DNA from: Azotosporobacter soli
GTDB taxonomy: Bacteria; Bacillota; Negativicutes; SG130
Direction: 5' to 3'
Assembly (NCBI RefSeq): GCF_030542965.1
Contig: NZ_JAUAOA010000002.1
Location: forward strand, 248,001-312,000
DNA: 64,000 bases
Both the position numbers and the translations under genes were made by a program. This document shows, piece by piece, positions 1-64,000 of this stretch (position 1 is its first letter; each line of letters opens with the position of its first letter). The notes under the pieces were generated by a model that had not been told where the DNA came from, searched no databases, and saw only the letters and a list, made by a program, of their open reading frames with translations.

Positions 1-221
1 GCATATAAAGCAGCGCTGGCGTGACCTTTGCTTAAAATGAATTTATCCCGCTCTGAAAATTGCGGATTTCTCACATCAATTTTCATTATTTTAAAATAAA
101 GTACATACAAAATATCCACAATAGATAGACAACTTCCAACGTGCGATGCTTTAGAAACATGCGTCATCTTCACTACATTTTTTTTAATATTTATTAACTT
201 GCTATTTTTTTTTTCACACAT
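1..221 (-). CDS. Transketolase, N-terminal (TPP-binding) part; cut by window edge
   Basis: Reading the minus strand from ATG at 221 gives 73 codons without a stop up to the window edge. The product contains HVGSCLSIVDILYVLYF and then SERDKFILSKGHASAALYA, the classic start of a transketolase N-terminal half (the family has KASHxGSxLSxxD and D-x-F-x-LSKGHA, with the histidines lining the thiamine diphosphate site). GAGGAG lies about 10 bases upstream. The gene follows a methyltransferase stop by 31 bases and appears to belong to the CDP-sugar operon. Transketolases normally move two-carbon units between sugar phosphates; in a CDP-ketosugar cluster a two-carbon branch transfer is a plausible inference. 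The stop and the C-terminal half lie outside the window. Confidence 0.85.
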   Translation of the reverse strand, partial: MCEKKNSKLINIKKNVVKMTHVSKASHVGSCLSIVDILYVLYFKIMKIDVRNPQFSERDKFILSKGHASAALY

Positions 222-252
222 GCGCTAGCGCTCCTCTATAAATCTGCTCCAT

Positions 253-1350
253 TCAAAACCTTATTATTTCCGGTTTGTCTTTAAAGCACAAGATATCACC
301 ACGATAACCATACTCATTTCTAATAACATTAACAATCTCATCCTGATATGAAATCGCCATGACGATTATCAAATCACTTTCATTCACCTTAGTACTTGTC
401 GGTTGCGTAATTTCTTCAATGCAATTGACAATATATTTTCCCTGTTTATTTACATCTGAATCAAACACATATCTGAATTTTACTGTTTCCGCAAATGCCG
501 TCATTATCGATTGCGCCTTTAACCCGGCTCCCCAAACAGAAACTACAGGATACTTGTGTAAACACTGCTTGATCAAGTTATAATCGTCATCTCTTTTGCA
601 TTTCAATTTGACTGCCTCATTGCTTTTTCTGATAAATATTTCCAAATAATCCCCGTCAAAATTTTCCTGCAACAGCAGTATATCAAACCCGCTGTCAATA
701 ACCATTTTACACAAACTTAACGGTGTGAAATAATTTATATGATCTGAAAACAGATCGTAATATCGACCTTGTGCTACTATCTTTTGCATGTTGGGCACTT
801 CAATCAAGCCAACTGCTTCCGTGTCTATTTTTGAATGTATTATTTGTAAAATTTTTGCCGGATCATCCAAATGTTCAAAGACTTGTCGAGCGGCAAACGC
901 GTCAATTTCCCCCTCAAATTTTGTCTCCTCTGATAGATATTCATTAATTATTGTTAAGCCACGCGCAGTGCATATTTCATAAAACGGTTTAGATGGTTCA
1001 ACGCCCACCACCTTCTCAAAATGCTGCGCTGCTTTCGCTAAAAAATGACCATCACCACAGCCGACTTCAATGAACTGTCTTTTTTGCTTAGCATAGCCAG
1101 CCAATTTTTGCGCTTGCTCACTTTGCAAATTATGCATCTTTGATGAGAATCCGGTAGAAATGATGTATTCATCATAGTTGTTTTCATTGATATAAGGGAT
1201 CTGAAAATGGCCGCACGCCTCACAGTTAAACAGATTCACATCTACGCCTTCCGATAAAATCGGCTCTGAATGAAGCTTCGATGGTTCTATTACAATATTG
1301 GAAAACGTTTCATATAGTGCCGCCTGTTTCCCGCAAATTCTGCATTTCAT
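253..1350 (-). CDS. Class I SAM-dependent methyltransferase with N-terminal zinc ribbon
   Basis: 365 residues. The N-terminus has paired cysteines (CRIC at 3-6, CEAC about residue 44), as in sugar C-methyltransferases. A Rossmann SAM domain follows, with the glycine motif FIEVGCGDGHFL near residue 95. The C-terminal third (VSVWGAGLKAQSIM and on) resembles the methyltransf_14-type domain of sugar C-methyltransferases. It overlaps the stop of the upstream reductase gene by ATGA, so the two are probably translationally coupled; GGGGAG precedes the start. It probably methylates the CDP-linked or finished sugar made by this operon. Substrate and atom methylated (C or O) cannot be told from the sequence. 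Confidence 0.8.
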   Translation of the reverse strand: MKCRICGKQAALYETFSNIVIEPSKLHSEPILSEGVDVNLFNCEACGHFQIPYINENNYDEYIISTGFSSKMHNLQSEQAQKLAGYAKQKRQFIEVGCGDGHFLAKAAQHFEKVVGVEPSKPFYEICTARGLTIINEYLSEETKFEGEIDAFAARQVFEHLDDPAKILQIIHSKIDTEAVGLIEVPNMQKIVAQGRYYDLFSDHINYFTPLSLCKMVIDSGFDILLLQENFDGDYLEIFIRKSNEAVKLKCKRDDDYNLIKQCLHKYPVVSVWGAGLKAQSIMTAFAETVKFRYVFDSDVNKQGKYIVNCIEEITQPTSTKVNESDLIIVMAISYQDEIVNVIRNEYGYRGDILCFKDKPEIIRF

Positions 1351-2297
1351 TTTTCTCCCCCCTGTACTACACTTCGCAAATATCGGATCAACTCGGCTAC
1401 GCCTGTTGCAATATCTGTTTTAGGTCGCCAGCCACTGTCTCTTGTAAGTTTTTCAATATTCGCCTCCAGATACATAACCTGATCCGGTCGATAAGCGACT
1501 TCCCCAAATCCAAGTTCTAATTCAGGATCAATCAAGTCACGCACAAGCTCTACAACGCTTCTGATTGTCTGACTTTTTCCCGAACCAAGATTATAGATTC
1601 CCGTTACTTTTTCCGTTATACCTAGCAGCCAAAATGCTTCGGCAGCATCCACCACCTGAAGATAATCCCATAGCTGCTCGCCTAACGTCAGCATCGGCTT
1701 CTCCCTGCCTAACAATTTTTTTATCACATCCGGCAAAAGCCATCCTTCGTTATCACCCACGCCATACGTGCTAAATATCCTTACCCAAACGACGTCTAAC
1801 CCTAGTTGTTCTCCAACCAGTCGAGACATTCTGCAAGTTGCAAGTTTTGCTTCTCCATATAAGGTTGTCGGTTGCGTCGGATCCGTTTCTGCAATGCGAC
1901 AATGCAACGTTCCATACTCCGCCTGTGAGCCGGCACCGATCCACTTGACACAGCCTAATTCTTTTGCTGCTTTTAGCGTATCAAGTGAAAGTTTTATATT
2001 TTCCACTTGTTTAAAATCATTTCGCTCCTTATTCCCTACGCCTTTCCATGCCAAGTGATAGAAAATTTGCGGTTTAAAATCTGCTAATTTTTTTGACCAC
2101 TCCGCAACATCATCAAGGTCTGCTCCAATAATGGTCAACTTGCTATCATTCGGCAGGCGACTTAAATTAGGAGAATTTTTACGCACTATCGCAGCGACTT
2201 CCCCCCCTTGCGCAAGTATATGTTTTACAAGATACGAGCCGATAAATCCGGTCGCGCCGGTAACGACTACTCTCATTGAAGATCTTTCTTGCTTCAT
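1347..2297 (-). CDS. NAD-dependent sugar epimerase/reductase (SDR family)
   Basis: 316 residues, extended short-chain dehydrogenase fold. The NAD-binding motif VVVTGATGFIGSYL starts near residue 10. The usual catalytic Tyr-x3-Lys is seen as YGEAK in the middle of the protein, followed by a sugar-binding half ending in GVAELIRYL. GGAGGT stands just before ATG 2297; a second ATG at codon 8 lacks such a site. The start overlaps the C-methyltransferase stop (ATGA). In its operon it most likely reduces or epimerises the CDP-4-keto-6-deoxy sugar left by RfbG after C-methylation, like TylCII/RfbJ-type enzymes; this role is inferred from position. Confidence 0.85.
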   Translation of the reverse strand: MKQERSSMRVVVTGATGFIGSYLVKHILAQGGEVAAIVRKNSPNLSRLPNDSKLTIIGADLDDVAEWSKKLADFKPQIFYHLAWKGVGNKERNDFKQVENIKLSLDTLKAAKELGCVKWIGAGSQAEYGTLHCRIAETDPTQPTTLYGEAKLATCRMSRLVGEQLGLDVVWVRIFSTYGVGDNEGWLLPDVIKKLLGREKPMLTLGEQLWDYLQVVDAAEAFWLLGITEKVTGIYNLGSGKSQTIRSVVELVRDLIDPELELGFGEVAYRPDQVMYLEANIEKLTRDSGWRPKTDIATGVAELIRYLRSVVQGGEK

Positions 2298-3520
2298 ATT
2301 ACCTCCAACAGCGAGATGATCTCCCTCGGTGCGTTGGGTAGCGCCAGTACGGCAGTACGGATTTCATCGATATAACCAAAACTAAATACAAGCAGCACGT
2401 CAACGGGGTTTATCCCCAGTTCTTCTGGCGCCACGATTGGCAGATGTGTCTTCGGCATAAACTTACCTTGAAAATTTTTATTTTGATCGCAAACATATTC
2501 CAACCTAGATGCCGATTGCATCGCTGCCAGCGTCATCACGCCTCGACCTCCGGCGCCATAACCCGCGATTTTCTTTCCTTGCTTCCAATAGCCTTCAACT
2601 AAATCATCTAACCTGTCGATTGCATGTGTAAGTTCATCGGCAAATATTGCATGTCGGTTCAAATCATATCCGTCATTGTCGTCAATCGGCATAGCCTTTG
2701 CTGCATGGACAGATTCAAACGGCGCCGCCACAACCAACAGCGAATTGCCGCGTCGATCCTCTTCTGGCAGGATCTCATGCGTCACTATGAGAAAACCTGC
2801 TTTATACAAGACTTTTTTCATCGTCTCCAGTGATAGGTAAACGGAATGTTCATGCTCAAACAGACAATACTCATGTCGCTCCATTATTTTATCAAGATCG
2901 TGCACTTCCATAATCAATAGTCCTGTTTGCGGATTAATGATTTGCTTAGCCGCCTTGAGAAAACTCATCGGCTCCGGTATATGATCAAATGTATAGGTAA
3001 GAAGCAAAACGTCTGCAGGACGATATTCTTGCGGTATATATTCTATTGACTGCTCAGTAAACAGTCCCTGATAGACAGGAACGCCAATTGCCTCACTCAC
3101 GTCGCATAAAGCAGCTGATGGTTCATAACCGTAGACTTTCACTCCCAACTCTTTAAAACAAGCTAGCTGTGCGCCATCTCCCGATCCGATTTCCACGCAG
3201 ATCGCCCCTTCTTGCAACTGAAACGTATCAACAACGGCTTTTGCGAGTTTCTTCATAAAATCCGTCGCCTTTGCCGACCCGGCGACCGAATAATTATAAT
3301 CCAAGTAATACTGACCATAGTCTATGTCGTGAAGAATTTGCGAAGCATGGCAGTCCGAACATACATATACGTCAATATCAAATAAAAATTCCGACGCAAA
3401 ATTGTCCGGCAAAAGTAGTTGGTCCGTCAAAGGCATTTGCGGCAAGTGAACCCACTTTATTACGTTCTTCGAGCCGCATATCCGACAATTCTTCCGTTCA
3501 TGAACCTCTATATTAGCCAT
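2294..3520 (-). CDS. Sugar C-methyltransferase (TylC3/methyltransf_13-14 type)
   Basis: 408 residues from ATG 3520, which follows GAGGAGGAAAGGT; an upstream in-frame ATG at 3544 is less likely. Order of parts: zinc-binding N-terminus NCRICGS with the family's LPQMPLTDQLL stretch, a SAM domain (CVEIGSGDGAQL), and a C-terminal domain with GYGAGGRGVMTLA and FMPKTHLPIVAPEEL. This three-part layout and length match 3-C-methyltransferases of deoxysugar pathways, which add a methyl branch to a nucleotide-linked 4-ketosugar next to the keto group. It sits directly downstream of rfbG, which makes that ketosugar. Therefore a C-methyl-branched CDP-6-deoxysugar is the likely product. Confidence 0.88.
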   Translation of the reverse strand: MANIEVHERKNCRICGSKNVIKWVHLPQMPLTDQLLLPDNFASEFLFDIDVYVCSDCHASQILHDIDYGQYYLDYNYSVAGSAKATDFMKKLAKAVVDTFQLQEGAICVEIGSGDGAQLACFKELGVKVYGYEPSAALCDVSEAIGVPVYQGLFTEQSIEYIPQEYRPADVLLLTYTFDHIPEPMSFLKAAKQIINPQTGLLIMEVHDLDKIMERHEYCLFEHEHSVYLSLETMKKVLYKAGFLIVTHEILPEEDRRGNSLLVVAAPFESVHAAKAMPIDDNDGYDLNRHAIFADELTHAIDRLDDLVEGYWKQGKKIAGYGAGGRGVMTLAAMQSASRLEYVCDQNKNFQGKFMPKTHLPIVAPEELGINPVDVLLVFSFGYIDEIRTAVLALPNAPREIISLLEVI

Positions 3521-3558
3521 ACCTTTCCTCCTCACAAAATTCATTTTATGTTAAAAAC

Positions 3559-4632
3559 CTATTCCTTCACATACTCTTCTATTTGCTTTAAGGTTATTTC
3601 TCGCATATCTTCGTTCCCTAAATAGGCAGTATTCCATACGATAATTCTATCCAAACCCGTCTCTAAACTCCATTTCGGATTCCACGCAAGACGATGTTTT
3701 GCTTTGGAAATGTCCAATTTCAAATAATTGGCCTCATGAGGCTGTTCTCCTGTATTCACCTCATAGCTTGCCCCGTCGCCCCATTTGCGGCATAAGGTTT
3801 CAACAATCCATTCGACTGATTTTGCATCCGTATCATTGGGGCCAAAATTCCAGCCCTCCGCAAATTCCATTCCCGTCTCATAAAGCTCCCGGGCCAACAG
3901 CAGATAACCTCCAAGCGGTTCTACAACATGCTGCCATGGCCGTATCGCCCTTGGATTTCTGATGCCGATTTTCTCTCCATTTATCAAGGAGCGAATACAA
4001 TCGGGGATCAATCGATCTTTTGCCCAATCGCCGCCACCGATCACATTGCCGGCTCTCGCCGATGCCACTGCGGTTCCATGTTTAGCATACTCTTTAGCGT
4101 TGAAAAATGAATCACGGTATGAGGCCGTTATCAATTCCGAACAACTTTTGCTATTTGAATACGGGTCGTAACCGCCCATCGGTTCATTCTCACGGTAACC
4201 CCACGGCCATTCTTTATTTTCATAGCACTTATCGGTCGTGACATTGACAACCGCTTTGACCGAATTGCATTTTCGCACAGCCTCAAATAGATTCACCGTA
4301 CCCATCACATTAATTTCATAGGTTTCCGCCGGATTCAGATAAGACTCTCTCACCAATGGCTGAGCCGCCATATGGATGACAATCTCCGGCTGCGCTTTCA
4401 GCATTTCTGCTTGCACTTTTTCCCGATCCCGAATGTCTCCGATTATTGATGTAACAAGTTCATGTATCCGGCATAACGTAAATAGGGCTGGGTCGGTCGG
4501 CGGATTCAAAGCATATCCCGTCACTTCCGCCCCCAGCATATGCAGCCAAAGACTCAGCCATGAGCCTTTGAATCCCGTATGCCCAGTAATAAATACTTTT
4601 TTTCCGCTCCAGAAGTCCTTACTCATCTTCAT
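3559..4632 (-). CDS. rfbG: CDP-glucose 4,6-dehydratase
   Basis: 357 residues, extended SDR. Near the N-terminus it has WSGKKVFITGHTGFKGSWL, the RfbG form of the NAD motif, and later NVTTDKCYENKEWPWGYRE, which is typical of CDP-glucose 4,6-dehydratases. The catalytic Tyr-Lys is in GGYDPYSNSKSCSE. It converts CDP-D-glucose to CDP-4-keto-6-deoxyglucose. The gene starts 9 bases after the rfbF stop, so both enzymes of the first two steps are paired. Full length for the family. Confidence 0.95.
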   Translation of the reverse strand: MKMSKDFWSGKKVFITGHTGFKGSWLSLWLHMLGAEVTGYALNPPTDPALFTLCRIHELVTSIIGDIRDREKVQAEMLKAQPEIVIHMAAQPLVRESYLNPAETYEINVMGTVNLFEAVRKCNSVKAVVNVTTDKCYENKEWPWGYRENEPMGGYDPYSNSKSCSELITASYRDSFFNAKEYAKHGTAVASARAGNVIGGGDWAKDRLIPDCIRSLINGEKIGIRNPRAIRPWQHVVEPLGGYLLLARELYETGMEFAEGWNFGPNDTDAKSVEWIVETLCRKWGDGASYEVNTGEQPHEANYLKLDISKAKHRLAWNPKWSLETGLDRIIVWNTAYLGNEDMREITLKQIEEYVKE

Positions 4633-4641
4633 AAAGATTCT

Positions 4642-5415
4642 TCACCACAATTTCCATGGCGCTTTTTTATTCCGCCATAACTCTTCCAATGCATCTTTGT
4701 CACGTACTGTGTCCATTGGTTGCCAGAATCCGTCATGCTTGTATGCGACCAATTGATTATCCTTCGCCAGATTTTCCATCGGTGAACGCTCGAATATCGT
4801 GCTGTCTCCTTCGATATAGTCAAAAATTTCCGGTTCTAAAACGAAGAATCCCGCATTGATCCAACCGCCGTCCCCTTGAGGCTTTTCTTGAAAGCCAGCC
4901 ACCGTATTCTCTGCAGTTATATCCAATGCCCCAAAGCGGCCTGACGGCTGAACCGAAGTGACCGTCGCACGTTTGCCGTGAGCCTTGTGATATTGAACCA
5001 GACTTTTAATATCTACATCACTGACGCCATCGCCATAAGTCAACATGAATGTCTCATTTCCAATATACGGCTGCGCTCTTTTCACCCGCCCCCCAGTCAT
5101 CGTCTCAATTCCAGTATTCACCAAAGTCACTTTCCACGGCTCGGCTTGATGGTTATGAATAAACTGCTGGTTAGACATCGTAAAATCAAAAGTAATGTCT
5201 GCTTCATGCAAAAAATAATGTGCAAAATATTCCTTGATGCAATAGCCCTTATAACCAAGGCAGATCACAAAATCATTAAATCCATAATGCGAATACAGTT
5301 TCATAATATGCCAAAGAATCGGGCGATGTCCTATCTCAATCATCGGTTTGGGCTTCAAATGAGATTCTTCGCTTATACGTGTGCCAAACCCGCCTGCTAA
5401 AATAACAACCTTCAT
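4642..5415 (-). CDS. rfbF: Glucose-1-phosphate cytidylyltransferase
   Basis: 257 residues, the usual length. The N-terminal nucleotidyltransferase signature VVILAGGFGTRISEES is followed by KPKPMIEIGHRPILWHIMK; the C-terminus ends in DGFWQPMDTVRDKDALEELW, both characteristic of RfbF. It makes CDP-glucose from CTP and glucose-1-phosphate, feeding RfbG. The ATG overlaps the preceding glycosyltransferase stop (5412-5415), which ties the CDP-sugar genes to the flagellin glycosylation genes upstream. Confidence 0.95.
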   Translation of the reverse strand: MKVVILAGGFGTRISEESHLKPKPMIEIGHRPILWHIMKLYSHYGFNDFVICLGYKGYCIKEYFAHYFLHEADITFDFTMSNQQFIHNHQAEPWKVTLVNTGIETMTGGRVKRAQPYIGNETFMLTYGDGVSDVDIKSLVQYHKAHGKRATVTSVQPSGRFGALDITAENTVAGFQEKPQGDGGWINAGFFVLEPEIFDYIEGDSTIFERSPMENLAKDNQLVAYKHDGFWQPMDTVRDKDALEELWRNKKAPWKLW

Positions 5416-7331
5416 ATTCCTAGCCCTGCACCTTTCTTATTGATTTCACCATACTGCCCATGAAAATCAAGCCAGAATCTTTCACACGCCACTTTCAAAG
5501 CACTGGCAAGTCGGCTCTTGGCGCGAGCATCCGTAATTAATGCAGCAACTGACTTCAAACAATAATAATATGCATACCTTGTAAGCAGGCATAAATCGCG
5601 CCGTTTTTGATAATTCGGTCCGTTTACCAAAATGATTAAGCGTATTGTCTTACAACACAATTTCAAGTATATATCCGTTTTTTTAAATTCGTTCTTCTCG
5701 CCCATCATCGTCAGCACATCTTCCGCCATTTCCAAGAACTGTGTATGCTGTTCCAATCGACTCTCAAAGGAATAGACGGAACTTATTTCGGCTGCAGCAA
5801 CATCCTCGCTTTGAAACTCCGCTTCTGCTCCTTCGATGCACAAGATGTCACCCAATATTTTATCTTTCCCCACAGTACACAATAATGCCTCGAGGTATAA
5901 ATGCGGATACGCAACATATTCATCCACTTTATCCAGATATTTATCATACAATTTATGTGCAATAATAAGATCCCTGTTGTAAATGCCCGCCGAAAAATAG
6001 TTGAAATGAAACGCAGCATTTAACAACGATTCATAACCTGCTGCAAATTCATAATCTTCTAACCTTCCTTGCATATTCGGCCCCTGAACGGAACCGTGTA
6101 AAATCGCTACGTCCTCCGCAGTGCGCAAAACTTTCAGCAGTCGCGGAATCGCTTCCAAATTAACAAAATCTTCGTCACTGATCAAATAGACGAATTTCCC
6201 CTGCGCCCGTTCAATCGCCAAAAGGATATTCGCGGCAACTCTAAGATTGATTTCATTTTTGTAATATTTAAGCCGAACATCATCAATTTGGCTAAGTTCC
6301 TTATATTTTCCATCTTCATCCGCTGACCCGTTGTCACTTACAACAATCTCCACTTCTTCGCTACATTTCAACTTTAAGATATGCTTTACGTTGTCTAACG
6401 CATGTTGTCCACGATTCCACGTCGGAATGGCAATGCTCAGCAAGATCTTTTGCTGGCTTGGCCTCCACGCTAACTGCGTCAGGAATTTTCTTACATCGCT
6501 TTTGTTCTCAATAACCGGGCATGAAAAAGAAACATCTAGCTCTTTATTTTTTTCACCGATTATGCGTTGGGAAAATTCTATGAATCTCGTATATATATCC
6601 TCTTTGTCAGCATTCACCAAACACTTCGGTAAAGCACCTTGACCGGCAAACTCTTTGACAAAATCCACCAGATTAAAAATCATTTTTACGTTTGCATTTT
6701 GAATGATCGGCGTAAAATCGACAATCTGACAGTATGCCAAAAACTCTTCTACCGGATCATACACCAAGCAAAGCGAATCTTTTTGCTGCTTGCTAATATG
6801 TTTTTCTATTTCTTTTACATGGTAAAGATTTTTGAAGAGCAGCGTCGGCCTTCTCTCACTGAGAAATCTATCGCCAAAACAATCCTCAATCTGTATCGCA
6901 CCGGCAAATTCGCGCTTTCGTTTATCAAAAATATAGAATTTTGTTTCCGACACTGGAACAAACTGAAGCGGGAGATCTTCAAATGAAATCTTTCCCAATT
7001 CCGGATAAGCCTTTTGCAATGCCTTTTGATTTTTCTCATAAGCTTCACGAAAAGTCGGGATGTTAGGTAGATAACAAGCATCACTTAACAGTTTTAATAC
7101 CTGTTCTTTTTTATGCGCCTTATTATAGGCCTTAATAAACATTTGAACGGCTTCATCATATTCTTTACTTTGAAACAGGCACACGCCCAGTTCATAAAAA
7201 ACGTCTCCATGCCTCCTTCGCCAATCATCAACCATTAATATATTTTGATAAACTTCTTGCGCTTTATGCAATTCTCCTTTCAAAGCAAACTCCTGTGCTG
7301 CTTTCATCTTAGCATTAAATTCGGCCATCAT
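5412..7331 (-). CDS. TPR repeat protein with GT2-type glycosyltransferase domain
   Basis: 639 residues. The first 90 or so are helical TPR-like repeats (AQEFALKGELHKAQEVYQNI, then DVFYELGVCLFQSKEYDEA). A family 2 glycosyltransferase domain starts near residue 300 with LLSIAIPTWNRGQHAL and has VVSDNGSADEDGKY, with a second acidic pair in YLISDEDFVNLEA (nucleotide-sugar/metal site). The stretch between them is not recognised. It lies between the Maf glycosyltransferase and the CDP-sugar genes, so transfer of a sugar, possibly the CDP-made one, to flagellin or to a growing flagellar glycan is a reasonable inference. SD is GAAGAGGTG. Confidence 0.8.
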   Translation of the reverse strand: MMAEFNAKMKAAQEFALKGELHKAQEVYQNILMVDDWRRRHGDVFYELGVCLFQSKEYDEAVQMFIKAYNKAHKKEQVLKLLSDACYLPNIPTFREAYEKNQKALQKAYPELGKISFEDLPLQFVPVSETKFYIFDKRKREFAGAIQIEDCFGDRFLSERRPTLLFKNLYHVKEIEKHISKQQKDSLCLVYDPVEEFLAYCQIVDFTPIIQNANVKMIFNLVDFVKEFAGQGALPKCLVNADKEDIYTRFIEFSQRIIGEKNKELDVSFSCPVIENKSDVRKFLTQLAWRPSQQKILLSIAIPTWNRGQHALDNVKHILKLKCSEEVEIVVSDNGSADEDGKYKELSQIDDVRLKYYKNEINLRVAANILLAIERAQGKFVYLISDEDFVNLEAIPRLLKVLRTAEDVAILHGSVQGPNMQGRLEDYEFAAGYESLLNAAFHFNYFSAGIYNRDLIIAHKLYDKYLDKVDEYVAYPHLYLEALLCTVGKDKILGDILCIEGAEAEFQSEDVAAAEISSVYSFESRLEQHTQFLEMAEDVLTMMGEKNEFKKTDIYLKLCCKTIRLIILVNGPNYQKRRDLCLLTRYAYYYCLKSVAALITDARAKSRLASALKVACERFWLDFHGQYGEINKKGAGLGI

Positions 7332-7419
7332 CGCACCTCTTCAACTTTGCTCGATTTCATCGTTTTCTCTCACATTCACATTTGCACAAACTTTAGCCGC
7401 CTGGTTTTATGACGCATCA

Positions 7420-9276
7420 TTATTCAATAGTGATGTTCAATGTCTTCTCGCCCCGGTATTCTTGTGTCAAATTTTTCAGAAGATCTAAATATTTCCCCAA
7501 TTCAAGCGTATTTCCGATGAAGACCTTCAAATCTTTTTCTGCGGTATCGCGCCAGTTTTTAGCGTCAATTCCACTGGCAAACAGTCGCAGTTTAAAGGTA
7601 TCGGCAAATTCCGGGTGAATTACCTGTTGGTAAAACGCTTGTCCATTCATCAACGCGAATGTTTTACTTATTTTATCCATTCCTTTTATAATTTGCTTAT
7701 TGCCGCCATTTGCTACAACCAATTGCAAGGTCTTGCTAATATCTCTGCAGTTTTTTTCATTCAACTCGATCAGCTCTTCCAACTGCTCATACATATTATC
7801 AACTGCACTCTTCAGCTGATTTTTTTTCAACGGCAAATTTCTTTTTTCAACCGCTATCCGTTCAGCAATTTCTCTCTCAAATTCGTATGTAGTTGTCAAA
7901 TATTCGGCTTCTACCTCTGCCAGCGATTTATGCAGCATGCCCTCTATTTTTAACCCACCTTCAGTCGCATTGATAACTGTTGCGGCTGTCGCGTCTCTTT
8001 TATGCATTTCCAGTATTTTTTCAAACACCAGCTTCATGCCCAAGAATAAACGATCCGTATACACTTTCTCACCAAATTGATTGACTGTTTCAACTTCCTC
8101 ATTAACATATTTATCATCAAATTCGCCGTCCCAGGCGCCATGTGCGTGCATTCGCCCCTCGGTATAGCATAAATCCTGTCCAAGCAGAATAATCGTAGAA
8201 CATTTTAACTGCTGCAGCATATCCATCGCTACATTCGCCACGGAAAATCCGCTTCTAACAGTTAGGCATTGCCACTCCGCCTTTTCAAACAGATAATTGG
8301 GTAATAGATGTCCAGTCAAAGACATATGGATTTTAGGCCCCTGATAATTTTCGATCATTGGATGATACGCATAACCGCTATAAATCAATGGACATTTTTC
8401 CGTAGCGACATTCTTGAAGATCAATTCATTTTCCTTCACGCCGTCAATCGCAACCCTAAAATGAGGCGTGATTCCGTGACTCTCCAAAATAGAGATCGAA
8501 CTGCCCACCGCAATAATCAAAGCCTTTTCTTTTAAACGCTCTAAGAGGCCAATATTCTTGCCCAACGATGGCCCCGCCGACACAATAATAGCTGGTCTTC
8601 CTTCAAATACGCCGCGCATTTCGCTAACATCAATTTCAGCCTGTCGCAAATTGCGCCAAAAATTAATCAGCCACAGTACTCTGAATGAATCCTGCGTCGT
8701 TTTATTGACATGGTAAAAGCGCAGTGCTTTCAAAGCTTGCCGAACCAGTCCCCTATAGTACTCCCCATAGGCCACCTGATACGCAAACAAAGACACCACA
8801 CTATTATAATATTCGATCGCATCGGAAGTGATCAGCAGCTCTTCAATCTTTTTTTCTGCGTCTTCCAGCGTATAATTTATTAAGAAAGTAACTTTTTTAA
8901 ACGGCGTGAAACTAGCGGAAAAATCGTTTTCCGCCAAAAATCGTTCCAGCACAGTTCCATGCGGCTCAACAATTAGCAAATGTTCCAAGCGAGGATAATG
9001 TTTTTCTATATAATGCAAAATTGAACCGTCATCCAAACCAAATATAATTAACCGCGTCACACGGTCAGGCACGTCACGAAACATCTCTTTGAATTCCCGT
9101 TCTCGGTTGTAAATACTGTGTAGAAATAACCGACGCCCATCTATGCACAACTGAAGTGCATCATGCTCTCCGTCATATTCAATTTCTCCCGGCATAGCAC
9201 TCTTTGAAATAATGGCATTCGCCATCAGGCTCGATTGCTTGCGAATAATCTCCATGTTTTTCGCCAGTAACGACAT
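7420..9276 (-). CDS. Motility-associated factor (Maf/DUF115) glycosyltransferase
   Basis: 618 residues from ATG 9276, chosen because GGGAGGC lies just upstream; a longer in-frame start at 9429 would run through the upstream 96-residue gene. The middle region carries PAIIVSAGPSLGKNIGLLE, the 6-hydroxymethylpterin-pyrophosphokinase-like core shared by Maf proteins, with VGSSISILESHGITPHFRVA and LGQDLCYTEGRMHA further on. Maf proteins transfer nonulosonic acids (pseudaminic or legionaminic acid) to flagellin in Campylobacter, Aeromonas, Clostridium and others. Its position directly downstream of flagellin supports this. The possible donor set lies about 48 kb away in this window (PseI and neighbours). 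Confidence 0.92.
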   Translation of the reverse strand: MSLLAKNMEIIRKQSSLMANAIISKSAMPGEIEYDGEHDALQLCIDGRRLFLHSIYNREREFKEMFRDVPDRVTRLIIFGLDDGSILHYIEKHYPRLEHLLIVEPHGTVLERFLAENDFSASFTPFKKVTFLINYTLEDAEKKIEELLITSDAIEYYNSVVSLFAYQVAYGEYYRGLVRQALKALRFYHVNKTTQDSFRVLWLINFWRNLRQAEIDVSEMRGVFEGRPAIIVSAGPSLGKNIGLLERLKEKALIIAVGSSISILESHGITPHFRVAIDGVKENELIFKNVATEKCPLIYSGYAYHPMIENYQGPKIHMSLTGHLLPNYLFEKAEWQCLTVRSGFSVANVAMDMLQQLKCSTIILLGQDLCYTEGRMHAHGAWDGEFDDKYVNEEVETVNQFGEKVYTDRLFLGMKLVFEKILEMHKRDATAATVINATEGGLKIEGMLHKSLAEVEAEYLTTTYEFEREIAERIAVEKRNLPLKKNQLKSAVDNMYEQLEELIELNEKNCRDISKTLQLVVANGGNKQIIKGMDKISKTFALMNGQAFYQQVIHPEFADTFKLRLFASGIDAKNWRDTAEKDLKVFIGNTLELGKYLDLLKNLTQEYRGEKTLNITIE

Positions 9277-9278
9277 TG

Positions 9279-9569
9279 TTATTTGCCTCCCTCTTTCACA
9301 AATGGCAGCAACTGATACTCCAATAAATCCGCAACCAATAAATAATCCTGATTGGCAAACGCCTTCAAGACCGATTCCAACAAAGCAACCAATTGCATTT
9401 GTCTTTCTTCCGTTAAACAAGCACTCCAAGAACCCAACGCATCAGCAATTTTTGCAAAATGCTCTCCTAACTCCGTCAATTCGCCTGAAAAAAGAGCCTC
9501 TTGAAAGGCAGTTATGGTTTCTAGAATATTGTTCTCTCTCACAGCAATATCTTCCTTCCTCAAACCCAT
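9279..9569 (-). CDS. Small helical protein between flagellin and maf
   Basis: 96 residues, mostly predicted helix with many Glu and Leu (ILETITAFQEALFSGELTEL). It ends two bases before the maf ATG and so is probably cotranscribed with it. I do not recognise a named family; the size and position resemble small flagellar-export or glycosylation accessory proteins, but that is only a guess from context. A hairpin (9575-9605) separates it from flagellin. Confidence 0.65.
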   Translation of the reverse strand: MGLRKEDIAVRENNILETITAFQEALFSGELTELGEHFAKIADALGSWSACLTEERQMQLVALLESVLKAFANQDYLLVADLLEYQLLPFVKEGGK

Positions 9570-9574
9570 ATAGA

Positions 9575-9605
9575 TAAGGCCAGAGACAAATAGCCTCTGG
9601 CCTTA
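9575..9605 (-). terminator. Hairpin after flagellin gene
   Basis: An 11-bp perfect stem (9575-9585 with 9595-9605, loop of 9) begins 31 bases after the flagellin stop. The downstream bases on the minus strand are only moderately T-rich, so it could be a partial terminator or an mRNA 3' stabiliser that lets some transcripts continue into the 96-residue gene and maf. Confidence 0.6.
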
Positions 9606-9635
9606 AACCATTTTCGGTTAAAACTACTTTTGCAA

Positions 9636-10871
9636 TTAACGCAGCAATTGCAGAACGCCTTGCGGCTGTTGGTTGGCTTGCGCCAGCATTGCGGTAGCGG
9701 CTTGGTTGAGGATGTTGTTCTTTTGGAACGACATCATTTCCTTCGCCATATCTACGTCGCGGATGCGGGATTCGGCAGCGGTGATGTTTTCCGAAGCGCT
9801 GCTCAAGTTGTTGATGGTGTGTTCCAAACGGTTTTGGATAGCACCCATGTTGGCGCGTTGCGTCGACACGAGATCCATAGCGTTTTGAACAGTTTCGATT
9901 GCGGTTTGCGCACCGAATTTAGTAGAGATGTCGATTTTGTCAACATTCAGAGCAGCCGCTCTCATGTCGCTCATCGAGATGAACGCAGTTTGGCCGGCAT
10001 TAGCGCCGATTTGCGTCATCACCGAGTTGCCAAGATTGCTCGTAGCCGCTTGGAATTTCGAGAAGACGAAGGTAGCCGATTGTCCAACAGCGACATTGGC
10101 ATCCATAGTCGTCAGAGACACGGTTACCGAAGCCATGCCGGTACCGATCATAGCAGCGCCGAAGGTTACTGCATCGCTCGACAGCGTCATGCCGGCAGCG
10201 CCTGCGGAAGCAACCGTCATTTGCGTAGCGCCAGGTCCGACGATCGTCCAGTCAGCAGCAGTGAAGCCGCCGGAAGTAGTGTCGGTATCAGCGACGCGAA
10301 CGATCATGTATGCGCCGTTAGCAACCGAAGAAGCGCCCAAGCCCATTGCCGTGGTCAGCGAAGCCATACCAGTCGTGTTCAGCGGATCGAAGGTCAACGC
10401 GGAGTTGTTGTTGACGCGGTACGAACCGGAAACTGCAGCAGCCACGCCTTTAGCGGAACCGTCGATCAGTTTCTTGGTATTGAACTCAGTGGTGTTGCCG
10501 ATACGGTCGATTTCAGTGATCGATGCGGTGATTTCCGCTTGCAATTGCTTGCGGTCGGAGTCGGTATTCGTATCATTGGACGATTGAACAGCCAGCTCAC
10601 GCATACGTTGCAGAATGCTGTGGGTTTCAGTCAGTGCGCCTTCAGCGGTTTGGATCAGCGAGATGCTGTCCTGTGCATTTTTGCCAGCCATGTCCAGACC
10701 ACGGATCTGTCCACGCATTTTTTCGGAAATTGCCAAGCCGGCAGCGTCGTCGCCAGCGCGGTTGATACGCAGACCCGAAGACAGTTTTTCCAGGGATTTG
10801 CTGGTCGCTTGGTTGTTTGCATTCAACTTGTTATACGTGTTTAATGCCGGTACGTTGTGATTGATAATCAT
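9636..10871 (-). CDS. hag: Flagellin
   Basis: 411 residues. The N-terminal D0/D1 region is canonical (MIINHNVPALNTYNKL, LEKLSSGLRINRAGDDAAGL, then MRELAVQSSNDTNTDSDR), and so is the C-terminal D1/D0 (RIRDVDMAKEMMSFQKNNIL, ending QPQGVLQLLR). The middle 150-320 is a variable, Thr/Ser/Ala-rich domain that could carry glycans. It polymerises into the filament after export. GC content and codon use appear higher than in its sugar-gene neighbours. SD AAGGAGG lies 9 bases from the ATG. The leader carries a sigma-28-type promoter and a CsrA-type hairpin (separate entries). Maf and sugar genes follow downstream. Confidence 0.97.
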   Translation of the reverse strand: MIINHNVPALNTYNKLNANNQATSKSLEKLSSGLRINRAGDDAAGLAISEKMRGQIRGLDMAGKNAQDSISLIQTAEGALTETHSILQRMRELAVQSSNDTNTDSDRKQLQAEITASITEIDRIGNTTEFNTKKLIDGSAKGVAAAVSGSYRVNNNSALTFDPLNTTGMASLTTAMGLGASSVANGAYMIVRVADTDTTSGGFTAADWTIVGPGATQMTVASAGAAGMTLSSDAVTFGAAMIGTGMASVTVSLTTMDANVAVGQSATFVFSKFQAATSNLGNSVMTQIGANAGQTAFISMSDMRAAALNVDKIDISTKFGAQTAIETVQNAMDLVSTQRANMGAIQNRLEHTINNLSSASENITAAESRIRDVDMAKEMMSFQKNNILNQAATAMLAQANQQPQGVLQLLR

Positions 10872-10876
10872 GATGA

Positions 10877-10915
10877 AATTCCTCCTTGATTTTAATCGGG
10901 CATCCTTGCCCTGAT
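10877..10915 (-). promoter_or_regulatory. Flagellin leader: CsrA-type hairpin plus SD-overlapping CsrA site
   Basis: On the minus strand a hairpin AATC-A-GGGC / AAGGAT / GCCC-GATT (10893-10915) shows AAGGAT in the loop. Twenty bases downstream, ATCAAGGAGG (10881-10890) carries a second AAGGA inside the Shine-Dalgarno sequence. CsrA dimers bind ANGGA, best in hairpin loops. In Bacillus subtilis the hag leader has the same two-site arrangement (one upstream hairpin, one on the SD), and FliW frees CsrA when flagellin is low. csrA and fliW are both in this locus. Binding itself is inferred. Confidence 0.75.
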
Positions 10916-10985
10916 TTTTTTATGAGTCAGTCGCCGAAGTGCTCCCGGCCGGATAACACTCCAGCTTCTGAACTACTCATTAAAG

Positions 10986-11012
10986 ATATCGTAGCTCCCG
11001 GAATAATCCTTA
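10986..11012 (-). promoter_or_regulatory. Sigma-28 (SigD/FliA)-type promoter for flagellin
   Basis: On the minus strand, TAAG (11009-11012), 15 bases, then TACGATAT (10986-10993). The consensus for flagellar sigma-28 in Bacillus is TAAA-N15-GCCGATAT. The predicted start is near 10979, giving a leader of about 108 bases that includes the CsrA-type hairpin. Confidence 0.75.
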
Positions 11013-11045
11013 AGTGTTTTTTTCGTTTTTTTTATATGTTTTTTC

Positions 11046-11357
11046 TTAACGCTTGCGATCCATCCAAAGCCCCGTGTCTTCTTGCCCCATACTTTCGTAA
11101 GCCCGTGAAACTTGTTGGCTTTGTTTCATCTGATACAGCTTCTGACTTAATAAACTCTTCAGTTCCTGATCGAGTCGATTGATTTCATCATAAAGCTCCG
11201 CCTGCAAAGGCTCTGCAGGTTCACTTTGCATTTTTTGCCGCTCTTCCAACAAACTATTGAAAGTCTCCCAATCTTCGCAAACAAGAAATTTTTTCAATTC
11301 ATTTGTAAAATAGAGATATTTTTGCCAGTATTCTGATTCGCTTGCCGCAATCGTCAT
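11046..11357 (-). CDS. FliT-like flagellar protein
   Basis: 103 residues, almost all helical (YWQKYLYFTNELKKFL, then LNRLDQELKSLL-type heptads). It overlaps the fliS stop by four bases, in the place fliT holds in fliD-fliS-fliT operons. FliT chaperones the filament cap FliD. Sequence similarity to FliT is weak by eye, so the name rests largely on context. Confidence 0.6.
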   Translation of the reverse strand: MTIAASESEYWQKYLYFTNELKKFLVCEDWETFNSLLEERQKMQSEPAEPLQAELYDEINRLDQELKSLLSQKLYQMKQSQQVSRAYESMGQEDTGLWMDRKR

Positions 11358-11749
11358 GAAGAGGCCGCCTTTTGCTGCCTCGACAGTTTCATCGCTTCCA
11401 CCCAGGTATTGCGCAATTCCTGCAGCATGTCCTTCGCTTCCGCCAGCAACGCTCTATCATTTTTCAAATTCCCTTGGATCAGAGAAAATTCTATGTAGTC
11501 ATACAGTTGGAAATATCCTTTGGAAACTTCATAATCCATATTCAATGTGTTCATAAACTCTCTAACGATATCCTGAGCCCGCATATTGGTGTTATGCGCC
11601 TTCTCTAAATCCTTTTGTTCGAGCGCCGCCATGCTTTCGCTTACGAAACGAATCGCCCCGTTGTACAACATCAGGGTTAATTCTTCCGGCGAAGCCGTCA
11701 TGATCTGCTGGTTCTTATAGGTGTTGGCCACGCTGTTACTCGCATGCAT
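11354..11749 (-). CDS. fliS: Flagellin export chaperone FliS
   Basis: 131 residues from ATG 11749, which follows TTAGGAGG at 9 bases; in-frame ATGs upstream lack such a site. Contains the FliS core ANTYKNQQIMTASPEELTLM followed by LYNGAIRF and a four-helix pattern. It binds the flagellin C-terminus in the cytoplasm and prevents early polymerisation. Sits between fliD and the fliT-like gene. Confidence 0.93.
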   Translation of the reverse strand: MHASNSVANTYKNQQIMTASPEELTLMLYNGAIRFVSESMAALEQKDLEKAHNTNMRAQDIVREFMNTLNMDYEVSKGYFQLYDYIEFSLIQGNLKNDRALLAEAKDMLQELRNTWVEAMKLSRQQKAASS

Positions 11750-11813
11750 TTCCCTCATCCTCCTAAGCCGAGCCAAGACAACACGCGTCATCCTTTTCGG
11801 CATATCTTACCGC

Positions 11814-13724
11814 CTATTTTTGTTGACTGAGCCAGGAACTCTGTTTGTTCAAGGCCGCCAGTGCGCTCTCCATCGCATTAAATTGGTTGTAATAGCGCGT
11901 CTGCAAATCGCTCATGTGCGATTTCCAGGTTGTGATTTCCTTCGTCGATTTGGTTAGTTGCTTGGCCAGATTGCTTTTGGTGTCATAACTGGCAATCGCA
12001 GCCGTCCCGGCTTGCGTCAGCAAGTCCGCTTTGGAATCAGTTACCGTATCGTACAATCTAGCCCCAATACCCTTGGAAGCATGCGTAGCTCCAGTGGTCG
12101 TTGAATTGTTACTGAAAATCTTATTAACGATTTCCGGATCGGCCTGCAAGGCTGTTCGCAATTTTGTTTCATCCAGATGCAATTGACCGCCTTCGGTATA
12201 ATATCCGGTGGTAAGGCCGATGCTGGCCGCACTGTTGTAAATGCCGCTGAGTCCCTCGATCGGAGCAGACAAGTCACTGCGCATTTTTTGCACGGTTGTT
12301 CTCAGCAACGTATCGTTATGCAGCAATCCGCTTTTGGCTTTGGCTTCCCATGCGGTAATTTCACTATCTTTCATCGCTGCGCGCTGCTCATCGGTCAGCG
12401 GTGCATACCCCTTGTACTTGGCCTGATCAATTTCAGTGTTCAACTGCACGATCATCTTGTTGTACGAGTCAACGAACGCCTTTACGTTGGCAACGGTTTT
12501 CTCCACGTCCGATGTGACGGTGATGTTAGCAGGGCCAGTCCCTTTTAACGCATAACTTACGCCGGAAATGGTAAAATTGTTCGTTGCCTGGTTGAGCGCG
12601 ACGCCGTCAATTGTCAGCACCGCATTGCGACCGGCGGTGAAATTCGCCGCCGGAGCCGTAGAATTGTTGGCCAGTTTCAATCCATTATTCCACAGGTTCG
12701 CCCCCGCTGCGTCCGTAGCGCCGGTCACCGATACCGAATCTCCGGCTCCGAGCGGGCTCACCGTAAAGCGGCCCGATTTCGCGTCATAATTTGCCCGAAT
12801 ATCAAGCCCCATATTGTTGATGTCATTGACTAACGTGTTGATTGTTTTTCCGGCCGTATTATAACTCCCGCCGCCTAAAGCAACCGTTTTAGTCCCGTCG
12901 AAAAGCGTTAGGTTCAGCGTCGTATCGGTACCTCCGATCAAATCCTTTAATGCTGCACTGCTCGCTAGCGGTTTGCTGCTACCATCTACCATCGCTGAAG
13001 AGCTCACGATACCCGCGGTTGTAACCAGCGCCGAAGTACCCAGACCCAGTTTTGCAGCCAGCGAATTCGCGCCGCCGGTTCCCGTTCCGTCCGCCGAAGA
13101 AAGCGTAATCTGGTTGGCCGCCCCCGACTGCGGCGACGTCAGGAAAAATCGATCCAAAGTCGCATCATAACTGGCCCGGACATTCAAGCCCAGCTTGTTG
13201 ATGTCGCTGACCAGGTTATAGATACTGGTATTGCCGTCAATATGGTATTTTCCGTCGGCATTGTTGCTCAGCTGTTTGCTGGTCGAACCGTCGGAGATCG
13301 TCAGATCAATCACCGTGTTGGTGCCCATACCTAAATGTGCGGCCAAATTGGCCGTCGAGGTGATCGGTACCGCCGAAATGTTGTTAGCGCTGGTCATGCC
13401 CGCCCCTTGTGCAATATTGGCCACATTAACCGTATGACTGAAGTTAATAGCGTCAGCATTCGCCGTGACGCTGGCCACGTTGGCATTATCAATCGCGACT
13501 GATTTTGGCATTAACGTCCCTTGCATCTTGTAGTTAAAAACCGTATCCTTATTGAAAGTGTCCAACGAACTATAAATTGTATTGTATTCGGTTTTTCTCC
13601 ATTGCAATAGTGTCTTGTTTTGATTCAGCTTATCCAGATGCGTTTGCGAACCGGCCAACATCTTCTTGACCATCGCATCGATATCCATACCCGAGCCGCT
13701 CAGCCCGTATACTCCGCCTGCCAT
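11814..13724 (-). CDS. fliD: Flagellar filament cap protein FliD
   Basis: 636 residues. N-terminus has SGSGMDIDAMVKKML, the FliD_N signature. The body holds repeated immunoglobulin-like Thr/Asn/Ala-rich modules in which the units NKLGLNVRASYDA and NNMGLDIRANYDA recur, and the C-terminus is coiled coil (YYNQFNAMESALAALNKQSS). It forms the cap under which flagellin folds. SD is GGGAGGGG. Cotranscribed with flaG, fliS and the fliT-like gene. Confidence 0.95.
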   Translation of the reverse strand: MAGGVYGLSGSGMDIDAMVKKMLAGSQTHLDKLNQNKTLLQWRKTEYNTIYSSLDTFNKDTVFNYKMQGTLMPKSVAIDNANVASVTANADAINFSHTVNVANIAQGAGMTSANNISAVPITSTANLAAHLGMGTNTVIDLTISDGSTSKQLSNNADGKYHIDGNTSIYNLVSDINKLGLNVRASYDATLDRFFLTSPQSGAANQITLSSADGTGTGGANSLAAKLGLGTSALVTTAGIVSSSAMVDGSSKPLASSAALKDLIGGTDTTLNLTLFDGTKTVALGGGSYNTAGKTINTLVNDINNMGLDIRANYDAKSGRFTVSPLGAGDSVSVTGATDAAGANLWNNGLKLANNSTAPAANFTAGRNAVLTIDGVALNQATNNFTISGVSYALKGTGPANITVTSDVEKTVANVKAFVDSYNKMIVQLNTEIDQAKYKGYAPLTDEQRAAMKDSEITAWEAKAKSGLLHNDTLLRTTVQKMRSDLSAPIEGLSGIYNSAASIGLTTGYYTEGGQLHLDETKLRTALQADPEIVNKIFSNNSTTTGATHASKGIGARLYDTVTDSKADLLTQAGTAAIASYDTKSNLAKQLTKSTKEITTWKSHMSDLQTRYYNQFNAMESALAALNKQSSWLSQQK

Positions 13725-13772
13725 AATAACCCCTCCCTACAACTCGTATTGACGCTTCTTTATCGCTAGTTC

Positions 13773-14183
13773 TTATGCTTTTTTATCCAGCAAGACCCCA
13801 ACATAATCGCGGATCCGCGCCATCGTGTCAAGCAGTTCTTCCGGCGGAAACTGCTTCAGCACTTTCTGCTGCTGCATGTCCACCACTTGGACGATCAGTT
13901 GCTTCGTTCCGTCATGAATCTTAAAGCGTATATCGGCGTTAATCAGTTCCATGAAATGATTCAGTTCCTGGCTGATATTCTTCACATCAGTCCGCGTCAA
14001 TTTCTTGGACGCTTCCAGGTACAGATCCTGGGCGCTGGCCTCCTGTTCCTTAAACGATGTTTTCGCAACGTTGCCATCCTTGGTCGCGCTGGCCGTAGAA
14101 GTATCTGCTGCAGCCGGTCTGGCTGGAGAAGACGCATATCCTGTGCTCGCGGCATCCAGCGTTTTTACATTGTTGACATCCAT
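13773..14183 (-). CDS. flaG: FlaG family protein
   Basis: 136 residues. The N-terminal half is low complexity (Ala/Thr/Ser); the C-terminal half is the FlaG domain (LNADIRFKIHDGT-type, here LINADIRFKIHDGTKQLIVQ, then KQFPPEELLDTMARIRDYVG). FlaG affects filament length in other bacteria. First gene of a flaG-fliD-fliS-fliT-like unit with its own sigma-28-type promoter just upstream. Confidence 0.9.
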   Translation of the reverse strand: MDVNNVKTLDAASTGYASSPARPAAADTSTASATKDGNVAKTSFKEQEASAQDLYLEASKKLTRTDVKNISQELNHFMELINADIRFKIHDGTKQLIVQVVDMQQQKVLKQFPPEELLDTMARIRDYVGVLLDKKA

Positions 14184-14226
14184 GTCATCACACCCCGCTC
14201 ATTATTCATCAAACTCTTCATTTATA

Positions 14227-14254
14227 TTATCGAAAACAATCCATCTTTTCCTTA
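14227..14254 (-). promoter_or_regulatory. Sigma-28-type promoter for flaG-fliD-fliS
   Basis: Minus strand: TAAG (14251-14254), 16 bases, TTCGATAA (14227-14234). This fits the sigma-28 pattern TAAA-N15/16-GCCGATAA. The -35 element begins four bases after the csrA stop codon, so the late genes can be expressed separately from the flgM-csrA part. Confidence 0.7.
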
Positions 14255-14257
14255 GGA

Positions 14258-14491
14258 TTATTTTCGTCCCGGCAATTTTTTTATCGCCTCCAGCGCTTCG
14301 GCGCTCAGCGGCGCTAACGCTTGCTTATTCTCGGCAACAATCGCCGCATAAATTTCACCGCGATAAATTTTCACGTCTTTCGGCGCTTCGATAGCGATCT
14401 TGACGTTATCACCGCGCACTTCGACAATCGTAAGTACGATATTGTCGCCAATGATCAATTTTTCACCCGCCCTGCGAGTCAATGCCAGCAT
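14258..14491 (-). CDS. csrA: Carbon storage regulator CsrA
   Basis: 77 residues. Begins MLALTRRAGEKLIIGDNI and contains VKIAIEAPKDVKIYRGEIY, a full CsrA; the C-terminal tail of about 17 residues is a little longer than in E. coli (61 residues). Dimeric RNA-binding protein that blocks translation at ANGGA sites. Starts two bases after the fliW stop, as in Bacillus, and its likely target is the flagellin leader in this window. Confidence 0.96.
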   Translation of the reverse strand: MLALTRRAGEKLIIGDNIVLTIVEVRGDNVKIAIEAPKDVKIYRGEIYAAIVAENKQALAPLSAEALEAIKKLPGRK

Positions 14492-14493
14492 CG

Positions 14494-14955
14494 CTATTTC
14501 CCCTCCCCGCTCGTCGTTTCCTTAGGAAAACCGTCGGGAAACAAACGTTGGCGCAATGAATATTGGGAGTTTTCCAGCACAACCTGGCGTGCTTTGCCGC
14601 TTTTGCGATTGATCACCAGCGGCGCCAACAGGTTGGCGGTCATTTCTTCCGTCTTCTCCGGTACTGTGACAATGTTGAGAATTTGCGGCGGCTCATCCGG
14701 TGATACTGCTAGCTCAATTGCGATGGCATCCTCGAGTTCAAACTGATAGTCGCCAAAAAATTGAAACGCGTCGACCACCATGAAGGTCAGTTCCGGATTG
14801 TTTAGCGCCTGCAAAAAGGCAAAAGGACTTTCTTCACCATATGCGATAAACGCAAAGCGCTGTTCTTCCGGAAAACCAAGCATGCCGTGTTCGAAACAAA
14901 GCACATCTTTTTCGTCGACTTCTACTATGCCGAAGCGGGTCGATTCAATCTGCAT
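14494..14955 (-). CDS. fliW: Flagellar assembly factor FliW (copy 1)
   Basis: 153 residues. Contains the FliW pattern FEHGMLGFPEEQRFAFI, SPFAFLQALNNPELTFMVVD and LLAPLVINRKSGKARQVVL. FliW binds CsrA and flagellin alternately and so couples flagellin synthesis to export. Directly upstream of csrA. A second FliW is encoded at 24813-25265. Confidence 0.95.
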   Translation of the reverse strand: MQIESTRFGIVEVDEKDVLCFEHGMLGFPEEQRFAFIAYGEESPFAFLQALNNPELTFMVVDAFQFFGDYQFELEDAIAIELAVSPDEPPQILNIVTVPEKTEEMTANLLAPLVINRKSGKARQVVLENSQYSLRQRLFPDGFPKETTSGEGK

Positions 14956-15007
14956 ATTGCTCCACCTCTCCTATATATGGGCAAAAGCGCCTTTAGGCAG
15001 GCGCCGT

Positions 15008-15586
15008 TCAAGCCCTTATGTCCATCGTAGCATAACTTGCTTCCGTCGTCCAAAACTTTACGCTTTGGTATTGCTGCATACCGACGTTCACTTCTCCCCA
15101 ATTCAATTGATTATCAAACGTCGCACTCGTCGGATTGAATTGGATGCTACCCGGCTGAACCTGAAATTCGACCGGTTGCGCCTCATAGTGAATCTCCGGC
15201 GGCTCCAACCAAGCCCATGTGATTTCCTTTTGCGCCTTTATAGAAGACTCCGCTGCCAACTGGGTTACCGTAGCGCCACTTCTCGCATAATTACCCAGTC
15301 GGTCACCGTCTTCTGCCGTTTTAGCGACAAACTCCTGCGCCGCCTGCATGCCACGGTCCGCGTCTTCCCTGATCATCTGTTCCCTTGTCTTGATGCCGTA
15401 AGATGCACGCATCGCGGTAGAGTCGATCGTTAACTTCCCTTGCGGCGAGTGGATTTCCACCGTCGCCGCTTCGGTTTCGATGTTCAGCTCTGCCGGCGCG
15501 GTCTGCAGCTGAATTTGCGGCGGTTTGCTATCAAGACTGATTTTTGCATATTGTTGGCTGATATTCAGTAGCAGCATCGCGTCCAC
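15008..15586 (-). CDS. DUF6470 (YviE-like) protein
   Basis: 192 residues, Gln/Ala-rich beta-type segments (KPPQIQLQTAPAELNIETE, TVEIHSPQGKLTIDSTAM). It holds the place of yviE between flgL and fliW in Bacillus. Function unknown in the family. Starts four bases after the flgL stop. Confidence 0.8.
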   Translation of the reverse strand: MDAMLLLNISQQYAKISLDSKPPQIQLQTAPAELNIETEAATVEIHSPQGKLTIDSTAMRASYGIKTREQMIREDADRGMQAAQEFVAKTAEDGDRLGNYARSGATVTQLAAESSIKAQKEITWAWLEPPEIHYEAQPVEFQVQPGSIQFNPTSATFDNQLNWGEVNVGMQQYQSVKFWTTEASYATMDIRA

Positions 15587-15589
15587 CTC

Positions 15590-16810
15590 CTACTTGAGAA
15601 AATCGACCAGCGATTGCGGTAAAATTTTTGCTCCGACTGCCAACGCTGCATTATAGACATTTTCACTGTTCTTAAAATCAATGATTGCCTTTGGCATGTC
15701 GAGATCCTCATTGGCCGATAAATTATCGGTAATCGTCGTACTATTATTTTCCAACATGCTTTCCGCCATATTATACATCGACATCCGGCTACCCATTTGG
15801 GTATGTTGCGACAATAATCGATTGTAATCGCTGTCCAGATTGCCCATGTAACTGCCGATGTTGAAGTTATAGGTGTCACCAGCCGCATTAGCCGCATTGC
15901 CATTGATGCTGATCGTCGCCAAATTCGCTGCCGCGCCCATTGGAATCGTCAATGTACCTCCTGGCGTCGCAACCCCGGTATTCCAGGTAGTACCGCCATC
16001 GGTCGAATAATCAACGGTAGCTGGTACGCCGCCTGCCCCCAACGTATTCAACCTCACCTGACAAGCATATGGACCGCCATTGAGCGGTGTGCTAGTCTTA
16101 GTCACCGAGGCGCTTCCACCTACAGCATTGGATTGCGTAACATAGATCGGATTTGCCTCACTGATGTTTTGCAAATTAGGCGTACCACTCACAAGTTCGT
16201 TCTTGATTTTAGACAGATTGTAAAGCAACTCCATGTTTGGCCCAAAAATTTCCGGCGCAGTTAAATTTACACTGTCTTGCGTAGGATTTGCTCCGCCGTT
16301 TTGCAATACCATCGATATTTTATTATTGTCACCGTTATAGACAAATTGGTCATTTCCTGCAGCATCCTTCGTTCTAACGACCGGCTGATTCTTATCTTTT
16401 TGGCCAGAAAAAAGATATCGATCGCCAACTTGCGTGTTGGCCAGACTGACCGCCTGATTAATCAGTTCATCAATTTCCTTGCCAATCGCCTGATAAGCCG
16501 TCGTATCATTCGGACCGACCGCCTGGATCGTCAATTCTTTCGCGCGTTGGATGACCTTGCCCATATCCTGCAGCGATTGGTCGGTCTGCTCCATCCACGA
16601 CACGGCGTCTTTAACGTGTTGCGTGAATTGTTCATTGCCTGCCAATTCCGTGTGAAACTTTAAGGCACGAATAGTACGAACCGGATCATCGGACGGTTTG
16701 TGCAGATCCTTTCCATCCGAGAGTTTCTGTTGGATCTCGCTTTGCCGCGCCAAGGATTGGTTTAAACTGGTCAGGTAATTGTTCAGCAGCATATTATTTG
16801 AAATTCTCAT
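15590..16810 (-). CDS. flgL: Hook-filament junction protein FlgL
   Basis: 406 residues. N-terminus MRISNNMLLNNYLTSLNQSL and DLHKPSDDPVRTIRAL are typical of FlgL; the C-terminus has SENVYNAALAVGAKILPQSL. The middle has an insert with Gly/Thr/Asn-rich beta segments (about 230-310) that contains DYSTDGGTTWNTGV; a very similar phrase, FSYDGGKTWSTV, is in FlgK here, so both share an extra surface module. Builds the second junction layer. Confidence 0.95.
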   Translation of the reverse strand: MRISNNMLLNNYLTSLNQSLARQSEIQQKLSDGKDLHKPSDDPVRTIRALKFHTELAGNEQFTQHVKDAVSWMEQTDQSLQDMGKVIQRAKELTIQAVGPNDTTAYQAIGKEIDELINQAVSLANTQVGDRYLFSGQKDKNQPVVRTKDAAGNDQFVYNGDNNKISMVLQNGGANPTQDSVNLTAPEIFGPNMELLYNLSKIKNELVSGTPNLQNISEANPIYVTQSNAVGGSASVTKTSTPLNGGPYACQVRLNTLGAGGVPATVDYSTDGGTTWNTGVATPGGTLTIPMGAAANLATISINGNAANAAGDTYNFNIGSYMGNLDSDYNRLLSQHTQMGSRMSMYNMAESMLENNSTTITDNLSANEDLDMPKAIIDFKNSENVYNAALAVGAKILPQSLVDFLK

Positions 16811-16823
16811 TGCATTTCACTCC

Positions 16824-18743
16824 TTATCGCCCGACCACGCCGGTACCGTTAATCAGTTTATCGTACATTTCGTCCATCGTCGTCAACACTCTGGCTGCCG
16901 CGTTGTAGCCTTTTTGGAATCGGATCATGTTGCTCATTTCCTCGTCCATGTTAACGCCGGAAATCGATTGTCGCCAATTGGTAATCTGTCCAACAAGCGT
17001 CGTCTGGTTGGTACTCATTTTTGTCGCCGTCTGCGACTGCACTCCAAGCGCGCCCATGTTCGCGCTGTAATACGAATCCAAGGTCGTATTGCCCAGCACA
17101 GCTGATGTAGTTTTTTTCAGCATATCCGCCATGTTGGCCGCATTGTCGCCGGAAGCATTGCCTTGGTTTACCGTAAACGTGTACGTATCGGCCACTTTAT
17201 TACCGGTGGTCGTTCCCATAACAATCGTCGCAGTCCGTCCGCCGCCATCGGTCATTACCACTTGCTGACCGGCCGCAGGCGGACCGGCAACGGTAGTGAT
17301 GGAAGCTGCAGGTACCGTCGACCACGTTTTGCCGCCATCATAAGAAAAATCAACGCCGGTAATCGCACCCGTCGTCGAGTTGACGGCCGTCGCTTTGACA
17401 GTATAGGTACGTGAGTCAGCCGAGTTATAAGTCGTACCAATAAATGTGCCAATACCGCCATTCAGATTGGACTGTTGCACCGTTACCGGCGGCAGATTGG
17501 GAACAGGACTGGTTTTAGCAGCAATCTTACCTAAACCGGTTGTCGTGTCAAACAGCGCCGGATTGACTTTTAACTGATCCAGCCAATTATTGGTCGCCGA
17601 GGGATGATCGTAGTCGCTACCCAACGTAACGCCAGTCGTGTTGGCGCCATATACTTTACCCATCGACGCATAACCGAGCGGCGCCCCTTGAATCGTCGCC
17701 AGATTGGTCGCGGCATTGGTATAGTAGGTTCCTGCGTCGCCGAAAAAATTATTGCCGTTGGTATTATCGGTTCCGTAAGCCTTAAGATGTTGATCATTAA
17801 AATCCGTCAAGAAAAATTGACTGGTCGTGTTCAACTGATCCATATACCCTTTCACGCCGTTTTGGCGTGAATCGCGGCTCTCAATGATCCCCTGCAGTTC
17901 GCCGCCGTTCGTTGAAAAAGGCATATCTACGCTGGTGAAACGGACATTAGTCAGCGAATAACCATAATCCGCATCTTTGACCGTATATGTCTTCAGTTGC
18001 TCCGCATCGTTGGCGCCAACCAAGATGTTGCCGCCTGCCCGAACAATACAATTGCCGTTTGTGTCTTCGCTCGCAGTGACGCTGGCGATTTTTGTCAATT
18101 GGTCCACCAGCAAATCCCGGCGGTCGCGCAAGTCATTCGCATGATCGGTACCGGCGAATTCAACCTTGCGAATCTGTTTGTTCAAATCCGCGATCTGCGA
18201 GGTAATTTGATTGATATTGCCTACTTTAATCTCAATTGTCGAATTGGCGTCGGTAACCATGTCACGCAATTGCTGTTCCGCTTTTTTGACGGCCTGAACG
18301 ACTTCGACGCCGCGCTGGCGAACGACGGTCCGCATGCCGGTGTCTGAAGCGTTCGTACCGAGCGACTGCCAAGACTTCCAGAAGTTGTCCAGCGTAGTCT
18401 GCAAACCGGTATCGGAAGGTTCTTTAAAAATCCCTTCAATTTTTGCCAGATTATCGCTTAAGCTTCCGGTATAGCCGAGCGAAGCGTTTTCTTTCCAGTA
18501 TTGCTGATCCAAGTAACTTTCCCTCGCCCGTACAACCGACGTGATCGACACGCCCGTGCCCGCCTGCATCGGTCCATTGCCGCCGTAAATCGTTTCCGGC
18601 GCCGACGTCGTCAGGTTCACGCTTTGCCGCGAATAGCCGTCCGTATTGGCATTGGAAATATTGTGTCCGACCGTGTCGAGCGACACCTGCTGTGCATTGA
18701 GTCCTCTTACTACTATATTTAAACCGCCAAATGTCGATTTCAT
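16824..18743 (-). CDS. flgK: Hook-filament junction protein FlgK
   Basis: 639 residues. N-terminus has GLNIVVRGLNAQQVSLDTVG and ISNANTDGYSRQSVNL (flagellar rod/hook motif); the C-terminus has GVNMDEEMSNMIRFQKGYNA and AARVLTTMDEMYDKL. The central region (about 440-530) carries a DGGKTWSTV-type insert shared with FlgL. First junction layer on the hook. 13 bases upstream of flgL. Confidence 0.96.
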   Translation of the reverse strand: MKSTFGGLNIVVRGLNAQQVSLDTVGHNISNANTDGYSRQSVNLTTSAPETIYGGNGPMQAGTGVSITSVVRARESYLDQQYWKENASLGYTGSLSDNLAKIEGIFKEPSDTGLQTTLDNFWKSWQSLGTNASDTGMRTVVRQRGVEVVQAVKKAEQQLRDMVTDANSTIEIKVGNINQITSQIADLNKQIRKVEFAGTDHANDLRDRRDLLVDQLTKIASVTASEDTNGNCIVRAGGNILVGANDAEQLKTYTVKDADYGYSLTNVRFTSVDMPFSTNGGELQGIIESRDSRQNGVKGYMDQLNTTSQFFLTDFNDQHLKAYGTDNTNGNNFFGDAGTYYTNAATNLATIQGAPLGYASMGKVYGANTTGVTLGSDYDHPSATNNWLDQLKVNPALFDTTTGLGKIAAKTSPVPNLPPVTVQQSNLNGGIGTFIGTTYNSADSRTYTVKATAVNSTTGAITGVDFSYDGGKTWSTVPAASITTVAGPPAAGQQVVMTDGGGRTATIVMGTTTGNKVADTYTFTVNQGNASGDNAANMADMLKKTTSAVLGNTTLDSYYSANMGALGVQSQTATKMSTNQTTLVGQITNWRQSISGVNMDEEMSNMIRFQKGYNAAARVLTTMDEMYDKLINGTGVVGR

Positions 18744-18776
18744 TGCTCATTCACTCCCGTTCTCTTTCATCTGCGC

Positions 18777-19274
18777 TCAGGCTTTCGCATCTAACATGAT
18801 CGATTTGCGTACCGGCCCCGCATCGGTACCACGATCGGCATAGGTATGTCCAACCGAGTTGTTGCTCAACAGGTTCAGATTGTACTGGATGATGCCGAGC
18901 GCCTGTTGGATCAGTTTCGCATTCGCTTCGTTCAGCGGCATCAGTTCGGCCCAGACCGCTTCGAACGCAGCGGTGATTTCGCTCAATTCTTCCAACGTCG
19001 TCCCCTCAGCATGACGGCGCAGCTCCGACAGATCCATCTGGCTTTTGGGCACGCCATAAAAATCAGCAAGATCGTCGACCGCTTTGCGGCGCAGTTCTTC
19101 GACCTTGCCCATCTTCACGATGATAATCTCTTCCTGCTGCGTCAGCTTTTCGAGCGCTTTGGAATCCACTTTGATCAACACTTGCTGCTTATTTTGATTG
19201 ATTTCTAACAGTGCGCGATAATAGCCCAACAACTGCCGCAGCGTCTCCAACAGTTCCGTCCATCTTGTATCCAT
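18777..19274 (-). CDS. flgN: FlgN-type export chaperone
   Basis: 165 residues, long helices. Contains LLETLRQLLGYYRALLEINQ and KLIQQALGIIQYNLNLLSNN, as in FlgN chaperones of FlgK and FlgL. Located between flgM and flgK, as in Bacillus (yvyG). Confidence 0.9.
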   Translation of the reverse strand: MDTRWTELLETLRQLLGYYRALLEINQNKQQVLIKVDSKALEKLTQQEEIIIVKMGKVEELRRKAVDDLADFYGVPKSQMDLSELRRHAEGTTLEELSEITAAFEAVWAELMPLNEANAKLIQQALGIIQYNLNLLSNNSVGHTYADRGTDAGPVRKSIMLDAKA

Positions 19275-19285
19275 CGGTTTTCTCC

Positions 19286-19597
19286 TTATTCGCCAATATT
19301 ATCCGCGATAACGCGGCCGATCATCTTGTCGGCGATCGCTTTTCCCGCCACATGATAGGAGCCTTCCTCAATCGCTTTGCTGTACGCATCCACTTTATCC
19401 TGGCGCACATCGCTAAGATTGCGCACCGATTGAAGCACAGAACCGAAGGTCTGCACCTGGGACGACAAAATCACCTCATCCGGCTGTTGCGGCGAACGAG
19501 CCGACTCGCCCTTATTGGCCTTGCCTGCTTTTGCCACATTGTTTTGTTCCTGATACGTTTTCAAAATGCCGGCTACCTGATTGCTTGAAATGATCAT
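19286..19597 (-). CDS. flgM: Anti-sigma-28 factor FlgM
   Basis: 103 residues from ATG 19597 (SD GAGGTG); a further in-frame ATG at 19633 is without support. The N-terminus MIISSNQVAGILKTYQEQ matches FlgM; the C-terminus DVRQDKVDAYSKAIEEG and GKAIADKMIGRVIADNIGE is the sigma-binding half. It holds sigma-28 until the hook is complete. The two sigma-28-type promoters in this locus are its likely downstream targets. Confidence 0.92.
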   Translation of the reverse strand: MIISSNQVAGILKTYQEQNNVAKAGKANKGESARSPQQPDEVILSSQVQTFGSVLQSVRNLSDVRQDKVDAYSKAIEEGSYHVAGKAIADKMIGRVIADNIGE

Positions 19598-19715
19598 TTT
19601 CTTACACCTCACAATATAATGAACCGCTGGCAAATCCAGTACGATTCACCCATTGGTTTCACTCAGAGACGGAATTTGAAAACTTCAGATTGGCGTCTCT
19701 TATTCATACTATCGA

Positions 19716-19744
19716 CAAAAAGGGCGAGGATATTAATCCCCGCC
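19716..19744 (-). terminator. Rho-independent terminator after the yvyF-like gene
   Basis: Stem of 9 bp (19723-19731 with 19736-19744, one G-U pair), loop of four, followed on the minus strand by CTTTTTGT. It lies between the yvyF-like gene and flgM and suggests that flgM has its own promoter in 19600-19715. Confidence 0.75.
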
Positions 19745-19798
19745 GCTAAAAAAAATATTTTTTTTTAATTCACTTCATCCATTCTAAGATACTGCGCA

Positions 19799-20197
19799 TT
19801 AATACTTCTTTTCTTCTTTCTCTTTCGAATACATCCGGATGCCGTCACGCTGTTCTTTTGCACGCTGGTCTTTTTCATAACTTTGTTTAACCTGCGATGT
19901 AAATGATTGACTGCACTCGGAGCAAAGACGACCTTCATAAATCGGCGCGCCGCAGGAATCGCAGGCATAGCTGACCGAACCGGTCACAATCCGTCCCCGC
20001 TTAATCATGCGCAAAATCGTCTTTTCCTTGACGCCGGTCGCTTCATGAATTTCCTGAATCGAAACCTTATCATGCTTGCGCAGGTATTCGCCGATCTTGT
20101 ATTCGGCCTCTTCTTCCAAACGATAGCATTCCGGACACATGCCGCTGGCATTATCGACAAATAACTTACCGCAATCTGGACAATTTTTTAAAGTCAT
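19799..20197 (-). CDS. Flagellar operon protein, YvyF/TIGR03826 type
   Basis: 132 residues. Two zinc-ribbon-like cysteine pairs at the N-terminus (CPDCGKLF, CPECYRLE), a helix-turn-helix segment (VSIQEIHEATGVKEKTILRM), then another pair (CDSCGAPIYEGRLCSEC). The C-terminus is charged. In Bacillus yvyF is between comFC and flgM; here it keeps its place next to flgM. It is likely a regulator of flagellar genes, though its exact role in the family is not well defined. In the gap before it (20198-20453) a TATAAT is seen on this strand near 20303, without a clear -35. Confidence 0.88.
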   Translation of the reverse strand: MTLKNCPDCGKLFVDNASGMCPECYRLEEEAEYKIGEYLRKHDKVSIQEIHEATGVKEKTILRMIKRGRIVTGSVSYACDSCGAPIYEGRLCSECSQSFTSQVKQSYEKDQRAKEQRDGIRMYSKEKEEKKY

Positions 20198-20453
20198 AGG
20201 AAGCGCCCCCTTCTTTATCTACCTGAAAACATGATTTCTCTTTTTCAGAACCCGCAACGCCGTTTCCATTCCTCTTTGCCTGCCGATTCTTCCTCTCCAT
20301 TTTATTATACTTATCGTCTTACGACAACTGCTACAGGACTTTTTGCCCATTTGCTTTTTTTTAGTTTTTTAAAGCAGGAATCCTGTCAGCTTTAGCCAAT
20401 TTAAATATGGCAATTCAAATTCAATTCATAGAAGAAAGGCAGTTTGTTGCGTT

Positions 20454-21050
20454 ATGCTGACCCTGATGCAGGACCCGGAAGCCTATGCCGGCGAGTGGTC
20501 CGCCATCCAAGGCATCGTCGATAACTTAATGAATCTTCTTCAGTTGAAGAATCACCGCATCTATCTGCACAGTCACCAGGTGGCCAACTATGCGTCCAGC
20601 ATTGCAGCCAAAATGCGTCTTCCACGCGAAGAGATCGAACGGATTCGCCTCGCGGCACTGCTGCATGACATCGGTCATCTGACGGTGCCTAATTCGATTT
20701 TAGCCAAAATGCCTTATTTCTCGACCCGTGAACTGAGCGTCTTCAAGAACCACTGCAACGCCGGCAGCTGCATGCTGGAAAACATCGCGCAGTGCCAGGA
20801 AATCATCCCTTATATCCGCTATCACCATGAGCGTTGGGACGGCAAAGGCTACCCAAAACGCCTCAAAGGCGTCAACATCCCGCTCGGCGCGCGCATCATC
20901 GCGGTGACCGATCATTATGATAAATTCATCAATCCCTGCACCGAAAATTGGGGCAAGACAAAAAAGGAAGCGGTGCGTGAACTTTTTAACCTAAGCGGCA
21001 GCGCGTTCGACCCCGAAGTCGTAAAAGCGTTCGTCGAGGCACTGGGCTGA
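20454..21050 (+). CDS. HD-GYP domain protein (probable c-di-GMP phosphodiesterase)
   Basis: 198 residues, one stand-alone HD domain with GYP features. Visible motifs: HSHQVANYASSIA, the HD pair in LLHDIGHLTVPNSIL, the GYP loop in HHERWDGKGYPKRLKGV, and GARIIAVTDHYDKFI. The third family position is NHCNAGSCML, where typical members have H-P-x-x-G, so one metal ligand may be altered. It is the only plus-strand gene near the flagellar operon and breaks the comFC-yvyF order of Bacillus. Hydrolysis of cyclic-di-GMP would fit control of motility. No sensor domain. The SD is weak (AAAGG, about 14 bases upstream). Confidence 0.85.
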   Translation: MLTLMQDPEAYAGEWSAIQGIVDNLMNLLQLKNHRIYLHSHQVANYASSIAAKMRLPREEIERIRLAALLHDIGHLTVPNSILAKMPYFSTRELSVFKNHCNAGSCMLENIAQCQEIIPYIRYHHERWDGKGYPKRLKGVNIPLGARIIAVTDHYDKFINPCTENWGKTKKEAVRELFNLSGSAFDPEVVKAFVEALG

Positions 21051-21098
21051 CGGAAAAACGTTTCAACACGAAGGCACGAAGAATTTGAAGACACAAAG

Positions 21099-21130
21099 AC
21101 CCTTGGCATTCGCCAAGGGTTATTTATTTT
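21099..21130 (+). terminator. Bidirectional hairpin terminator between HD-GYP and GxxExxY genes
   Basis: Nine-bp stem (21099-21107 with 21112-21120), loop ATTC, followed on the plus strand by TATTTATTTT. The stop codon of the GxxExxY gene overlaps its right edge. Confidence 0.75.
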
Positions 21131-21536
21131 CTTTTAGCAGAACACGTTGCAACCCTTCTTTTAACCTTGCAACGTTAAAATTCATAAGTAAGCCCAGCGG
21201 ATATCCGGTAATTTTCAAATAGGAATGCAACTGCGCAGCATGAACAGGCAGCAACGTCTCTACCGCTTTCAATTCGATGATAATTTTTGCATCCACCGAA
21301 AGGTCGATCCGGCCGGTTTCAACAACGTCTCCCTGGTATGAAATCCGCACCGTTTTTTGTTGTTCCCACGCGATACGGCGCAAGGTCAGTTCTTTGATAA
21401 GTGCCGCCTCATACACTTGCTCTGCATAGCCAGGTCCTAAGACGCGATGAACTTCAATCGCTGCGCCAATCACTTTCGTTGCCAGCTCTTCCGTTTCATC
21501 ATCCAGCTGCCCCTGCCACTTCTTGCGCACTGTCAC
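21120..21536 (-). CDS. GxxExxY family protein
   Basis: 138 residues. Contains the signature region VHRVLGPGYAEQVYEAAL with RIDLSVDAKIIIELKAVE (D...E-x-K pattern as in PD-(D/E)XK nucleases) and HAAQLHSYLKITGYPLGLLM. The family is common and is often found near envelope and polysaccharide genes; its role is unknown. Not part of the Bacillus order, so probably an insertion along with the HD-GYP gene. Confidence 0.9.
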   Translation of the reverse strand: MTVRKKWQGQLDDETEELATKVIGAAIEVHRVLGPGYAEQVYEAALIKELTLRRIAWEQQKTVRISYQGDVVETGRIDLSVDAKIIIELKAVETLLPVHAAQLHSYLKITGYPLGLLMNFNVARLKEGLQRVLLKENK

Positions 21537-21618
21537 TCCTATCCGACAATTCCTCTCTTCTTCATCAGGGCAGATAAAATCTGCCCCTTCCCCTCTTCGT
21601 GTTAAAAGGTTCCCCGCC

Positions 21619-22275
21619 TCACCGGCTCGCCACCGTCAGCGCGTAGACGCTTTCCGCTCCGGCGCGGCGCAGGACTTTGGCGCATTCGTTGATCGTCACG
21701 CCGGTCGTCAGGATATCATCGACCAACAGGATACGGCGGCCGGCCACAAGATCCGGGCGACTCACCGCAAAGGCATCTTTCAGGTTGCTGCGCCGCTGTT
21801 CCTTGTCGAGGTCCCACTGCGGCTCCGTCGGACGAACGCGCAGCAGCACATCGCACCACTCCAACTTTTTCTCCTCCACCCAAGGCTGAAAGATACGCTC
21901 TACCTGATTATAGCCGCGTTCCTGCTGGCGCTTCGGATGCAGCGGCACCGGTACGACCAATACATCGGGCGCAGCGACCCAAAGCTCGTCCTGCGCCTGT
22001 TGGATCAGCCAGCGCAAATGCGTCGCATAACGTCGCCGCCCCTGGAATTTCAGGCGCTGCATCAGCTTGCGCACGCCTTCGCGATAATGGCAGATGGTTT
22101 GCGCGCCTTTCAAATAGTTGAGCTTGCCCAAAACGACATTGATCTCGCGCACGCACGAAACTTCGCTAAAACAAGGCCTGCACCACTGCCCATGCACATG
22201 GACCTCTTTTTTGCAAACCGGACAACGCGGCGGATACAGCCAATCCACCAGCGCCGAAACCCATTCCTGCCACAT
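21619..22275 (-). CDS. comF: ComF family protein (phosphoribosyltransferase-like)
   Basis: 218 residues from ATG 22275 with TAGGAGGCG upstream; an upstream in-frame start at 22362 would add a hydrophobic leader not seen in the family. N-terminal zinc ribbon CPVCKKEVHVHGQWCRPC, then the ERGYNQVERI-type motif, and the PRPP-binding loop ILLVDDILTTGVTINECA. ComFC works in DNA uptake during competence. In Bacillus comFC precedes yvyF-flgM, and the same order holds here with two genes inserted. Confidence 0.93.
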   Translation of the reverse strand: MWQEWVSALVDWLYPPRCPVCKKEVHVHGQWCRPCFSEVSCVREINVVLGKLNYLKGAQTICHYREGVRKLMQRLKFQGRRRYATHLRWLIQQAQDELWVAAPDVLVVPVPLHPKRQQERGYNQVERIFQPWVEEKKLEWCDVLLRVRPTEPQWDLDKEQRRSNLKDAFAVSRPDLVAGRRILLVDDILTTGVTINECAKVLRRAGAESVYALTVASR

Positions 22276-22428
22276 CAATAATCGCCTCCTAGAAAATTCA
22301 TCGTACAAGAGGAACCGATAAAAAATCAACACGAATAAGAGAAGAAAAAAGAAAAGACACAAAGAAATTCTTTTAAAAATCCCTTCCCCCTCTTCACCTT
22401 TCTTCGCATCTTCGTGTTAAAAATCGCC

Positions 22429-24591
22429 CTATATCTCGCGCTGCAACCGTTCGGCGAGCAGCGTGTAGCGGCGTTTGGTGCGGTCATTGCCGAGTGCGGT
22501 ATTGAGCGCCGCTTTGCTGCCGACCAGAACCACCTTGCGCTTAGCGCGGGTGATCGCGGTATAGAGCAAATTGCGCTGCAGCATCACATGATGGCTGCCG
22601 GACAGCGGCATCACGACGACCGGGTACTCGCTGCCCTGGCTCTTATGTACGCTCATCGCATAGGCCAGATGCAGCTCGGTTAGATCGCCCTTTTCATAGA
22701 GCACGACCTGTTCCGGATAACGCACGCTGACCCGCCCGCCGCTCACCCATTCGACAAAACCGATATCGCCGTTATAAACGCCCTTCGTATAGTTGTTGCG
22801 CATCTGCATCACCTTGTCGCCGCCGCGCAAATTATGCCCGCCGACCTGGACGCTTTCGCCGCCGGGCAGCGGCGGATTAAGCGCTGCCTGCAGCTGTTGG
22901 TTCAGATTTTCCACGCCGCAGGTCTGGCGATGCATCGGCGAGAGAACCTGAATGTCCTTTAGCGGCTCAAAGCCTTCCTGCGCCAGTTCTTCTTTACACA
23001 GTTGAACAATCCGATCCGCCGCACGCTGGCTGTCGTTGATCTCGAGAAAAATAAAATCGTCGCCTTCTCCCAACTGCGGCGCGAGGCCACGGTTGATCCG
23101 GTGCGCATTCAAAATGATCCAGCTTTCGCCGGCCTGCCGGAATACGTCAGTCAGGCGTACCACCGGCAATTGCCCGGAACGGATGATGTCTTTGAGTACC
23201 GAGCCCGGCCCGACCGCCGGCAGCTGATCGACGTCGCCGACCAGCACAACGCGGCAACCTTCCTGCACCGCCGCTAAAAAATGATGCATCAGTGAAATGT
23301 CCATCATCGAGACTTCATCGAGAATGATGACATCGGCCTCCAAAGGCAAATCTTCGCCGCGCAAAAAAACAGGCGTTCCTTCGACGCCGCCAGTCGCTTC
23401 CAAGAGACGATGCACCGTCATCGCTTCCTGTCCGGTCGCCTCACTCAAGCGTTTTGCCGCCCGTCCGGTCGGCGCGCCGAGCAAGATGCGCAGCCCCTGC
23501 TGCTCCAACAGTTCCATAATGCCGCGCACTACGGTCGTCTTCCCTGTACCCGGCCCGCCCGTCAAAACGAGAATGCCATGTTTCAACGACGACAGCATCG
23601 CCTGACGCTGCGCCTCGGCCAACTGCAGCCCGGCGGCCTGTTCCCAGTCCGCGACCAATTGTTCCGGATCGCTGCCGCCGACCTCGCGCGCCTGATCGCG
23701 CAATGTGACTAAAAGCCGGGCGACTTCCGTTTCCGCCTGATACAGATTCCAAGGATACATCAGCGTCAAACCATGAAAATCTTCGACGCACAAACGATCC
23801 TTCTTGCGCAGTTCGGCAACCACCAGCGAGACTTCCAGTTTCTCTACGCCAAGCAGTTTGGCCGCTTCAGCAACCAGCGCTTCTTCCGGCACGCAACAAT
23901 GTCCGGCCTGCGCAATCTGCAGCAATGCATAATCGATGCCTGAGGCGATCCGTTCCTGGCGATCCTTGTCCCAGCCCAGTGCCATCGCCAATTGGTCAGC
24001 CGTGCGAAAGCCGATGCCGCTCACTTCTTTGGCCAGACGATATGGATTGTCTTCTAAAATTTGCATCGCCAACATGCCGTATTGCTGATAAATCTTCGCC
24101 GCATGCGTGCCTGTGATGCCGTATGTTTCCAGAAAGAGCATGATGTCGCGCATTTCCGATTGCTCCGTGTACGATTCATGGATCTGGCGCGCCTTTTTCG
24201 GCCCGATGCCCGGCACTTCTTCCAACCGTTTTGGTTTTTCCTCCAACACGCGCAGCGTATCGCTGCCGAAATAGCGCACTAATTTCGCCGCCACTGACGG
24301 CCCGACGCCCTTGATCGCACCGGAGGCGAGAAACCGTTCGATGCCCTTGATGCTGGTCGGCGCGACCCGGCGACAGCTTTCGGCCTTGAATTGCTGGCCA
24401 AACTTCGGATGTTCAAGCCAGTTTCCTTTCAGTTCGACCTGCTCGCCAACTAGCGGCGTCGCCAAGTTACCCGTTACCGTTACCTGTCCCAACACTTGTC
24501 CCTGCCCGGGACGCAGACGAAAAACAACGAATCCGCTGTCGCTTTGAAATATGATATTTTCAATCGTTCCTTCTAACAGTTCCACAAACAT
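22429..24591 (-). CDS. recD2: ATP-dependent helicase RecD2
   Basis: 720 residues. N-terminal OB-like part (to about 80), helix-hairpin-helix repeats (GAIKGVGPSVAAKLV at 91-105, VPGIGPKKA near 126-134, SGIGFRTADQ near 191), then a superfamily 1B motor: Walker A LTGGPGTGKTT (343-353), Walker B IILDEVSMMD (422-431), motif III GDVDQLPAVGPG, and motif VI region AYAMSVHKSQGSEYP. 5'-3' DNA helicase in repair; RecD2 lacks RecBC partners. SD GGGAGC. Located upstream of comF on the same strand with a gap of 153 bases. Confidence 0.95.
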   Translation of the reverse strand: MFVELLEGTIENIIFQSDSGFVVFRLRPGQGQVLGQVTVTGNLATPLVGEQVELKGNWLEHPKFGQQFKAESCRRVAPTSIKGIERFLASGAIKGVGPSVAAKLVRYFGSDTLRVLEEKPKRLEEVPGIGPKKARQIHESYTEQSEMRDIMLFLETYGITGTHAAKIYQQYGMLAMQILEDNPYRLAKEVSGIGFRTADQLAMALGWDKDRQERIASGIDYALLQIAQAGHCCVPEEALVAEAAKLLGVEKLEVSLVVAELRKKDRLCVEDFHGLTLMYPWNLYQAETEVARLLVTLRDQAREVGGSDPEQLVADWEQAAGLQLAEAQRQAMLSSLKHGILVLTGGPGTGKTTVVRGIMELLEQQGLRILLGAPTGRAAKRLSEATGQEAMTVHRLLEATGGVEGTPVFLRGEDLPLEADVIILDEVSMMDISLMHHFLAAVQEGCRVVLVGDVDQLPAVGPGSVLKDIIRSGQLPVVRLTDVFRQAGESWIILNAHRINRGLAPQLGEGDDFIFLEINDSQRAADRIVQLCKEELAQEGFEPLKDIQVLSPMHRQTCGVENLNQQLQAALNPPLPGGESVQVGGHNLRGGDKVMQMRNNYTKGVYNGDIGFVEWVSGGRVSVRYPEQVVLYEKGDLTELHLAYAMSVHKSQGSEYPVVVMPLSGSHHVMLQRNLLYTAITRAKRKVVLVGSKAALNTALGNDRTKRRYTLLAERLQREI

Positions 24592-24769
24592 TAGCTCCCG
24601 TGTCGATAGTCTATCTGCAGATAGTTCCCCGTCTGCAGCGCTAATTCCTGCCCGAACGCCGAATTACGCAGCAAGAAAGACGACGGCGTAGCCGCCTTAG
24701 GTTAACGACGAAGTTTTGACGCGAAGAGGGAATGCTAATGCAAAGTCAGGGCGACTTCGCTTGCAAATG

Positions 24770-24792
24770 AAAAAAGAGGCCTTACGGCCTCT
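24770..24792 (-). terminator. Rho-independent terminator after second fliW
   Basis: Seven-bp stem (AGAGGCC, 24775-24781 with 24786-24792), loop of four, then TTTTTT on the minus strand. Confidence 0.85.
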
Positions 24793-24812
24793 CTATGTTG
24801 TGCTGTAGCGGA

Positions 24813-25265
24813 TTATTTTCCGTTCCCCGCTTTCGGCACGCCGAACGGGAACAGCCGCTGTTCCTTACTGAATGGACTGCCGCTTAAAATAACCTGTTCG
24901 GCCCGGCAGTTTTCCCAGTTGACTACAATCGGCGCGATCAGATTCGTCGTCATTTGTTCCGCCTGTTCGGGCACCTTTACGATGCTAAGGATTTGCGGCT
25001 CCGTTCCCGGTTTGAAATCCATATCCCGCAATACTTGATCATCCATATCGATGCTGTAATGCCGGAAAAAAGAAAACGGGTCGACAACCATAAAAGTAAG
25101 ATCGGGATCATGCGCCGATTGTAAATAAGCGAACGGACTATTCACGTCATCGGTCAGATAAGCAAATTTCTTTTCTTCGGAAAAGCCGGGAATTCCATCG
25201 GAAAAAGTAAGCATCATCCCCTCCGGCACATCAATTTTACCGAACCGAGTCGACTGAACCAGCAT
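24813..25265 (-). CDS. fliW2: Flagellar assembly factor FliW (copy 2)
   Basis: 150 residues from ATG 25265 (SD AAGGGGTGA); a GTG at 25274 is possible but too close to that site. Same domain as copy 1: FSDGIPGFSEEKKFAYL, SPFAYLQSAHDPDLTFMVVD, NLIAPIVVNWENCRAEQVIL. It stands alone between a well-formed sigma-A-type promoter and its own terminator, away from csrA. It may titrate CsrA under different conditions from copy 1. Confidence 0.93.
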   Translation of the reverse strand: MLVQSTRFGKIDVPEGMMLTFSDGIPGFSEEKKFAYLTDDVNSPFAYLQSAHDPDLTFMVVDPFSFFRHYSIDMDDQVLRDMDFKPGTEPQILSIVKVPEQAEQMTTNLIAPIVVNWENCRAEQVILSGSPFSKEQRLFPFGVPKAGNGK

Positions 25266-25301
25266 ACAAGTCACCCCTTATACAAATTTTACCATACTCT
25301 T

Positions 25302-25330
25302 ATTATAACAAACTTCACCATTATTTGTAA
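25302..25330 (-). promoter_or_regulatory. Sigma-A-type promoter for second fliW
   Basis: On the minus strand TTACAA (25325-25330), 17 bases, TATAAT (25302-25307). The -10 box is perfect. Housekeeping control contrasts with the sigma-28-type promoters of the late flagellar genes. Confidence 0.75.
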
Positions 25331-25345
25331 GTCATTACTTTTCGC

Positions 25346-25374
25346 TGGACAACGCCGCCATTTCCCGTTATTGT
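25346..25374 (+). promoter_or_regulatory. Probable sigma-A-type promoter for TSCPD gene
   Basis: TGGACA (25346-25351), 17 bases, TATTGT (25369-25374). It is divergent from the fliW2 promoter, which ends 15 bases away. Confidence 0.5.
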
Positions 25375-25415
25375 AGGAACAGGTCATTTTAAGCGAAAGA
25401 CAAAGGAGTCTCATC

Positions 25416-25670
25416 ATGCAAACATTTCCCACCGAGGGCATCTGCCCGAACGCAATCAGTTTCGACGTACAGGACGGCCGCCTGACGCAAGTCTCGTTTC
25501 ACGGCGGCTGCCCCGGCAATTTAAAAGCGATCAGCACGCTGCTTGAAGGCATGCCGGTGCAGGAAGCGGCAGCTAAGTTAAAAGGCATCACCTGCGGCCA
25601 AAAAAGCACCTCTTGCACCGATCAATTGGCAACGCTGCTCCAACAACACGCTATACCAAGCGAAAAATAG
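25416..25670 (+). CDS. TSCPD domain protein (TIGR03905 type)
   Basis: 84 residues. Contains GICPNAISFDVQDGRLTQV, FHGGCPGNLKAISTLLEGM and LKGITCGQKSTSCTDQLA, the typical small stand-alone TSCPD protein with four conserved cysteines. TSCPD domains also occur at the end of some ribonucleotide reductases; the small protein's role is unknown. SD AAAGGAG. Confidence 0.9.
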   Translation: MQTFPTEGICPNAISFDVQDGRLTQVSFHGGCPGNLKAISTLLEGMPVQEAAAKLKGITCGQKSTSCTDQLATLLQQHAIPSEK

Positions 25671-25734
25671 CGTAAAGCGCATTTTCTGTACGCGACGGTA
25701 CTGCCATCGGGCTCCGTAGTTCAATCAAAAAAAT

Positions 25735-25783
25735 AAAAAACAGCTCGGCAACGGACGCTTGGTCCGTTGCCGAGCTGTTTTTT
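25735..25783. terminator. Strong bidirectional terminator
   Basis: Sixteen-bp perfect stem (25741-25756 with 25762-25777), five-base loop, with A6 on the left and T6 on the right. It ends both the TSCPD gene (plus strand) and the YvrJ gene (minus strand). Confidence 0.92.
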
Positions 25784-25922
25784 ATTTCTCACCGATGGCC
25801 TGCGCCAACTGGTGGATGCTACTCGTCAGGCTTTCCAGCTTTCCTTCGATGCGCACCAGCAAATAGGCGCAGACCACCATCGGAAAGCCATAATTGCCGA
25901 ACAGTACCAACATTTGGTCCAC
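25782..25922 (-). CDS. YvrJ family small membrane protein
   Basis: 46 residues, found by reading the minus strand from a GTG at 25922 that follows GGAGGTGG. Sequence starts VDQMLVLFGNYGFPMVVCAY and continues LLVRIEGKLESLTSSIHQLA; the GNxGFPxxVxxYLLVRIEGKLE pattern is the YvrJ family signature. One membrane segment (about 5-24), then a helix. In Bacillus yvrJ lies by the yvrI-yvrHa sigma-factor genes; here it is in a module with a sigma factor, DUF2922 and DUF1659. Confidence 0.85.
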   Translation of the reverse strand: MDQMLVLFGNYGFPMVVCAYLLVRIEGKLESLTSSIHQLAQAIGEK

Positions 25923-26017
25923 ATGACCACCTCCGTTTTTCAGCTTATGACACATGGCTCTTATATACCATAGCCATGAGCCGTTCCGCCATTAGCCCCT
26001 TCCGTCCCTCCGTTCCG

Positions 26018-26230
26018 CTACGCCAGCACGACCGCTTCACGGCTGTTGATGCGCGCTTCGACCACCTGGTTCAGTGCGCCGCCGCTGCTGCGCAGAATAT
26101 TTTTCGCGACCGCCATCTCCATCACGGTCCTGACCTGTGTCAAATTCAGATCATCTTTCGGTTCCGCCAGGCTAACGACGATTTCCTTGCCGCTTTCATT
26201 GCGAAATACCATTTCAAGAACCTTTGCCAT
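26018..26230 (-). CDS. DUF2922 domain protein
   Basis: 70 residues from ATG 26230 with AAGGAGGTGG upstream. MAKVLEMVFRNESGKEIVVS and LAEPKDDLNLTQVRTVMEMA fit DUF2922, and the ending EARINSREAVVL is common there. Function unknown. DUF2922 and DUF1659 genes usually occur as neighbours, as here. Confidence 0.85.
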   Translation of the reverse strand: MAKVLEMVFRNESGKEIVVSLAEPKDDLNLTQVRTVMEMAVAKNILRSSGGALNQVVEARINSREAVVLA

Positions 26231-26268
26231 CCTCTCCACCTCCTTTCATAACGATGGACTGGGGTTAT

Positions 26269-26342
26269 TGGCTCGTGGCTCGTGGCTCGTGGCTCGTGGC
26301 TCGTGGCTCGTGGCTCGTGGCTCGTGGCTCGTGGCTCGTGGC
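26269..26342. repeat. Heptamer tandem repeat (GGCTCGT), about 10.5 copies
   Basis: Uninterrupted GGCTCGT units fill the gap between the DUF2922 and DUF1659 genes. The following 60 bases (26343-26402) hold degraded relatives (GCC/AGCC spaced words). The same unit recurs 18 times at 29509-29634 and twice near 35130. Length 7 keeps open frames on both strands, but there is no start site or SD, so it is not taken as coding. Confidence 0.95.
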
Positions 26343-26407
26343 CATTATCCCACAGCCGTTAGCTCATCGCCAGTAGCCTCTAGCTGCCAGCCCTTATCCG
26401 TTACTCG

Positions 26408-26635
26408 TTAACCGATCTCTTCCAGCGCCGCTTCATCGACACGCGTAACGCCTTGGAACGCCAGTTTTTGCAAACCGGCAAGAGCTTGCGCAAAAAGCTG
26501 CAGATCGGCGTCGGCCGCATCAATACGCACATTATGGAGCGTACGTTTTTTCAGCACTGCCTTGCCGTTCGCATCAACGCCTTTTTGCAAGAGCAGCACC
26601 AACGAACTGGCTTTCGCTACTTTTTTTACTGCCAT
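26408..26635 (-). CDS. DUF1659 domain protein
   Basis: 75 residues. MAVKKVAKASSLVLLLQKGV, then ANGKAVLKKRTLHNVRIDA and ALAGLQKLAFQGVTRVDEAA, matching DUF1659. It starts five bases after the sigma factor stop, so the two are almost certainly cotranscribed. No known biochemical role. Confidence 0.88.
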   Translation of the reverse strand: MAVKKVAKASSLVLLLQKGVDANGKAVLKKRTLHNVRIDAADADLQLFAQALAGLQKLAFQGVTRVDEAALEEIG

Positions 26636-26639
26636 GTTC

Positions 26640-27200
26640 TCACCCCCTTTCGCACCAAGACATTCCCGCCAGCTTTTCTTTTAAACGCACCAGAGCGCGC
26701 TTTTGCATCTGGCTCGCCGCTTGCGGCGTGATGCCATAGCACGCGGCAAAATCCGTCAGGCTCTCGCCGCGCCAGAAAACCGCTTCGATCACGCGACGCT
26801 GCCCCTCCGGTAAGTCTGCGAGCGCCGCTCTTACTTCTTCCTGTTGCCACTTCGTCTCAATCAACTGCGCCAGATCCTCGCCCCGTCCTTCAGGCAGCGT
26901 TTCCGCCATCACTTCGCGCTGCCAGCGTCTTCGCTCCGACTTAAAGCGATTCCAAATCCGGTAACGCACCGCGGAAGCCAGATATCCGGCCACCGGCACG
27001 CCAAGTTCGGCTCGATAGTTCGTGACCGCTTCCGCTAACGCCAACCAGGCTTCTGCCTCGACATCTTCGCGCATGCTGCGCAGATGGTTTTGCCCGGCCG
27101 TCTTACGCACCAGCGGCGTAAAACGGCGGCAAATTTCTTCCCAGGCCGCCTCCTCTCCCCGCTTGGCTCGTTGCATGATTTCCTCGATTGTCTCTTCCAT
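26640..27200 (-). CDS. Sigma-70 family RNA polymerase sigma factor (YvrI-like group)
   Basis: 186 residues. Region 2 is visible as AWEEICRRFTPLVRKTAGQN through AYLASAVRYRIWNRFKSERR; region 4 as LADLPEGQRRVIEAVFWRGE followed by SLTDFAACYGITPQAASQMQ. No anti-sigma gene is adjacent. The neighbours DUF1659, DUF2922 and YvrJ suggest a module like the Bacillus sigma-O/YvrI group, which needs a small co-factor protein. A 16-bp palindrome lies just upstream (27219-27234). Confidence 0.85.
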   Translation of the reverse strand: MEETIEEIMQRAKRGEEAAWEEICRRFTPLVRKTAGQNHLRSMREDVEAEAWLALAEAVTNYRAELGVPVAGYLASAVRYRIWNRFKSERRRWQREVMAETLPEGRGEDLAQLIETKWQQEEVRAALADLPEGQRRVIEAVFWRGESLTDFAACYGITPQAASQMQKRALVRLKEKLAGMSWCERG

Positions 27201-27218
27201 TTTCCCTCACCTTTCGGC

Positions 27219-27234
27219 AAGGAACCGGTTCCTT
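27219..27234. promoter_or_regulatory. 16-bp perfect palindrome upstream of the sigma factor gene
   Basis: AAGGAACCGGTTCCTT, centred 27 bases before the sigma factor ATG. It is not a LexA box (that would need GAAC-N4-GTTC; here the spacer is 2). It could be an operator for autoregulation. Confidence 0.45.
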
Positions 27235-27369
27235 ATTGTTTAGCGCTAAACCAAGCATAACCGCTTCTTTCAACACCGACCAATGTCGAGGTAACCTCAC
27301 TAGGCAACTGAAACACGCCCGCTCATCACAGCCTTATCATGAAGCAAAGCAGGTTGTCCAACGTATTGC

Positions 27370-27480
27370 CTGCATTGCAACAACACCGCAAAATATTATG
27401 AACCACGCCGCAGCTTCTGCACCACAGAAGCCGCATTGCGCCTTGACGATCAAATCGTGCAGCCGCCTGCGGTTCAATGC
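27370..27480. repeat. Dispersed intergenic repeat, copy A
   Basis: In the 348-base gap between the sigma factor and the ABC-F gene. Shares three blocks in the same order with 33465-33575: CACCACAGAAGCC (27420-27432), AAATCGTGCAGC (27452-27463) and CCGCCTGCGGTTCAA (27463-27477). It also contains inverted arms (CGCAGCTTCTG / CAGAAGCCGC, and GAACC / GGTTC), so a transcript could fold. No open frame of note. The remaining part of the gap (27235-27369) shows nothing I recognise. Confidence 0.6.
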
Positions 27481-27501
27481 ATGCTCCCCTCTCTCACAGA
27501 C

Positions 27502-27547
27502 AAAAAGACCTGTCAACGGCCACATGGTGGTCATTGACAGGTCTTTT
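27502..27547 (-). terminator. Terminator after the ABC-F gene
   Basis: Long hairpin: AAAAGACCTGTCAA (27503-27516) with TTGACAGGTCTTTT (27533-27546), extended inward by GGCCAC/GTGGTC, then CTTTTTG on the minus strand. It starts two bases after the stop codon of the ABC-F gene. Confidence 0.85.
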
Positions 27548-27548
27548 C

Positions 27549-29444
27549 CTATTCTTCTTCGTTGTACTCCATCCAAGTCGTGTATTTTTCATCGAGCGCA
27601 GCCTTGGTATTCGCGTATTCTTCGGCCAGTTCTCGGCTGCGGCCGGGATCGGCGTGACTGGCCGGATCGCTCAGGCGCTGCTCGAGCGCGGCCAGTTCGT
27701 ATTCCAGCATCGCGATTTCCTCTTCGAGACGCTGCTTCTGCTTCGCATCGACCTGGCGCTTGCGCCGGACTTGCGACGGCCGCTCCGCGCGGCTGTCCTT
27801 GCTCTCTTTGGCGGGCGCTTCTTTTTCGGGTACGGCAGCCGCTTTGGCGGTCGCTTTCTTTTCCTTGTAATAGCTGTAATTGCCGCCGTACTCGGTCAGG
27901 CCGTCCGGCGTCAGTTCGATCACGCAGTTGGCCACGCGATCGAGGAAATAGCGGTCATGCGATACCGCGAGGAAGGTGCCGGGAAAGGCGCTGATCGCTT
28001 CTTCGACCGCTTCCTTGGCCGGAATGTCGAGATGATTCGTCGGTTCGTCGAGAATCAAGAAATTCGCGCCGGTCAACATCAGTTTCAGCATCGCCAGCCG
28101 CGCCTTTTCGCCGCCGCTCAGGTCGCCGACACATTTCAGCACCTCGTCGCCGCGAAAGAGAAAGGCCGCCAGATAATGGCGCGCCTGCGCGTCGCCGACG
28201 CCAAAATCGCTCATGATTTCGTCGATCACACGCAGCTTCGGATTGAGCGTCTCATGTTCCTGCGAGAAATAGCCGCATTTGACCCGGCTGCCGATCTTCA
28301 CCCGCCCGCTGCTCGGTTCCTTGTCGCCGGTCAGCAGCTTCAAGAGCGTCGTCTTGCCGACGCCGTTCGGCCCGACTAGCGCCACGCCGTCGCCGCGCCG
28401 GATCAAAAGCGATAGATTGTTAAAAACCGTATGGCTGCCGTAAGCGACGCTCGTTTCGGTCAGTTCGGCCACCCTTTCGGCGCATTCGCCCGGCGGATGA
28501 AAGCCGAAATAGTCGAAGCGTGCCTGGTTCGCCGGCAGCACGATCCGCTCCAGACGGTTCAGCTGTTTTTCCCGCCCGCGCGCCTGTTTGAACTTCACGC
28601 CGTTCTTATAGCGCCGGATGAATTCCTCGGTCTTGGCAATCTTCGTCTGCTGCTTTTCATAGGCGCTGGCCAGACTCTCGAGCTGCAATTCTTTTTGCTC
28701 CGCATAGGCGGAATAATTGCCCTTGTAGCTCGTGAAACGATGGTTTTCCAGTTCGCCAATCCGGTCGACCACTTCATCGAGAAAATAACGGTCATGCGAA
28801 ATAATCAGCACGCCGCCGTTATAACTTTTCAAGAAATCTTCCAGCCATTCGACCATGCCGATGTCGAGATGATTCGTCGGCTCGTCAAGGAACAAGAAGT
28901 CCGGCTGGCGGATCAGTGCGCGCGCCAAGGCGATCCGCGTCTTCTGTCCGCCGGAAAACGTGTCGATCGCACGGGGAAAGTCGTCTTCGCGAAAACCGAG
29001 TCCGAACGCCACGCGCCGGACGATGTTTTCATAGCCGTAACCGCCGCCGCGTTCGAAACGATCCACGATCTGCGCATATTCCTTCATCAGCGCTTCCTGT
29101 TCCTCTTCCTGCGCCGCCTTCGCAATCGCGGCCTCCAGTTCCGTCATCCGCTTCTGCCAGGCGATGACGTCGTGAAACGCCGTGCAAAGCTCTTCATAGA
29201 GCGTCTCGCTCTTCAGGCTGCTGTCCTGTTCGACATAAGCCACCGTCTCGCCGCTCGGCACTGAAACCTGCCCGCTGTCGGCCGCTTCATGCCCAAGCAG
29301 GCAACGCATCAGCGTCGTCTTGCCGGTACCGTTCGCGCCGACCAAGCCCATCTTTTCGCCGCGCGCCAATTCAAAAGAAACATCTTCGAACAATATCTCA
29401 ACGCCGAAGGCCTTGTTCAGACCTTCCACTCGTAAAATCCCCAT
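27549..29444 (-). CDS. ABC-F family ATPase (Uup/YdiF-like)
   Basis: 631 residues. Two ABC domains in tandem without membrane segments: first Walker A GLVGANGTGKTTL (about 34-46), signature FSGGQKTRIALARAL, Walker B FLFLDEPTNHLDIGM; second Walker A ALVGPNGVGKTTLLKLL, signature LSGGEKARLAML, Walker B FLILDEPTNHLDIPA. The linker between them is charged (interdomain region that contacts the ribosome), and a C-terminal coiled coil (EEEIAMLEYELAALEQRLSD-like) follows a KEAPAKESKDS-rich hinge. ABC-F proteins act on the ribosome as translation factors or resistance factors. The exact subgroup cannot be told by eye. Confidence 0.93.
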   Translation of the reverse strand: MGILRVEGLNKAFGVEILFEDVSFELARGEKMGLVGANGTGKTTLMRCLLGHEAADSGQVSVPSGETVAYVEQDSSLKSETLYEELCTAFHDVIAWQKRMTELEAAIAKAAQEEEQEALMKEYAQIVDRFERGGGYGYENIVRRVAFGLGFREDDFPRAIDTFSGGQKTRIALARALIRQPDFLFLDEPTNHLDIGMVEWLEDFLKSYNGGVLIISHDRYFLDEVVDRIGELENHRFTSYKGNYSAYAEQKELQLESLASAYEKQQTKIAKTEEFIRRYKNGVKFKQARGREKQLNRLERIVLPANQARFDYFGFHPPGECAERVAELTETSVAYGSHTVFNNLSLLIRRGDGVALVGPNGVGKTTLLKLLTGDKEPSSGRVKIGSRVKCGYFSQEHETLNPKLRVIDEIMSDFGVGDAQARHYLAAFLFRGDEVLKCVGDLSGGEKARLAMLKLMLTGANFLILDEPTNHLDIPAKEAVEEAISAFPGTFLAVSHDRYFLDRVANCVIELTPDGLTEYGGNYSYYKEKKATAKAAAVPEKEAPAKESKDSRAERPSQVRRKRQVDAKQKQRLEEEIAMLEYELAALEQRLSDPASHADPGRSRELAEEYANTKAALDEKYTTWMEYNEEE

Positions 29445-29508
29445 ACATCCTCCTGCATCGTTTACTGCTACCGTTCATTATACAATGATTAAGCAAGTAC
29501 TGGCTACT

Positions 29509-29634
29509 GGCTCGTGGCTCGTGGCTCGTGGCTCGTGGCTCGTGGCTCGTGGCTCGTGGCTCGTGGCTCGTGGCTCGTGGCTCGTGGCTCGTGGCTCGTG
29601 GCTCGTGGCTCGTGGCTCGTGGCTCGTGGCTCGT
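29509..29634. repeat. Heptamer tandem repeat (GGCTCGT), 18 copies
   Basis: Eighteen uninterrupted 7-base units in the 371-base gap between the ABC-F gene and the ComK-like gene. Same unit and orientation as at 26269-26342. Bases 29635-29740 hold related but degraded words (GCCATCC, GAGCCATGAG). No gene in the gap. Confidence 0.95.
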
Positions 29635-29740
29635 CAAGCATTTCACCATAAACTTATGTCCTGCGCTACTTCGCCATCCTGAGCCATGAGCGCTGCGCCA
29701 AGTGCCGCTCCGTTGGCGTTGCGCATTCCTTATTCCACCC

Positions 29741-29769
29741 TTGCACTTCAACGCGTTATTTGCTATACT
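29741..29769 (+). promoter_or_regulatory. Sigma-A-type promoter for ComK-like gene
   Basis: TTGCAC (29741-29746), 17 bases, TATACT (29764-29769). Close to consensus at both boxes with ideal spacing. The LexA box begins 16 bases downstream. Confidence 0.8.
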
Positions 29770-29785
29770 GACCTCAGATATAAAT

Positions 29786-29799
29786 CGAACATACGTTCG
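29786..29799 (+). promoter_or_regulatory. LexA (DinR/SOS) box
   Basis: CGAACATACGTTCG, a perfect match to the Bacillota LexA consensus CGAAC-RNRY-GTTCG. It covers roughly +10 to +23 of the predicted transcript and lies 16 bases before the TTG start, where a bound repressor would block transcription. Confidence 0.85.
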
Positions 29800-29815
29800 C
29801 AAGGAGGGAAGTCAT

Positions 29816-30379
29816 TTGCACCAACAAAGAGAACGAATTGCCGCGTTGATCCCCTGCTACGGCCCGGCGGGGGATACGACCATCACCATCACCGGGACAG
29901 GGGAGGTTCGCACGCAGCGCTCCGCTTTACGCACGGTCCTGCAACGCCTGCTCCGGGAAAAGTCGATCGACATCAAAGCCTTGCGTAAGAAGACCGCTCC
30001 GCCTGGTCGGCGGCCTGTCCTGCAGCCGCTGCCACTCGCCGACGGCCTGCTGCTATGCCCGTTAAAACTACGCCTGCCCAAAGTGCCTGGCGACACCTGT
30101 ACCGGCTATGTCAACGTCCATCTGGTCGAATCCGTCTCCAGCCTTAAACAGCCCCCATACCAAAGTCAGCTTCATTTACGCTGCGGCCAGCGCGTTCCTG
30201 TCGTCTGGAGCGCCGCGACGGTCAACCGTCATCTGCACAACGCTCGCCTTTGCCAGCAGCGCAGCTATCTGCGCGAAAGCGACGCACCCGACCTCTTGCC
30301 AATGGCACACAAACTGGCCGAGCTGATCTATGAGCTGCTTTTATATCGTCCGCCGCTTTCTAAAGAACCACTGCTTTAA
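29816..30379 (+). CDS. ComK-like competence transcription factor (tentative)
   Basis: 187 residues from a TTG at 29816 with AAGGAGGG upstream at 8 bases; an ATG far upstream (29702) lies ahead of the promoter and is rejected. The protein has ALIPCYGPAGDTTITITGTG at the start, a Pro-rich segment, then CTGYVNVHLVESVSS and LHLRCGQRVPVVWSAATVN with NRHLHNARL. ComK (192 residues in Bacillus) has the same order of a short CGWI-x-HVHV segment, NGKTMELPISYNS and NQVYRTAWL. Similarity is structural in pattern rather than strong in identity. It lies tail to tail with a DegU-like gene, and DegU helps ComK in Bacillus. The LexA box suggests induction by DNA damage. Confidence 0.6.
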   Translation: MHQQRERIAALIPCYGPAGDTTITITGTGEVRTQRSALRTVLQRLLREKSIDIKALRKKTAPPGRRPVLQPLPLADGLLLCPLKLRLPKVPGDTCTGYVNVHLVESVSSLKQPPYQSQLHLRCGQRVPVVWSAATVNRHLHNARLCQQRSYLRESDAPDLLPMAHKLAELIYELLLYRPPLSKEPLL

Positions 30380-30470
30380 AAAACGAATTCAATTGGGATG
30401 TTTTTCACACGAAGAATTGAAGAAGGGAAGGCAGGAAGAGTTTTTTAATTCTTCTTCCGTTCTTCCCAAC

Positions 30471-30491
30471 GGGCCGATATAATCGGCCCGC
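30471..30491. terminator. GC-rich hairpin after ComK-like gene
   Basis: Nine-bp perfect stem CGGGCCGAT (30471-30479) with its complement (30483-30491), three-base loop. It follows inverted CACGAAG / CTTCGTG-type repeat arms (30409-30508). No strong T-run, so it may be part of a repeat element rather than a true terminator. Confidence 0.5.
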
Positions 30492-30632
30492 TTCGCTTCT
30501 TCGTGTTAGCGAATCTGTGCTTCCATCGCATTTTGTCCTGTCATTCTGCAGAATGGTTATGCATGGAACGCTGCAAATGAATTCGCAGTTCCCTAAAGCT
30601 CCGTCGCAATCAGTCCCTTGCTTTACAAAGAC

Positions 30633-30671
30633 AAAATCCTTCAAACGCAGCGCTGCGTTTGAAGGATTTTT
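30633..30671. terminator. Bidirectional terminator after response regulator gene
   Basis: A 38-base perfect palindrome (30633-30670): AAAATCCTTCAAACGCAGC and its complement, followed by T6 in one direction and by TTTTG in the other. The response regulator stop codon lies just to its right. Confidence 0.88.
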
Positions 30672-30675
30672 TACG

Positions 30676-31353
30676 TTACTGTTCCAGAATCACGACTTTA
30701 TTCTTTAATGCATAGAGTACCGCCTGCGTACGGTCGGTCACGCCGATCTTGCGGAAGATATTGGTCAGGTGGTTCTTGACCGTTTTCTCACTCAAAAACA
30801 TTTTCCCCGCGATTTCATGGTTGCTCAGTCCGAGGCAAATCATCTGCAGCACCTCGATCTCCCGGTACGTCAGACGTTCCTCGCCACGCAGCTTTTCCAC
30901 CACTTTGGCTTCCTGCTGTTTCTTTTCTTCTCGTCGGTTTAGCTCGCCAAATAATTTTGTCGCCAGCGTAGGATAAACGAACGACTCGCCGCCGTATACC
31001 GAGCGGATCGCCTTGACCAGCATGCTCGGTTCCACATCCTTCAGCAAATATCCCATCGCGCCCGCCTTGATGACCTCCAGAACATAGCTCTCATCGTCAT
31101 GGATTGTCAGCACCACGATCTTAAGTTTCGGATGCACGTCCCGCGACTTTTTCAGCACTTCCAGGCCGTTCAGCTTCGGCATGTTGATATCCAGCAACAG
31201 AATATCCGGCATCAGCTCGCCAATTCTCTCCAACGCCTCTTCTCCGTTTGCCGCTTCTCCCACCACGTCAAAATCCTGCTCCAGCATCAGCACGTCCTTG
31301 ATGCCCTGACGAAGCAGCACGTGGTCATCTGCAATCAGAATGCGTATTGGCAA
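30676..31353 (-). CDS. NarL/FixJ-type response regulator (DegU-like), orphan
   Basis: 225 residues. Receiver: acidic pair D9/D10 in ILIADDHVLLRQGIKDVL, phospho-acceptor D55 in DILLLDINMPKLNG, Thr about 84 in VVLTIHDDESY, and Lys in MGYLLKDVEPS. Output domain (about 158-222) is a LuxR-type helix-turn-helix: LTYREIEVLQMICLGLSNHE, then IAGKMFLSEKTVKNHLTNIF. The order and wording are closest to DegU. No histidine kinase is next to it. DegU in Bacillus governs motility, exoproteins and competence, all of which have candidate targets in this window. Confidence 0.9.
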   Translation of the reverse strand: MPIRILIADDHVLLRQGIKDVLMLEQDFDVVGEAANGEEALERIGELMPDILLLDINMPKLNGLEVLKKSRDVHPKLKIVVLTIHDDESYVLEVIKAGAMGYLLKDVEPSMLVKAIRSVYGGESFVYPTLATKLFGELNRREEKKQQEAKVVEKLRGEERLTYREIEVLQMICLGLSNHEIAGKMFLSEKTVKNHLTNIFRKIGVTDRTQAVLYALKNKVVILEQ

Positions 31354-31401
31354 AGCTACACCCCCTCAATAAAACTTTCCTTACTATCATACCTCATTTC
31401 C

Positions 31402-32784
31402 CTATTCTTTCACAATCCTTGCCGTGAGAAAAATCACCAGTTCGCTTTCATTGTTCGCATGGCTCGTGCTTTTGAAGAAAGCGCCAAGGATCGGAATGTC
31501 GCTTAAGAACGGCACCTTTGTCATCGCCTTCATCTCTTCCTTGCCGATCAGACCGCCGATTACCAGCGTTTCGCCGTCCTTTAGGCGCACCTCGGTATCG
31601 GCCGAACGTTTGGTGAATTTATAGGCTTTCAGTTCCGGCACCAGAGAAGGCGAACTGACTTCGGTATGCACCGTGGCGACGATATGGCCGTCCGCATTGA
31701 TGCGCGGCTGATACTGCAAAATAATGCCGCATTCCTGATACTCGACCGCGCTCGTCGTCACGTTGTTGGTCGTCGTCGTGACCGGCACCGGCACGCGGTC
31801 GCCGATATTGATTACCGCCGTTTGTCCGTTGATCGTCATCACCTTCGGCTTGGCTAAAACCTTGGCGTCGCCGCTTGCGAACAGCGCCTTGATCGTCGAG
31901 TTAAAATAAAATTCATACGGGTAGCCGCCGGGACTGCGACCGTAGCGAATCGTACCCGACATATGTTCCTTGTTGCGCGTATATTTTTCGCCATCGGTCT
32001 GCGTCGCGATCGGATGCCCAGCCGCATCCTGCGTCACCGTATATTTCGCCGCCTGGTATTCCGGATATTGCGTCGACTTCGACCATTCCCACTCGACGCC
32101 GAGCGCTTTGCTGGCCTGCTTGTTCAGCGCGACAATCTCCGCTTCGAGCGATACCTGCTGGTAGGGCAGGTCGACCTGCTCGACGATCGCGCGCGCCTGC
32201 GCCGCTTCTTCCGGCGAACCCTTGAAGACGATAAAATTATTGTATTCGTCCACTTCGATCCGGCTTGTCGCTTTCGCGCCTTCTTTGCCGCTCTCCGCCT
32301 TGCCTTTCTTACCGGGCGCTGCACTTTCTTTGCCGCCGTTTTGCGCTGATTTTTCCGTCCCTTTCTCTTCCTGCACAGCCGCCGTCTCCGTGCTCTTGCC
32401 AACCACCTGCAAAAGTTTCGCCACTTCGCCCGCCTTGGCATATTTGATTTTGAAGACCGTAACGCCGCCGAACGCCCGACCCAATTTTTCGGCTGGCCCG
32501 ACCACAATCACACTGCCGACATTCTGATAGGCAAGCCCCTGCGATTTCGTCACGATTTCAAGCGCGGTCTCGAACGGCACCTCCGTCATATTCAGCGACA
32601 CCTTACCCACGACCGCTTCATCGACCACCAAATTCACGCCGCCGATCGCGCCAAGCGCGGTCAAAACATCCTTCACGTCCAGGTTCGCGCCATGCAGCGT
32701 AACCAGCGCCGCTGCTTGCGAATGCAACGCCAATACGGCCCATAGCAGAGCCGTCAATAAAGCCTTCCTCCCGTATCCTTTCAA
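31402..32784 (-). CDS. pilQ: Type IV pilus/type II secretion secretin (PilQ-like)
   Basis: 460 residues. Signal-peptide-like N-terminus (1-25, ALLTALLWAVLALHSQAAA), N0/STN domain (LHGANLDVKDVLTALGAIGG with LNMTEVPFETALEIVTKSQG), then a Lys/Glu/Gly-rich insert of about 45 residues (about 130-175), an N1-like RIEVDEYNNFIVFKGSPEEA, and the secretin barrel with VLAKPKVMTINGQTAVINIG and KVPFLSDIPILGAFFKS. Forms the outer-membrane channel for pili or DNA uptake, and so implies a diderm cell. Overlaps the pilP-like gene by ATGA. Confidence 0.9.
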   Translation of the reverse strand: MKGYGRKALLTALLWAVLALHSQAAALVTLHGANLDVKDVLTALGAIGGVNLVVDEAVVGKVSLNMTEVPFETALEIVTKSQGLAYQNVGSVIVVGPAEKLGRAFGGVTVFKIKYAKAGEVAKLLQVVGKSTETAAVQEEKGTEKSAQNGGKESAAPGKKGKAESGKEGAKATSRIEVDEYNNFIVFKGSPEEAAQARAIVEQVDLPYQQVSLEAEIVALNKQASKALGVEWEWSKSTQYPEYQAAKYTVTQDAAGHPIATQTDGEKYTRNKEHMSGTIRYGRSPGGYPYEFYFNSTIKALFASGDAKVLAKPKVMTINGQTAVINIGDRVPVPVTTTTNNVTTSAVEYQECGIILQYQPRINADGHIVATVHTEVSSPSLVPELKAYKFTKRSADTEVRLKDGETLVIGGLIGKEEMKAMTKVPFLSDIPILGAFFKSTSHANNESELVIFLTARIVKE

Positions 32785-33299
32785 CGCTCCTCACCTTTCC
32801 GCTGCAAACGAAGCGTTCCGCCCGGCCCCTGCAGCAGCGCACTGTTTTCCGTCGCTTCCAGCAATTGATATTCGCCGATCCGTTCGCCGCTTGCCAGCAC
32901 TTTGCTCTCGCCGCGCAGACGGACAATGGCCAGACTGCGCCCATTGCCGCTCGCCACTCCGAGTAAAAGCGGTTGTGAGGCAGGCACTTTCTCTGCCTGA
33001 CCAGGCAAAGCACGCTGTGCGATCGCAGGCGACGCGTCCTTCTCGTCCACGGCGCTTTGCCCCGCCTTGCTAAACGGATCGCGCAACGCGACTTTAGCCT
33101 GATACCCCTCCGGCATTAACGGCTTCGCCGCCTTTTCCGGCAGCGTCGTCTTCAACGGCGCATCGTCCTTCAATTTAACCGACTGCGCCGCTGGCGAATC
33201 CCCGCTCCACAGCGTGACGCTCAACACGCCGCCGACGGCGCAAAGCAAAAGCAATCGTTTATTCATTTGCAGCCATTGCCCGACTTCATCCCAGTGCAT
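32781..33299 (-). CDS. PilP/GspC-like inner-membrane protein of the secretin system
   Basis: 172 residues from ATG 33299 (SD AAGGTGAGG). A longer frame to 33503 runs through the terminator hairpin at 33354-33381 and is rejected. One membrane segment (about 13-32, RLLLLCAVGGVLSVTLW), a Pro/Lys-rich periplasmic linker, a VALRDPFSKAG motif typical of PilP/GspC, and a small C-terminal beta domain (LLLGVASGNGRSLAIVRL). Such proteins join the inner-membrane pilus base to the secretin. No other pil genes are seen here. Confidence 0.75.
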   Translation of the reverse strand: MHWDEVGQWLQMNKRLLLLCAVGGVLSVTLWSGDSPAAQSVKLKDDAPLKTTLPEKAAKPLMPEGYQAKVALRDPFSKAGQSAVDEKDASPAIAQRALPGQAEKVPASQPLLLGVASGNGRSLAIVRLRGESKVLASGERIGEYQLLEATENSALLQGPGGTLRLQRKGEER

Positions 33300-33353
33300 C
33301 GTAAGCCTCACCTTATGACCGTCATCTCTTTTTATTGCTTCTAGCTGACAAGA

Positions 33354-33381
33354 AAAACTCCTGTCAGTGACAGGAGTTTTT
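33354..33381. terminator. Hairpin terminator between pgi and pilP-like gene
   Basis: Stem AAAACTCCTG (33354-33363) with CAGGAGTTTT (33371-33380), loop of 7, further T on the plus side; the minus side reads GGAGTTTTTCTTG. Likely ends pgi transcripts on the minus strand. Confidence 0.75.
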
Positions 33382-33464
33382 GGAAATTTAATGCTATTTT
33401 TGCGACGATTTTGAACCACAAAGACGCAAAGTTCACAAAGTAGGACGAATGGTTTTTGATCTTC

Positions 33465-33575
33465 CTCCACCACAGGTGCCTGACGGCACCACAGAAGCCA
33501 CATCGAGGCTAACGGTAAAACAGCTAAATCGTGCAGCGATTTCCGTGGCGGCTATGCCGCCTGTGGTTCAAACCG
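33465..33575. repeat. Dispersed intergenic repeat, copy B
   Basis: In the 293-base gap after pgi. Shares CACCACAGAAGCC (33487-33499), AAATCGTGCAGC (33526-33537) and CCGCCTGTGGTTCAA (33557-33571) in order with copy A at 27370-27480. Bordered on the left by AACCACAAAGACGCAAAG, a further common type of intergenic repeat. Internal CCACAGG / CCTGTGG arms could close a hairpin of about 100 bases. Confidence 0.6.
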
Positions 33576-33592
33576 TCCTTTACTTTCCCCTA

Positions 33593-35071
33593 CTAGTTCT
33601 TCGCCTTAATTTCCTTCAGCATCGGGCCCATGATGCGTTTGTAGGCCTCGACGCCGGGTTGGTCGAACGCGTCGACATCGGCCAGTTCGCCTTCGTAAGC
33701 GACCGACAGCGCCAACAGATAAAGCAGTTCGCCGAGATGTTGCGGCTGCATCGCCGGGAGCACGAATGTCGCATTCGGCCGCTTGTCGCCGATCAGTGCC
33801 GCGGCATTCGCCTGACGCGCCGTCTCCAGCGCTTCGCCAAGCGTCAGACCGGCGATCTCCGCCAGTTTCGCCGCCTTCGGAAACGCGTCGGGAATCACTT
33901 GATCTTCGGCCCAGTGCGCCACTTTCACGAATTGAACCACCTTGTCCTGCTTGCCGTCCTGATGCTGCTGCGTCTGCGCATGCATGTCGGTCGTGCCGAC
34001 CGCAACGATCGGCGTACGGCCGTAATACACCGTCTTGCCACTGCGGTCCGTGCGCTTGCCGAGCGATTCCGCCAACAGTTGCACATACCATTCGGCCACC
34101 GATTTCAAATAGTCGGCGTACGGCATGAAGACTTCGATGTCGCGGCCGTATTTTTCCGCCGCGATATATTTCAGCGCCGCATTGAGAAGCGCCGGATTGT
34201 TCCAAAGATCGTCTGTTTGGCAGGCTTCGTCCATCGCCCGCGCACCCGCCAGGAACGCGTCGATATCAAGTCCGATGCAGGCAGCTGTAATCAAGCCGAC
34301 TTCGCAAAAGATGCTGAAACGTCCGCCGACGCCGTCCGGCACGCTGAACGTCGGCCAATTGTTTTCATCGGCCAGTTTTTTCAGCAGCGTCGCCTTCGTA
34401 CCGGTTGCCGGATCGGTCACCGCGACGACCTCCACTTCGATCTCCGGACGCAATGCCTTCAGCTGCTCATAGGCGACCATAAAGGTCGACATCGTATCGA
34501 GCGTCGCGCCCGATTTCGAAATCACGACCAGCATCACGCGATAAGGCTCCGTTGATCCATGACAAGCCTTCGCCTTCGCATCAGCTGCCAACCGCACCAG
34601 CATCTCCGTCGTACGTCGCGCATCGATATTGTTGCCGTTAAAGAACAGCTTCGGATAGCCGTCGCGCTCTTCCCGGTTCTTATAATTCCAAAATTCACCG
34701 CAGTGCAGATCGAACAGCACCTTGTTGCCAAGATACGAACCGCCGATGCCGAACGAAATCACCGCATCCACACGATTTCGAATCGACTGGCTGAAATCCT
34801 TCAAGCGCTGGATCGACGCGGGGTTATTCAGATTACCTTCTTTAACATACGGCAACTGACTGAACAGTACCTTCTCCGGCTCCCCATCCTTCGACAGATG
34901 ACCGCGAATGATGCCGCTCTCGCGCATCACGCCGATCGCCTTATGCGCCGCCTGCAGCCGCTCCCCCAACTCCTGCAAGTCGTTTTCCGTCACGCCGCCC
35001 TGCCCCATCATATTCTGATAATCAAAAACAAAGCCCGATTTCAACTGCAGCTTTTTTGTTTCCTTGCTCAT
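33593..35071 (-). CDS. pgi: Glucose-6-phosphate isomerase
   Basis: 492 residues from ATG 35071; the ATG at 35077 lies only two bases after AAGGAG, so the second one is preferred. SIS-fold motifs: AVISFGIGGSYLGNKVLF, VMLVVISKSGATLDTMSTFM, and VGGRFSIFCEVGLITAACIG with the C-terminal QPGVEAYK (active-site Lys). Converts glucose-6-phosphate and fructose-6-phosphate, at the branch to nucleotide sugar synthesis. galU is the next gene upstream, so the two form a sugar-phosphate supply pair. Confidence 0.95.
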   Translation of the reverse strand: MSKETKKLQLKSGFVFDYQNMMGQGGVTENDLQELGERLQAAHKAIGVMRESGIIRGHLSKDGEPEKVLFSQLPYVKEGNLNNPASIQRLKDFSQSIRNRVDAVISFGIGGSYLGNKVLFDLHCGEFWNYKNREERDGYPKLFFNGNNIDARRTTEMLVRLAADAKAKACHGSTEPYRVMLVVISKSGATLDTMSTFMVAYEQLKALRPEIEVEVVAVTDPATGTKATLLKKLADENNWPTFSVPDGVGGRFSIFCEVGLITAACIGLDIDAFLAGARAMDEACQTDDLWNNPALLNAALKYIAAEKYGRDIEVFMPYADYLKSVAEWYVQLLAESLGKRTDRSGKTVYYGRTPIVAVGTTDMHAQTQQHQDGKQDKVVQFVKVAHWAEDQVIPDAFPKAAKLAEIAGLTLGEALETARQANAAALIGDKRPNATFVLPAMQPQHLGELLYLLALSVAYEGELADVDAFDQPGVEAYKRIMGPMLKEIKAKN

Positions 35072-35186
35072 CTTCATCTCTCCTTATCTCTTGATCAATT
35101 CTGAAATATTATACACTATTAGCAAATACGACTCGTGGCTCGTGAACCATAAGCCCTGAGCCACGCGCCATGTGCTCTGAGGCGCT

Positions 35187-36083
35187 CTACTTTTCGCCCC
35201 CATTAACCAATTCGCCCCAATTTTTCTTCAGATAGCGCAGAAAGCCTTCCCGTAAATCCGGGCGTTTCAGCGCGAATTCCACCGTAGCTTCAAGATAGCC
35301 CTGCTTGTCGCCGACATCATAGCGGCGGCCTTCAAACTCATACGCATAGACAGGCTGCACCTGCGCCAACTTGCGCAGCGCATCCGTCAACTGAATCTCG
35401 CCGCCGCGCCCCGGCTCGGTCGTTTCCAACAGCGCAAAAATTTCCGGTTCGATGATATAGCGCCCCAACACCGCCAAACGAGACGGCGCTTCTTCAAGCG
35501 TCGGTTTTTCGACCAGGTCGACCGCCTGCCAGAGTCGTTCTTTTACGACTTTCGGCTTCACGACGCCGTAACTCGATACCTTTTCCTGCGCCACTTCCTG
35601 CACACCGAGAATCGTACCCGGACAGTCTTCATATACTTGCATCAGTTGCTTTAGGCACGGCACTTCCGCATCGATGATGTCATCACCCAGCATCACCGCG
35701 AACGGTTCGTTGCCGACAAACTGCTTCGCGCATAGCACCGCATGGCCGAGTCCTTTCGCTTCCTTCTGGCGAATGTAATGGATCGCCACATTGGGAATTT
35801 CCTCAATCAACCCCAAGAGGTCGTATTTCCCCTGTGCCTTCAACGTCATTTCCAGTTCAAACGCCCGGTCAAAATGATCCTCGATCGCTCGTTTGTTACG
35901 TCCGGTAATAATCAGTATTTCCTCAATCCCCGACTGCACCGCTTCCTCAATAATATATTGAATCGCCGGTTTATCGACAATCGGCAGCATCTCTTTTGGT
36001 TGCGCCTTTGTCGCCGGCAAAAAACGCGTGCCAAGTCCGGCTGCGGGTATGATTGCCTTACGAACTTGTTTGTTTTTTATCAT
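35187..36083 (-). CDS. galU: UTP-glucose-1-phosphate uridylyltransferase
   Basis: 298 residues from ATG 36083 (SD TGGAGTGG); upstream frame to 36134 has no support. AIIPAAGLGTRFLPATKAQP and KEMLPIVDKPAIQYIIEEAV are the GalU signature; later VEKPTLEEAPSRLAVLGRYI. Makes UDP-glucose. Follows rfbC on the strand after a hairpin. Confidence 0.96.
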   Translation of the reverse strand: MIKNKQVRKAIIPAAGLGTRFLPATKAQPKEMLPIVDKPAIQYIIEEAVQSGIEEILIITGRNKRAIEDHFDRAFELEMTLKAQGKYDLLGLIEEIPNVAIHYIRQKEAKGLGHAVLCAKQFVGNEPFAVMLGDDIIDAEVPCLKQLMQVYEDCPGTILGVQEVAQEKVSSYGVVKPKVVKERLWQAVDLVEKPTLEEAPSRLAVLGRYIIEPEIFALLETTEPGRGGEIQLTDALRKLAQVQPVYAYEFEGRRYDVGDKQGYLEATVEFALKRPDLREGFLRYLKKNWGELVNGGEK

Positions 36084-36153
36084 TAATTTACCACTCCAAA
36101 CCGTCTCGAGTATTTCAGTGCATAAAAACGCCATCTATAACAGATTCGACAAA

Positions 36154-36208
36154 TAAAAAAGGAATCCTACCGCATATACGCAATTGCGTTCTTGCAGCAA
36201 GATTCCTT
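36154..36208 (-). terminator. Terminator after rfbC
   Basis: On the minus strand AAGGAATC (36201-36208), an inner palindrome ACGCAATTGCGT, then GATTCCTT (36159-36166) followed by TTTTTATTTG. The stem is interrupted, so moderate confidence. Confidence 0.6.
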
Positions 36209-36223
36209 CGATACATCACCAAT

Positions 36224-36784
36224 TCACTTTTGCTCAAAGCGTGGCAATTTCTCTTGGGGTAGGAATTTCAAGCAGTCGTACTTTTTATCTTTGTCTGAAA
36301 GAGTCACCTCTTGTAACGGCCAGTCAATGCCGATATCCGGATCATTCCAGGCAATGCCACCCTCGCATTCCGGCGCATAACGATCCGTACACTTATAGCT
36401 GAACAAAGCCGTATCACTCACTACACAAAATCCATGCGCAAAGCCAGTCGGAATCCAAAACTGTCGATGGTTTTCACCCGACAGCAGTACCCCCTCCCAC
36501 TGTCCGAACGTCGGCGAACCGACGCGGATATCGACCGCTACGTCAAACACTTCACCCTGCAATACGCTGACCAGCTTACCCTGTCCATGCGGATTTTGAA
36601 AATGCAGCCCACGCAGCACGCCTTTCGTTGAAAAGGACACATTGTCCTGCACAAATTCTCCCTGAATGCCCAAGACTTCATATCGATCCTTTTGCCACGA
36701 TTCAAAAAAGAATCCCCGTTCGTCGCCGAACACCTTCGGTTCAATGATTTTAACGCCACTCAACCGTGTTTCTAGTACGTTCAT
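36224..36784 (-). CDS. rfbC: dTDP-4-dehydrorhamnose 3,5-epimerase
   Basis: 186 residues, standard length. GVKIIEPKVFGDERGFFFES, then FVQDNVSFSTKGVLRGLHFQ with the catalytic His-containing LRGLHFQNP, and FWIPTGFAHGFCVVSD. Cupin fold enzyme that inverts C3 and C5 of dTDP-4-keto-6-deoxyglucose. No rfbD (reductase) lies beside it, so whether dTDP-rhamnose is finished here is not shown. Confidence 0.95.
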   Translation of the reverse strand: MNVLETRLSGVKIIEPKVFGDERGFFFESWQKDRYEVLGIQGEFVQDNVSFSTKGVLRGLHFQNPHGQGKLVSVLQGEVFDVAVDIRVGSPTFGQWEGVLLSGENHRQFWIPTGFAHGFCVVSDTALFSYKCTDRYAPECEGGIAWNDPDIGIDWPLQEVTLSDKDKKYDCLKFLPQEKLPRFEQK

Positions 36785-36805
36785 GGTTCCGCCTCTTTCA
36801 GAAAA

Positions 36806-37936
36806 CTATTTTGCGTATTTCAACACGGCTGCCGCAACCGTGTCCACATCTTCTTTCGTTAAACGCATATGCATCGGCAGAGAAATGATCCGGTTACTCA
36901 TCCGCTCCGAATTTGCACAAGTTCCTGCCGCATATGCATACATCTTGTATTCGGTATTGTCCACATAGTGAACGCCCGGATAAATTTCCGACTCATTCAA
37001 CGCTAGGATCATTTCATCCCGATTGTTCACTTCAATTTGGTACAAATGACGCGACGATTCGCAGCCCGGAGCCACCGGAATCGCTTTCACTTTAGCTTCA
37101 TGTCCTAAAAAGGCCTGATCATACCAAACTGCCAGTTGGCGACGATACGCATTGTCGCGTTCCAAATATTTGAGTTGGACCAAACCGATCGATGCAACAA
37201 TAGAATTGCCATGGTGCTTATAGCCGACATATTCCACATCGTACTTCCATTTGTATGCGCCTTTATCGTTTGAACGTGCATAGGTGTCTTTGTTGATACC
37301 CAGCCAAGCCTTTTTACGGACGATAGCGTCAAACGCCTCTTCTTTAAAGCAAATCATGCCTGAGTCCGCTGTCGGTAAGTTTTTTACTGCTTGGAATGAA
37401 TACACGACCACATCGGCTTCTGCCCCCGGGATTTCCCCATTCAACCGTGTTCCTGCCATATGTGCGGCATCTAAGATCAATTTCAGATTATGCTTTTTGC
37501 ATAGCTTCACTATCTTTTGATATTGACCGCAATTTCCGCCCAAACCTACAAACATAACGGCTCGCGTCTTATCGGTAATCTTCTTTTCAACCTCCACCGG
37601 ATCCAAGCAAAGATACTGATCCACGTCAGCAAATATGACTTTCATTCCCTCATACACAATCGCATGATTGGTAGATACAAACGTAAGCGGCGTTGAAATG
37701 ATCTCGTCGCCATCATTCCATTTGTACTCTTCTTTTAAAACCTGTACTGCCAATTGCAAGCCAACCGTTGCCGAGTTCAAAAAATGAGCATGCGGCAGAC
37801 CGGTGTATTTCTTCCAGGCATCCTCCAACTGAACCGTTTTGAAACCTAATCCCGTCCAGCCTTTTTCTAAACACTCGCGAATTTCAGCCAGACATTCTTC
37901 CACTTCGAATGTCGGTATGAATAATTGTACTGCCAT
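36806..37936 (-). CDS. DegT/DnrJ/EryC1 sugar aminotransferase
   Basis: 376 residues from ATG 37936 (SD GAGGAGG). PLP aminotransferase of the DegT family: HAHFLNSATVGLQLAVQVL, LDAAHMAGTRLNGEIPGA, and SFQAVKNLPTADSGMICF with the PLP lysine in AVKN. Sits between rfbC and a GNAT gene and downstream of rfbA-rfbB, so it probably aminates a dTDP-4-keto-6-deoxy (or 3-keto) sugar. The GNAT would then acylate the amine. Confidence 0.88.
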   Translation of the reverse strand: MAVQLFIPTFEVEECLAEIRECLEKGWTGLGFKTVQLEDAWKKYTGLPHAHFLNSATVGLQLAVQVLKEEYKWNDGDEIISTPLTFVSTNHAIVYEGMKVIFADVDQYLCLDPVEVEKKITDKTRAVMFVGLGGNCGQYQKIVKLCKKHNLKLILDAAHMAGTRLNGEIPGAEADVVVYSFQAVKNLPTADSGMICFKEEAFDAIVRKKAWLGINKDTYARSNDKGAYKWKYDVEYVGYKHHGNSIVASIGLVQLKYLERDNAYRRQLAVWYDQAFLGHEAKVKAIPVAPGCESSRHLYQIEVNNRDEMILALNESEIYPGVHYVDNTEYKMYAYAAGTCANSERMSNRIISLPMHMRLTKEDVDTVAAAVLKYAK

Positions 37937-37971
37937 ATTATTTCCTCCTCTGTTTTTCAGCAACAGCTCGT

Positions 37972-38478
37972 TTATTTATCTTTCCTGTTGTACTCCATAT
38001 GTATCAGTTTCCCATCCTGCGCCGTAGGCATATATCCAGCCTTTTCATAAATTGAAATCGCTTTGCAATTGCTATCAAACACTTCTAAAAGAATTCTTTG
38101 TACACCTATTTCTTCTATAGCAAATTTCGTCAGCAGCTGCACCGCCTCTAATGCATACCCACCGCCCAACGCAGAAGGTTCCCCAATCATCAGTCGGCCA
38201 AACTCACAACTCTGCTCTGTAACTGCATACAAAGCTACTGCCCCAATTGCGAAACCGTCATCTTGCTTCTCAATCACATACATCCGATCATCATCGCGGG
38301 TTTGATATTCATTCCACCAGTTTTCTTGCTGTTCCTTCGAAATGACTCCACTGTACACGAAACAATTACGAACGCGCTCATCATTGCGCCAAGTCCTAAT
38401 TTTTTCAATATCTCGATGCTGAATTGGCCGCAAGCGAATTCGCTCTCCTTGAACGCACTTTTCATACTGCTCTTTCAT
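37972..38478 (-). CDS. GNAT family N-acetyltransferase (sugar amine)
   Basis: 168 residues. RimJ/RimL-like GNAT: IRLRPIQHRDIEKIRTWRND, then FGRLMIGEPSALGGGYALEA (acetyl-CoA loop region) and ILLEVFDSNCKAISIYEKAG. Located between a sugar aminotransferase and rfbB. Likely N-acylates the dTDP-aminosugar, in analogy to WecD/FdtC/PseH-type enzymes. Confidence 0.82.
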   Translation of the reverse strand: MKEQYEKCVQGERIRLRPIQHRDIEKIRTWRNDERVRNCFVYSGVISKEQQENWWNEYQTRDDDRMYVIEKQDDGFAIGAVALYAVTEQSCEFGRLMIGEPSALGGGYALEAVQLLTKFAIEEIGVQRILLEVFDSNCKAISIYEKAGYMPTAQDGKLIHMEYNRKDK

Positions 38479-38501
38479 CTCCTGCAGTTCCTTTCCGCAA
38501 A

Positions 38502-39512
38502 CTAACGATTCAAATACATTTTTTTATAATAGTCCCGATACGCGCCTGACCGGATTCGTTCCCACCAAGTACGATTTCCAACATACCAATCAATTGTTTC
38601 CTTAATTCCCCGCTCAAACGTATACTCCGGTTTCCAACCCAATTTTTCAGTGATTTTTGTCGCATCAATCGCATAACGACGATCATGACCGCTTCGATCC
38701 GCCACATGCCGAATCAAGGACTCTGATTTGCCTACTTCCTTTAGAATTGTTCGTACGATTTCTAAATTCGTTCGTTCGTTATTACCGCCCACATTATATA
38801 CTTCTCCGGCTATTCCGTTATGCAATACCAACTCGATCGCCTTGCAATGATCTTGCACATGGAGCCAATCTCTTACCTGCAGTCCGTCTCCATATACAGG
38901 AATCTCTTGATTTGTCAGGGCATTGGTAATCACCAATGGAATCAATTTTTCTGGAAAATGATATGGCCCATAGTTGTTTGAACAACGTGTGATATTTACA
39001 TGCATTCCATAGGTTTCATGATAAGCCCTTACTAATAAATCCGCTCCCGTTTTACTTGCCGAATATGGGCTGTTCGGCGCCAGCGGCGTCGTTTCGGAAA
39101 ACAGCCCTGCCGTCCCTAACGATCCATATACTTCATCGGTCGATACCTGCAAATACTTTTTCACTTTATATTTCCGCGCTGCTTCCAATAAGACCTGCGT
39201 CCCCAGTACATTCGTCCGAACAAATACTCCCGGATCTTCAATGCTTCGATCAACATGTGACTCTGCTGCAAAATTGACAACAGCATCAATTCCCTGCTTC
39301 ATCACATTGTCCACTAGCACAACGTCAGCAATATCACCATGCACAAAAGAATAATTTTCCCTTTCCGCAACATCCGCCACATTTTCCAAATTTCCTGCAT
39401 ATGTCAGCAAATCAAAGTTAATGATCCGATATTGCGGATATCTTTTAATCATGTGGCGAACAAAGTTGCTGCCAATAAATCCTGCTCCGCCGGTAATCAT
39501 TATTGTTTTCAT
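38502..39512 (-). CDS. rfbB: dTDP-glucose 4,6-dehydratase
   Basis: 336 residues. [19 protein letters not shown], the [20 protein letters not shown] segment, [17 protein letters not shown], and [20 protein letters not shown] (Tyr-x3-Lys). Makes dTDP-4-keto-6-deoxyglucose. ATGA overlap with rfbA. Confidence 0.96.
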
Positions 39513-40423
39513 TTTGTTGGCTCTCCCACTTTTAAATATCCGCCGTCCATTGTTGATTTTAACATACTTAGCAAATAGTTGCCGTATGCATTTTTCTTAA
39601 GAGGCTCTGCCAAACGCTGAACCTGTTCTTCATCAATATATCCCATCCGATACACAATTTCTTCCGGACAGGCAATTTTCAACCCCTGACGCTCTTCCAC
39701 TGTCTGTACAAACAACGATGCCTGCAGCAAAGACTCGTGCGTCCCCGTGTCAAGCCACGCATAGCCGCGGCCAAGCAGCTCCACATTTAAATTTCCGTTT
39801 TCCAAGTACGCCTTGTTTACGTCAGTAATTTCCAATTCGCCTCTTACCGAAGGTTTCAATTCTTTTGCAATATTAACAACACTATTATCATAAAAATACA
39901 ACCCCGTTACCGCATAGTTCGATTTGGGCTGCACTGGTTTTTCTTCCAGTGACACGACTTGTCCAAGTTTATCAAACTCCACGACACCATACCGTTCCGG
40001 ATCTTTCACCCAATATCCGAACACTGTTGCACCTTCTTTTCTTGCTGCCGCCCTGCGAATTGCTTCCACCAAGTTGTGCCCGTAAAAAATGTTGTCACCA
40101 AGTACCAGTGCACAACCATCGTTGCCGATAAACTCCCGGCCAATCACAAAAGCCTGCGCCAAGCCATCCGGACTCGGTTGCACCGCATAGGAAAACTGCA
40201 CGCCCCATTGGCTGCCATCCCCAAGCAAATGCTGAAATAATGGCATATCATGCAGGGTGGTAATAATCAGAATATCACGAATTCCGGCCAGCAACAGCGT
40301 CGACAAAGGATAATAAATCATCGGTTTGTCATAGATCGGCATCAGTTGCTTGCTTATAGCCTTTGTCAGTGGATGCAGGCGGGTGCCGGAACCGCCAGCA
40401 AGAATGATTCCTTTTTTTATCAT
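39509..40423 (-). CDS. rfbA: Glucose-1-phosphate thymidylyltransferase
   Basis: 304 residues from ATG 40423. [20 protein letters not shown] and [19 protein letters not shown] are the RfbA signature; [12 protein letters not shown] and [19 protein letters not shown] follow. First enzyme of the dTDP-sugar set. Order here is rfbA-rfbB-GNAT-aminotransferase-rfbC. Confidence 0.96.
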
Positions 40424-40744
40424 CCGATTCAACCTCTCATTCATTTTAAAATGCTGGGTCGACTTTTAATTCACTTTTCACTTCAAATACCCATTAAGAC
40501 AATATTATTTGAGATTCTCCTTCGGAAAGAACACTGCTACTTAGATTCCACGGCCTGACAAGCAATACCCCCATTAAGAACAAAAAAATGCGTTGATACA
40601 AAACATATCGTGAAAAAATCCTACTATAAGCATACAAGATATTACTAATACAACGCCCATTTTCTTTTCTGCAAAAATGATCTCCCTGCACTTCGTTATT
40701 CCAAGCCGCACGAAACATTAACCGCATTAAGTATAAAAGCAATT

Positions 40745-41350
40745 AAGCAACACTTGTTGCATTCCTTGCGTCTCGATTTTTTGGCGTACTTGGCGCATAA
40801 CCGCATAGACCACGCCGCCCAGTACACCGGCCACAATGATTGCGGTAAGCGCATCAATATACACCAGCATCAGCCAAATGACAACCACTGTTGATATCTC
40901 AACAATTAGTAAAAACAAACTAACCAATACACATAAGTAACTGATGTTGAAATATTGCGTAGCAATTCAGCACTGTTTTTTTCAACATGATACAAATATG
41001 GTTTTGATAAATATAGTCGCAACATCTCACAGGCAAACTTCTCCTGCAACTTCAATGAAAAGGTCACCTGACGACGTGTGGCCCAAACCATGTACCAATT
41101 TTCAAACGTAAACAACCAAATAAACAGCAATAATAAAGCTCGCATGCGATGTTATTTCTACCACCATCATCCGCGGTTGTATTACGGTTTCCCACATAGC
41201 AGCATCACTCATCAACGGAAAACTTGCGCTAATACCAACAGCCTCCAAAGCCGCTGCCAGCAACCTTAAATTCATTTAAATAATACACTGTACTTTCTCT
41301 TCGCTAGTAAACATTCGAAAAAACTTTTTGATCGCCTGCCTATGCCCTCA
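40745..41350 (-). pseudogene. Decayed ABC transporter (flippase-type), membrane part only
   Basis: Fragments in different frames match the intact ABC transporter at 51683-53422: IKKFFRMFTSEEK, then a TAA, LLAAALEAVGISA, ENWYMVWATRRQVTFSL, LYLSKPYLYHVEKNSAELL and ALTAIIVAGVLGGVVYAVM. There is an in-frame stop near 41277, a small deletion after VGIS, and frame changes near 41140 and 40920. The ATP-binding half is gone. The start codon is lost. The downstream 40500-40744 has an open frame of 82 residues without match. Between 40424 and 40500 nothing is seen. Confidence 0.85.
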
Positions 41351-41368
41351 CTCTATTAAATCTTTATT

Positions 41369-42535
41369 TCATTCTTTGTACACACACGTTCTAGAGTTCG
41401 ATGTTGCAATAAACTCTCGCAACTTTTTCTCATCAATATATCGTCCAATAACATGGTCTTGCGATAACGCTACTGATAATTTGGCATAACACGTTTCGCT
41501 ACCATGAATTCCATCAATGGTTTCTTTATCGTTTGACCCATAGGCCGTTATATCGCTAAAATCATAAAAAGAAATATTTTCTTCTGCGCACATCTCTAAA
41601 AGGGCAGTTTGGAATGATTTGTAAAACCCATCGTGTTTAGGAGATGTTTTTATCTCAGAATAAATTTTATTTGATAACGGCGGTATCACAACAACAACAT
41701 CTATATTGCTCTGTTTCATTTCAGAAATCAGCCTTTTAAGCTGATTCAACCGCTCACTGTTAACCTGCTCCGACGCTGCAAAAATTGATTCACACTCTTT
41801 AATTTGCTTCAGCGTATCTGCAAAGTCTTCGTCTATATTTTTCCGATTCCGAATAACTCCACCATATTGATAACTTCCATCTTCACGAAACCCATCTCCA
41901 TGAACGGCAGCAGACAAACCAATTGCCACTCGACCTTCATACGGATCACTTATTCTATGATAGTTCGAAAGTCTAAATAAATCTACGCCGCCACGAGTAA
42001 TTGTACCATTCAACAGACTTTTTGCCAGTGATCCATATAAATAAAATCGATTGCTAATAAAATTACTAACTACGTCACCTTTTATCAGTTCGCGGCGAAT
42101 TCCTAAGCTATCATTATATGTATAATTATCATTCAGCCACCAAAAATCAATACCCAAGATTACCCTTTCCGGTTGATTGTCTTTCATTGAAAACAAAAAC
42201 TCTCGCCCCATATCTAAATTAGACATGCAACCACCCGCATTATAAAACTTTGCTTCATCTGTGAAAAACTCTTTGCGAAATTGCATTACTCTTGAGGAAC
42301 CTACCGCCATGGTTTTAGGTTTCTGTTTACGAGCCATCTCCCATTTATATAATGCATTTTGCCCAATCAGAACGCGTCCATATAGCCCATTCTTACTTAA
42401 TTGTTCTTCTATCGAATGCTTGATATCAAGGTCTTCATTTAAATTCCATAATAGAACTTCCGCTCCCGCAACTAAAAACATCATCAGTCCAATATAAAAA
42501 GCGCCAAACCATAAAACCCATTTTTTCCATATCAT
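41369..42535 (-). CDS. SGNH-fold partner of MBOAT acyltransferase (AlgJ/DltD-like)
   Basis: 388 residues. One N-terminal membrane segment (about 8-28, FGAFYIGLMMFLVAGAEVLL). Catalytic-type motifs: MAVGSSRVMQFRKEFF (G-x-S-R block with the Ser), and DGIHGSETCYAKL (D-x-x-H). Located just downstream of the MBOAT gene with a gap of nine bases. Such pairs O-acylate polysaccharides or proteins at the outer face of the membrane (alginate, teichoic acid, peptidoglycan). Substrate not shown. Confidence 0.8.
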   Translation of the reverse strand: MIWKKWVLWFGAFYIGLMMFLVAGAEVLLWNLNEDLDIKHSIEEQLSKNGLYGRVLIGQNALYKWEMARKQKPKTMAVGSSRVMQFRKEFFTDEAKFYNAGGCMSNLDMGREFLFSMKDNQPERVILGIDFWWLNDNYTYNDSLGIRRELIKGDVVSNFISNRFYLYGSLAKSLLNGTITRGGVDLFRLSNYHRISDPYEGRVAIGLSAAVHGDGFREDGSYQYGGVIRNRKNIDEDFADTLKQIKECESIFAASEQVNSERLNQLKRLISEMKQSNIDVVVVIPPLSNKIYSEIKTSPKHDGFYKSFQTALLEMCAEENISFYDFSDITAYGSNDKETIDGIHGSETCYAKLSVALSQDHVIGRYIDEKKLREFIATSNSRTCVYKE

Positions 42536-42544
42536 AATTTACTC

Positions 42545-43972
42545 CTAAAATTGAAAGTATAAGAATTCTGAAACTGTATTCATCTTTAGCAGGCACATTA
42601 TTAAAGTAATCACCATCAATGTCGCTAACCTCAGTCTTGGCTGTTGTTTTTGAACGATCGTTTGTACACTAGGTGCTTTTAACACAACCCAAATAAGTAC
42701 GGCAATCACACTTAGTTGAACTAATAAATTATCTACTTGCAACGGCTTAAAAGATATCCCGCTCCCGATTTTTACAGCATACTCATTGGGCAAATATAAA
42801 CCATTTCCGCCAAACATTGCATTGATATATATCATCCCAACAGTTGCATCTGCAGCTCGAAAAAAAACCCAAGCAATAGTAACTGCAATAAAAGTTATAC
42901 CCCAAGACACCACCCCTGGAATTTCCATATTTGTTTTTCGCCATATATGATTAGTTACTAAATATACCCCATGCAAAGCCCCCCATATAATAAAGTTCCA
43001 GCCTGCTCCGTGCCAAAATCCTCCTAAAAGCATTGTCAAAAAGAGGTTTCGTATTTTCACAAATTCACCTCTACGATTCCCCCCTATTGGGATATAAAGG
43101 TAGTTCTTGAGAAATTCTGATAACGTAATATGCCATCTTCGCCAAAAATCAATAATCGAGCGCGCCTTATATGGTGAACTAAAATTTATAGGTAAATAAA
43201 TATTTAACATAAGACCAAGTCCAATTGCCATCTCCGAATATCCCGAAAAGTCAAAGTATATTTGCATCGTATATGCCAGCGCACCCAACCATGCATCAAT
43301 AATAGTCAAACTTTCCACATTATCAAATGCCATTTTCACCCATGGCGACAGCGAATCTGCAATATACACTTTTTTAAAAAGACCCACCACAAAAAAAATA
43401 ATCCCCTTCGCCATATTTTCGTACGAAAATCTCGTTTCACCAATTTTGTTAAGTTGTGGGATTATGTCTTTATGATACAAAATTGGACCTGCAATTAAGT
43501 GTGGAAAAAATGTAACAAATAGCATGTACGTTTTTAGACTATATCCTTTTGTTTCACCTCTAAATGCATCAACTAAAAATGCAATTTGTGTAAATGTAAA
43601 AAAAGATATTCCAAGCGGCAATACAACTTCTGGTACCGGCATCGAGGTTTCACATAAACTATTAAAAGAAATCAAGAAAAATTTAATGTATTTATAATAT
43701 CCTAATAATAAAAGATCAATTGAGATACCCACTAGCAACACATTTTTATTTTTCGTACGCGATAAGATTTCTCCTATTTTATAATTAAACAGGATTGATA
43801 GTAATAGTAAAATCAAGTATTTCGTGTCCCAATATGCATAAAAAGCTAATGATACAATGATCAAAAATATAACCGGTTTATTGCAACTAGTATTCGATTT
43901 ACTTAAACACCAAAACACACTTAAAACAACAGGTAAAAAAACAAATATAAATAAATATGAATTGAATAACAT
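42545..43972 (-). CDS. MBOAT family O-acyltransferase (AlgI/DltB-like)
   Basis: 475 residues, about ten membrane segments (for instance LLLLSILFNYKIGEILSR and LPLGISFFTFTQIAFLVDAF). Contains the MBOAT active-site His in MLLGGFWHGAGWNFIIWGAL and the preceding RSIIDFWRRWHITLSEFLKN. Moves an acyl group (usually acetyl) across the membrane to an outer glycan with the adjacent SGNH protein. SD GGAGGAAAT. Confidence 0.93.
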   Translation of the reverse strand: MLFNSYLFIFVFLPVVLSVFWCLSKSNTSCNKPVIFLIIVSLAFYAYWDTKYLILLLLSILFNYKIGEILSRTKNKNVLLVGISIDLLLLGYYKYIKFFLISFNSLCETSMPVPEVVLPLGISFFTFTQIAFLVDAFRGETKGYSLKTYMLFVTFFPHLIAGPILYHKDIIPQLNKIGETRFSYENMAKGIIFFVVGLFKKVYIADSLSPWVKMAFDNVESLTIIDAWLGALAYTMQIYFDFSGYSEMAIGLGLMLNIYLPINFSSPYKARSIIDFWRRWHITLSEFLKNYLYIPIGGNRRGEFVKIRNLFLTMLLGGFWHGAGWNFIIWGALHGVYLVTNHIWRKTNMEIPGVVSWGITFIAVTIAWVFFRAADATVGMIYINAMFGGNGLYLPNEYAVKIGSGISFKPLQVDNLLVQLSVIAVLIWVVLKAPSVQTIVQKQQPRLRLATLMVITLIMCLLKMNTVSEFLYFQF

Positions 43973-44002
43973 ATTTCCTCCGACTGGTCAATTATTTATT
44001 AG

Positions 44003-44040
44003 AACCAATTGTAAAATGAAGTTGAATACCTAGAAAAAAT
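44003..44040. repeat. Putative IS end, copy 1 (IS30-like)
   Basis: AACCAATTGTAAAATGAAGT and the next 16 bases are about 75 percent identical to 45669-45706. Both resemble ends of IS30-family elements, which often carry GTT-CAA-x-TT-x-AA-TTACAATT-type termini; the family call is from memory of such ends. No transposase gene is nearby. Confidence 0.4.
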
Positions 44041-44187
44041 CAATAGTGAAACTATCAACAAAACCATGCACCTAAAAAAGAACAAGATTGAAACTAGGCA
44101 ACCTTACTTTGAATTAGCGCACGTTTTTTTAAGAGTCGGCCTATTTTTTTCAAACGGAATTTCATAGTTAAACGAACGCAAAACCGA

Positions 44188-44359
44188 TTAAAATCTTTTC
44201 CCCGTAACAATAATATTTAACGACAACAGTATGAGTGCTATCCAAAGCGTACTGCGTGAAATACTGTTCCATGCCACCTTAAGTATCCAATGTTCCAACT
44301 ACACATATCGTTGCTGCAATTGTAATTGCAATCTGCAAAATAACCTTACTCCAACGCAT
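44188..44359 (-). pseudogene. Possible frameshifted small two-helix membrane protein
   Basis: From ATG 44359 (SD GGAGGAAAAGTG) 26 residues are read (RWSKVILQIAITIAATICV then VGTLDT and stop at 44279). After a shift of one base, a second hydrophobic stretch, WNSISRSTLWIALILLSLNI, ends at 44188. Together they would form one two-segment protein of about 56 residues. Either a small intact 26-residue peptide or a recent frameshift. The rest of the gap 43973-44416 holds an IS-like end (44003-44040) and no other gene. Confidence 0.35.
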
Positions 44360-44409
44360 CACTTTTCCTCCAAATACAATCTAGCTAACGGATTGATTAA
44401 GTTTAACTG

Positions 44410-44434
44410 TCAGCTGTCAGCTGTCAGCTGTCAA
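44410..44434. repeat. Heptamer tandem repeat (TCAGCTG), 3.5 copies, at end of a GT4 gene
   Basis: GTCAGCT units overlap the last codons (ending QLTADS) and the stop of the glycosyltransferase gene. A heptamer again, but a different sequence from the GGCTCGT repeats. Confidence 0.8.
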
Positions 44435-45565
44435 TTGATCATGTAATAATGCATACTGTTCTGCAATCTGTGCCATGGTAAATAGCGATTCGATTCGCCA
44501 TCTCGCTGCTTTCCCCATTTCAGCTTTGAGTAAAGGATCCATTTCATACACTTTCTTCATCATTTCACTCAGCGCATTTGAATTTTCACGTTCAACAATA
44601 TAGCCGGCTTGACCAATGATATTTGCAGCATCTCCGACACTAGTAGATATACAAATACATTCACAAGCCATCGCTTCACCAATAACCATTGGAAAAGCTT
44701 CACTCTTTGAGGCCACAACAAGACTATCAATCATTGAATATAGGTTTCTCATTTCGCTTGCCTCGATTTTCCCCAGTAAAAGAACCTTCTCTACTAAATC
44801 ATTTTCTCTAATAAGCTCCATTAATTCTTTATTATTCATATCTATGTCTTTTCCCGCCATTACACAGCAAAAGTCCACTTTACTCTTTTTCAACTGCATT
44901 GCAGCTTGGATAAAATTTTTATGCCCTTTGATCGGATCATATCGACCGATTAACGCAAAAACCATCGTTTTATTGTCAATTGAATATCTTTGTCTCAATT
45001 TTTGTCGGCCATCTTGATCCAAATAAAATTTTTCTGTATCAAAACCGTTTGGTATGTATCGAAAATTCACTCTATAACCTATTTTTTGGTGTGTCGAAAT
45101 CGCAGCCTCTGCACAAATAACTATTTGATCCGGAATATACGGAGATAAAAGAGCACAGAGTTTTACCATCCATTTCGTTGTCCATCGTGCTTTTTTATCC
45201 AAAAACATATTGTGTATTCCCCATAAAATGGGTGCCTTGCCATATATTTTCCCTGCCAATCCACCAAAGAAATCAGCATGATACAACCAAGTCTGTATCA
45301 ACTGCGGTTTAAAAGCATTCATGATTCGAAGCAATTGGATTACACACCAAATTCCCGCAAATGGATTTCGTTCTACTCCTAGGTAGGTCACTTGAATCCC
45401 CTGTTTCTCCAGCAAATCTCCAACTGGCCCTCTCCCAGTCAGCGAAATTACATGACAACTAAACTTTTTCTGATAACCCTCTTCTTGCAGCAGATTGTTT
45501 AGCATCATTTCCGCTCCGCCAATTTGAAGACTTGAAATAATATGAAGAATTCTTTTTTTTCCCAT
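44417..45565 (-). CDS. GT4-type glycosyltransferase
   Basis: 382 residues. GT-B fold: N-terminal RILHIISSLQIGGAEMMLNN; C-terminal MVFALIGRYDPIKGHKNFIQ (EX7E-adjacent donor site) and ASKSEAFPMVIGEAMACECI, with the family's E-x7-E seen in EAFPMVIGE. Retaining sugar transferase for the surface glycan. The C-terminus runs into a heptamer repeat, which may extend or vary the end of the protein. Confidence 0.9.
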   Translation of the reverse strand: MGKKRILHIISSLQIGGAEMMLNNLLQEEGYQKKFSCHVISLTGRGPVGDLLEKQGIQVTYLGVERNPFAGIWCVIQLLRIMNAFKPQLIQTWLYHADFFGGLAGKIYGKAPILWGIHNMFLDKKARWTTKWMVKLCALLSPYIPDQIVICAEAAISTHQKIGYRVNFRYIPNGFDTEKFYLDQDGRQKLRQRYSIDNKTMVFALIGRYDPIKGHKNFIQAAMQLKKSKVDFCCVMAGKDIDMNNKELMELIRENDLVEKVLLLGKIEASEMRNLYSMIDSLVVASKSEAFPMVIGEAMACECICISTSVGDAANIIGQAGYIVERENSNALSEMMKKVYEMDPLLKAEMGKAARWRIESLFTMAQIAEQYALLHDQLTADS

Positions 45566-45668
45566 CCTTCGACCTGCCTCTATCCTTTTTTATACATTGC
45601 TTAACCATACAATAGGACGGCTAAACAACAGCTACCGCAATTACTTCGTTTTATACAAAAATACTCCT

Positions 45669-45706
45669 AACCGATTGTAATATAAAGTTGAACACTTGAA
45701 AAAAGC
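45669..45706. repeat. Putative IS end, copy 2
   Basis: AACCGATTGTAATATAAAGT and the next bases resemble 44003-44040 in the same orientation. It lies in the 536-base gap 45566-46101. The remaining part of the gap has no long open frame; on the minus strand short, broken coding-like stretches (such as GVWISMGQIKCDPWISCW near 45890) suggest gene decay but match nothing I know. Confidence 0.4.
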
Positions 45707-46101
45707 CTATCATGACTTTTTCTCACTTGGGTAGAGTGGCGTTCTCACACCACCATCACCAAAGAGGGTTCATCCTTTGTACACATGGTGATAGAACAAG
45801 TCCGAAAGCATGGTTGGTCGTTTTTTATTAATTTATACTAACGCCAACAAGATATCCATGGATCACACTTAATTTGGCCCATCGATATCCAAACTCCTCA
45901 AAAGGTATGGAAATATTTTTGCTGGATATTACACGTTTAGATGGGTTTGCTTACGAACACATGAATTCCCCTTTTTTGCTATATCAGTGAGTCCAATCGC
46001 GGTTGTACTCTTAGTTAATAAGCAAATTGCAGCATCATTTCAGCGTCGCCACGGAAAGGCCTGTTATCACATAAACAATTAATTCTATACTTTCTTACAA
46101 T

Positions 46102-47004
46102 TCACTGTTCCCTTTGTAACATACACTTCACTGCATTGTATATTTTCCCCATCACTACAATTGGTTTCCCGATTAAGTGGTAGCGAATTTTCTTGCTTTT
46201 ATACAGCCAATATATTTTATTGGTATTTACGACAGTCACGGCTGAAGCTGAAGTCATTGATTTTTTTGCCACACAATAAATAACTGATTTATACTTCTTA
46301 GTGCTTAAAATCTTAAATCCAGCCACTTCCAACAACACTTCCAACGACTCCTTGCAAGGATATGAAGAGTGAGCAATACCTGGCATTTCATTGTTTCGGC
46401 TGTCTAAAAAATTGGCTATAGCAATGCAAATGACCCCCTCATCATTTAGCTTAGCCTGCAGTTTTTTCAATATGCTCTTTATATCAGTAAAAAAGTATAT
46501 TGAATATATCAGGAATATTGCATCAAAACTTTTATCGAGTTCTATATCTTCCACTTGTCCAATAGCACTCTCAATGCCAAGCATTTGATGATAGGATTTT
46601 GTCGATGCATCCGTTTCAATGCCAAATACATTGTGTCCATTATTCTTTAACATATGTAACAGGTTCCCATAGCCGCACCCGATGTCTAGGATTGCTTTTT
46701 TGTTTGCCACAAACGGATAAAAATACTCCATAATCTGGCCTGCACTTTTATCCAGCTTTTGCATATGTCTCTGCATATCAAAGTCATTTTTTTGATATTC
46801 ATCACGCGCAATATCCCACGCTTGCTTTATAACCGCTTGAGGTGTAATTGGAGATGGAAACAACGTTCCACATGTTTTACAAAGCAACCATTGCTGTACT
46901 TTTGCATGATTCCACAGCGCCTGCTGCTGCTTTTCAATCTTATTTTCCCAAACAATCCAATTTTCGTCCATTTCACATGTAATGCATTTAGCCAAACTAT
47001 TCAC
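46102..47004 (-). CDS. Class I SAM-dependent methyltransferase with cysteine-pair N-terminus
   Basis: 300 residues. Two N-terminal Cys pairs (CITCEM, CKTCGTLF), then SAM motif KAILDIGCGYGNLLHMLKNN and GIETDASTKSYH. The C-terminal 60 residues (KSMTSASAVTVVNTNKIYWL) are basic. Similar layout to the other zinc-ribbon methyltransferases here. Likely modifies a sugar of the surface glycan. SD GAGAGGGAAG. Confidence 0.82.
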   Translation of the reverse strand: MNSLAKCITCEMDENWIVWENKIEKQQQALWNHAKVQQWLLCKTCGTLFPSPITPQAVIKQAWDIARDEYQKNDFDMQRHMQKLDKSAGQIMEYFYPFVANKKAILDIGCGYGNLLHMLKNNGHNVFGIETDASTKSYHQMLGIESAIGQVEDIELDKSFDAIFLIYSIYFFTDIKSILKKLQAKLNDEGVICIAIANFLDSRNNEMPGIAHSSYPCKESLEVLLEVAGFKILSTKKYKSVIYCVAKKSMTSASAVTVVNTNKIYWLYKSKKIRYHLIGKPIVVMGKIYNAVKCMLQREQ

Positions 47005-47013
47005 TCTTCCCTC

Positions 47014-48432
47014 TCATATTTTACCAATATGATCTATCAACGACTCCATAAAAACCTTCACATTCTTTTTCGACAGTGTTACATTACTATATACGCTATC
47101 ATCACCTGGGGCATAAAGAATAAAAGGATTTGTGCAACTGTATATTTTTGCAATTGATTCTACTCGCTTTTCAAACGGTATTTTCTGATTCAATTTATCT
47201 TCTATTGTATTCTTCAATTCAGTAAAATTCAGTGAAGTCTTGCCATCTAAAAACTCCGAGAAAAATGTATCACCGAAAAGAATTGCCTCTCGCCCCAATA
47301 AAAATGCTTCAAACGCAGCTGTTCCAGTTACAGATATAGTAAGCGCAGCCTTACTAATAATCTCCCTTGAGTTTGTCTTATAATATGCAACCCGCACCCC
47401 AGCGCGCTTTCGTATTTTATTAATTAAACTATTGCCTCGTATCAATATACAACTTGGGTGTTCCTTAACAATTAAAGTGTATTCACTTGGCATACTCATC
47501 CTTATCGCATCAATAACCCTCAATTGATCTACATAATACGGAGCTGGCGTATTTATAGAAGATTCCGGTGTGTATTGCAGTGGATAATATATGAATTTTG
47601 TGGGAAACTCTTCGATTGTTTTATAATCATATATACTTTTATTATATTGTGTCCTACTAGCCCATATAAGATTTCTTATTAAAGGTAAATTGTTTAAAAT
47701 CCGGTATCTAACTCCATCAATTGACTGATAAGAACGTTCTACATAAAGTTGCTGAAAGTATCGTGCCATTCGCTTATATAATGGGGTCTTAAAAACCGAT
47801 GCCTTTTTTCCGCTGCAATTTTGCAAACTCTCTGGATAAATACTCGGTGGTTGATGCTGCTTTTCAAATTGTTCTAGAAATAATTTTGCTCTTTCAAGCT
47901 GGCGTTGCTCCGCTACAGCATAGTGTGGTAATGGTTCGGTAACCTCATGAGAAAAATAAGATTCACCAATATTTCTAGCATTACACGGAAATATGCTTAC
48001 CACTCCCATTTCTTTAGCCAAAGAATTCAAAATCATTCCTTCATGCGATTCCACATGTGGAAAAATCAAATAGTCAGGTCGACTCTGTTGCAAGAATTTT
48101 TTATAAACTAAATATGTGCTAATCGCATTTTTTTCTTGTTCAATACTTGATTTCCCTTTTATAGTTTTCTTATCACTTTCAATATCACGATAAATATTTC
48201 CAGAATACGTAACCAATACCTCTTTATCTAATAGTAGGTCATATGTTTTCTTAAATTCATCATGTAAGTAATATACATTTTCATCACCAAGTAAGTTTTT
48301 AAATTGTTTCAAATAATTAGAAGTCGGGAATATAATTGCCCACTCAATTTCGGGATACACTTGTTTGGCATATTTTATCAATTCATAAAAAAATATCGGG
48401 AATGATCCAAAGCCATGAATTGCAATTTTCAT
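47014..48432 (-). CDS. Capsule polysaccharide biosynthesis-type protein
   Basis: 472 residues. The C-terminal half has FIYYPLQYTPESSINTPAPY, LIVKEHPSCILIRGNSL and ISKAALTISVTGTAAFEAFL, the pattern of capsule_synth (KpsS/KpsC-like, CMP-Kdo or related transferases). The N-terminal half is probably the acceptor domain. It may be a glycosyltransferase for a keto-sugar, which would fit nonulosonic acid chemistry in this island. The exact activity is inferred. Confidence 0.75.
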   Translation of the reverse strand: MKIAIHGFGSFPIFFYELIKYAKQVYPEIEWAIIFPTSNYLKQFKNLLGDENVYYLHDEFKKTYDLLLDKEVLVTYSGNIYRDIESDKKTIKGKSSIEQEKNAISTYLVYKKFLQQSRPDYLIFPHVESHEGMILNSLAKEMGVVSIFPCNARNIGESYFSHEVTEPLPHYAVAEQRQLERAKLFLEQFEKQHQPPSIYPESLQNCSGKKASVFKTPLYKRMARYFQQLYVERSYQSIDGVRYRILNNLPLIRNLIWASRTQYNKSIYDYKTIEEFPTKFIYYPLQYTPESSINTPAPYYVDQLRVIDAIRMSMPSEYTLIVKEHPSCILIRGNSLINKIRKRAGVRVAYYKTNSREIISKAALTISVTGTAAFEAFLLGREAILFGDTFFSEFLDGKTSLNFTELKNTIEDKLNQKIPFEKRVESIAKIYSCTNPFILYAPGDDSVYSNVTLSKKNVKVFMESLIDHIGKI

Positions 48433-48451
48433 TTCACTCTACCCTCTTTAA

Positions 48452-49609
48452 TTACAGTTTTGAAAAATATTCAAAGTTCAGTTCCGCTTTTTCTTTCAAT
48501 TTAGTCGTTATTTGAGGATCAATTTTCATTTTTTCATAGTTTTTTATCGCAGTCATTAAAAAATCAACCGATAGATTTCCAATATTACACTGAGGCATAT
48601 CATATATCTCACATAAATCAGATAATTTATTATCATGAACCAAACCTACAAACGGTATTTCAAACAACGCTGCCATGACTAAACTATGAAAGCGCATACC
48701 AATAATCATATCTAATTCCGCATAAGTAGAATTTATCGCTTCTGCTTTTTCTATAATTGGTATTACAACACCCGTTTTCTTAGACACTGCTTTGTTAATG
48801 CAATTCATCACATCAAAATCGCTTACTTTATAACTATTTCCCTCACAATTCATAATATGAAACGGTAACAATCGTACTTCCCATTCTTCATTTTTTTCTT
48901 GCCACAAACGTTCCAAAAAATCTGTCATTATCGATTTGATATGCTCATTTAATGGACCGTCTCCTTTATCTACTATTGTGATCCCTATTATTTTTCGCCT
49001 TCTTGTCGTTACCGCTTTTTTGCAATTTATATCTAATGAATAAGCTAGGTCAGCAGTAGTCTTAATTTTGTCTATCGCTCCGCCGTTTGCCCGACTTGCA
49101 ATAAGCGCTGCCGCTTTATCACGAACACAGAAACTATCACTTAATCGAATAATAGCTTGCAACATTAAATAGCTACTTCTGTATTGAAGTGCCGAAACCC
49201 CTAATCCCAGTACAATAATTTTCTTTCCCATCATTTTAGCAATTAGACAAAACAGCACCAATAACAGCAGCGACATTTGTGATGGTTTATCATGAACCAA
49301 AGTTCCACCACCAATTACCAATGCATCTGCTTGATGGCACAGTCTAGCATATTGGGATAGATATTCAAAACCTCGCAAAACTTTTCCTTTGGATGCATCA
49401 CTAATTATTCGGTCTATCTTTGAATATACCACATTGTATTTCACATCAAAAGCTGGCCCTTCATCCAAGCTTCGTACAATAAAGCTTGCCTCCGGAACAC
49501 ATTTCTTTATTCCAAGTATTAACGCTTGCAAAAGCAAATCATCACCAAAATTGTGAAATCCATAATATCCGTATAAAAAAAATCTTCTGTACGAATTTTG
49601 TTTCCTCAA
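48452..49609 (-). CDS. Polysaccharide pyruvyl transferase family protein
   Basis: 385 residues from TTG 49609 (SD AAGGAG). Has FLYGYYGFHNFGDDLLLQAL near the start, VIGGGTLVHDKPSQMSLLL, and MRFHSLVMAALFEIPFVGLV: the CsaB/pyruvyl transferase pattern. Adds ketal pyruvate from PEP to a sugar of a surface polymer. In Bacillus CsaB pyruvylates wall polymers that anchor SLH proteins; a similar use here is possible. Confidence 0.88.
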   Translation of the reverse strand: MRKQNSYRRFFLYGYYGFHNFGDDLLLQALILGIKKCVPEASFIVRSLDEGPAFDVKYNVVYSKIDRIISDASKGKVLRGFEYLSQYARLCHQADALVIGGGTLVHDKPSQMSLLLLVLFCLIAKMMGKKIIVLGLGVSALQYRSSYLMLQAIIRLSDSFCVRDKAAALIASRANGGAIDKIKTTADLAYSLDINCKKAVTTRRRKIIGITIVDKGDGPLNEHIKSIMTDFLERLWQEKNEEWEVRLLPFHIMNCEGNSYKVSDFDVMNCINKAVSKKTGVVIPIIEKAEAINSTYAELDMIIGMRFHSLVMAALFEIPFVGLVHDNKLSDLCEIYDMPQCNIGNLSVDFLMTAIKNYEKMKIDPQITTKLKEKAELNFEYFSKL

Positions 49610-49699
49610 GGTTACCGCTCCTTATTTTTGCCTACTTTTCATTATGGATATCTGTCACTTTTTTCAAAACGGTAGCGCTATGATACTTCTTTAAAAATA

Positions 49700-50392
49700 T
49701 TATTTTTCTGCAGAAATACTCAAATACTCAATCTGCTGAGTCATTCCCCTATAACTTCTAGTATCTACCTCAATCGAAACATTGACAAAGCCTTCATTGT
49801 CCAACATTTCTTTCGCTTTAATCGGCGTCAAAAAGCATGTTCTTCCCGCATTATTAAGAGGAACCTCCTTATTAATCGCATTGTCTATGGTATATGCATC
49901 AATGTATGTTCCCCCACCATTTAAAAAAGTAACGCTGCGTGCCCCTAAATGATATTGAAACAACCTCCCCCCTTTTTTCAGACAACGATATATCTCACTA
50001 TACGCCTTACTATGTTCCATAATATTTAGATGTTGCATTGACACAACATCAATAATCAAATCAAAAAACTGATCCGGAAACTCTATTGCAGTCATATCCC
50101 CTCTAAAAAGTTGAGCGGCTACTCCCCAATCTGCCATTACTTTATGACAATATTTCAAGCCGGTAGGTGCAATATCAATCCCATATGAATCAAATCCTTC
50201 TTTAGAGAGCATCCATAAATTTGCCCCACTGCCACAGCCGATTTCCAAAACCTTTAATTTATTTCGCTGCTCATGCGACATTGAAAAATAATTACTACCA
50301 ATAAAACGCATTAACGCTTCGTTAGGGTAACGTCTTTGCGACGCAATCCCACCTTGTTGATAAAATTCTTCAAAAATTGTACTCATCAACAT
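49700..50392 (-). CDS. Class I SAM-dependent methyltransferase
   Basis: 230 residues. KLKVLEIGCGSGANLWMLSK, YGIDIAPTGLKYCHKVM and a C-terminal IEVDTRSYRGMTQQIEYLSI. Shares overall layout with the methyltransferase at 63077-63760 (YPNEALMRF here, WPSETLVRL there), so both probably act on related sugars. SD GGGAG. Confidence 0.85.
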   Translation of the reverse strand: MLMSTIFEEFYQQGGIASQRRYPNEALMRFIGSNYFSMSHEQRNKLKVLEIGCGSGANLWMLSKEGFDSYGIDIAPTGLKYCHKVMADWGVAAQLFRGDMTAIEFPDQFFDLIIDVVSMQHLNIMEHSKAYSEIYRCLKKGGRLFQYHLGARSVTFLNGGGTYIDAYTIDNAINKEVPLNNAGRTCFLTPIKAKEMLDNEGFVNVSIEVDTRSYRGMTQQIEYLSISAEK

Positions 50393-50420
50393 TCAGCTCC
50401 CACTCTTGTTATTACTCGCA

Positions 50421-51656
50421 TTAGTCTCCACACAAACCCGTAAATAGCTGGTCAAATTTACAGCTATTGTTTCTTATATCATACAGTTTTCGTACCTCGC
50501 TCCGATTAACGCTAATTTCTTTACCGCTATTAACGATTACCCGTTCAATCATTTTAGCAATCCCCTCTACATCAAAAGGATCTATCACGGTACCACCTAA
50601 GTCTCTAATTAACTTTTCAGATGTCCCTTGCGGCGTAATGCCAAAAAGGTCAACCCCGGCTCCGACATAATCAATCAATTTACTCGGCAGAAAAACACTT
50701 TTTTCCGCTGGGGCATCAATCACTAACAGAACATCTGCCTCTTGCATTTTTTGCAATGATTCCTGATACCCTACTGCCTTTTTCACTTCTACCAATCCTT
50801 TCGGCAATGCCTGGTAGGCTGGCGAAATCAGCATTCGGCGCGGAATACCGCCAATCAGTTCAACTCGAATGTTTTCTAGAATGGCAGCATTTCGGCGTTG
50901 CAGAATCGCCAGCGCTTTAAATAGCGGTTCCGGCGTTCTGTGTCCATAAAAATTTCCTACATGTCGAAATAAGATTGCTTTTTCGGAGTTATTATATTTT
51001 TGCGACTCATATAGGTTTGTATCATAAGAATGCGCCAAAACAACTGCTTTATCGGCATTTATATGCAGGTATTTCTGCATAACCAGTTGTTTCGTTTCCA
51101 ATGACGTAAAAATCACTTTTTCAGCCTTATTAATAACTTCCTCCTCCATTCGACGATTAAATTTTCGACATAGAAAATCATTACGTCGAAACGGATTATC
51201 CACCCACGGATCACTAAAATGCGCAACCCACGGAACATCCGGGAAGAGCTCCTTGAACTTCAAACCTATTAAGTGGTCAGACATCGGATTTCCGAACGTA
51301 ACGATTGCATCTACCCTCGCATCGCTGCTTTCTATATATTTTTGAACTGCATGCATCGCTTTAGGAATCCACCACTTATATGGATCCGGCCTTTCTGAAT
51401 AGGGAGTAAAAATTTTGGTCGCAATATTATGAATAATACCAGGCAGTCTGTATTTATAGGGCACAGTGATATGTAGCCCCATCTTCTCATGAAAATCTGC
51501 GTACAAACCGCCATCTTCTTTTTCCCTGTCATCATGCCCTGATACAGCAATAATCCTATGCTTGGAATGATATAAAAGACGACCGATTTGGATTGACTGC
51601 GCACTTAAGACCGGCGGCAAAAAATAAGATATAGCCAATATCGTAAATTGTCTCAC
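50421..51656 (-). CDS. Glycosyltransferase (GT4-like)
   Basis: 411 residues from GTG 51656 (SD AGAGGTGA); a GTG at 51683 would overlap the ABC transporter end. N-terminus QFTILAISYFLPPVLSAQSI. Middle has WVAHFSDPWVDNPFRRNDFL, typical of exopolysaccharide glycosyltransferases, and ILFRHVGNFYGHRTPEPLFK as the donor-binding start. C-terminal KLIDYVGAGVDLFGITPQGT. Confidence 0.85.
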   Translation of the reverse strand: MRQFTILAISYFLPPVLSAQSIQIGRLLYHSKHRIIAVSGHDDREKEDGGLYADFHEKMGLHITVPYKYRLPGIIHNIATKIFTPYSERPDPYKWWIPKAMHAVQKYIESSDARVDAIVTFGNPMSDHLIGLKFKELFPDVPWVAHFSDPWVDNPFRRNDFLCRKFNRRMEEEVINKAEKVIFTSLETKQLVMQKYLHINADKAVVLAHSYDTNLYESQKYNNSEKAILFRHVGNFYGHRTPEPLFKALAILQRRNAAILENIRVELIGGIPRRMLISPAYQALPKGLVEVKKAVGYQESLQKMQEADVLLVIDAPAEKSVFLPSKLIDYVGAGVDLFGITPQGTSEKLIRDLGGTVIDPFDVEGIAKMIERVIVNSGKEISVNRSEVRKLYDIRNNSCKFDQLFTGLCGD

Positions 51657-51682
51657 GCTTTCACCTCTCTTGAGTATACTCA

Positions 51683-53422
51683 CTATATTATTTCAGCCCG
51701 TCCATTATCAAACTGTATTTTAAATGTACAATTTTCCAATGTACTTAGACGATGCGCGATGGCAATGATTGTAATTTGCCCTTTTAATTTCAAAATAGTA
51801 TTCGTTATATTTTTTTCTGTTTCAGTGTCGAGCGCCGCTGTTGCTTCATCTAAAATCAAAACTTGGGGATTATGGTACAACGCTCGTGCGATCCCGATTC
51901 GCTGACGCTGTCCACCTGACAATTTCACACCTCGTTCACCTACTTGGGTATCCATTTTTTGTGGTAATTCTTCAATATACTCATATAACTCTGCCATATG
52001 CAGTACTTTTATTAATCGTTTCTCATCAATCTCGTTTGTATTTATTCCCATTGCCACATTATCTCTTATCGTTCCATCAATCAGATAAATCGTCTGTGGT
52101 ACATACGCTAAATTAGCTTGCCAACCATCAATATTTTTGAAAACATCTTGACCATCGACCATTATTTCGCCGCATGTCGGCTCTAACAAGCCCAATAAAA
52201 TATCCACAAAGGTAGTTTTTCCGGCCCCAGATGCACCAACAATTCCTACAAAGCTGCCTTTAGGAATACTAAAAGAGATATTATCCAGTACGGTCTTTTC
52301 CTGTTCCGGATAAATAAAACTTAAGTTGGAAATTTTAATTTGAGATGTAAATTCCATTTTGCAGCCCACATCCTTACGGTCTTGCAACTGCAATTCATTT
52401 CCAGCATTTTTAATTAACATTAAATCATCATATAGTGAATCAAACGTCGGCATTAAATATTTCAACAACGCCGATAAATTAACAATTCGGTTTACACAAG
52501 GCATCAAGCGAAAACCAGCCAGAGCCAAGACTCCTAATAACGGTACGATCACACTTGGTTCATACCCTAACAATAATTTAATTATAATAATTGCTAAAAG
52601 TCCTACCGTTACAATTCCTTCAATTAAGAATCGCGGGAGTTGGCTGGTAATGATAAAAAAACGATTTGCTTCGCAACATTTTTCATAGGCCTCGCTAAAC
52701 TGTTCAAAAAAATATCGTTCTTTCTTAAGTACCTTTGTTTCTTTTATTGAGCCTAACCCTTGCTCCAACCACTTCGTCATTTCAGCCGAATATTCGACTT
52801 GATTTTTTCCTTGTTGATCCAATTTTATCCGGACTGCTCTCATTATAGCATAGACAAACGCTCCCATTATCCCCGCAACAACAGTCGCTGTAAACGGATC
52901 AATATAGATCAGCATTATCCAAATAACCACAGCGGTTACAATTTCAATTGTTAGTGCAAATAAGCTTACCAAAATATTAGAAAACACATAAGTCACCGAT
53001 GTTGTTACATTTCTTAATAGTTCCGAAGTGTTTTTATTCACATGATATAGGTATGGTTTTGCTAAATATAATGCCATAAGCAATCGTGCAAATTTTTTTT
53101 GATTATTGAGTGAAAAAGTCACTTGCAATCGAGTAATCCAAATCATATACCAATTCTTAAAAATAAATAAAAGAATCAACAGTAGCGCACAAAATATAAT
53201 AAAATCCGTGTGTGAATTTACACCCACCAAATTGATATATCTTTTAAGCCATACAGCCTGATCCCAAAATAAGGAATCACTCATCATTGATATAAGTGGA
53301 AAAATCGCACTAATCCCAACTGCCTCCAACACCGCTGCTATCAACATAAAACCTACCATAAGCCCGCAATATCGCTGTTCTTTCGGCGTGAATATTGAAA
53401 AAAATTTAATTAATGCATACAT
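51683..53422 (-). CDS. ABC transporter, fused membrane and ATPase domains (flippase type)
   Basis: 579 residues. Six membrane segments in the first 320 residues (for example MVGFMLIAAVLEAVGISAIF and ALLLILLFIFKNWYMIW). ATPase domain: Walker A GIVGASGAGKTTFVDILLGL, signature VKLSGGQRQRIGIARALYHN, Walker B QVLILDEATAALDTE, and switch IAIAHRLSTL. Layout and context match PglK/MsbA-type exporters of lipid-linked glycans. The damaged copy at 40745-41350 is a relative. Confidence 0.93.
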   Translation of the reverse strand: MYALIKFFSIFTPKEQRYCGLMVGFMLIAAVLEAVGISAIFPLISMMSDSLFWDQAVWLKRYINLVGVNSHTDFIIFCALLLILLFIFKNWYMIWITRLQVTFSLNNQKKFARLLMALYLAKPYLYHVNKNTSELLRNVTTSVTYVFSNILVSLFALTIEIVTAVVIWIMLIYIDPFTATVVAGIMGAFVYAIMRAVRIKLDQQGKNQVEYSAEMTKWLEQGLGSIKETKVLKKERYFFEQFSEAYEKCCEANRFFIITSQLPRFLIEGIVTVGLLAIIIIKLLLGYEPSVIVPLLGVLALAGFRLMPCVNRIVNLSALLKYLMPTFDSLYDDLMLIKNAGNELQLQDRKDVGCKMEFTSQIKISNLSFIYPEQEKTVLDNISFSIPKGSFVGIVGASGAGKTTFVDILLGLLEPTCGEIMVDGQDVFKNIDGWQANLAYVPQTIYLIDGTIRDNVAMGINTNEIDEKRLIKVLHMAELYEYIEELPQKMDTQVGERGVKLSGGQRQRIGIARALYHNPQVLILDEATAALDTETEKNITNTILKLKGQITIIAIAHRLSTLENCTFKIQFDNGRAEII

Positions 53423-53582
53423 TTAGCAACCTGCCTATTTTATTATTTACTAACTCAAGCTGTCGATTTCAACCATTCGCTATTCTTTATAAGCACCCCC
53501 TGGTACCGCGAACACCATTTGCGGTCAGGCAGCTTCATTTGAACGGTCTCTCTTTCACACCTAAGTTTGATAACAAGAAAAT

Positions 53583-53628
53583 GAGGTATCTACGGAAAAA
53601 TATCTGAGATGTTTTCCCAAGATACCTC
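53583..53628 (-). terminator. Hairpin terminator after methyltransferase gene
   Basis: GAGGTATCT (53583-53591) pairs with AGATACCTC (53620-53628), and GGAAAA (53594-53599) with TTTTCC (53612-53617), so a 9 + 6 bp stem. On the minus strand ATTTTCTTG follows. Nothing else recognised in the gap 53423-53690. Confidence 0.6.
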
Positions 53629-53690
53629 TTATTAATATGGTCGTACCACAATCAATAATTATTCCTGGTAGCTTTTAACATCCACAATAT

Positions 53691-54866
53691 TTATTGCGCT
53701 AAGACTATGATTTCACTAGCCGAAAAACTTTTATTGAACGCTTTGCTGATATACTCAAGAATTGCCTTTTTATTTAACTCACTAAAGACAATCAGCAATT
53801 CGCTATTTTTAATGTGTTGTTCGAGTTGCATTGGCATAACTGTTTTTCGCGCTTCTATGAAGTCACATTTGCACGGATCTGCATCAACGATTTCAATGCC
53901 TTCCTTCGGTAGTAGTCGGCCATTTACAAAGCGCATTAAATTGTCATTTGCGCACCATAGCGTAACTTTGCCGCCCCGCTTACATATCGCACTCATTTGC
54001 TCAAAAGCCTCTGTCATCTTTAGTTCAAAAAGTTCCACTTTCTCACTTGCTTTCTTAATGCAATTCCTGTTACTTTCCACAATATTTTGAGCACGATTGC
54101 TACTGCTTTTATTTTCAGTTTTCATATATACAGCCGTAAATCCAAATCCTCTACTGCATGGCCATTCACCTTCCACTGTCGCAAACCCAATATTTTCACA
54201 AAATAGATTTAATGTTTCTCGACTAAAGTGATTAACATGTTCAGATAAGCTTAATGACGCAGGATATTGCTCATAGAGCATCAAATCCGGTACTTCTACG
54301 ATCAAAATCCCCTCTTTTTTCAACACTTCATAACATTGCAATAAAAACGCACGCGGATCCGGGATATGCTCTAATACAAAATAATGTGCTGCCACATCAA
54401 TTTTTCCTTTAGGAAGATCAAATATTGATTTATAATCTGAGTCTACCGCTGAATTAACTTCGACCGTTATGATGCTATCAAAATACTCTCTTATACTTTC
54501 ATGAAACTGAGTGTGTGCATTGCAACCAATCTCTACAAAGCTGCTTTCTTTAGACAGCTTTTTTCTTGTTTTATCCAACACTTTCTCAAGCGCTTTCTTT
54601 CTTGTTTCGGGCTCAAAATCCATTGTCGATCCACCGAAATGTACATATGAATCTTTATAATATTCATCAAGCGTAGCTGCCGTCGCTACTGGTGAGACAA
54701 AAACAAATCCGCATTTTGTACACATTACATTGTTGGCCGGCAAACACCATATTCCCGATTTCGTGCGTTGCTTATTATATTTATTTACCCACAAACTTTC
54801 TAATACATCATTTCCACAGCATTCACAAACTCTATTTTCCGTATCAATTTTCATCAGTTTAGCCAT
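53691..54866 (-). CDS. Class I SAM-dependent methyltransferase, zinc-ribbon type
   Basis: 391 residues from ATG 54866 (SD CAGGAGG). N-terminal CECCGNDVLESLW and MCTKCGFVFVSPVATAATLD, SAM domain SSFVEIGCNAHTQFHESI, and C-terminal GGKVTLWCANDNLMRFVNGR and ELLIVFSELNKKAILEYISK as in methyltransf_14-type ends. The usual glycine motif reads GCNAHTQ, which departs from G-x-G-x-G, so SAM binding may be altered. Role in sugar methylation inferred. Confidence 0.8.
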   Translation of the reverse strand: MAKLMKIDTENRVCECCGNDVLESLWVNKYNKQRTKSGIWCLPANNVMCTKCGFVFVSPVATAATLDEYYKDSYVHFGGSTMDFEPETRKKALEKVLDKTRKKLSKESSFVEIGCNAHTQFHESIREYFDSIITVEVNSAVDSDYKSIFDLPKGKIDVAAHYFVLEHIPDPRAFLLQCYEVLKKEGILIVEVPDLMLYEQYPASLSLSEHVNHFSRETLNLFCENIGFATVEGEWPCSRGFGFTAVYMKTENKSSSNRAQNIVESNRNCIKKASEKVELFELKMTEAFEQMSAICKRGGKVTLWCANDNLMRFVNGRLLPKEGIEIVDADPCKCDFIEARKTVMPMQLEQHIKNSELLIVFSELNKKAILEYISKAFNKSFSASEIIVLAQ

Positions 54867-54902
54867 TACAAACCTCCTGCATCTTTCGAATTCCGTCCCC
54901 AT

Positions 54903-55973
54903 CTAAATCACAGCGCATTGCGTCATCAGCCGCAGAAAAAAATGTGTTGCAAATCCCTCTTTAAAATAGCCGATGCTGCACTCTTTTTCGGTTGGTACGT
55001 TGACATCTCCCGGATATGATCTCATTCCTATTCGATACCAACGCAATCCCAGTTCTTGCATATATTTTATTGCACTCATTTGCACCAAATGTCCCAATGG
55101 TTTATCAAATAAATTTCTATCATATACTCCTATGGCGTACATTCCTTCATCTTTTGAAATATGAAACAATCCGCCCCCCACCAGTACACCCTGGCTATCT
55201 ACTAACGTTACCAAAAAAGCGTCTCCGCTATTAATAGCCGCCCTTTGCTTTTCCCATGATTCAATTGATCGAGTTACTCGACCAGCTACTCTGTAATGCA
55301 ACTGTCTGAATTCATCAAACTCCACACCAGAAATAGTAGCACTGATTTTCACATCCCAAAGTCGTTCGCCTTGCGTAATCAACGCTTTATAGCTTTTTCT
55401 CAGATTCGTCTTAATCTCACTTATATTTTTTGATAAGTCAACATATAATTCATGTGCAATTTGAACATTGGCCCCCCGTTCCATTATTTTACGGTGCCAA
55501 TTATTCAGGCTTTGGTTAATCACAATTGCATTTCCAGACCATTTCGGCTGTTGAATAAACTTGCAAACTTTGCTTAAAACTTGCAAACACTTTTCCTGCA
55601 TTTTTTTTACTTTTTTTTCAGATAATGACTGTATGAACAGTGGCTCGATAACAGCCCCCTCGTTTGAACCAATCGACCAATGTCCGTCTCTTTTTTGCAA
55701 CATTAACGGCCAAATTCCTACCGCTACATTCGATTCAAAAATAATAATGGGAAACTCTTTTACCGATTCAACAAAGTTACGCATATATTCCGCTTGATAG
55801 ATACTATACGCGCGAGTATAACCAACTGGTACAAATTCCAGTCGGTTAAGAACATTCATCCATTCTTCTGAAGCTTCACTAGCCATTTTAACTGCCATTT
55901 CCGCATCTGCAAAGCACGCTATTATCTCTTCGCATACTTGGGCTTCATTCACCGCATTTATATTGTCCGACAT
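54903..55973 (-). CDS. FemAB/GNAT-fold acyltransferase (Acetyltransf_6 type)
   Basis: 356 residues. Contains LSKNISEIKTNLRKSYKALI and AFLVTLVDSQGVLVGGGLFH with AIKYMQELGLRWYRIGMRSY, the pattern of FemAB-like proteins that transfer amino acids or acyl groups to amines of envelope glycans. SD GGGAG. Located between a methyltransferase and pseI, so it may N-acylate or aminoacylate a sugar amine of the nonulosonic acid-like product. Inference. Confidence 0.75.
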   Translation of the reverse strand: MSDNINAVNEAQVCEEIIACFADAEMAVKMASEASEEWMNVLNRLEFVPVGYTRAYSIYQAEYMRNFVESVKEFPIIIFESNVAVGIWPLMLQKRDGHWSIGSNEGAVIEPLFIQSLSEKKVKKMQEKCLQVLSKVCKFIQQPKWSGNAIVINQSLNNWHRKIMERGANVQIAHELYVDLSKNISEIKTNLRKSYKALITQGERLWDVKISATISGVEFDEFRQLHYRVAGRVTRSIESWEKQRAAINSGDAFLVTLVDSQGVLVGGGLFHISKDEGMYAIGVYDRNLFDKPLGHLVQMSAIKYMQELGLRWYRIGMRSYPGDVNVPTEKECSIGYFKEGFATHFFLRLMTQCAVI

Positions 55974-56027
55974 TCTACTGTACTCCCTGTCATCTTAGAA
56001 TCGCCCCCACTTACCGCACTGCTGTTC

Positions 56028-57080
56028 TCAATCCAACAGATCCCATGAGACCGGCGTTCCTCGCTTTATATCTTTTTTCACACGCTTACCAAGCAAAACC
56101 TCATAATATTTAGGTCCAAGCCCATAACCTGGACGTATGCTTTTTAGATTGTCTGCTGTAAATTTTTCACCAGCACGCATATCTTGTACTATATATAGCG
56201 ATCGACGACCTTTTAAGCATTCTTTTTCTTTATCGATCGGACCATAGCTTATTTGTCCCACTCCTTGCCAGCCTCGCATAGTTTCATCCACCAGCAACTG
56301 CATCTCTTGTGGTTCCAGTGAGAATGAAGCATCTACGCCGCCCTCTGATCTCAAAAGAGTAAAATGCTTTTCTATGACCGTTGCACCCAAAGCCACACCC
56401 GCTACAGCAACCCCGATTCCTAAGGTGTGATCCGACAATCCAACCTGGCACTTAAACAGTTCCTTCATATGCGGAATAGTTGCAACATTTGCATCCGTAG
56501 GACTGGCAGGATAGCTACTGGTACACTTCAGCAATACAATATGCTCACAACCAGCCCCTCTTAGCGTAGTTACTATTTCATCCAACTCCGCAATACTAGC
56601 CATTCCTGTTGATACAATTACCGGTTTTCCCGTCTGTCCCACTTTTTTCAGCAGTGGCACGTCAATATTTTCAAACGAAGCAATTTTGTAACACGGAACA
56701 TTTAATGACTCTAAAAAGTCGACTGCACTAGCATCAAACGGCGTACTAAATCCAATGATTCCACGTTCACGGCAACGATCAAAAATCGCCTTATGCCATT
56801 CCCATGGCGTATATGCTTGCAGATAAAGTTCATACATAGATGTACCCGCCCAAATATTGTCGGGACTATCAATATAAAATTCACCTTCCCGAGAATCAAT
56901 TGTCATTGTATCTGCCGTATATGTTTGAATCTTTAAAGCTTGAACCCCCGCTCGCGCCGCTTCATCTACAATAGCAAGTGCTCGTTCCAGCGATTGATTA
57001 TGGTTACCCGACATTTCCGCAATAATAAACGGTTTGTAATCAGAACCGATGCTACAACCGTCAATTTCAATTTTTCTCAT
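56028..57080 (-). CDS. pseI: Pseudaminic acid synthase-type enzyme (NeuB family)
   Basis: 350 residues from ATG 57080 (SD GTGGGGGA); the upstream frame to 57131 runs into the aldolase gene. FIIAEMSGNHNQSLERALAI, ALKIQTYTADTMTI, IIGFSTPFDASAVDFLESL, PVIVSTGMASIAELDEIV, VGLSDHTLGIGVAVAGVAL and ATVIEKHFTL are the NeuB TIM-barrel motifs; the C-terminal antifreeze-like domain has IRPGYGLGPKYYEVLLGK as in PseI. Condenses a 6-carbon amino sugar with phosphoenolpyruvate to make a nonulosonic acid. Usual partners PseB, PseC, PseH and PseF are not in this window. Confidence 0.93.
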   Translation of the reverse strand: MRKIEIDGCSIGSDYKPFIIAEMSGNHNQSLERALAIVDEAARAGVQALKIQTYTADTMTIDSREGEFYIDSPDNIWAGTSMYELYLQAYTPWEWHKAIFDRCRERGIIGFSTPFDASAVDFLESLNVPCYKIASFENIDVPLLKKVGQTGKPVIVSTGMASIAELDEIVTTLRGAGCEHIVLLKCTSSYPASPTDANVATIPHMKELFKCQVGLSDHTLGIGVAVAGVALGATVIEKHFTLLRSEGGVDASFSLEPQEMQLLVDETMRGWQGVGQISYGPIDKEKECLKGRRSLYIVQDMRAGEKFTADNLKSIRPGYGLGPKYYEVLLGKRVKKDIKRGTPVSWDLLD

Positions 57081-58944
57081 TGCATGTCCCCCACTTATAC
57101 GAAATACTACCATCCCCATTAGACATACCATAGATTTGTGTTCGCTTGTTAATATCGTTTACAATGATCGCACCTTTTTTCCCAATAAATCCACCACTGC
57201 AATATTCTATTCCATTTACAATTTTATTTCCATATTCTTCTTCAAATAACTTTTTGTAATTTATTTTTTTCATAATTTCACTATAAATTTCTATTTTAAA
57301 GTCAATCCGCACCAACTTAACATCTTCTCTAAGTGCCGAAATTTGCGGATCAATTCGCCCTGGCACAGTGACCAATATCCATTTCAACTTTTTAAAGTCG
57401 GCAATCTGTTCCAATGTTAAATAATTTTCACCAATAACAAGTATATCTGCCGCTTCCCTTTCTTCGACAATTTTTATCCCGAGACTCTCGATATGCAGTT
57501 GTTCTTTTACTTCATTGCAAACATCAATGTAAACCGAACAATCTTCTTGTTTCCTTCTGAATTCGTCCAAATAGTTGTATATACTTGAGGCAAAAACTAG
57601 CGCATCACTGTACTTAATCAATTTATCTCTATCACAAATATTTTCTTCAAATTCCAATCCGTTGTCCACCAAAAATCCATCCACATTTTCTGCAAGAACA
57701 TCATAGATCTTTCTAACAACACTTATATCTTCCGCAATCTCCGCACTACCAAAATATGTGTTATTCAGCGAGTGAATGACCGGCGATATTGAGCTTTCAT
57801 TTCGATTGTAAGGCTTACTCATATTGAAATAAATCAATGCATTATATTTATTCTTATACTCTATAAATTTAGCTTTAAGGATTTTCAGTTGTTCATCAAT
57901 ATTTGCGCCTTGCTGGATATCAACGCCAAAGTTAAATTCTCGCGGCGAAAATTTTCGAGTTTTCTTCGCTAACTCCTCCAGCCGTTGTTCATCCACATTC
58001 ACCTTATCAATTTTGGCATACTCCATTATAAGTTGATTAGGGTTAATCATATACTTATAGGCCATTTTCATTATTAAATCATAGTATCCCGAGTGAAATT
58101 GCGCATATCCCATTACACAGTCCACAGATGTTTCAACTTTATTTGCCATAAATGATTTAACAAAACCATCGCTAAAAAGAAGTAATTCCTCAATGTCAAT
58201 TTCGTGTTTGTAACCCAAACGCTCTAAAATCAACAACATTTTTTCCGTGACCGCATTTCCAGAGCTACGCCCTAAGCCGCAAATAGTTGTATCAATAAAG
58301 TCCGCGCCGCATTCTATCGCTTTTAGGGTATTGGCAACCGCCAACGATAAATTATCATGCCCATGAAAACCGATCCTTACCTCTGGCGCACTCTCCTTTG
58401 CCGCACAAATATATTCTTCAATATCAGCCGGCAACATGCCCCCTGCAGAGTCAACCAAATAAAAGGCATCCGCACCATTTTGGCAAAAATACTTTGCCAA
58501 TGCTGCAAATTTCGCAGATGAAACCGTGTATGACTTCATCAAATTTACTGCCGTAAATAAATTTAGGCTCTTGGCATATTCCACATATTCCAATGCCGCT
58601 TCAGCATTCGCGGCCTCAACGCCAATTCGGATAAACTCCAATCCTTCTGCAGCAAGAGCCTTTATGTCTTCCATCCTTCCAATCCCAGGAATAAAAAACA
58701 TTCCAATCTTTGCGTTGCCCTTTACTTCTACTGCCGCTCTTACATACTCGTAATCTTCAGAAGCTGGTCTTACTTTCTTTTTAGATTTTGCATTTATGCC
58801 AATTCCTGGTCCTATTTCAATATAGTTAAAGCCCAGACGATCGAGTTCTCTCACAAAATTGGCGGTATCTTGAGCAGTAAATTGGTCCTGCACCATATAA
58901 CTTCCATCCCGTAGGGTACACTCTAAAATTTCAACTTTTTTCAT
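57067..58944 (-). CDS. DRE-TIM (HMGL-like) aldolase fused to an extra C-terminal domain
   Basis: 625 residues. Residues 1-300 form a DRE-TIM metallolyase: VEILECTLRDGSYMVQDQFT (start of the family, D-x-R-x-G block as TLRDGS), FYLVDSAGGMLPADIEEYI, GFHGHDNLSLAVANTLKA (metal H-x-H) and IDTTICGLGRSSGNAVTEK. These match 4-hydroxy-2-oxovalerate aldolase relatives. Residues about 330-625 are not part of that family; they contain ILVIGENYLTLEQIADF and ILVTVPGRIDPQISAL, which look Rossmann-like. The gene overlaps the pseI start by 14 bases. Could split or form a keto acid used to build or decorate the sugar acid. Confidence 0.8.
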   Translation of the reverse strand: MKKVEILECTLRDGSYMVQDQFTAQDTANFVRELDRLGFNYIEIGPGIGINAKSKKKVRPASEDYEYVRAAVEVKGNAKIGMFFIPGIGRMEDIKALAAEGLEFIRIGVEAANAEAALEYVEYAKSLNLFTAVNLMKSYTVSSAKFAALAKYFCQNGADAFYLVDSAGGMLPADIEEYICAAKESAPEVRIGFHGHDNLSLAVANTLKAIECGADFIDTTICGLGRSSGNAVTEKMLLILERLGYKHEIDIEELLLFSDGFVKSFMANKVETSVDCVMGYAQFHSGYYDLIMKMAYKYMINPNQLIMEYAKIDKVNVDEQRLEELAKKTRKFSPREFNFGVDIQQGANIDEQLKILKAKFIEYKNKYNALIYFNMSKPYNRNESSISPVIHSLNNTYFGSAEIAEDISVVRKIYDVLAENVDGFLVDNGLEFEENICDRDKLIKYSDALVFASSIYNYLDEFRRKQEDCSVYIDVCNEVKEQLHIESLGIKIVEEREAADILVIGENYLTLEQIADFKKLKWILVTVPGRIDPQISALREDVKLVRIDFKIEIYSEIMKKINYKKLFEEEYGNKIVNGIEYCSGGFIGKKGAIIVNDINKRTQIYGMSNGDGSISYKWGTCNEKN

Positions 58945-60041
58945 GCCGCCCCCGCCTTTTCGTAATATTCCGCAATAATCTGAACAGTCTTTTGAATGTA
59001 TTGATCCGTAGCTACATCATCAACCCACAAATTGATTACCCGTTTGGCAAAATCAACTGCATGTTCGTAGTTATTCTGATGGTAGATCCGACTGACAGGA
59101 ATATGCAAATTAGAACAGTGTATATCATTTTTGCGGAGCAATTCACTAATCGCTTCTGCATCTACTGCATTTTTCGCCATAAAGGTATAGCGATAAACCG
59201 ACGTCCCCTTACTAATAATCGGCAAGCTCAATTTTCCGCAACACTTCATATTTTTAAAGGCAGTTTGATATGCCAATGCGCGCTCATATCTGCGATCAAT
59301 TTCATTATTCAAAATGAATTTTTCCGTTTTCTCCCTCACACTAGCCCAATCTACAGTTATTTGCTTTAAATATAACCCTCGGTATTTTTCCTGAAACTTT
59401 TCATATTTCTGATATGCCAACGGATTCAACAGCCCTTGCTTACGCACAGCGTAAAATTCATCCCGGTAATTTTTCGCCAATTCTTCATCAGGTGCAAATC
59501 GCTCCAATTGGCCTATCCGCCATTCAAGCATTTCTAGATTAAACTCCATTGAGTTTAATACCAAACATCCGCCCGCACCTGCATCAATCTGCTTAGAATG
59601 ACCAAAACTGAATACTGCGGCATCACCGACTCGTCCTATTTTTCGCCCTGCAATTTCGCCGCCAAAGGCTTGGGCAGCATCCTCAATTAAATATATGCCG
59701 CTCTCCTGCGTCAATTGGCGGAGTTTCAAAACGTCTTCCGATGCATTTCCAAATATATAAATATACACCACTGCTGCAATATCCTTCTGCGTTTCCAAGC
59801 ATAAAACGGTTTCAGAAAAATCCATCAAATAATCTTTTTCATTTATGTCAATAAAAACCGGCTCACAACCTGCCATGATAGCAGCAAATACCGGCGATGG
59901 ACACGTCATAGCCGTAAAAATTATTTTATTTTTCCCGGTTTTCTTTTTAATTTCACAAAAAACAGCATATAAGCCTAAAAATGCCCGGTCTATTAAAAGA
60001 AATCGCTCACTTTGAAAAAAGTTTTGCAAAATTGTTTTCAT
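58941..60041 (-). CDS. DegT/DnrJ/EryC1-type PLP aminotransferase
   Basis: 366 residues. IIFTAMTCPSPVFAAIMAGC, YLIEDAAQAFGGEIAGRKIG and FSFGHSKQIDAGAGGCLVL; the PLP lysine is in GHSKQID. ATGA overlap with the aldolase gene. It overlaps the deacetylase gene by 35 bases. Sugar aminotransferase or PLP-dependent enzyme of the nonulosonic-like set, perhaps standing in for PseC. SD GGTGA. Confidence 0.85.
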   Translation of the reverse strand: MKTILQNFFQSERFLLIDRAFLGLYAVFCEIKKKTGKNKIIFTAMTCPSPVFAAIMAGCEPVFIDINEKDYLMDFSETVLCLETQKDIAAVVYIYIFGNASEDVLKLRQLTQESGIYLIEDAAQAFGGEIAGRKIGRVGDAAVFSFGHSKQIDAGAGGCLVLNSMEFNLEMLEWRIGQLERFAPDEELAKNYRDEFYAVRKQGLLNPLAYQKYEKFQEKYRGLYLKQITVDWASVREKTEKFILNNEIDRRYERALAYQTAFKNMKCCGKLSLPIISKGTSVYRYTFMAKNAVDAEAISELLRKNDIHCSNLHIPVSRIYHQNNYEHAVDFAKRVINLWVDDVATDQYIQKTVQIIAEYYEKAGAA

Positions 60042-60933
60042 ATGCTAAATCACCAATTCTCTTAAAAATAGGCCGTTTTCCAGCCAGTTGAATTCGCTGT
60101 ACCAACTCTGAAAGATTCTTCGCAAAGGTATCTATGGAATAACCTATCAACGAATGACTTCCCTCGTTTAATATTTCATAGGGATGCGTAATTGTAACTA
60201 AATATTGATTGTTTGCGATATAGTTATCCATTTCTTGAAATAATATATCGGTATGAAATGCCATGTTGAAGTATCTCTGTATTGGTTTTTCATCATACGA
60301 CGCTTTCATTTGCACCGTAGTCATTGGAACTTCCAATAAGTCAAAATGTATATTGTCCGTCACTTGATAATCCGTCTTAGACGGATTATACATTTGATTT
60401 GTCGTACGGCTCCAGTCAAATGTTTTTGCCTCATCAAAACGTCGCCTACCGGGAAGAGCCGAAGAATCAAGCTTTACACCCAATTGTGTCATTTTTCCCA
60501 TCAACAAATTATTCATTACACACTCGCCGACACGAACCACGTTCGCATCTATATTTTCGAGCATGCGTACATTTTCATAGTCTTCTTCAAATCTTTCTAC
60601 CAGTTTATTTTCATCAATAATTTGTCCCCACTCCGCCCCCATTCTCTCATAAGTATGAATGTGCCAATTTATTTCACCGCCGGTTCTTTTGATATCGTCA
60701 ATAACATCCTCATGTTTTTCCGCAACATATGCGTAGCGACCGTATAATTGTTGTATCTGATAATCCGCACGCAAAAACACAGAGAACGGCGTTCCCTGCA
60801 GTTTTTCCATAATTCTCGGCATCCCTTCTTGCATGCCTTTAAAAATTGGTTTGCTTTTATTATAATAATCGTCTGCTCCGATGGAAAAATCTTGGTCGAC
60901 ATCAAATGTTAGAAACAAATAAAAGTCCCTCAT
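60007..60933 (-). CDS. Polysaccharide deacetylase-like (NodB fold) protein
   Basis: 308 residues. LFLTFDVDQDFSIGADDYY (catalytic Asp and metal Asp), GEINWHIHTYERMGAEWG (H-x-H, family H-S-x-x-H replaced), VRVGECVMNNLLMGKMTQLG, and YLVTITHPYEILNEGSHSL. The metal triad D/H/H is plausible. Its role could be removal of an N-acetyl group before re-acylation, which fits the ATP-grasp and FemAB genes close by. Confidence 0.75.
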   Translation of the reverse strand: MRDFYLFLTFDVDQDFSIGADDYYNKSKPIFKGMQEGMPRIMEKLQGTPFSVFLRADYQIQQLYGRYAYVAEKHEDVIDDIKRTGGEINWHIHTYERMGAEWGQIIDENKLVERFEEDYENVRMLENIDANVVRVGECVMNNLLMGKMTQLGVKLDSSALPGRRRFDEAKTFDWSRTTNQMYNPSKTDYQVTDNIHFDLLEVPMTTVQMKASYDEKPIQRYFNMAFHTDILFQEMDNYIANNQYLVTITHPYEILNEGSHSLIGYSIDTFAKNLSELVQRIQLAGKRPIFKRIGDLAYENNFAKLFSK

Positions 60934-60949
60934 TATACACCCTTTCTGC

Positions 60950-62128
60950 TCAGCAGCTCTCCAATACCACTTTGCCCTGACCCGCTATGTGATCCGCCTG
61001 TGCTTGAAGGCATGACAATTCATCACCCCAACAAATCATATATGCTATTCTATCTTTTCCCGTTTTAGGAACATCAATGCACTCGCCTGGCTTTTTTAGA
61101 TAAAAAAACATATGCGAAAGAAATACTCCCTCATATTTGCTTGGCAAAGATTTTATTATTCCTTTTCTATCTGAATAGAGAAACCGTAATATCACCGGAG
61201 CATAATGGTTCGGTTGACTAAGTTGAATTTGCTCTCCCATTGCACTTCGCACATACTTTTCTACTATGTCTTCTCCACTCGTCAATTTTACAATATCAGT
61301 GAATACTTTGAACCCCCCACCCCGCAGCGAAAAGTCAATCAGGTATAACGTTTTGTCTTCTTTCAGCATGTACTCCATATGAACAGGACCATATGTAATT
61401 CCTAAGGAATTAATAATTTTTTTCGTAACACGGGACACCGTCTCATTAACTTCCTCATCCAGCCACACGGGCGGAAAAACCAACTCATACGAAACACTGT
61501 TCTCAGCCTTGGTTTTTTCCTCTGAAACGGCAAGTATGTAAATATTGTCCTGATACACAAAGCAGTCTACCGTCATCTCTTTTCCATCAATATGTTCCTG
61601 GATTAAAAACTCTTCCTCAGTTCCTAATAGCTTCACATTTTCTTCAATATATGTCTGCACCTGATTCGGCTGCAATTTTGCAACTAGTCTGCTACCCGAA
61701 CCTTTGCTCGGCTTAACAACTACTTTCGGCCACTCATTTTCACATCGTAAAAACTCCGACGGCAGCACAGTCTTCGGAACACGCACTCCTGCTTGTTCCA
61801 GCTTATAATAGTACATCTTCTTGTCATGCGATAAAACTGCAACATCATAGCCGTTTCCCACCAATTTTAATTGCTGGGAAACATATGCGACCGTTTCAAC
61901 CGCCACCTCCGCAGCAAAAGAAACGATGCCTTCTATTTTATAGTTTTGTGCAATTTCCAAATGCCGATAAATGTCCTTCACATCAATTACCATAAACTCA
62001 TCGGCAATATTTTTACCGGGTGCATTTTGATCGCCATCCGTGGCTATAACATAGTATCCTAACTCTTTTGCCTTCATTATGCCTGGCAATTGAAACTCTC
62101 CAGCTCCGACAACCAATAGTTTTTTCAT
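60950..62128 (-). CDS. ATP-grasp ligase
   Basis: 392 residues. N-terminal Rossmann-like KKLLVVGAGEFQLPGIMKAK, ATP-grasp region with VVVKPSKGSGSRLVAKLQ (Lys-loop), FLIQEHIDGKEMTVDCFVY, and LYLIDFSLRGGGFKVFTDIV. PurK/CarB-like carboxylate-amine ligases of this type join an amino acid or acyl group to an amine. Starts with ATG sharing a base with the stop of the PseG-like gene (TAATG), so coupled. Could attach an amino acid to an aminosugar. Confidence 0.85.
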   Translation of the reverse strand: MKKLLVVGAGEFQLPGIMKAKELGYYVIATDGDQNAPGKNIADEFMVIDVKDIYRHLEIAQNYKIEGIVSFAAEVAVETVAYVSQQLKLVGNGYDVAVLSHDKKMYYYKLEQAGVRVPKTVLPSEFLRCENEWPKVVVKPSKGSGSRLVAKLQPNQVQTYIEENVKLLGTEEEFLIQEHIDGKEMTVDCFVYQDNIYILAVSEEKTKAENSVSYELVFPPVWLDEEVNETVSRVTKKIINSLGITYGPVHMEYMLKEDKTLYLIDFSLRGGGFKVFTDIVKLTSGEDIVEKYVRSAMGEQIQLSQPNHYAPVILRFLYSDRKGIIKSLPSKYEGVFLSHMFFYLKKPGECIDVPKTGKDRIAYMICWGDELSCLQAQADHIAGQGKVVLESC

Positions 62129-63075
62129 TATGATCTCCTATTAAAGATAATATCTGTGATGCGTTTTTTCCCGCCCCCATCAACAAACGCACGATACGTC
62201 TTGCCTGTCTTTTCTCGAAAAGTCACATTACCAAAATTGTTCAACAAAAAAGATAGTTCTTCTAGCAAATAAAGCTTTATTTCCGCCTTAATACTGTCAA
62301 TAAATCTATTTTCGTATATATTTTGACCTACCGCAATAATCGGCATTCCGATAAAAATCCCCTCTAGCAATGTTGTGCCACCACCACAAATCAAAATGTC
62401 TGTTTGGGCGAGTCGTTCTGCGATCAATGGATCAAATTGTATAAACTCAATCTGTTTATACTTGGAATACTTTTCAATAACACTTTGTGAATTTTCATTC
62501 AACGCGCCTAATAGTACCGTAACCTTCGCTATCTTTTGGCAAAGTTGTGCAACTACCAACTCTGTATTCGCACTAGGATCTTCTCCGCCAAAAGTAACCA
62601 AAACGCGCGGCACGCCTTCATCAGTTATGATTGAATTTCGCACCGCACAGTTAAGTATGCTCTCTTTTATGATCGCATACTTAACGCCTTCATATACTCG
62701 ACCGCTAAATTGATTTCGCGCGTCTCGATTTTGATCGCATAAATTAATAATTTCATCAACTTCTTGATTTTCATAGTTAAAGAAGTCTAGTGCAATTAAG
62801 CGGCTTCCGCATTGCCGTAACTTTTTAAGTATTACGACATCACATATCGGCGAATCGTATATGATAACGTCGTACTTAGACTCAATTTCCACGATATATT
62901 CCGTTGCGCTGTTAAACGGATGAAGTAGTTTGTTAATCAGACCTACGTGATTCCCCGAAATAACCGCTTTACTATTTTCAACATTTTCATTAATGTATTT
63001 ACACAGCTCATAGCAACGCAAAATATTCCCACTGCCATAGCCATGATACCCTCCCGCAAATAGGAGAATATTCAT
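62128..63075 (-). CDS. PseG-like UDP-sugar hydrolase/GT28-fold protein with altered active site
   Basis: 315 residues. MNILLFAGGYHGYGSGNILR then CYELCKYINENVENSKAV, and VPRVLVTFGGEDPSANTELV with ADILICGGGTTLLEGIFIG-like DILICGGGTTLLEGIFIGM. PseG removes UDP from the pseudaminic acid precursor; its proposed base is a His in G-x-GH-x-x-R. Here the same place reads GSGNILR, an Asn. The C-terminal nucleotide-binding motif is intact. So either a different catalytic residue or another role (glycosyltransferase). Confidence 0.8.
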   Translation of the reverse strand: MNILLFAGGYHGYGSGNILRCYELCKYINENVENSKAVISGNHVGLINKLLHPFNSATEYIVEIESKYDVIIYDSPICDVVILKKLRQCGSRLIALDFFNYENQEVDEIINLCDQNRDARNQFSGRVYEGVKYAIIKESILNCAVRNSIITDEGVPRVLVTFGGEDPSANTELVVAQLCQKIAKVTVLLGALNENSQSVIEKYSKYKQIEFIQFDPLIAERLAQTDILICGGGTTLLEGIFIGMPIIAVGQNIYENRFIDSIKAEIKLYLLEELSFLLNNFGNVTFREKTGKTYRAFVDGGGKKRITDIIFNRRS

Positions 63076-63076
63076 T

Positions 63077-63760
63077 TTACTTTTTCACTCCTGTTATGAT
63101 ATAAAAATCCAATTTTTCCGCAAACAAATCGTCTTCAACCCGTCCAACCTGAACCTCTGAAAAATATGTACTGAAATGTTCTTTAATATCTTGCGGTGAA
63201 TCAAAATAGAAAAACACTTCCCCTTTTCTAAAATCATCATCACGGCCAATTTTCCACAAGTTTTTATCCAATCTTTCAGCGTCTTTTTTAATACACATTT
63301 CCGGTCCCGTCGTTGATATAAAGAATCTTCCACCCGGTTTAATAACACGTGAATACTCTCGTATTGCATCATCCATTTTTTTTGCATTGTTTTCATAGTG
63401 AATCACATTCCACGATACCAAATAGTCGAAATAGTCCGTCTCAAATGGCAACTCTCGATTAGTTCCGACCTGCAATTTAAAGTCTCCCAAATTTGCAAGT
63501 CGCTGCATAACAACTTGACAAATTTCATCTGTAACTTCAATGCCAAACACATCCAAACCCAAACTTTTCAAAAATACAAGATTATTACCATTGCCAAATC
63601 CGATATCTAACACTTTTTTTCCATCAAATTCTTTATCCATTTTCTCAACATAGTGTCCCCGAAACAAACGCACCAATGTTTCACTCGGCCAAGCACACCC
63701 TTGTCCAGTAGCAAAATACTGCTTATATACATCGGTCCACGCTTTAAATGCCTTTTCCAT
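63077..63760 (-). CDS. Class I SAM-dependent methyltransferase
   Basis: 227 residues. KKVLDIGFGNGNNLVFLKSL, VFGIEVTDEICQVVMQRL, SWNVIHYENNAKKMDDAI and VIKPGGRFFISTTGPEM. SD AGGAGG. Overall layout resembles the enzyme at 49700. Lies two bases from the PseG-like gene. Probably N- or O-methylates part of the sugar acid, as known for N-methyl groups of some flagellar nonulosonic acids in Clostridium. Confidence 0.85.
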   Translation of the reverse strand: MEKAFKAWTDVYKQYFATGQGCAWPSETLVRLFRGHYVEKMDKEFDGKKVLDIGFGNGNNLVFLKSLGLDVFGIEVTDEICQVVMQRLANLGDFKLQVGTNRELPFETDYFDYLVSWNVIHYENNAKKMDDAIREYSRVIKPGGRFFISTTGPEMCIKKDAERLDKNLWKIGRDDDFRKGEVFFYFDSPQDIKEHFSTYFSEVQVGRVEDDLFAEKLDFYIITGVKK

Positions 63761-63771
63761 ATTATAGCCTC

Positions 63772-64000
63772 CTATTTCGACTTTGGATTTCTCTTAAATA
63801 CCGGATTCATTTTTCCGCCCAAAAGTATTCCCTCAGTAGAATCCTGCTTGATTGCTTGAACAATATCCGACAGCGCTTTGTCCGAAGCTTCCAGCAATTG
63901 TTTGATATTACTTTGCGAGTGCGACAAACTCAGATTGAAGATTCCCAACGATAAAATTCCTTCCTGCAACAACCGTTGTTGATAAATGGATGCAATATCT
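63772..64000 (-). CDS. Class III aminotransferase (glutamate-1-semialdehyde aminomutase-like), C-terminal part
   Basis: The minus strand is open from the window edge to the stop at 63772 (76 codons). Residues include GILSLGIFNLSLSHSQSNIK and QLLEASDKALSDIVQAIKQD, as at the ends of class III aminotransferases (HemL family) in sugar clusters. PLP site and start lie outside. First gene seen of the nonulosonic-like operon, followed at 11 bases by a methyltransferase. Confidence 0.7.
   Translation of the reverse strand, partial: DIASIYQQRLLQEGILSLGIFNLSLSHSQSNIKQLLEASDKALSDIVQAIKQDSTEGILLGGKMNPVFKRNPKSK

Follow-up and report, generated by a model that had tools for sequence, protein, structure and literature searches.

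Bacillus subtilis possesses a FliW-CsrA-Hag circuit, in which FliW also binds the hag leader for a reason that the excerpted source gives as unexplained (PMC6529632). Two CsrA sites occur in this leader, BS1 (A51-A55) and BS2 (C75-G82), and the sections of the source used here also give predicted sites, BS1 TGACAAGGATGT and BS2 CTAAGGAGGG, for the 91-nt leader of C. difficile fliC (PMC8523840). In flaA of C. jejuni, which belongs to another phylum than the DNA analysed here, CsrA binds two GGA stem-loops 21 nt apart and FliW serves as the antagonist; a palindromic loop is not mentioned in the sections used of that report (PMC4894983). Outside the bacteria, oskar and bicoid are described as dimerising mRNAs in the part of the source available (PMC7357161).

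The window, by which we mean the whole 64,000-nucleotide stretch of Azotosporobacter soli DNA that was analysed, carries a flagellin gene whose leader resembles these systems. As in B. subtilis hag, to the extent that the excerpted sources describe it, a hairpin GGA and a second GGA in the Shine-Dalgarno (SD) sequence occur behind a sigma-28-type promoter, and fliW and csrA are adjacent; the two-site leader is likewise shared with the FliW-CsrA-FliC system of C. difficile in the sections used of PMC8523840. The features are collected in Table 1, and in transcription they are met in the order promoter, 5′ hairpin, A-rich linker, AGGA-loop hairpin, AAGGAGG and flagellin. The promoter resembles the sigma-28 consensus TAAA-N15-GCCGATAA, and the putative +1 near 10980 gives a flagellin leader of about 109 nt, in good agreement with the 108 bases or so of the original prediction. 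When 133 nt around the leader were folded, the fold was better than those of all 200 dinucleotide shuffles (z −4.05). The csrA/fliW pair (14258-14955), also correctly assigned to this locus in the original prediction, is confirmed by Pfam matches and lies 3 kb from the flagellin gene, and flaG, fliD, fliS, flgK and a FlgL-like gene occur in the same locus. An ORF of 103 aa without a Pfam match is situated between flagellin and fliS (11046-11357, minus strand), and a DUF6470 gene immediately upstream of fliW (15008-15586, minus strand).

Table 1. Features of the flagellin locus, in window coordinates
Feature	Position	Strand	Basis
Flagellin, 411 aa	9636..10871	(-)	Pfam PF00669 (Flagellin_N), PF00700 (Flagellin_C)
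Shine-Dalgarno AAGGAGG with second GGA (site 2, BS2-like)	10881..10887	(-)	sequence
CsrA-type hairpin GGGCA-AGGA-UGCCC, 14 nt (site 1, BS1-like)	10898..10911	(-)	sequence and folding
5′ hairpin of the leader, 59 nt, starting at about +1, with palindromic apical loop	10922..10980	(-)	folding; counterparts in relatives
Self-complementary loop CCGGCCGG (core CGGCCG), proposed kissing site	10945..10952	(-)	sequence and loop-loop duplex energy
Sigma-28-type promoter TAAG-N15-TACGATAT	10986..11012	(-)	sequence reading
csrA	14258..14491	(-)	PF02599, E 1.3e-23
fliW, adjoining csrA on its upstream side	14494..14955	(-)	PF02623, E 1.1e-36

A two-site CsrA arrangement like that of hag had been predicted for this leader, and both sites, a hairpin-loop GGA and an SD GGA, were located. 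The hairpin (−6.8 kcal/mol) is as predicted; its loop is AGGA, and the AAGGAT that had been placed in the loop is this AGGA plus the closing A-U pair. The SD GGA begins 20 nt after the loop GGA, exactly the spacing that had been given, and 17 nt lie in between; a FliW-CsrA-flagellin leader is expected to carry a looped GGA and an SD GGA separated by about 18-21 nt, and this leader does. For a wider comparison, 266 usable flagellin leaders were assembled from 80 named loci and from further genomes of the same class and of Bacillota. Leaders with a wrong, missing or truncated start were dropped (L004, L050, L074, L077, L088, L094, L099, L114 and L207), 11 of 121 were not parsed, near-identical leaders were removed by a k-mer filter, and L291-L295 were judged by eye only; the leader of the Anaerospora hongkongensis locus (L043) is identical to that of a genome of the same class (L120). 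The module was scored wherever a hairpin with at least 4 bp and a looped GGA stood no more than 60 nt upstream of the SD GGA; the SD GGA itself is missing in just one of 237 leaders (L185). Among the 236 nonredundant flagellin leaders that do have it, 209 carry the CsrA-type hairpin by this test, against 47.1 expected from dinucleotide shuffles, and the gap from one GGA to the other is most often 17-23 nt; the 27 leaders that fail include paralogues and distant flagellins. Of 165 leaders that precede other genes in 78 of these loci, 31 have such a hairpin, and flagellin is the one case among the 59 ORF starts of the window with an SD GGA. Moreover, both GGAs are invariant in all 29 aligned Negativicutes leaders, a set picked for a sigma-28 box and CGGCCG, and the loss of the loop GGA, which the original prediction had named as refuting it if seen in close relatives with otherwise conserved leaders, was not seen in them.

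The distribution of the regulators agrees with the reading of this leader as a CsrA/FliW site, since the hairpin is missing where FliW is missing. Across the 50 genomes examined, all of them belonging to named loci, CsrA was found in 47 and FliW in 46: CsrA is absent from G313, G328 and G352, and FliW is absent from these three and from G336, where the CsrA matches are weak and tandem. All four leaders of the FliW-less genomes (L049, L066, L079, L115) lack the CsrA-type hairpin, which occurs in 43 of the 46 genomes with FliW (Fisher p = 0.00015 for FliW and 0.0018 for CsrA). These four are among seven leaders that fail the hairpin test; the others (L071, L097, L110) have FliW in the genome, and by eye their GGA lies in a loop that is larger or imperfect. 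The CsrA part thereby offers a clean comparative test, namely no FliW, no hairpin. The 3′ half of the leader is very probably to be read as part of a FliW-CsrA-flagellin loop with predicted binding, in which a CsrA dimer would bridge the loop GGA and the SD GGA, block ribosomes and repress flagellin, until flagellin export frees FliW to remove CsrA from the leader. The module itself is ordinary across the phylum and belongs to the known B. subtilis / C. difficile circuit type, which it carries into another Negativicutes genome. In fact, the earlier suggestion of a full homeostasis loop outside the Bacilli is upheld by the comparison of leaders and genes but overstated its novelty, as C. difficile and C. 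jejuni had already been published.

Similar motifs were observed elsewhere. At flaG, a perfect hairpin, TGACA-TGGA-TGTCA, covers the start codon (14174-14187, minus strand) and resembles a CsrA site over AUG; by eye, a start-codon hairpin occurs at flaG in five of 30 loci (L301, L305, L312, L316, which is the window, and L320). A second type of Negativicutes flagellin (MVISTNMSALNTTNQ-like), seen in L035, L161, L162, L167, L168 and L169, has a near-constant GGTGCACGGAAGCTAAATTT before the SD, with a CsrA-like GGA.

The more unusual part of the leader is its 5′ hairpin, which was absent from the original prediction. Hairpins with a palindromic loop, positioned between the promoter and the CsrA hairpin, recur in Negativicutes, Clostridia and Bacilli; self-complementarity over at least 6 nt was looked for, and the palindrome is 6 nt long in the family and 8 nt in the window. 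The hairpin base lies a median of 17 nt from the putative +1, and the palindrome at +9 to +42. In the window, the minimum free energy is −27.3 kcal/mol, or −23.0 kcal/mol with the palindrome held single-stranded, as three pairs form inside the loop and opening them costs 4.3 kcal/mol. The loop-loop duplex of CCGGCCGG comes to −17.3 kcal/mol, and hexamer duplexes of the GC-bearing palindromes to about −6 to −12.5 kcal/mol. CGGCCG is invariant and the stem letters are variable in 29 Negativicutes leaders picked for this feature.

In the main test of the palindrome, 247 nonredundant leaders were each represented by their most stable hairpin with a loop of 8-9 nt, chosen by the stem alone. The fixed loop position holds a perfect 6-nt palindrome in 44 of the 95 resulting flagellin hairpins. 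Shuffled leaders gave 7 of 413, and the 48 control hairpins obtained from 165 leaders of other genes in the same loci gave none. CGGCCG is the commonest loop palindrome, and self-complementarity is preserved through compensatory letter change: 11 of the 62 hairpins with other loops are palindromic, against a mean of 0.98 and a maximum of 6 in 10,000 column shuffles. These comprise CGCGCG, CGTACG and GGGCCC, twice each, together with GGCGCC, TCCGGA, TGGCCA and the AT-rich ATATAT and TTTAAA, the last two of which may have arisen by chance. As eight of the 11 have non-complementary flanks, they are not mere perfect inverted repeats. Unpaired purines flank the hexamer in most of the palindromic hairpins: in the 44 loops, the base ahead of it is mostly G, A or C, and the base behind it is A in 28 and G in 13. 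The window loop is larger than 8-9 nt, and its 8-nt palindrome has U and G on its two sides. Under a second definition, confined to sigma-28 leaders and loops of 7-10 nt, 56 of 91 hairpins are palindromic against 34 of 1060, and without CGGCCG 14 of 46 against 2.6 in loop-letter shuffles. A looser count, which also omitted six hand-named duplicates, gave 65 of 101 against 13.4; in all these comparisons the shuffles overstate significance somewhat, because related leaders are not independent, and the variety of palindromes found is the firmer argument.

The stem bears the mark of covariation as well. When 29 leaders were aligned with MAFFT, RNAalifold found the CsrA hairpin alone, as MAFFT misaligns the variable 5′ stems, and the stem test was therefore anchored on the loop core, with the 3′ flanks dealt anew among leaders. 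For 51 leaders chosen on GCGGCCGA alone, the contiguous stem averaged 4.47 bp, against a redealt mean of 1.41 and a maximum of 2.25 in 2000; for the 33 leaders of the CCGGCCGG set, the window included, it was 5.12 bp against 3.09 (maximum 3.85). It is quite probable, judging from these comparisons, that the palindrome is a selected RNA feature.

Of course, the hairpin is not universal. Under the main definition, 152 of the 247 nonredundant leaders have none, in part because bulged stems and loops of more than 9 nt are rejected, and among the 95 hairpins chosen by stem, 51 lack a palindromic loop. The window leader itself fails this definition, and its best hairpin under the second definition is another one. 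A palindromic loop is absent from four Clostridium leaders (L040, L080, L109, L113) and, unlike the window, from relatives of B. subtilis, namely five leaders of three genomes with flagellin near B. subtilis Hag, so that B. subtilis is possibly a poor organism in which to see it. Within the window, the other sigma-28-like matches (before flaG, before fliD and inside genes) are, by eye, not followed by such a hairpin. Rfam returned no match in the window at the gathering score, and nothing below E 0.43 when the leader was searched to E 10; in 12 related loci no family was matched in the flagellin leader, and matches were confined to L103, with a c-di-GMP-I riboswitch, and to L060, with a group I intron at the 3′ end of the flagellin gene of Geobacillus jurassicus (4351-4709). 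A literature search turned up no description of the 5′ hairpin, and flagellin leaders are not mentioned in the main text of the RNA-discovery papers searched; the hairpin has apparently not been described so far, and subscription work on the hag leader (Yakhnin 2007, Mukherjee 2011) may hold an earlier mention. As a separate observation, a nearly letter-identical element, AATAAGCCGAGTGGCCATGAGGCTTGTTATA, with the palindromic loop TGGCCA, lies upstream of flagellin in L028, L032, L138, L146 and L150, at genes without a clear sigma-28 box, and variants with other loops occur in L289, L079 and L071.

The sequences show that the two structures are present and conserved and that the palindrome persists through letter change, and from this we infer CsrA binding here, the formation of dimers and any effect on expression. 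On balance, the leader would seem to hold two modules, the CsrA switch and a 5′ hairpin for kissing-loop dimerisation of flagellin mRNA. The GC-rich self-complementary loop could pair with its counterpart on another flagellin mRNA to give a kissing-loop dimer, a homodimerisation that we consider about evenly poised. Dimerisation would depend on mRNA concentration, and since flagellin mRNA is very abundant, a concentration-dependent switch is possible. Possible effects of a dimer are protection of the 5′ end, clustering of the mRNA at the place of flagellin export, or a change in the use of CsrA by determining which sites share one CsrA dimer. The chances are roughly equal for and against flagellin mRNA dimers being Bacillota-wide, formed through a conserved 5′ kissing-loop hairpin beside the CsrA switch, with tandem paralogues able to become hetero-pairs. 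Such a pair may occur in G076, where three flagellin genes lie in tandem: the first two have the loops CGGCCA (L125) and TGGCCG (L130), which are not self-complementary but fully complementary to each other, and the third (L131) lacks the loop. This would fit mRNA-mRNA pairing, and as a single case, expected about 1 in 18 times by chance, it could be a coincidence; no partner was found for a similar CGGCCA loop in L144 (G021).

Bacterial mRNA is commonly protected by 5′ hairpins, and it is conceivable, if unlikely, that only the CsrA module matters and that the 5′ hairpin is a plain stabiliser with an incidental loop. Its start near +1 and the lineages without a palindromic loop would suit such a role, yet the loop (CGGCCG) is the most conserved part of the structure, and changed loops tend to remain palindromic. 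Slightly less probable is pairing of the loop in trans with an sRNA or mRNA of the same palindrome in place of a second flagellin mRNA: self-complementarity would permit it, and the G076 paralogues would pair better with each other than with themselves, but no partner was found in the loci covered, where none of the 48 hairpins before other genes has such a loop. The palindrome follows closely on the promoter, at +9 to +42 of the flagellin gene, and might instead be bound as DNA by a dimeric transcription regulator. This is very improbable, as the letters shift to unrelated palindromes, the flanks are mostly mismatched purines, the promoter distance is variable and the long stem covaries in base pairs, all of which form the pattern of an RNA rather than of a DNA site.

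If dimerisation of flagellin mRNA does take place, it would represent a widespread bacterial mRNA-mRNA dimerisation, and one involving an mRNA that ranks among the most abundant in motile cells; the hairpin would then bear on how the level, stability and localisation of flagellin mRNA are regulated. The closest parallels are the kissing loops of the HIV-1 DIS and of Drosophila oskar, which like the flagellin hairpin present a 6-nt GC-rich palindrome in a loop. The HIV-1 DIS has a purine-flanked loop of 9 nt, and the flagellin palindromic hairpins, with mostly G or GG before the hexamer and A or G after it, recall these flanks. Unlike the DIS and oskar elements, the flagellin hairpin is part of a bacterial mRNA leader and has a CsrA switch as its neighbour, and its dimer is a proposal drawn from sequence.
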